Positions 1-11,706 of a DNA stretch of 11,706 nucleotides are shown one piece after another; within the stretch, counting starts at the first letter, position 1; each line of letters begins with the position of its first letter. The position numbers and the translations under genes were made by a program. The notes beneath the pieces were generated by a model that was not told the DNA's origin, made no database searches, and worked only from the letters and a program-made list of their open reading frames with translations. Source of the stretch: Bdellovibrio sp. (GTDB lineage: Bacteria > Myxococcota > SpSt-1050); NCBI GenBank assembly GCA_020725805.1, contig DYEF01000035.1, positions 1 to 11,706 of the forward strand, read 5' to 3'.

Positions 1-168
1 ACTCTAAAAATACCAAAATTTTGGGGTATATTCAGATATTTATATTGCTTTTGCCGGCAGCAACTTTCCGTTGAAAATTTCCTATAATTGTTATATTTTG
101 GTTTGCGATGTCAGATATAACGGAATCGAATAAAAGGTCCAGCAAACTGAATTATAAAAGGCTCATTT
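1..168 (+). promoter_or_regulatory. AT-rich leader upstream of hsdR
   Basis: This stretch is non-coding and AT-rich and should hold the promoter of the restriction locus. A perfect TATAAT lies at 83-88, but no good -35 box sits 16-18 bases upstream of it. TTGAAA at 71-76 with TATATT at 92-97 gives a 15-base spacer, which is short. AAAAGG at 156-161, seven bases before the ATG, is a plausible ribosome binding site and supports the start at 169. The promoter assignment is tentative. Confidence 0.35.
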
Positions 169-2697
169 ATGGCTGAAAAAGAGGCTAAGGCACGGATAAA
201 GATCAACAAACTCCTCGAAGAGGCTGGATGGCGTTTCTTTGATAATGAAGCTGGCAAGGCAAATATTCTTCTCGAAAATAATGTAAAACTTACCGAAGAG
301 AAATTAAATGAGTTCGGGGAAGACTTTGAAAAAACAAGTAATGGATATATTGACTTCCTTCTGCTCGATGAAAATGGCTTTCCGTTTATTGTATTAGAGG
401 CAAAGGCAGAGGATAAAAACCCGCTTTTTGGTAAGGAGCAGGCTCGCAGATATGCAATTTCTCAAAATTGCCGTTTTGTTATCCTATCGAATGGGAACAT
501 TCACTATTTCTGGGACTTAGAAAGAGGCAATCCTCACATCATCAGCCGTTTCCCTTCTCCTGAAACAGTAAAAGGATATTCTGCTTTTAAGCCAGACAGA
601 AACATATTAGTAGAAGAAGTCGTTAATGAAGATTATATCGTCCTAACACAAAAACCGGATTATCAGAGCGATCCTTCATACACCAACGAAGAAAACCGTA
701 AAAATTATATTGAACAAAACAAACTCCGCTTTTTGAGAAAATATCAGATACTGGCAGTCAAATCGATTCAAAACTCGGTTAAGGAAGGTAAAGACCGGTT
801 CCTGTTTGAAATGGCAACAGGTACAGGAAAAACACTCGTATCGGCAGCAGTAATTAAATTATTCCTGCGAACAGGGAACGCCCGAAGGGTTTTATTTCTG
901 GTAGATAGGCTTGAACTTGAAGATCAGGCATATAAAGCATTTGCCGATTATCTCAAAAACGACTATAAAACCGTCATTTACAAAGAAAACCGTGACGATT
1001 GGCGGAAAGCAGAAATAGTTGTATCGACTATTCAGACTTTTTTATCAAAGAACAGATATAAAAGACTATTTGCACCTGACGATTTTGACCTTGTGATTTC
1101 GGATGAAGCCCATCGCAGTATTGGGAAAAACGGCAGAGCGGTCTTTGAATTCTTTATAGGATACAAACTTGGCTTAACCGCAACACCTAAGGACTATCTG
1201 AAACATATCGATATCGCAAAACTCGGTGAAAATGACCCCCGACAGCTCGAACGTCGTCTTCTGCTCGACACCTACAAGACCTTTGGCTGTGAAAACGGCG
1301 AGCCTACTTTCCGCTATTCACTTGTCGACGGCGTGAGAGACGGTTATCTCGTAAATCCCGTGGTTGTTGATGCGAGAACAGAAATTACTACACAATTGCT
1401 TTCTGATCAGGGGTATTCGGTTATTACACAAAATGAAGAAGGCGAGGAAGTAGAAGAAACCTATATCCATAAAGACTTTGAAAAAAAGTTCTTTTCTGAA
1501 AACACAAACAGGGCTTTTTGTCAGGCGTTTCTGGAAAATGCTCTAAGAGATCCTATAAGCGGTGAGATCGGAAAGACAATTGTCTTTTGCGTTTCACAGA
1601 ACCATGCGGCGAAAATCACACAGATTCTAAATGAAATGGCTCATCAAATGTTTCCGGGGAAGTACAACTCTGATTTTGCTATACAGGTTACATCACAAAT
1701 TAATGACGCCCAGCAGTTCACTATAAATTTCACGAACAATCGCCTTTCAGGTACCGCGAATTTTAACCCATTCTATAAAACCAGTAAAACCCGTGTTTGT
1801 GTAACTGTAGGGATGATGACAACAGGGTATGACTGCCCTGACATTCTTAACCTTTGTTTAATGCGACCCATCTTTTCACCTACGGACTTTATCCAGATTA
1901 AAGGCCGGGGCACAAGAAAATATAACTTTGCCGCAGATATTATTGACCCGCAATTGAAAACTCAGATTGGAGAGAAACAGAAAGAGCACTTCAAGATATT
2001 CGATTTCTTTGCCAACTGTGAATATTTTGAGGAGAAATATAATTATGACGAGGTTCTGAAACTTCCGTACATAAATAATGATAAGATTTCTGTATCAAAT
2101 ATCAGTAGCCCTTCTTTCAGCGGAGGGTACAACAGTAATAGAAGTGATGATATTGTCAGTATTCAGCAGCACATCGTTGGACCAGATGGGATGAAGATTG
2201 ACAGAATGTACTTCGAAAAATTTGAAAAGACTGTTCTTGAGCATCCAGCACTTAAAGAGCAGGCAGAGGCAGGTAAATGGAGTGAACTGATGGAATATCT
2301 TGAAAAACATATTCTTGATAAACCAGAAGAATATTTCACTCTTGAAAAGCTTAGAAAGTCAATTAACATAGACCGTCGTGTTTCTATGAGGGAAATCATT
2401 GAAAAGATATTCGGCATGATTCCTTATTTTAAGACAAAAAATGAACTACTGGATGAGGAGTTTGATAAGTTCGACAGCAGGTACTTACCAAAAGAAGAAT
2501 ATTTTACTTATGCAAAAACTGTTTTTAAAGCATATATCGTTGACGCAGAATTCAGGGCTATTATAGACAATAAGGATTTTGCCCTCTTGAATGTTTCGCC
2601 CTACGGTGAGGCTTATATGAAATTACCCGAAGAACTTCGGAAAGTTATTCCTGAATATATCAAAGATTTTGTAACAATTAATAAATTTGTGGCGTAA
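169..2697 (+). CDS. hsdR: Type I restriction enzyme R subunit (HsdR, EcoEI-like)
   Basis: This is the 842-residue motor and nuclease subunit of a type I restriction enzyme. It translocates DNA using ATP and cuts at a distance when bound to an unmethylated-site M/S complex. The N-terminal PD-(D/E)xK nuclease shows D62, E77-A-K79 and a QxxxY motif at Q91-Y95. The SF2 helicase core follows: Walker A ATGTGKT at 216-222, DEAH at 312-315, motif III GLTATP at 335-340, TTGYD at 551-555 and motif VI QIKGRGTRK at 576-584. The last 150 or so residues resemble the EcoEI R C-terminal domain that binds the methylase. All key residues are present and the length is normal, so it should be active. AAAAGG at 156-161 supports the start. 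Its stop codon overlaps a possible ATG (TAATG) of the next frame, so it is probably co-transcribed with the Fic gene. Confidence 0.96.
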   Translation: MAEKEAKARIKINKLLEEAGWRFFDNEAGKANILLENNVKLTEEKLNEFGEDFEKTSNGYIDFLLLDENGFPFIVLEAKAEDKNPLFGKEQARRYAISQNCRFVILSNGNIHYFWDLERGNPHIISRFPSPETVKGYSAFKPDRNILVEEVVNEDYIVLTQKPDYQSDPSYTNEENRKNYIEQNKLRFLRKYQILAVKSIQNSVKEGKDRFLFEMATGTGKTLVSAAVIKLFLRTGNARRVLFLVDRLELEDQAYKAFADYLKNDYKTVIYKENRDDWRKAEIVVSTIQTFLSKNRYKRLFAPDDFDLVISDEAHRSIGKNGRAVFEFFIGYKLGLTATPKDYLKHIDIAKLGENDPRQLERRLLLDTYKTFGCENGEPTFRYSLVDGVRDGYLVNPVVVDARTEITTQLLSDQGYSVITQNEEGEEVEETYIHKDFEKKFFSENTNRAFCQAFLENALRDPISGEIGKTIVFCVSQNHAAKITQILNEMAHQMFPGKYNSDFAIQVTSQINDAQQFTINFTNNRLSGTANFNPFYKTSKTRVCVTVGMMTTGYDCPDILNLCLMRPIFSPTDFIQIKGRGTRKYNFAADIIDPQLKTQIGEKQKEHFKIFDFFANCEYFEEKYNYDEVLKLPYINNDKISVSNISSPSFSGGYNSNRSDDIVSIQQHIVGPDGMKIDRMYFEKFEKTVLEHPALKEQAEAGKWSELMEYLEKHILDKPEEYFTLEKLRKSINIDRRVSMREIIEKIFGMIPYFKTKNELLDEEFDKFDSRYLPKEEYFTYAKTVFKAYIVDAEFRAIIDNKDFALLNVSPYGEAYMKLPEELRKVIPEYIKDFVTINKFVA

Positions 2698-2703
2698 TGA
2701 ATC

Positions 2704-2707
2704 GGAG
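2704..2707 (+). promoter_or_regulatory. Ribosome binding site deciding the fic start
   Basis: GGAG lies seven bases before the ATG at 2715. The upstream in-frame ATG at 2697, which overlaps the hsdR stop, has no comparable site, so 2715 is preferred. Confidence 0.6.
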
Positions 2708-2714
2708 TAAGATT

Positions 2715-3800
2715 ATGGATAAATTTACCTTAAAACCTTTACCTCCGGAGTATGATGTAGAAACAAAACCTATACTCAAACAACTCGCAAAGGCACACAG
2801 ATATCTGGCGGAACTAAAAGGTGTCGCAAAAACAATTCCTAATGTCAATATTCTGCTTAGTACACTTCCGCTGCTCGAAGCCAAAGATAGTTCAGCCATA
2901 GAGAATATCATTACAACCCATGATGAGATTTATCAGAATGATTTATTTGAGAATCTCGTTGCAAATCCTGCGGCAAAAGAAGTTCAACGCTATTCCAGTG
3001 CTGTTAAAAAGGGATTCGAGAGAGTGAAAAATGACGGTCTTTTGACCGGCAATATAATACTGGAAATACAAAATGAAATCGTCAAAAATAATGCCGGGTA
3101 CAGAAGATTACCGGGCACTGAATTAAAAAGCACATCCACTGGTCAAACTGTTTATATTCCACCTCAATCATACGATGAAATTGAGGAATTGATGAAAAAT
3201 ATGGAAATTTATATAAATAATGATGATTTGCATCCTGTGGATCCATTGATCAAAATGTCAATCATTCATTATCAGTTTGAATCTATTCACCCTTTTTATG
3301 ATGGCAATGGCCGTACCGGAAGGATCATCAATATCTTATATCTTATTCTGAAAGGCTTGCTGGATTTGCCGATTCTTTATCTGAGCAATTACATAATCAA
3401 TACTAAATCAGACTATTACCGCCTGCTTCAGGAAGTAAGGGAGAAAAATAATTGGGAAGAATGGATAATCTATATGTTACAAGGGGTTGAACAGACCTCA
3501 AAGGGAACTATATATCTGATTAGCGAAATGAACAAGCTCATGCAAAGATATAAACAGGAAATAAGAAACAATTACAAATTTTATTCGCAGGATTTGCTGA
3601 ATAATCTTTTTAAACACCCTTATACCAAAATCGAGTACCTCGAACGTGACTTAAATATTCATCGACAGACTGCATCAAGTTATCTTCAACAACTGGTAGA
3701 AGGCGGGTTTCTCAAACTTGAAAAAATCGGCAGGCATCACTTTTATATAAATGAGCCGCTTTTCCTATTATTCAAAAACTTCAATTTATATAACAAATGA
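2715..3800 (+). CDS. Fic-family AMP-transferase with C-terminal winged helix
   Basis: This is a 361-residue Fic protein. The family usually transfers AMP from ATP to a hydroxyl side chain of a target protein, or to itself. The catalytic motif is complete: HPFYDGNGRTGR at 192-203, matching HPFx(D/E)GNGRxxR. A beta-hairpin flap (STGQTVYIPP, about 140-150) precedes it. An N-terminal inhibitory motif S59-xxx-E63-N64 matches (S/T)xxxE(G/N), so activity is probably self-restrained as in class II Fic proteins. Residues about 298-347 form a winged-helix-like domain, suggesting DNA binding. The gene lies between hsdR and hsdMS, 17 bases after hsdR. Fic genes are known passengers in type I restriction loci, but their job there is unclear. 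It could control expression of the locus, modify a subunit, or act as a separate defence or toxin module. The target is unknown. An alternative start at 2697 would add six residues. Confidence 0.93.
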   Translation: MDKFTLKPLPPEYDVETKPILKQLAKAHRYLAELKGVAKTIPNVNILLSTLPLLEAKDSSAIENIITTHDEIYQNDLFENLVANPAAKEVQRYSSAVKKGFERVKNDGLLTGNIILEIQNEIVKNNAGYRRLPGTELKSTSTGQTVYIPPQSYDEIEELMKNMEIYINNDDLHPVDPLIKMSIIHYQFESIHPFYDGNGRTGRIINILYLILKGLLDLPILYLSNYIINTKSDYYRLLQEVREKNNWEEWIIYMLQGVEQTSKGTIYLISEMNKLMQRYKQEIRNNYKFYSQDLLNNLFKHPYTKIEYLERDLNIHRQTASSYLQQLVEGGFLKLEKIGRHHFYINEPLFLLFKNFNLYNK

Positions 3801-3817
3801 TGATTTTTTTTAAAAAG

Positions 3818-3865
3818 TTCGACATATCACCCACCATATGTCGGAAATTGTTGATTTTTTCGACA
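3818..3865 (+). promoter_or_regulatory. Operator-like inverted repeat plus third half-site upstream of hsdMS
   Basis: CGACATAT (3820-3827) and ATATGTCG (3836-3843) form a perfect 8-base inverted repeat around an 8-base spacer. A third TTCGACA copy lies at 3859-3865, matching TTCGACA at 3818-3824. CGACA half-site centres are 19 and 22 bases apart, about two helical turns each, as expected for dimer binding on one DNA face. The element ends 22 bases before the hsdMS ATG. It could instead fold as an RNA hairpin; a T6 run follows at 3855-3860, but 9 to 11 bases away from the stem, which is poor for a terminator. I see no clear promoter in the gap. Confidence 0.5.
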
Positions 3866-3887
3866 CAACGAAACAACAGGAGATTTA

Positions 3888-6374
3888 ATGTTAGATAATG
3901 AAACAAAGCGCAGGATTGACACTGCCCGCGATATCCTTGTTGGCAAAGTCCCCGACCCTAAAAGTCAGGTAGAGCAAATCACCATTGCTCTCGTGTATAA
4001 ATTCATGGACGATATGGACAGGGAAGCAGTTGAACTTGGAGGAAAGCCGGGCTTTTTTACCGGAGATTACGCACGTTACGCGTGGAGCAAAATCTTTGAC
4101 CCGCGTATCGGCGGACACGAGATGCTCAGCCTCTATGCAGAGGCAATTGTAAAGCTCAACCGTAATCCGAATCTTCCGCAATTGTTCCGTGATATTTTTA
4201 AAAACGCTTATCTCCCTTACCGCGATCCGGAAACCCTTAAACTTTTCCTTAAAACAATTAATGAATTTAAATACGACCATTCGGAACGTTTAGGCGATGC
4301 CTTTGAATATCTCCTTTCAGTTCTTGGAAGTCAGGGTGATGCAGGGCAGTTCCGCACCCCGCGTCACATTATTGATTTTATGGTGCAGATTGTAAATCCG
4401 CAAAAGAATGAGACGATCTTAGACCCGGCCTGCGGCACTGCCGGCTTTCTGATTTCATCATACAAACACATTCTCAAAGAAAATTCCAAGAAAATCCCCG
4501 GCGATTTACTCACGCCCGATGAACGCAAAAAAATCCTTACCAATTTCAAGGGGTATGATATTTCCCCGGATATGGTGCGGCTCTCACTGGTCAATATGTA
4601 TCTGCATGGTTTTGTTCGGCCGCAGATTATAGAATACGATACTTTGACGAGTGATGACCGCTGGAACGAATACGCCGACGTGATCCTCGCGAATCCCCCC
4701 TTTATGACACCAAAAGGCGGGATTAAGCCTCATAAAAAGTTCAGTGTGCAAAGCAACCGAAGCGAAGTCCTGTTTGTGGATTACATTGCCGAGCACCTCA
4801 CGCCCACCGGAAGAGCGGCGGTGATTGTGCCTGAAGGGATTATTTTCCAGAGCGCCAACGCATATAAACAGCTTCGCAAAATGCTCGTGGAAAATTATCT
4901 CTACGCGGTGGTGTCGCTTCCCGCGGGAGTCTTTAATCCCTACTCCGGTGTAAAGACCTCAATTTTATTGATGGATAAACAGCTTGCCAGAAAAACCGAT
5001 TCTATTCTTTTTATAAAGATCGAAAACGACGGTTTTGACCTTGGCGCCCAGCGGCGGGAAATTGACAAAAACGACTTACCAGATGCGTTGAATGTGATTA
5101 AAGAGTATATCAAAGCGGTAAGGAATAACAAACAGGAAACATTTAATGCAGACGGCAAACCCTGCGGCGCTTTACTGGTGAAAAAAGAGAAACTCGCTGA
5201 AAACGGAGAATATAACCTGACCGGGGATCGGTATCGGGTTACCGAAACCAGACGACACCAGAAATGGCCGATGGTGGAATTATGGGAGAAAACAGTAATA
5301 AAGAAAGGTACACCTATTACCAAAGCAGAAACATGTGGTGGTAATATTCCTGTAATAGCTGGAGGTCAAGAGCCAGCATATTTTCATAATGAGGCAAATC
5401 GTCATGGAAAAACAATTACTATTAGTTCTTCTGGTGCCTATGCAGGCTTTATAAATTATTTCAAACAACCAATTTTCGCATCTGATTGCACAACTATTCA
5501 AACTATAAACGAAGAAGAGTTGGATTCTGATTTTCTCTACAGAATCTTAAAAAGTAAGCAAGATGAATTTTATGCCTTACAAAAGGGAATGGGACAGCCC
5601 CATGTTTATGCTAAGGATTTTCAGTATTTTAAAATCCCTCTCCCTCCCCTCGAAGTCCAGCGCGAGATTGTGTCCGAGATTGAAGGCTACCAGAAGCTGA
5701 TTGACGGCTGCCGTCAGGTGGTGGATTCGTGGAAACCCGATATTCAAGGCTATCTGGACGAGGAACTCAAGCAGTATCTTGCAGAACATCCGGAGGAAAA
5801 AGACGAACTCAGAGATGGTTGGCCGATGGTGAAGCTGGGGGAGGTGTGTTTTCGAGTGACTGATACTATTGATCCATCTACTATGAAAGGCGAAGTCAAA
5901 TATATAGGATTAGAAAACATTGAATCTAATACAGGTAATTTAATTGGCTCTATTTTATCGCGTTATGAAGAAATAAAAAGCTCAAAAAATGTATTCAAGC
6001 AAAACGACATCTTATATGGAAAGCTTAGACCAAATTTGAACAAAGTTTGTTTGGTAAAATTTGCAGGCATATGTTCTACTGATATTTATGTCCTAAGATC
6101 AAAAAAAAATGTAATTCCAGAGTATCTTGATTTTTTATTACGTTCAGACCGTTTTAATCAACAAGTTATGCAGGGGTTAGGTGGGTCTCAATTACCAAGA
6201 GTCAACTTTGATTATATGGAAAATCTTCAAATCCCCCTCCCTCCCCTCGAAGTCCAGCAGCGCATTGTGGACAGAATCGAAGCGGAGCGCAAAGTCATCG
6301 ACGGCTGTCGCGAACTCATCAAAACCTACGAAGAGAAAATCAGGCGAGTGATTGATAAAGTCTGGGGAGAGTAA
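3888..6374 (+). CDS. hsdM: Fused type I methyltransferase-specificity protein (HsdM-HsdS)
   Basis: This 828-residue protein carries both the N6-adenine methyltransferase and the DNA-recognition subunit of a type I system. Residues about 5-130 are the HsdM N-terminal helical domain. Residues about 132-450 are the methyltransferase, with SAM motif DPACGTAGFL at 179-188 and catalytic NPPF at 269-272. HsdS begins near 460. TRD1 spans about 461-590, opening with WPMVEL and closing with IPLPPLEVQ. A helical spacer follows (about 591-640), then TRD2 (about 645-785) with the same WPMVKL and IPLPPLEVQ borders, and a C-terminal helix. M and S are usually separate proteins, so the fusion is notable, though I believe related fusions exist. 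With HsdR it should form a complete restriction-modification enzyme. An AGGAGA site at 3878-3883 supports the start. The TRD DNA is far more AT-rich than the rest of the gene. Confidence 0.95.
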   Translation: MLDNETKRRIDTARDILVGKVPDPKSQVEQITIALVYKFMDDMDREAVELGGKPGFFTGDYARYAWSKIFDPRIGGHEMLSLYAEAIVKLNRNPNLPQLFRDIFKNAYLPYRDPETLKLFLKTINEFKYDHSERLGDAFEYLLSVLGSQGDAGQFRTPRHIIDFMVQIVNPQKNETILDPACGTAGFLISSYKHILKENSKKIPGDLLTPDERKKILTNFKGYDISPDMVRLSLVNMYLHGFVRPQIIEYDTLTSDDRWNEYADVILANPPFMTPKGGIKPHKKFSVQSNRSEVLFVDYIAEHLTPTGRAAVIVPEGIIFQSANAYKQLRKMLVENYLYAVVSLPAGVFNPYSGVKTSILLMDKQLARKTDSILFIKIENDGFDLGAQRREIDKNDLPDALNVIKEYIKAVRNNKQETFNADGKPCGALLVKKEKLAENGEYNLTGDRYRVTETRRHQKWPMVELWEKTVIKKGTPITKAETCGGNIPVIAGGQEPAYFHNEANRHGKTITISSSGAYAGFINYFKQPIFASDCTTIQTINEEELDSDFLYRILKSKQDEFYALQKGMGQPHVYAKDFQYFKIPLPPLEVQREIVSEIEGYQKLIDGCRQVVDSWKPDIQGYLDEELKQYLAEHPEEKDELRDGWPMVKLGEVCFRVTDTIDPSTMKGEVKYIGLENIESNTGNLIGSILSRYEEIKSSKNVFKQNDILYGKLRPNLNKVCLVKFAGICSTDIYVLRSKKNVIPEYLDFLLRSDRFNQQVMQGLGGSQLPRVNFDYMENLQIPLPPLEVQQRIVDRIEAERKVIDGCRELIKTYEEKIRRVIDKVWGE
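5265..5276 (+). repeat. TRD1 left border repeat (WPMV)
   Basis: TGGCCGATGGTG here is identical to 5820-5831 and encodes the WPMV that opens each TRD. It marks the left edge of the first AT-rich specificity cassette. Confidence 0.7.
5632..5661 (+). repeat. TRD1 right border repeat
   Basis: This 30-base copy matches 6229-6258 at 29 of 30 positions, including 22 identical bases at its right end. It encodes IPLPPLEVQ at the close of TRD1. Nearly identical DNA, not just similar protein, could support recombination between cassettes. Confidence 0.8.
5820..5831 (+). repeat. TRD2 left border repeat (WPMV)
   Basis: This is the second copy of the TGGCCGATGGTG border found at 5265-5276. It opens TRD2. 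Confidence 0.7.
6229..6258 (+). repeat. TRD2 right border repeat
   Basis: This is the second copy of the 30-base border at 5632-5661, with one mismatch. It closes TRD2 and leads into the C-terminal helix. Confidence 0.8.
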
Positions 6375-6394
6375 TCCTGAAAAGAAAACACCTG

Positions 6395-6414
6395 CCGGCA
6401 TTAATCAATGCCGG
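6395..6414. other. GC-rich hairpin after hsdMS
   Basis: CCGGCATT and AATGCCGG form a perfect 8-base stem with the 4-base loop AATC, 20 bases after the hsdMS stop. No T-run follows on the plus strand, so it is a weak terminator candidate there. On the minus strand the stem is followed by a T-rich stretch, but no minus-strand gene enters from that side. It may still end the restriction transcript or be a dispersed repeat. A weaker 5-base stem lies at 6431-6445. Confidence 0.4.
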
Positions 6415-6495
6415 AACAAACTGAGACAGGCCGTCCATATGACGGATATCAACAGGAAGAATATTTATGTTATTGTATAATCGGGAGAGAAGAGA

Positions 6496-7437
6496 ATGCT
6501 GAGAGGAATAAAGAATTTCATCAGGAGCAATGATGCACAGGTTATGATTGAGACTGTCTTCGTCGTCCCGCTTATGCTCTTTATGATACTCGGTATTCTG
6601 CAGCTCGCAATGCTCCATCAGGCAAGAATCCAGACCGAATATGCCGCCTATCAGGCAGCCCGCGCCGGTGTGGTATGGAATGCAAATCACTCCAAGATGA
6701 TGAATGCCGCCTTTGTGGCACTTATTCCCAATATGTACATCATCAAAGCCAATATCACGGAGACGAATACCTCGTTTAATATCCTTCAATCCCTGATTCA
6801 GGGAGCAGGAATGTGGCTCATCAATTATGCCGGCAATCAGCTGAATAGCGGCGTACTTCAGCTCGACCAGTTTCTGAACAAGATACTTGGTATTTCGACC
6901 GGTATTCCCGACCTGAGTATAGTCAATGTGTATATCGTAAATCCGAAGAAGAGCCAGATCGACTCGATGCCCGAGCCATACAAAACATGGGGAGAGGTCG
7001 ACTTCGACGATATCGGAGTCTACAAATCCGACGGCAGCAAATATACCGAAGACGAGGCGAAGAAACTCAGGGATTTCAACAGACTCTGCATTACGGTCAG
7101 ATTTTTGTATCAGATGATAATTCCGTTTGCCAACTGGACGATTCATACCGCGTGGATGGCGGGAGTAACGGGGGTTCAGCTTACCGGTGCAATCGAGAGG
7201 CCTGTAATAAGGGGGAGCAACAGCCCCGATGTCGAAGGGACGATCGGCGGGAGGATAAATGTGGGCGGCTGGGCGACATACCTTTTCGGGAGCAAAGACC
7301 AGAACCTGCTCCGTGTCCTCTGGCAGCTCAGAAAAGTTCACTTCCTAAACAGAAATTACGGAATCTATATGATTCCGCTCTGGTCGACATATACTATGAG
7401 GATGCAGTCGAATATCTTCAAGGATAATCTGGACTGA
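6496..7437 (+). CDS. TadE-like pseudopilin, first gene of pilus-like operon
   Basis: This 313-residue protein resembles the TadE family, minor pilins of Tad (type IVb) systems that sit in the inner membrane and help assemble or anchor the pilus. A short basic leader precedes A14-QVMIE19, where the Glu at +5 is the type IV prepilin hallmark; Ala replaces the usual Gly at -1. A membrane helix follows (about 20-42), then a long external part. IPFANW near 209-214 and YTMRMQSN at 299-306 look to me like motifs of larger TadE-like proteins, a judgement from memory. It has one cysteine (C198), unlike its two neighbours. GGGAG at 6483-6487 gives a good ribosome binding site. The next gene follows nine bases after its stop. 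Arg codons are 12 AGA/AGG and 2 CGN, unlike hsdMS. Confidence 0.82.
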   Translation: MLRGIKNFIRSNDAQVMIETVFVVPLMLFMILGILQLAMLHQARIQTEYAAYQAARAGVVWNANHSKMMNAAFVALIPNMYIIKANITETNTSFNILQSLIQGAGMWLINYAGNQLNSGVLQLDQFLNKILGISTGIPDLSIVNVYIVNPKKSQIDSMPEPYKTWGEVDFDDIGVYKSDGSKYTEDEAKKLRDFNRLCITVRFLYQMIIPFANWTIHTAWMAGVTGVQLTGAIERPVIRGSNSPDVEGTIGGRINVGGWATYLFGSKDQNLLRVLWQLRKVHFLNRNYGIYMIPLWSTYTMRMQSNIFKDNLD

Positions 7438-7446
7438 GGAAATCAG

Positions 7447-9048
7447 ATGTTTATAAGATTTCACAGATTTGCAAGAGATGAAGACGGACAGGCGATAGTC
7501 CTTGCCGCAGTCGGTATGCTTGTAATGGCTCTCGCGGTCCTTATGACCGCCTTCTGGGGTTATGCCGTATACGAGAAGATCAGGCTGCAGAACAATGCAG
7601 ATTCGACCGCCTATTCGCTCGCGGTTATGGAGGCAAGGGTACTCAACTATATCTCCTACCTCAACAGGGCAATGATTGCAAATTATGTGAGGATGATAGC
7701 CTTACAGTCTTTACTCTCGTATCTGACATGGGTTGAGGCCGCGCTCGCCTCGTTCCACGATATGAATTACAACATTTATGCTATGAGCTGTATGTGCTCA
7801 TGCGGCTGCAGCTGTTCACAGTTCTGCTGCAACCCCCTCTGTTTCGAGCATCCGAATCTCATAATTTCACAGACGGTATACTCCCTTGTTACTACAATGA
7901 GCCAGCTCGTCGACCAGTTCGACAGGCTCATCAGCCCCCAGAGCGGGTTCATAGGTATTCTGCAGACACAGAATCAGGCACTTGGAACTGCCCAGAGCCT
8001 GCTGAAATCGGCAGTCTACATTATGGCGCTCACATTTACGGAGGAGTTTACGAAGAAGAACGACAACGAACTCAACTGGAATGTCCTCTCGTTCATAAGC
8101 CCGCTCATCAATGGTCTTATATGGAACAAGGCTACCAGACCGAATGTGTTCTCCGAACCGGATACAAAGGACAAGAGATATGTCGCAGAGATGGTAAATG
8201 CCTCGAGATATGACAAGGCACAGACGAAGAGAGAGGGAATCTCGTTCGGAGGACTCGATATATCCTCGCTGGGAGGCGGACAGCACACCGGACAGACCAA
8301 ACTTATAGATTCCACGTTTATGAACGGGGACCCCGAACAGGATATACACGGGACTCAGTATATGAAATCCGACCTTGCAGACGGCGGAAATCTGGCGGCG
8401 TTCGACAAACAGCCGTTTACCATCGGGATGCCCTGCATCCAGAATATCGATGTATACGTCTGGGATGCAAACAATATGGGAGAGCACAAGAGGCTTAGCA
8501 AGTTTATGAAATATGATTCCTGTATAGGGTGCGGATGTATACCTGCAAGCGACGGCGGCACGACAGGAAGGACAACCAAAATAGAAGTCGACTATACAGA
8601 CCAGAATCACAGGGGGTTCAAGGGGATTACCAAATTCATAACATTCAACCCTCACGACAATCCGGACACCTATTTCGGCCAGCCGATTACCTTCTGCTTT
8701 TTAAACAAACCCCCCGAGAGATTCAAGATGAGACCGGTTTACCGCAGAAGCACTATTATGGGTGATACATATTCGGCAAATATCGATATGCGTATGGGAG
8801 AGAAGGGAGTCCTGACAACCGGTATTCTCAAGGGACTCAATGCAATGTCGCTCGCTCAGGTATATTACCACAGGCCTTATACATGGAAGGAGCAGCCGAA
8901 TCTCTTCAACCCGTACTGGCGGGCAAGGCTCATTGCATTCGGCGAGAGAGACGGCAAGATTCTCTCGGCATGGATGTCGTGGGCATCAGGAATCAATTTC
9001 CCGAGCGATATCTTAGGCGTAATTACCAAAGGACTTGTTCTGCACTGA
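7447..9048 (+). CDS. TadG-like pilus-assembly protein with cysteine-rich loop
   Basis: This 533-residue protein starts with DEDGQAIVLAAVGML, a membrane helix (about 16-40), then YEKIRLQNNADSTAYSLA, the pattern of TadE/TadG-like Flp pilus proteins. G14 could be the processing site, but the Glu at +5 is absent, so it may stay as a membrane anchor. The C-terminal stretch 484-496 (QPNLFNPYWRARL) looks like a motif of TadG-like proteins from memory. The odd part is residues 115-132: eight cysteines in 18 residues (115, 117, 119, 121, 123, 127, 128, 132). C331, a CxxCxC at 360-365 and C418 follow. If external these probably form disulfides; metal binding is the alternative. GAGGA at 7436-7440 supports the start. 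The next gene begins nine bases after its stop. Confidence 0.8.
   Translation: MFIRFHRFARDEDGQAIVLAAVGMLVMALAVLMTAFWGYAVYEKIRLQNNADSTAYSLAVMEARVLNYISYLNRAMIANYVRMIALQSLLSYLTWVEAALASFHDMNYNIYAMSCMCSCGCSCSQFCCNPLCFEHPNLIISQTVYSLVTTMSQLVDQFDRLISPQSGFIGILQTQNQALGTAQSLLKSAVYIMALTFTEEFTKKNDNELNWNVLSFISPLINGLIWNKATRPNVFSEPDTKDKRYVAEMVNASRYDKAQTKREGISFGGLDISSLGGGQHTGQTKLIDSTFMNGDPEQDIHGTQYMKSDLADGGNLAAFDKQPFTIGMPCIQNIDVYVWDANNMGEHKRLSKFMKYDSCIGCGCIPASDGGTTGRTTKIEVDYTDQNHRGFKGITKFITFNPHDNPDTYFGQPITFCFLNKPPERFKMRPVYRRSTIMGDTYSANIDMRMGEKGVLTTGILKGLNAMSLAQVYYHRPYTWKEQPNLFNPYWRARLIAFGERDGKILSAWMSWASGINFPSDILGVITKGLVLH
7789..7842 (+). other. Segment encoding the eight-cysteine loop
   Basis: These 54 bases encode C-x-C-x-C-x-C-x-C-x3-CC-x3-C in the TadG-like protein. 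The spacing is unlike the CxxCxxCxxxC of ferredoxins and is closer to metallothionein-like or disulfide-rich patterns. The function is unknown. Confidence 0.85.
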
Positions 9049-9050
9049 GG
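9046..9050 (+). promoter_or_regulatory. Ribosome binding site deciding the start at 9057
   Basis: TGAGG overlaps the stop of the TadG-like gene and lies six bases before the ATG at 9057. This start places the G|xxxxE prepilin motif ten residues in. The in-frame ATG at 8883 would run through the preceding gene. Confidence 0.75.
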
Positions 9051-9056
9051 TTTTTT

Positions 9057-10184
9057 ATGCTGACGGAACTCAAAAACCAGAGAGGCTCTGCGATAGTCGA
9101 GTCGGCTATTCTGATAGTTGCGATGGTCGCAATCGTCCTCTGGTCACACGTCCTTCTGGATATTGCCCTCGCAAAGATAAAGACTCAGGAGGTAGTCAGA
9201 TATGCGGCGTGGGAGTTTTCGGCATACCAGCTTTCTGACTACAGCAAGAACGGAGGAACCCAGAGCAAGCACAATCAGCTCATCAACAAGGCAAAGGACG
9301 CAATCAGACAGGACGTACAGGACAGGTATTCACACTCGCTCGATTCGGCATACAATTACAGAAATCCGAAGAAGGAGTTCAAACCGCTCTCGCTTTCACA
9401 GTATGAACTGACAAACCTTTTGGTAAACAACAAGGAACTGACAGAGCTGTCACTCCTCAACACCATCATCAATATCATCAATATGTTCGGGGGCGGGCTC
9501 TTTGGCACGAGTCCGTTCAACAACAAAGGGTATGTCGAGGTAACGGCAAGTATTGCAATCCACGTAAACGAGAGCAATCCGAACAAATGGCAGATTCAGT
9601 CGAGGTTTATGCAGGATTCACAGAGGGGTTTCTTTCACGAGAGGATGTACGGTGCATTCAGGCAGAAGACACTCAGAGAGAAGTTCTATCTTCTGGTAGA
9701 TGACTGGGCAATGTATGACGGACGTTCTGTATATCCGAAGATGTTCTCGGGCGGAGGGGGTGGTACCTCGGCAGACAACTATGACTATCAGCAGCAGGTC
9801 GAACGTGTCTCGATGTTCGGTAATCTCGCAAACAAGATAAAGATTACTGACGGACAGCTCCAGAGCCTTGCAGGTATGGAGGGGTTCAACCCGCTTCTCA
9901 CGAGACTTGCATCTGTCAGATTCAAGAACAGCCCGACAGCAGGTCAGGACGAATCAGGGACAGTCGAACTCGAGGTCTCGGGAGGACAGAACAAATTCGT
10001 AACCGCACCTTACTGCGATATGGAGAACGGCGCTGACCCGTACTCATCCTGCACGGGAGACTACAAGAACATCCATCAGAAGCGGGGGAACTGTTATATG
10101 GGCTGCCCGAAGAAGCAGTTTGGAGGAAAATGGCTCTGTGACTTTACCCAGATGGGAGCAACAGATGAGTGCGCGAATCCTTAA
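9057..10184 (+). CDS. TadE-like prepilin with cysteine-rich C-terminal tail
   Basis: This 375-residue protein has a textbook type IVb prepilin start: a ten-residue leader ending R9-G10, then SAIVE with Glu at +5, and a membrane helix (about 16-36). The region after it (VVRYAAWEFSAYQLSDY) fits a TadE-like fold. A glycine-rich run lies near 240. The last 56 residues hold six cysteines (320, 332, 346, 350, 361, 372), an even number well suited to disulfides on the outer face. It follows the Cys-rich TadG-like gene directly, so the two products may be partners. Its end overlaps the next gene by 20 bases, suggesting translational coupling. The exact role, minor pilin or adhesive tip subunit, is inference. 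Confidence 0.8.
   Translation: MLTELKNQRGSAIVESAILIVAMVAIVLWSHVLLDIALAKIKTQEVVRYAAWEFSAYQLSDYSKNGGTQSKHNQLINKAKDAIRQDVQDRYSHSLDSAYNYRNPKKEFKPLSLSQYELTNLLVNNKELTELSLLNTIINIINMFGGGLFGTSPFNNKGYVEVTASIAIHVNESNPNKWQIQSRFMQDSQRGFFHERMYGAFRQKTLREKFYLLVDDWAMYDGRSVYPKMFSGGGGGTSADNYDYQQQVERVSMFGNLANKIKITDGQLQSLAGMEGFNPLLTRLASVRFKNSPTAGQDESGTVELEVSGGQNKFVTAPYCDMENGADPYSSCTGDYKNIHQKRGNCYMGCPKKQFGGKWLCDFTQMGATDECANP
10154..10158 (+). promoter_or_regulatory. Ribosome binding site deciding the start at 10165
   Basis: GGGAG lies six bases before the ATG at 10165, inside the preceding gene. It favours this start over the in-frame ATG at 10120, which would place 15 polar residues before the membrane helix. 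Confidence 0.65.
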
Positions 10185-10935
10185 GAACATAATCTCCGTC
10201 GTCATTGCACTTTTTGTCTTTGCAGGTGCATTCTACCTCGGCGGCGGATTCAGATTGCTGACTGCAGAGAAGAATCAGGATGTATTAAACCCGAAGATCT
10301 CAAAGGAGATTCCGCAGTATAAAAACAAGGTATTTCTGCCTATGGGAAACAGAATCTCAGTCAACAACCTCCCTATGGAACTCGGGTACTTTACCACAAA
10401 GGATGAACTCCCGGCCGTAAGAGACGAGCTTATGAAAAAATTCAGGGATGCCGGTCTGAATCCCCACTTCAACCAGATATCCGATGAAGAGGGATTCATT
10501 CAGACCACAGACAAAAAGACCGGTGAGCACAGGATTATAATCCTCAAAAGGACCGATAACGAGACTATGGTATTCGCCGGTATTACCCCGGCGGTTTCCG
10601 AGAATCTGATTGTTAAACCCGACAAATCACTCGGTATCCCCTCCGATGCAACGAATTACATAGAGGTAAAGAATCAGGACTACGGGAGATTTGCCCGCAC
10701 AATCTCGTTTCAGATGAAAGGGGGAAGAGATAAGAATATTGCTCTCTACAAAGAGAGCCTCAGAAATCTGGGATTCGGGGAGAACGACTATTTCAGGAAG
10801 ATAAATGATGAGGGAGTACTTGCATTCGGCAGGGAGAATATACAGATAATGGCAGTCATTACCGAGTCAGAGGATGAAAAAGGCGAGACCGTTACATCTT
10901 TCGTACTCAATGTGATGGAGAAGAAGGATGAGTAA
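10165..10935 (+). CDS. Membrane-anchored protein with two similar halves, unknown function
   Basis: I do not recognise this 256-residue protein. A hydrophobic segment (about 8-28) after a short basic start should anchor it in the inner membrane with the rest outside. The external part contains two stretches with the same apparent order, strand-helix-strand-strand: about 64-140 and 176-251. Matching landmarks are RDAGL (94-98) with RNLGF (200-204), and FNQISDEEGF (102-111) with FRKINDEGVL (210-219). This suggests an ancient internal duplication. It has no cysteines. It overlaps the gene before by 20 bases and the Flp-like gene after by 8, so it is a coupled part of the pilus-like operon. It may be an assembly or periplasmic scaffold factor; this is inference. 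Confidence 0.7.
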   Translation: MSARILKNIISVVIALFVFAGAFYLGGGFRLLTAEKNQDVLNPKISKEIPQYKNKVFLPMGNRISVNNLPMELGYFTTKDELPAVRDELMKKFRDAGLNPHFNQISDEEGFIQTTDKKTGEHRIIILKRTDNETMVFAGITPAVSENLIVKPDKSLGIPSDATNYIEVKNQDYGRFARTISFQMKGGRDKNIALYKESLRNLGFGENDYFRKINDEGVLAFGRENIQIMAVITESEDEKGETVTSFVLNVMEKKDE

Positions 10936-11113
10936 GATCAGAGAACTCCTGCACGGTGAAGACGGACAGGCACTGACCGAATATATGTTTGTCAGCGTTT
11001 CCCTTCTGGTCGGATTTCTGGTGGTCTGGCAGTTTGTCGGCGGAAGATTTATGCGGGCCTTTCAGTTCTACATAGACGTATTCTACGCCATTATGAACCT
11101 GCCGATACCTTAA
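10928..11113 (+). CDS. Flp-like type IVb prepilin (small)
   Basis: This 61-residue protein has the shape of a Flp major pilin: a 13-residue leader ending E-D-G13, then QALTEY with Glu at +5 and Tyr at +6, and one membrane helix (about 20-40). The Glu-Tyr pair is characteristic of Flp pilins, which a TadV-like peptidase cleaves after the Gly and which polymerise into thin adhesive fibres. The mature chain would be about 48 residues, normal for Flp. The aromatic tail (FQFYIDVFYAIM) is unusual. GGAG at 10917-10920 is the ribosome binding site, and the start overlaps the gene before by 8 bases. It is the last gene of the operon. It could instead be a small TadE-like subunit. Confidence 0.75.
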   Translation: MSKIRELLHGEDGQALTEYMFVSVSLLVGFLVVWQFVGGRFMRAFQFYIDVFYAIMNLPIP

Positions 11114-11234
11114 GTCTCAAGTCAGCTTATACCCGGCACTCCGGCATGAAATATCAATAATATCAAACAATTAGATAACGGATTTATTTATATCTACCCG
11201 GCACCGGACTTTAATACCAAAGCTTATTGGCAAT
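11114..11234. other. Non-coding gap between convergent genes
   Basis: No gene is visible here. The ten bases TACCCGGCAC occur twice, at 11130-11139 and 11195-11204. I see no clear promoter, as expected between convergent transcripts. Confidence 0.5.
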
Positions 11235-11262
11235 AAAAAAAACCGGGCCTAATGCCCGGTTT
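11235..11262 (-). terminator. Strong intrinsic terminator, probably acting both ways
   Basis: AAACCGGGC (11240-11248) and GCCCGGTTT (11254-11262) form a 9-base stem with loop CTAAT. On the minus strand the stem runs into an eight-T tract (11242-11235), a textbook terminator for the gene ending at 11301. On the plus strand three T residues belong to the stem and the following sequence is only moderately T-rich, so it is a weaker stop for the pilus operon. Confidence 0.88.
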
Positions 11263-11300
11263 CTGCTCTTGAGGTAGTTAGATAATATACAGTACTATCG

Positions 11301-11706
11301 TTACTGATACATTTTTACATCGCCGCACTTCGGGCCGTATTCGAGCTCCACTGAGCCCTTCTGACTCTGTCCCTGTGCGCTTACATCGTAGTCGATCTTT
11401 GTCTTCCCGCCAGTCGGACATCCCGCTGAATCGAGCGTTACGTTTTCATACTTTATCTTCAGCTTGTATGTCCCCGCTGTGGCTCCCGGCACTCCCGCCC
11501 CGGAGACATCGAACGTTATATCATAGTCCAGCGTACCGTCTATCTTCGTATCCGAAATCGTCAGGTCACCCTTGTACACCATTGTCTGCTTCGTCCCCAT
11601 TCCGCCGCTCGTCGCATCTACATCGATCTTCAGGTCGATCTTGAATGTGTCGCCCGTAACGGTTATCGTCCCGGTAATCGCATACGTCCCGCCCATATCT
11701 CCTGAC
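11301..11706 (-). CDS. Beta-rich, probably secreted protein (3' part only)
   Basis: The reading frame is open from the window edge to the TAA at 11301-11303, giving about 134 residues. The sequence alternates short hydrophobic and polar strands rich in Thr, Asp, Lys and Gly (for example TYAITGTITVTGD), typical of an extracellular or periplasmic beta-sheet protein. It has two cysteines (AGCPTGG and GPKCGDV), which could pair. The ATG at 11694-11696 has an AGGAG only two bases upstream, and no signal peptide follows it, so the true start is probably outside the window. I do not recognise the family; a lipoprotein is possible. It converges on the pilus operon and uses the terminator at 11235-11262. 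Confidence 0.65.
   Translation of the reverse strand, partial: SGDMGGTYAITGTITVTGDTFKIDLKIDVDATSGGMGTKQTMVYKGDLTISDTKIDGTLDYDITFDVSGAGVPGATAGTYKLKIKYENVTLDSAGCPTGGKTKIDYDVSAQGQSQKGSVELEYGPKCGDVKMYQ

Follow-up and report, generated by a model that had tools for sequence, protein, structure and literature searches.

The window, as we call the whole 11,706-nucleotide stretch of Bdellovibrio sp. DNA analysed here, carries an operon of TadE-like, TadG-like, third minor pilin and small Flp-like genes. The features of this operon are collected in Table 1. The feature that concerns us is a cysteine-rich loop in the 533-residue product of the TadG-like gene.

Table 1. Features of the pilus operon, in positions of the window.
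Feature	Position	Strand	Basis
TadE-like (KilL-like) minor pilin	6496..7437	+	PF07811 2e-9, above cut-off; syntenic in 21 loci
TadG/KilN-like minor pilin with the loop, 533 aa	7447..9048	+	ORF; sub-threshold PF13400; homologues in 137/195 genomes of the phylum
Prepilin cleavage region G14/Q15 and hydrophobic N-terminal helix; +5 is Leu, not Glu	7486..7578	+	Sequence
Long helix preceding the loop, residues 47-114	7585..7788	+	AF2 secondary structure, low confidence, pLDDT 40
Eight-Cys loop, residues 115-132	7789..7842	+	Sequence; alignment with homologues
Helical stretch following the loop, residues 136-201, fast-evolving	7852..8049	+	AF2, low confidence
Second cluster CxxCxC, residues 359-364 (C359-x2-C362-x-C364)	8521..8538	+	Sequence; CxxC kept in same-genus relative
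Third minor pilin (KilM-like position)	9057..10184	+	G/SAIVE cleavage motif; synteny
Membrane-anchored protein, no assigned family, conserved beside tip genes	10165..10935	+	Homologues in this position at roughly half of the loci
Flp-like small pilin, 61 aa, G/QALTE motif; candidate KilK/KilO-type adapter	10928..11113	+	Sequence; syntenic small pilins

The preliminary description of this DNA had called the 533-residue protein TadG-like. The name is right in kind, in that the Tad family PF13400 matches residues 14-57 and the gene lies in an operon of the type described above, but the match (17.9 bits, E 0.0038) falls below the curated cut-off of 22.3 bits. We use the term TadG/KilN-like on the grounds of gene order and anatomy, without formal PF13400 membership, and the protein is probably best read as a minor pilin of the TadG/KilN type, placed at the tip of a Tad pilus. 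It begins with a prepilin-like leader, DEDG/QAIVLAAVGMLVMAL, followed by a hydrophobic helix, and G14 and Q15 are invariant in a 12-sequence alignment. The residue at +5 is mostly not Glu in the homologues too; the lack of Glu at this position is typical of subunits at the very tip, such as GspK. Two AF2 runs on a two-sequence alignment (the window protein and one same-genus locus) gave low-confidence models (pLDDT 31 and 40) that suggest no more than a helix-loop-helix, with residues 115-135 as the loop. When the PDB sequences were searched with a profile of the protein, only chance matches were returned, and the NCBIfam search gave no useful match. Good matches come from homologues in genomes of 9-13 Mb within the same phylum. 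In its own genome of 3.3 Mb, we found only one tip gene of this kind, at a single tip locus.

The order of TadE-like gene, TadG/KilN-like gene and third pilin gene is kept in 20-21 of 21 loci across the phylum, and in many of them the trio is accompanied by the membrane-anchored helper and the small Flp. The TadE-like partner has one conserved cysteine in this genus, and the third pilin has six C-terminal cysteines, all of which (6/6) are kept in the same-genus relative. The TadE-like pilin has Ala rather than Gly before its presumed cleavage site (A/QVMIE), as does its counterpart in the same-genus relative. Tad machinery is encoded elsewhere in the genome, where contig C65 has a secretin-like gene and, next after it, a gene for an FHA-fused TadA-type ATPase; this ATPase carries an N-terminal FHA-like domain and precedes a further protein with FHA-like domains (L117:5600-9264). 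As regards the needleless T3SS* cluster that belongs to the Kil predation system, the genome has one isolated FHIPEP gene without obvious type III neighbours; this FlhA/SctV-type gene lies among metabolic genes on contig C17 (L118:8039-10141), and no flagellar or type III neighbours were recognised. Upstream of the pilus operon, positions 169-6374 hold type I restriction genes, among them HsdR and a fused HsdM-HsdS, which flank a Fic/SoFic-like gene. The G+C content of this region is 35-45%, against about 48% in the pilus operon. It is probably an inserted island, because the same-genus locus L031 has different genes upstream of its pilus operon. At the contig end, a 131-aa reading frame on the reverse strand (11301-11696) possibly encodes a truncated secreted beta-rich protein.

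The loop itself was found exactly as first described: within the reading frame 7447-9048 (+), the 18 residues at 7789-7842 contain eight cysteines in the pattern C-x-C-x-C-x-C-x-C-x3-CC-x3-C (residues 115, 117, 119, 121, 123, 127, 128 and 132). The whole protein has 13 cysteines, of which three more form the second cluster and two stand at residues 330 and 417. At the protein's own Cys content, about 2e-6 stretches of 18 residues with at least eight cysteines are expected per protein, and with the Cys content of the remainder of the protein the expectation falls below 1e-8. The Cys density of residues 115-132 is thus far beyond chance. The genome-wide Cys background was assessed by DNA pattern only; the five-fold CxC pattern occurs four times in the genome, against two occurrences of a reversed-pattern control, and of the other three sites our script placed one in a reading frame, a 90-aa stretch that looks chance-like. 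A tandem repeat as the source of the stretch was rejected on a sequence test. Nor is the loop an assembly error, because the same-genus genome has a seven-Cys loop at the same place on an independent contig. The further CxxCxC cluster that had been reported at residues 360-365 is present, although one position earlier, at 359-364. The alignment column of C362 holds Cys in 34 of 70 homologues. One homologue (L075:6423-8252) has five cysteines near this place, around residue 413 of the trimmed protein (CLCLLGLGCSFCAC); therefore, the second site may also expand.

Our loop comparison covered 69 aligned homologues from across the phylum, with the loop at one alignment position. The two loops of the window genus have eight and seven cysteines (PCQGCLCTCIKACAGICC), and that of a same-order relative has five (CCIPKCYCAC). 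Elsewhere the loop count is five or six in each of two families (f5 and f31), nine in f10 and three in f25/f30. In the large-genome family f9, the main paralogue has exactly two loop cysteines (NPCAG...CP) in at least 24 sequences. A separate paralogue group (L082, L086, L088, L101, L085, L087 and L084) has six loop cysteines in two recurring spacings with His before the last Cys, namely a CCxCxxCxCxxxHC-like type (also given as CCxCxxCxCxxHC) and a CxxCCxxxCxxxCxHC-like type, and this spacing is common to two families. Loop cysteines are lacking in a group whose turn is short and of the IPGIG type, and a few other sequences have none or one. Judged from these sequences, cysteines in this linker are common, with expansion in several lineages and loss or absence elsewhere. 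How often expansion took place independently is a provisional count, given a quick tree with some long branches and several open forks. Accordingly, the loop, which lies between two predicted helices, is a hotspot that recurs and changes fast, and it is not unique to the window protein. The preliminary description knew of no such loop in Tad proteins; its absence does not hold at the family level, where many relatives carry five to nine cysteines at the same place. By the same description, close homologues of the same fold lacking these cysteines would count against the feature; here the outcome is mixed, as distant paralogues are without the cysteines, whereas the closest relatives retain a Cys-rich loop.

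Between the window protein and its same-genus relative, residues 1-100 are 87% identical and residues 386-533 are 80% identical, whereas only 14 of 68 positions agree at residues 137-204. Within residues 112-136, one of 17 non-Cys positions is identical, and the relative has seven loop cysteines against eight. When the two loops are aligned, six of the eight cysteines fall together, which is no better than for shuffled loops of the same composition (mean 5.3, P=0.41). In this pair, the Cys content is kept, and conservation of the Cys register is unsupported by the shuffle test. Across relatives, the loop region is more hydrophobic and less charged than the rest of the protein (median charged fraction 0.13 vs 0.22). 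In the window protein's own loop region of 35 residues, the low charge is marked (0.03) and the hydrophobicity is not.

With regard to the chemistry of these cysteines, the preliminary description had offered a disulfide knot at the fibre tip, a metal or cluster site, and an electron-transfer feature, and we consider the tip disulfide knot the best of the three. The number of cysteines outside the membrane helix is even in 36 of 47 lineages and odd in 11 when sequences are clustered at 70% identity (p=3e-4), and even totals are also found in 25 of 32 lineages at 50% identity (p=0.002) and in 16 of 21 at 40% (p=0.03). The genome encodes a VKOR fused to a DsbA-like domain, and DsbB was not found in it. 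This VKOR-DsbA-type fusion of 432 aa (L119:1135-2433, contig C66) lies directly before a gene for a secreted protein with repeated Cys motifs. Disulfides are favoured because the Cys totals are mostly even, a VKOR-DsbA oxidase is encoded, the setting is extracytoplasmic and no haem or ferredoxin motif is present. On the other hand, the total of 13 in the window protein is odd, as are the loop counts of several relatives (3, 5, 7 and 9); therefore, at least one cysteine has to stay free, to bond with another part of the chain or to bond with a partner. Even totals would also fit some metal sites.

Several other readings of the loop have to be weighed against closed disulfides. The loop might be a metal site at the pilus tip, a Zn, Cu(I) or similar thiolate cluster serving structure, sensing or metal capture. 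Its CxC-CxC-CC spacing is metallothionein-like, and the related paralogue group has six cysteines of fixed spacing with His before the last. We nevertheless consider a metal site unlikely for the window protein, as its loop has no His, the spacing and number of cysteines vary freely in its own clade, which is unusual for a fixed geometry, and the setting is extracytoplasmic and oxidising, with VKOR-DsbA. Metal binding is possible above all in the Cys6-His paralogue group, which makes a stronger candidate for metal than the loop of the window protein. The cysteines could instead bond to other chains, such as the TadE-like protein, the third pilin or another tip or target protein. The odd Cys count of the window protein, the recurrent odd loop counts of relatives, the single conserved Cys of the TadE-like partner and the six cysteines of the third pilin would suit such inter-chain bonds, but whole-chain counts are mostly even across lineages, and the chain of the same-genus relative has 10 cysteines while its partner still has one; we regard this arrangement as having a slim chance.

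If the loop were a drifting, unconstrained and functionless segment that accrued cysteines by chance, its varying sequence and length, the paralogues without cysteines and the chance-level Cys register of the two closest relatives would be understandable. However, separate lineages repeatedly show five to nine cysteines within about 20-30 residues, even as the remaining residues change, the six-Cys spacing of one paralogue group is shared by two families, and the DNA is not a repeat, so that we find drift very improbable. Electron transfer, or a haem or cluster site, has the high Cys density in its favour, and it is hardly credible here: CxxCH was found neither in the window protein nor in about 70 homologues, and CxxCxxC was not found in the window protein. 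The haem and ferredoxin readings of the loop were rejected for this absence of motifs, and the electron-transfer idea of the preliminary description is unsupported.

Taken as a whole, we think it rather probable that the loop is a disulfide-rich contact element on the tip of a Kil-like pilus, set in the variable domain of a protein of the KilN/TadG type. The 533-residue protein would be the large tip-most minor pilin of this Tad/Kil-like pilus, and the eight-Cys stretch would form the linker between two long helices of a domain projecting from the pilus end. Outside the inner membrane, where conditions are oxidising, the cysteines would pair as disulfides and hold the linker as a small, rigid and nearly uncharged knob. 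This knob may belong to an exposed and rapidly changing face of the tip that makes contact with the target cell or another surface. We infer the position of the loop at the extremity from the published KilN models (PMC12075869). As a more speculative variant, the apex of Kil-like tips could be a thiol element in rapid evolution, a cluster either of densely packed thiolates or of strained disulfides, which performs chemistry at the contact site (metal binding or disulfide exchange with proteins of the target surface), with the number of cysteines tuned in each lineage to its contacts; we hold this to be improbable.

The reading of a disulfide-rich contact element bears on the question of how the tips of Tad/Kil pili recognise or damage other cells. 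A contact pilus of this kind is used by myxobacteria for prey killing. In the closest relatives the hotspot remains rich in Cys although nearly everything else in it changes; it is thus likely to be a contact patch of the tip protein, and the loop offers a short mutable element for probing tip function in myxobacteria. No account of such a loop turned up in our literature searches on Cys-rich Tad pilins. Measured against the searched literature, the recurrent Cys-rich linker hotspot is new, and the pilus system itself was already known.

Among known systems, dense disulfide peptides of the hepcidin type can form four disulfides from eight cysteines in about 17 residues; they have no homology to the loop and show only that such a Cys density is feasible. 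The TadG of classical Tad/Flp loci (Caulobacter, Aggregatibacter, Pseudomonas) likewise belongs to a minor pilin set of the tadE-F-G type and has an N-terminal pilin helix, whereas the window protein has a sub-threshold Pfam match only, and no Cys-rich loop is described for classical TadG in the literature searched. The PilY1 tip adhesins of myxobacterial type IVa pili differ widely from one another in the number of cysteines and in their predicted disulfides (PMC13190605). They are pilus-tip proteins of the same phylum, but their beta-propeller fold is unrelated and the pilus is of another class.

The closest parallel we describe is the Kil (Tad) pilus of M. xanthus, whose tips can be exchanged for one another and are built from KilL, KilM and KilN, the homologues of TadE/F/G (Herrou et al. 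2025, PMC12075869). In the published models, the distal domain of KilN, with two long helices, forms the pilus extremity, and its exposed variable domain is a probable site of prey recognition; many intramolecular disulfides are predicted for all Kil tips, the Flp pilins KilK and KilO act as adapters, and the gene order of kil cluster II is KilL-N-M (PMC12075869). The window protein resembles KilN of M. xanthus Tips 1-4 as a large TadG-like pilin in the middle of the L-N-M trio, with a Flp-type adapter encoded alongside some tips, and in its probable disulfides and exposed variable domain. For the two long helices and beta-scaffold of the distal KilN domain, the AF2 models of the window protein gave a helix-loop-helix at low confidence. 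The window's operon agrees with the Kil genes in composition and in gene order, and the genome has one tip locus, unlike the several tips of the Kil system. The window protein also differs from KilN in its eight-Cys CxC linker, where the best-matching homologues from large genomes, probably of Myxococcaceae, have two cysteines.
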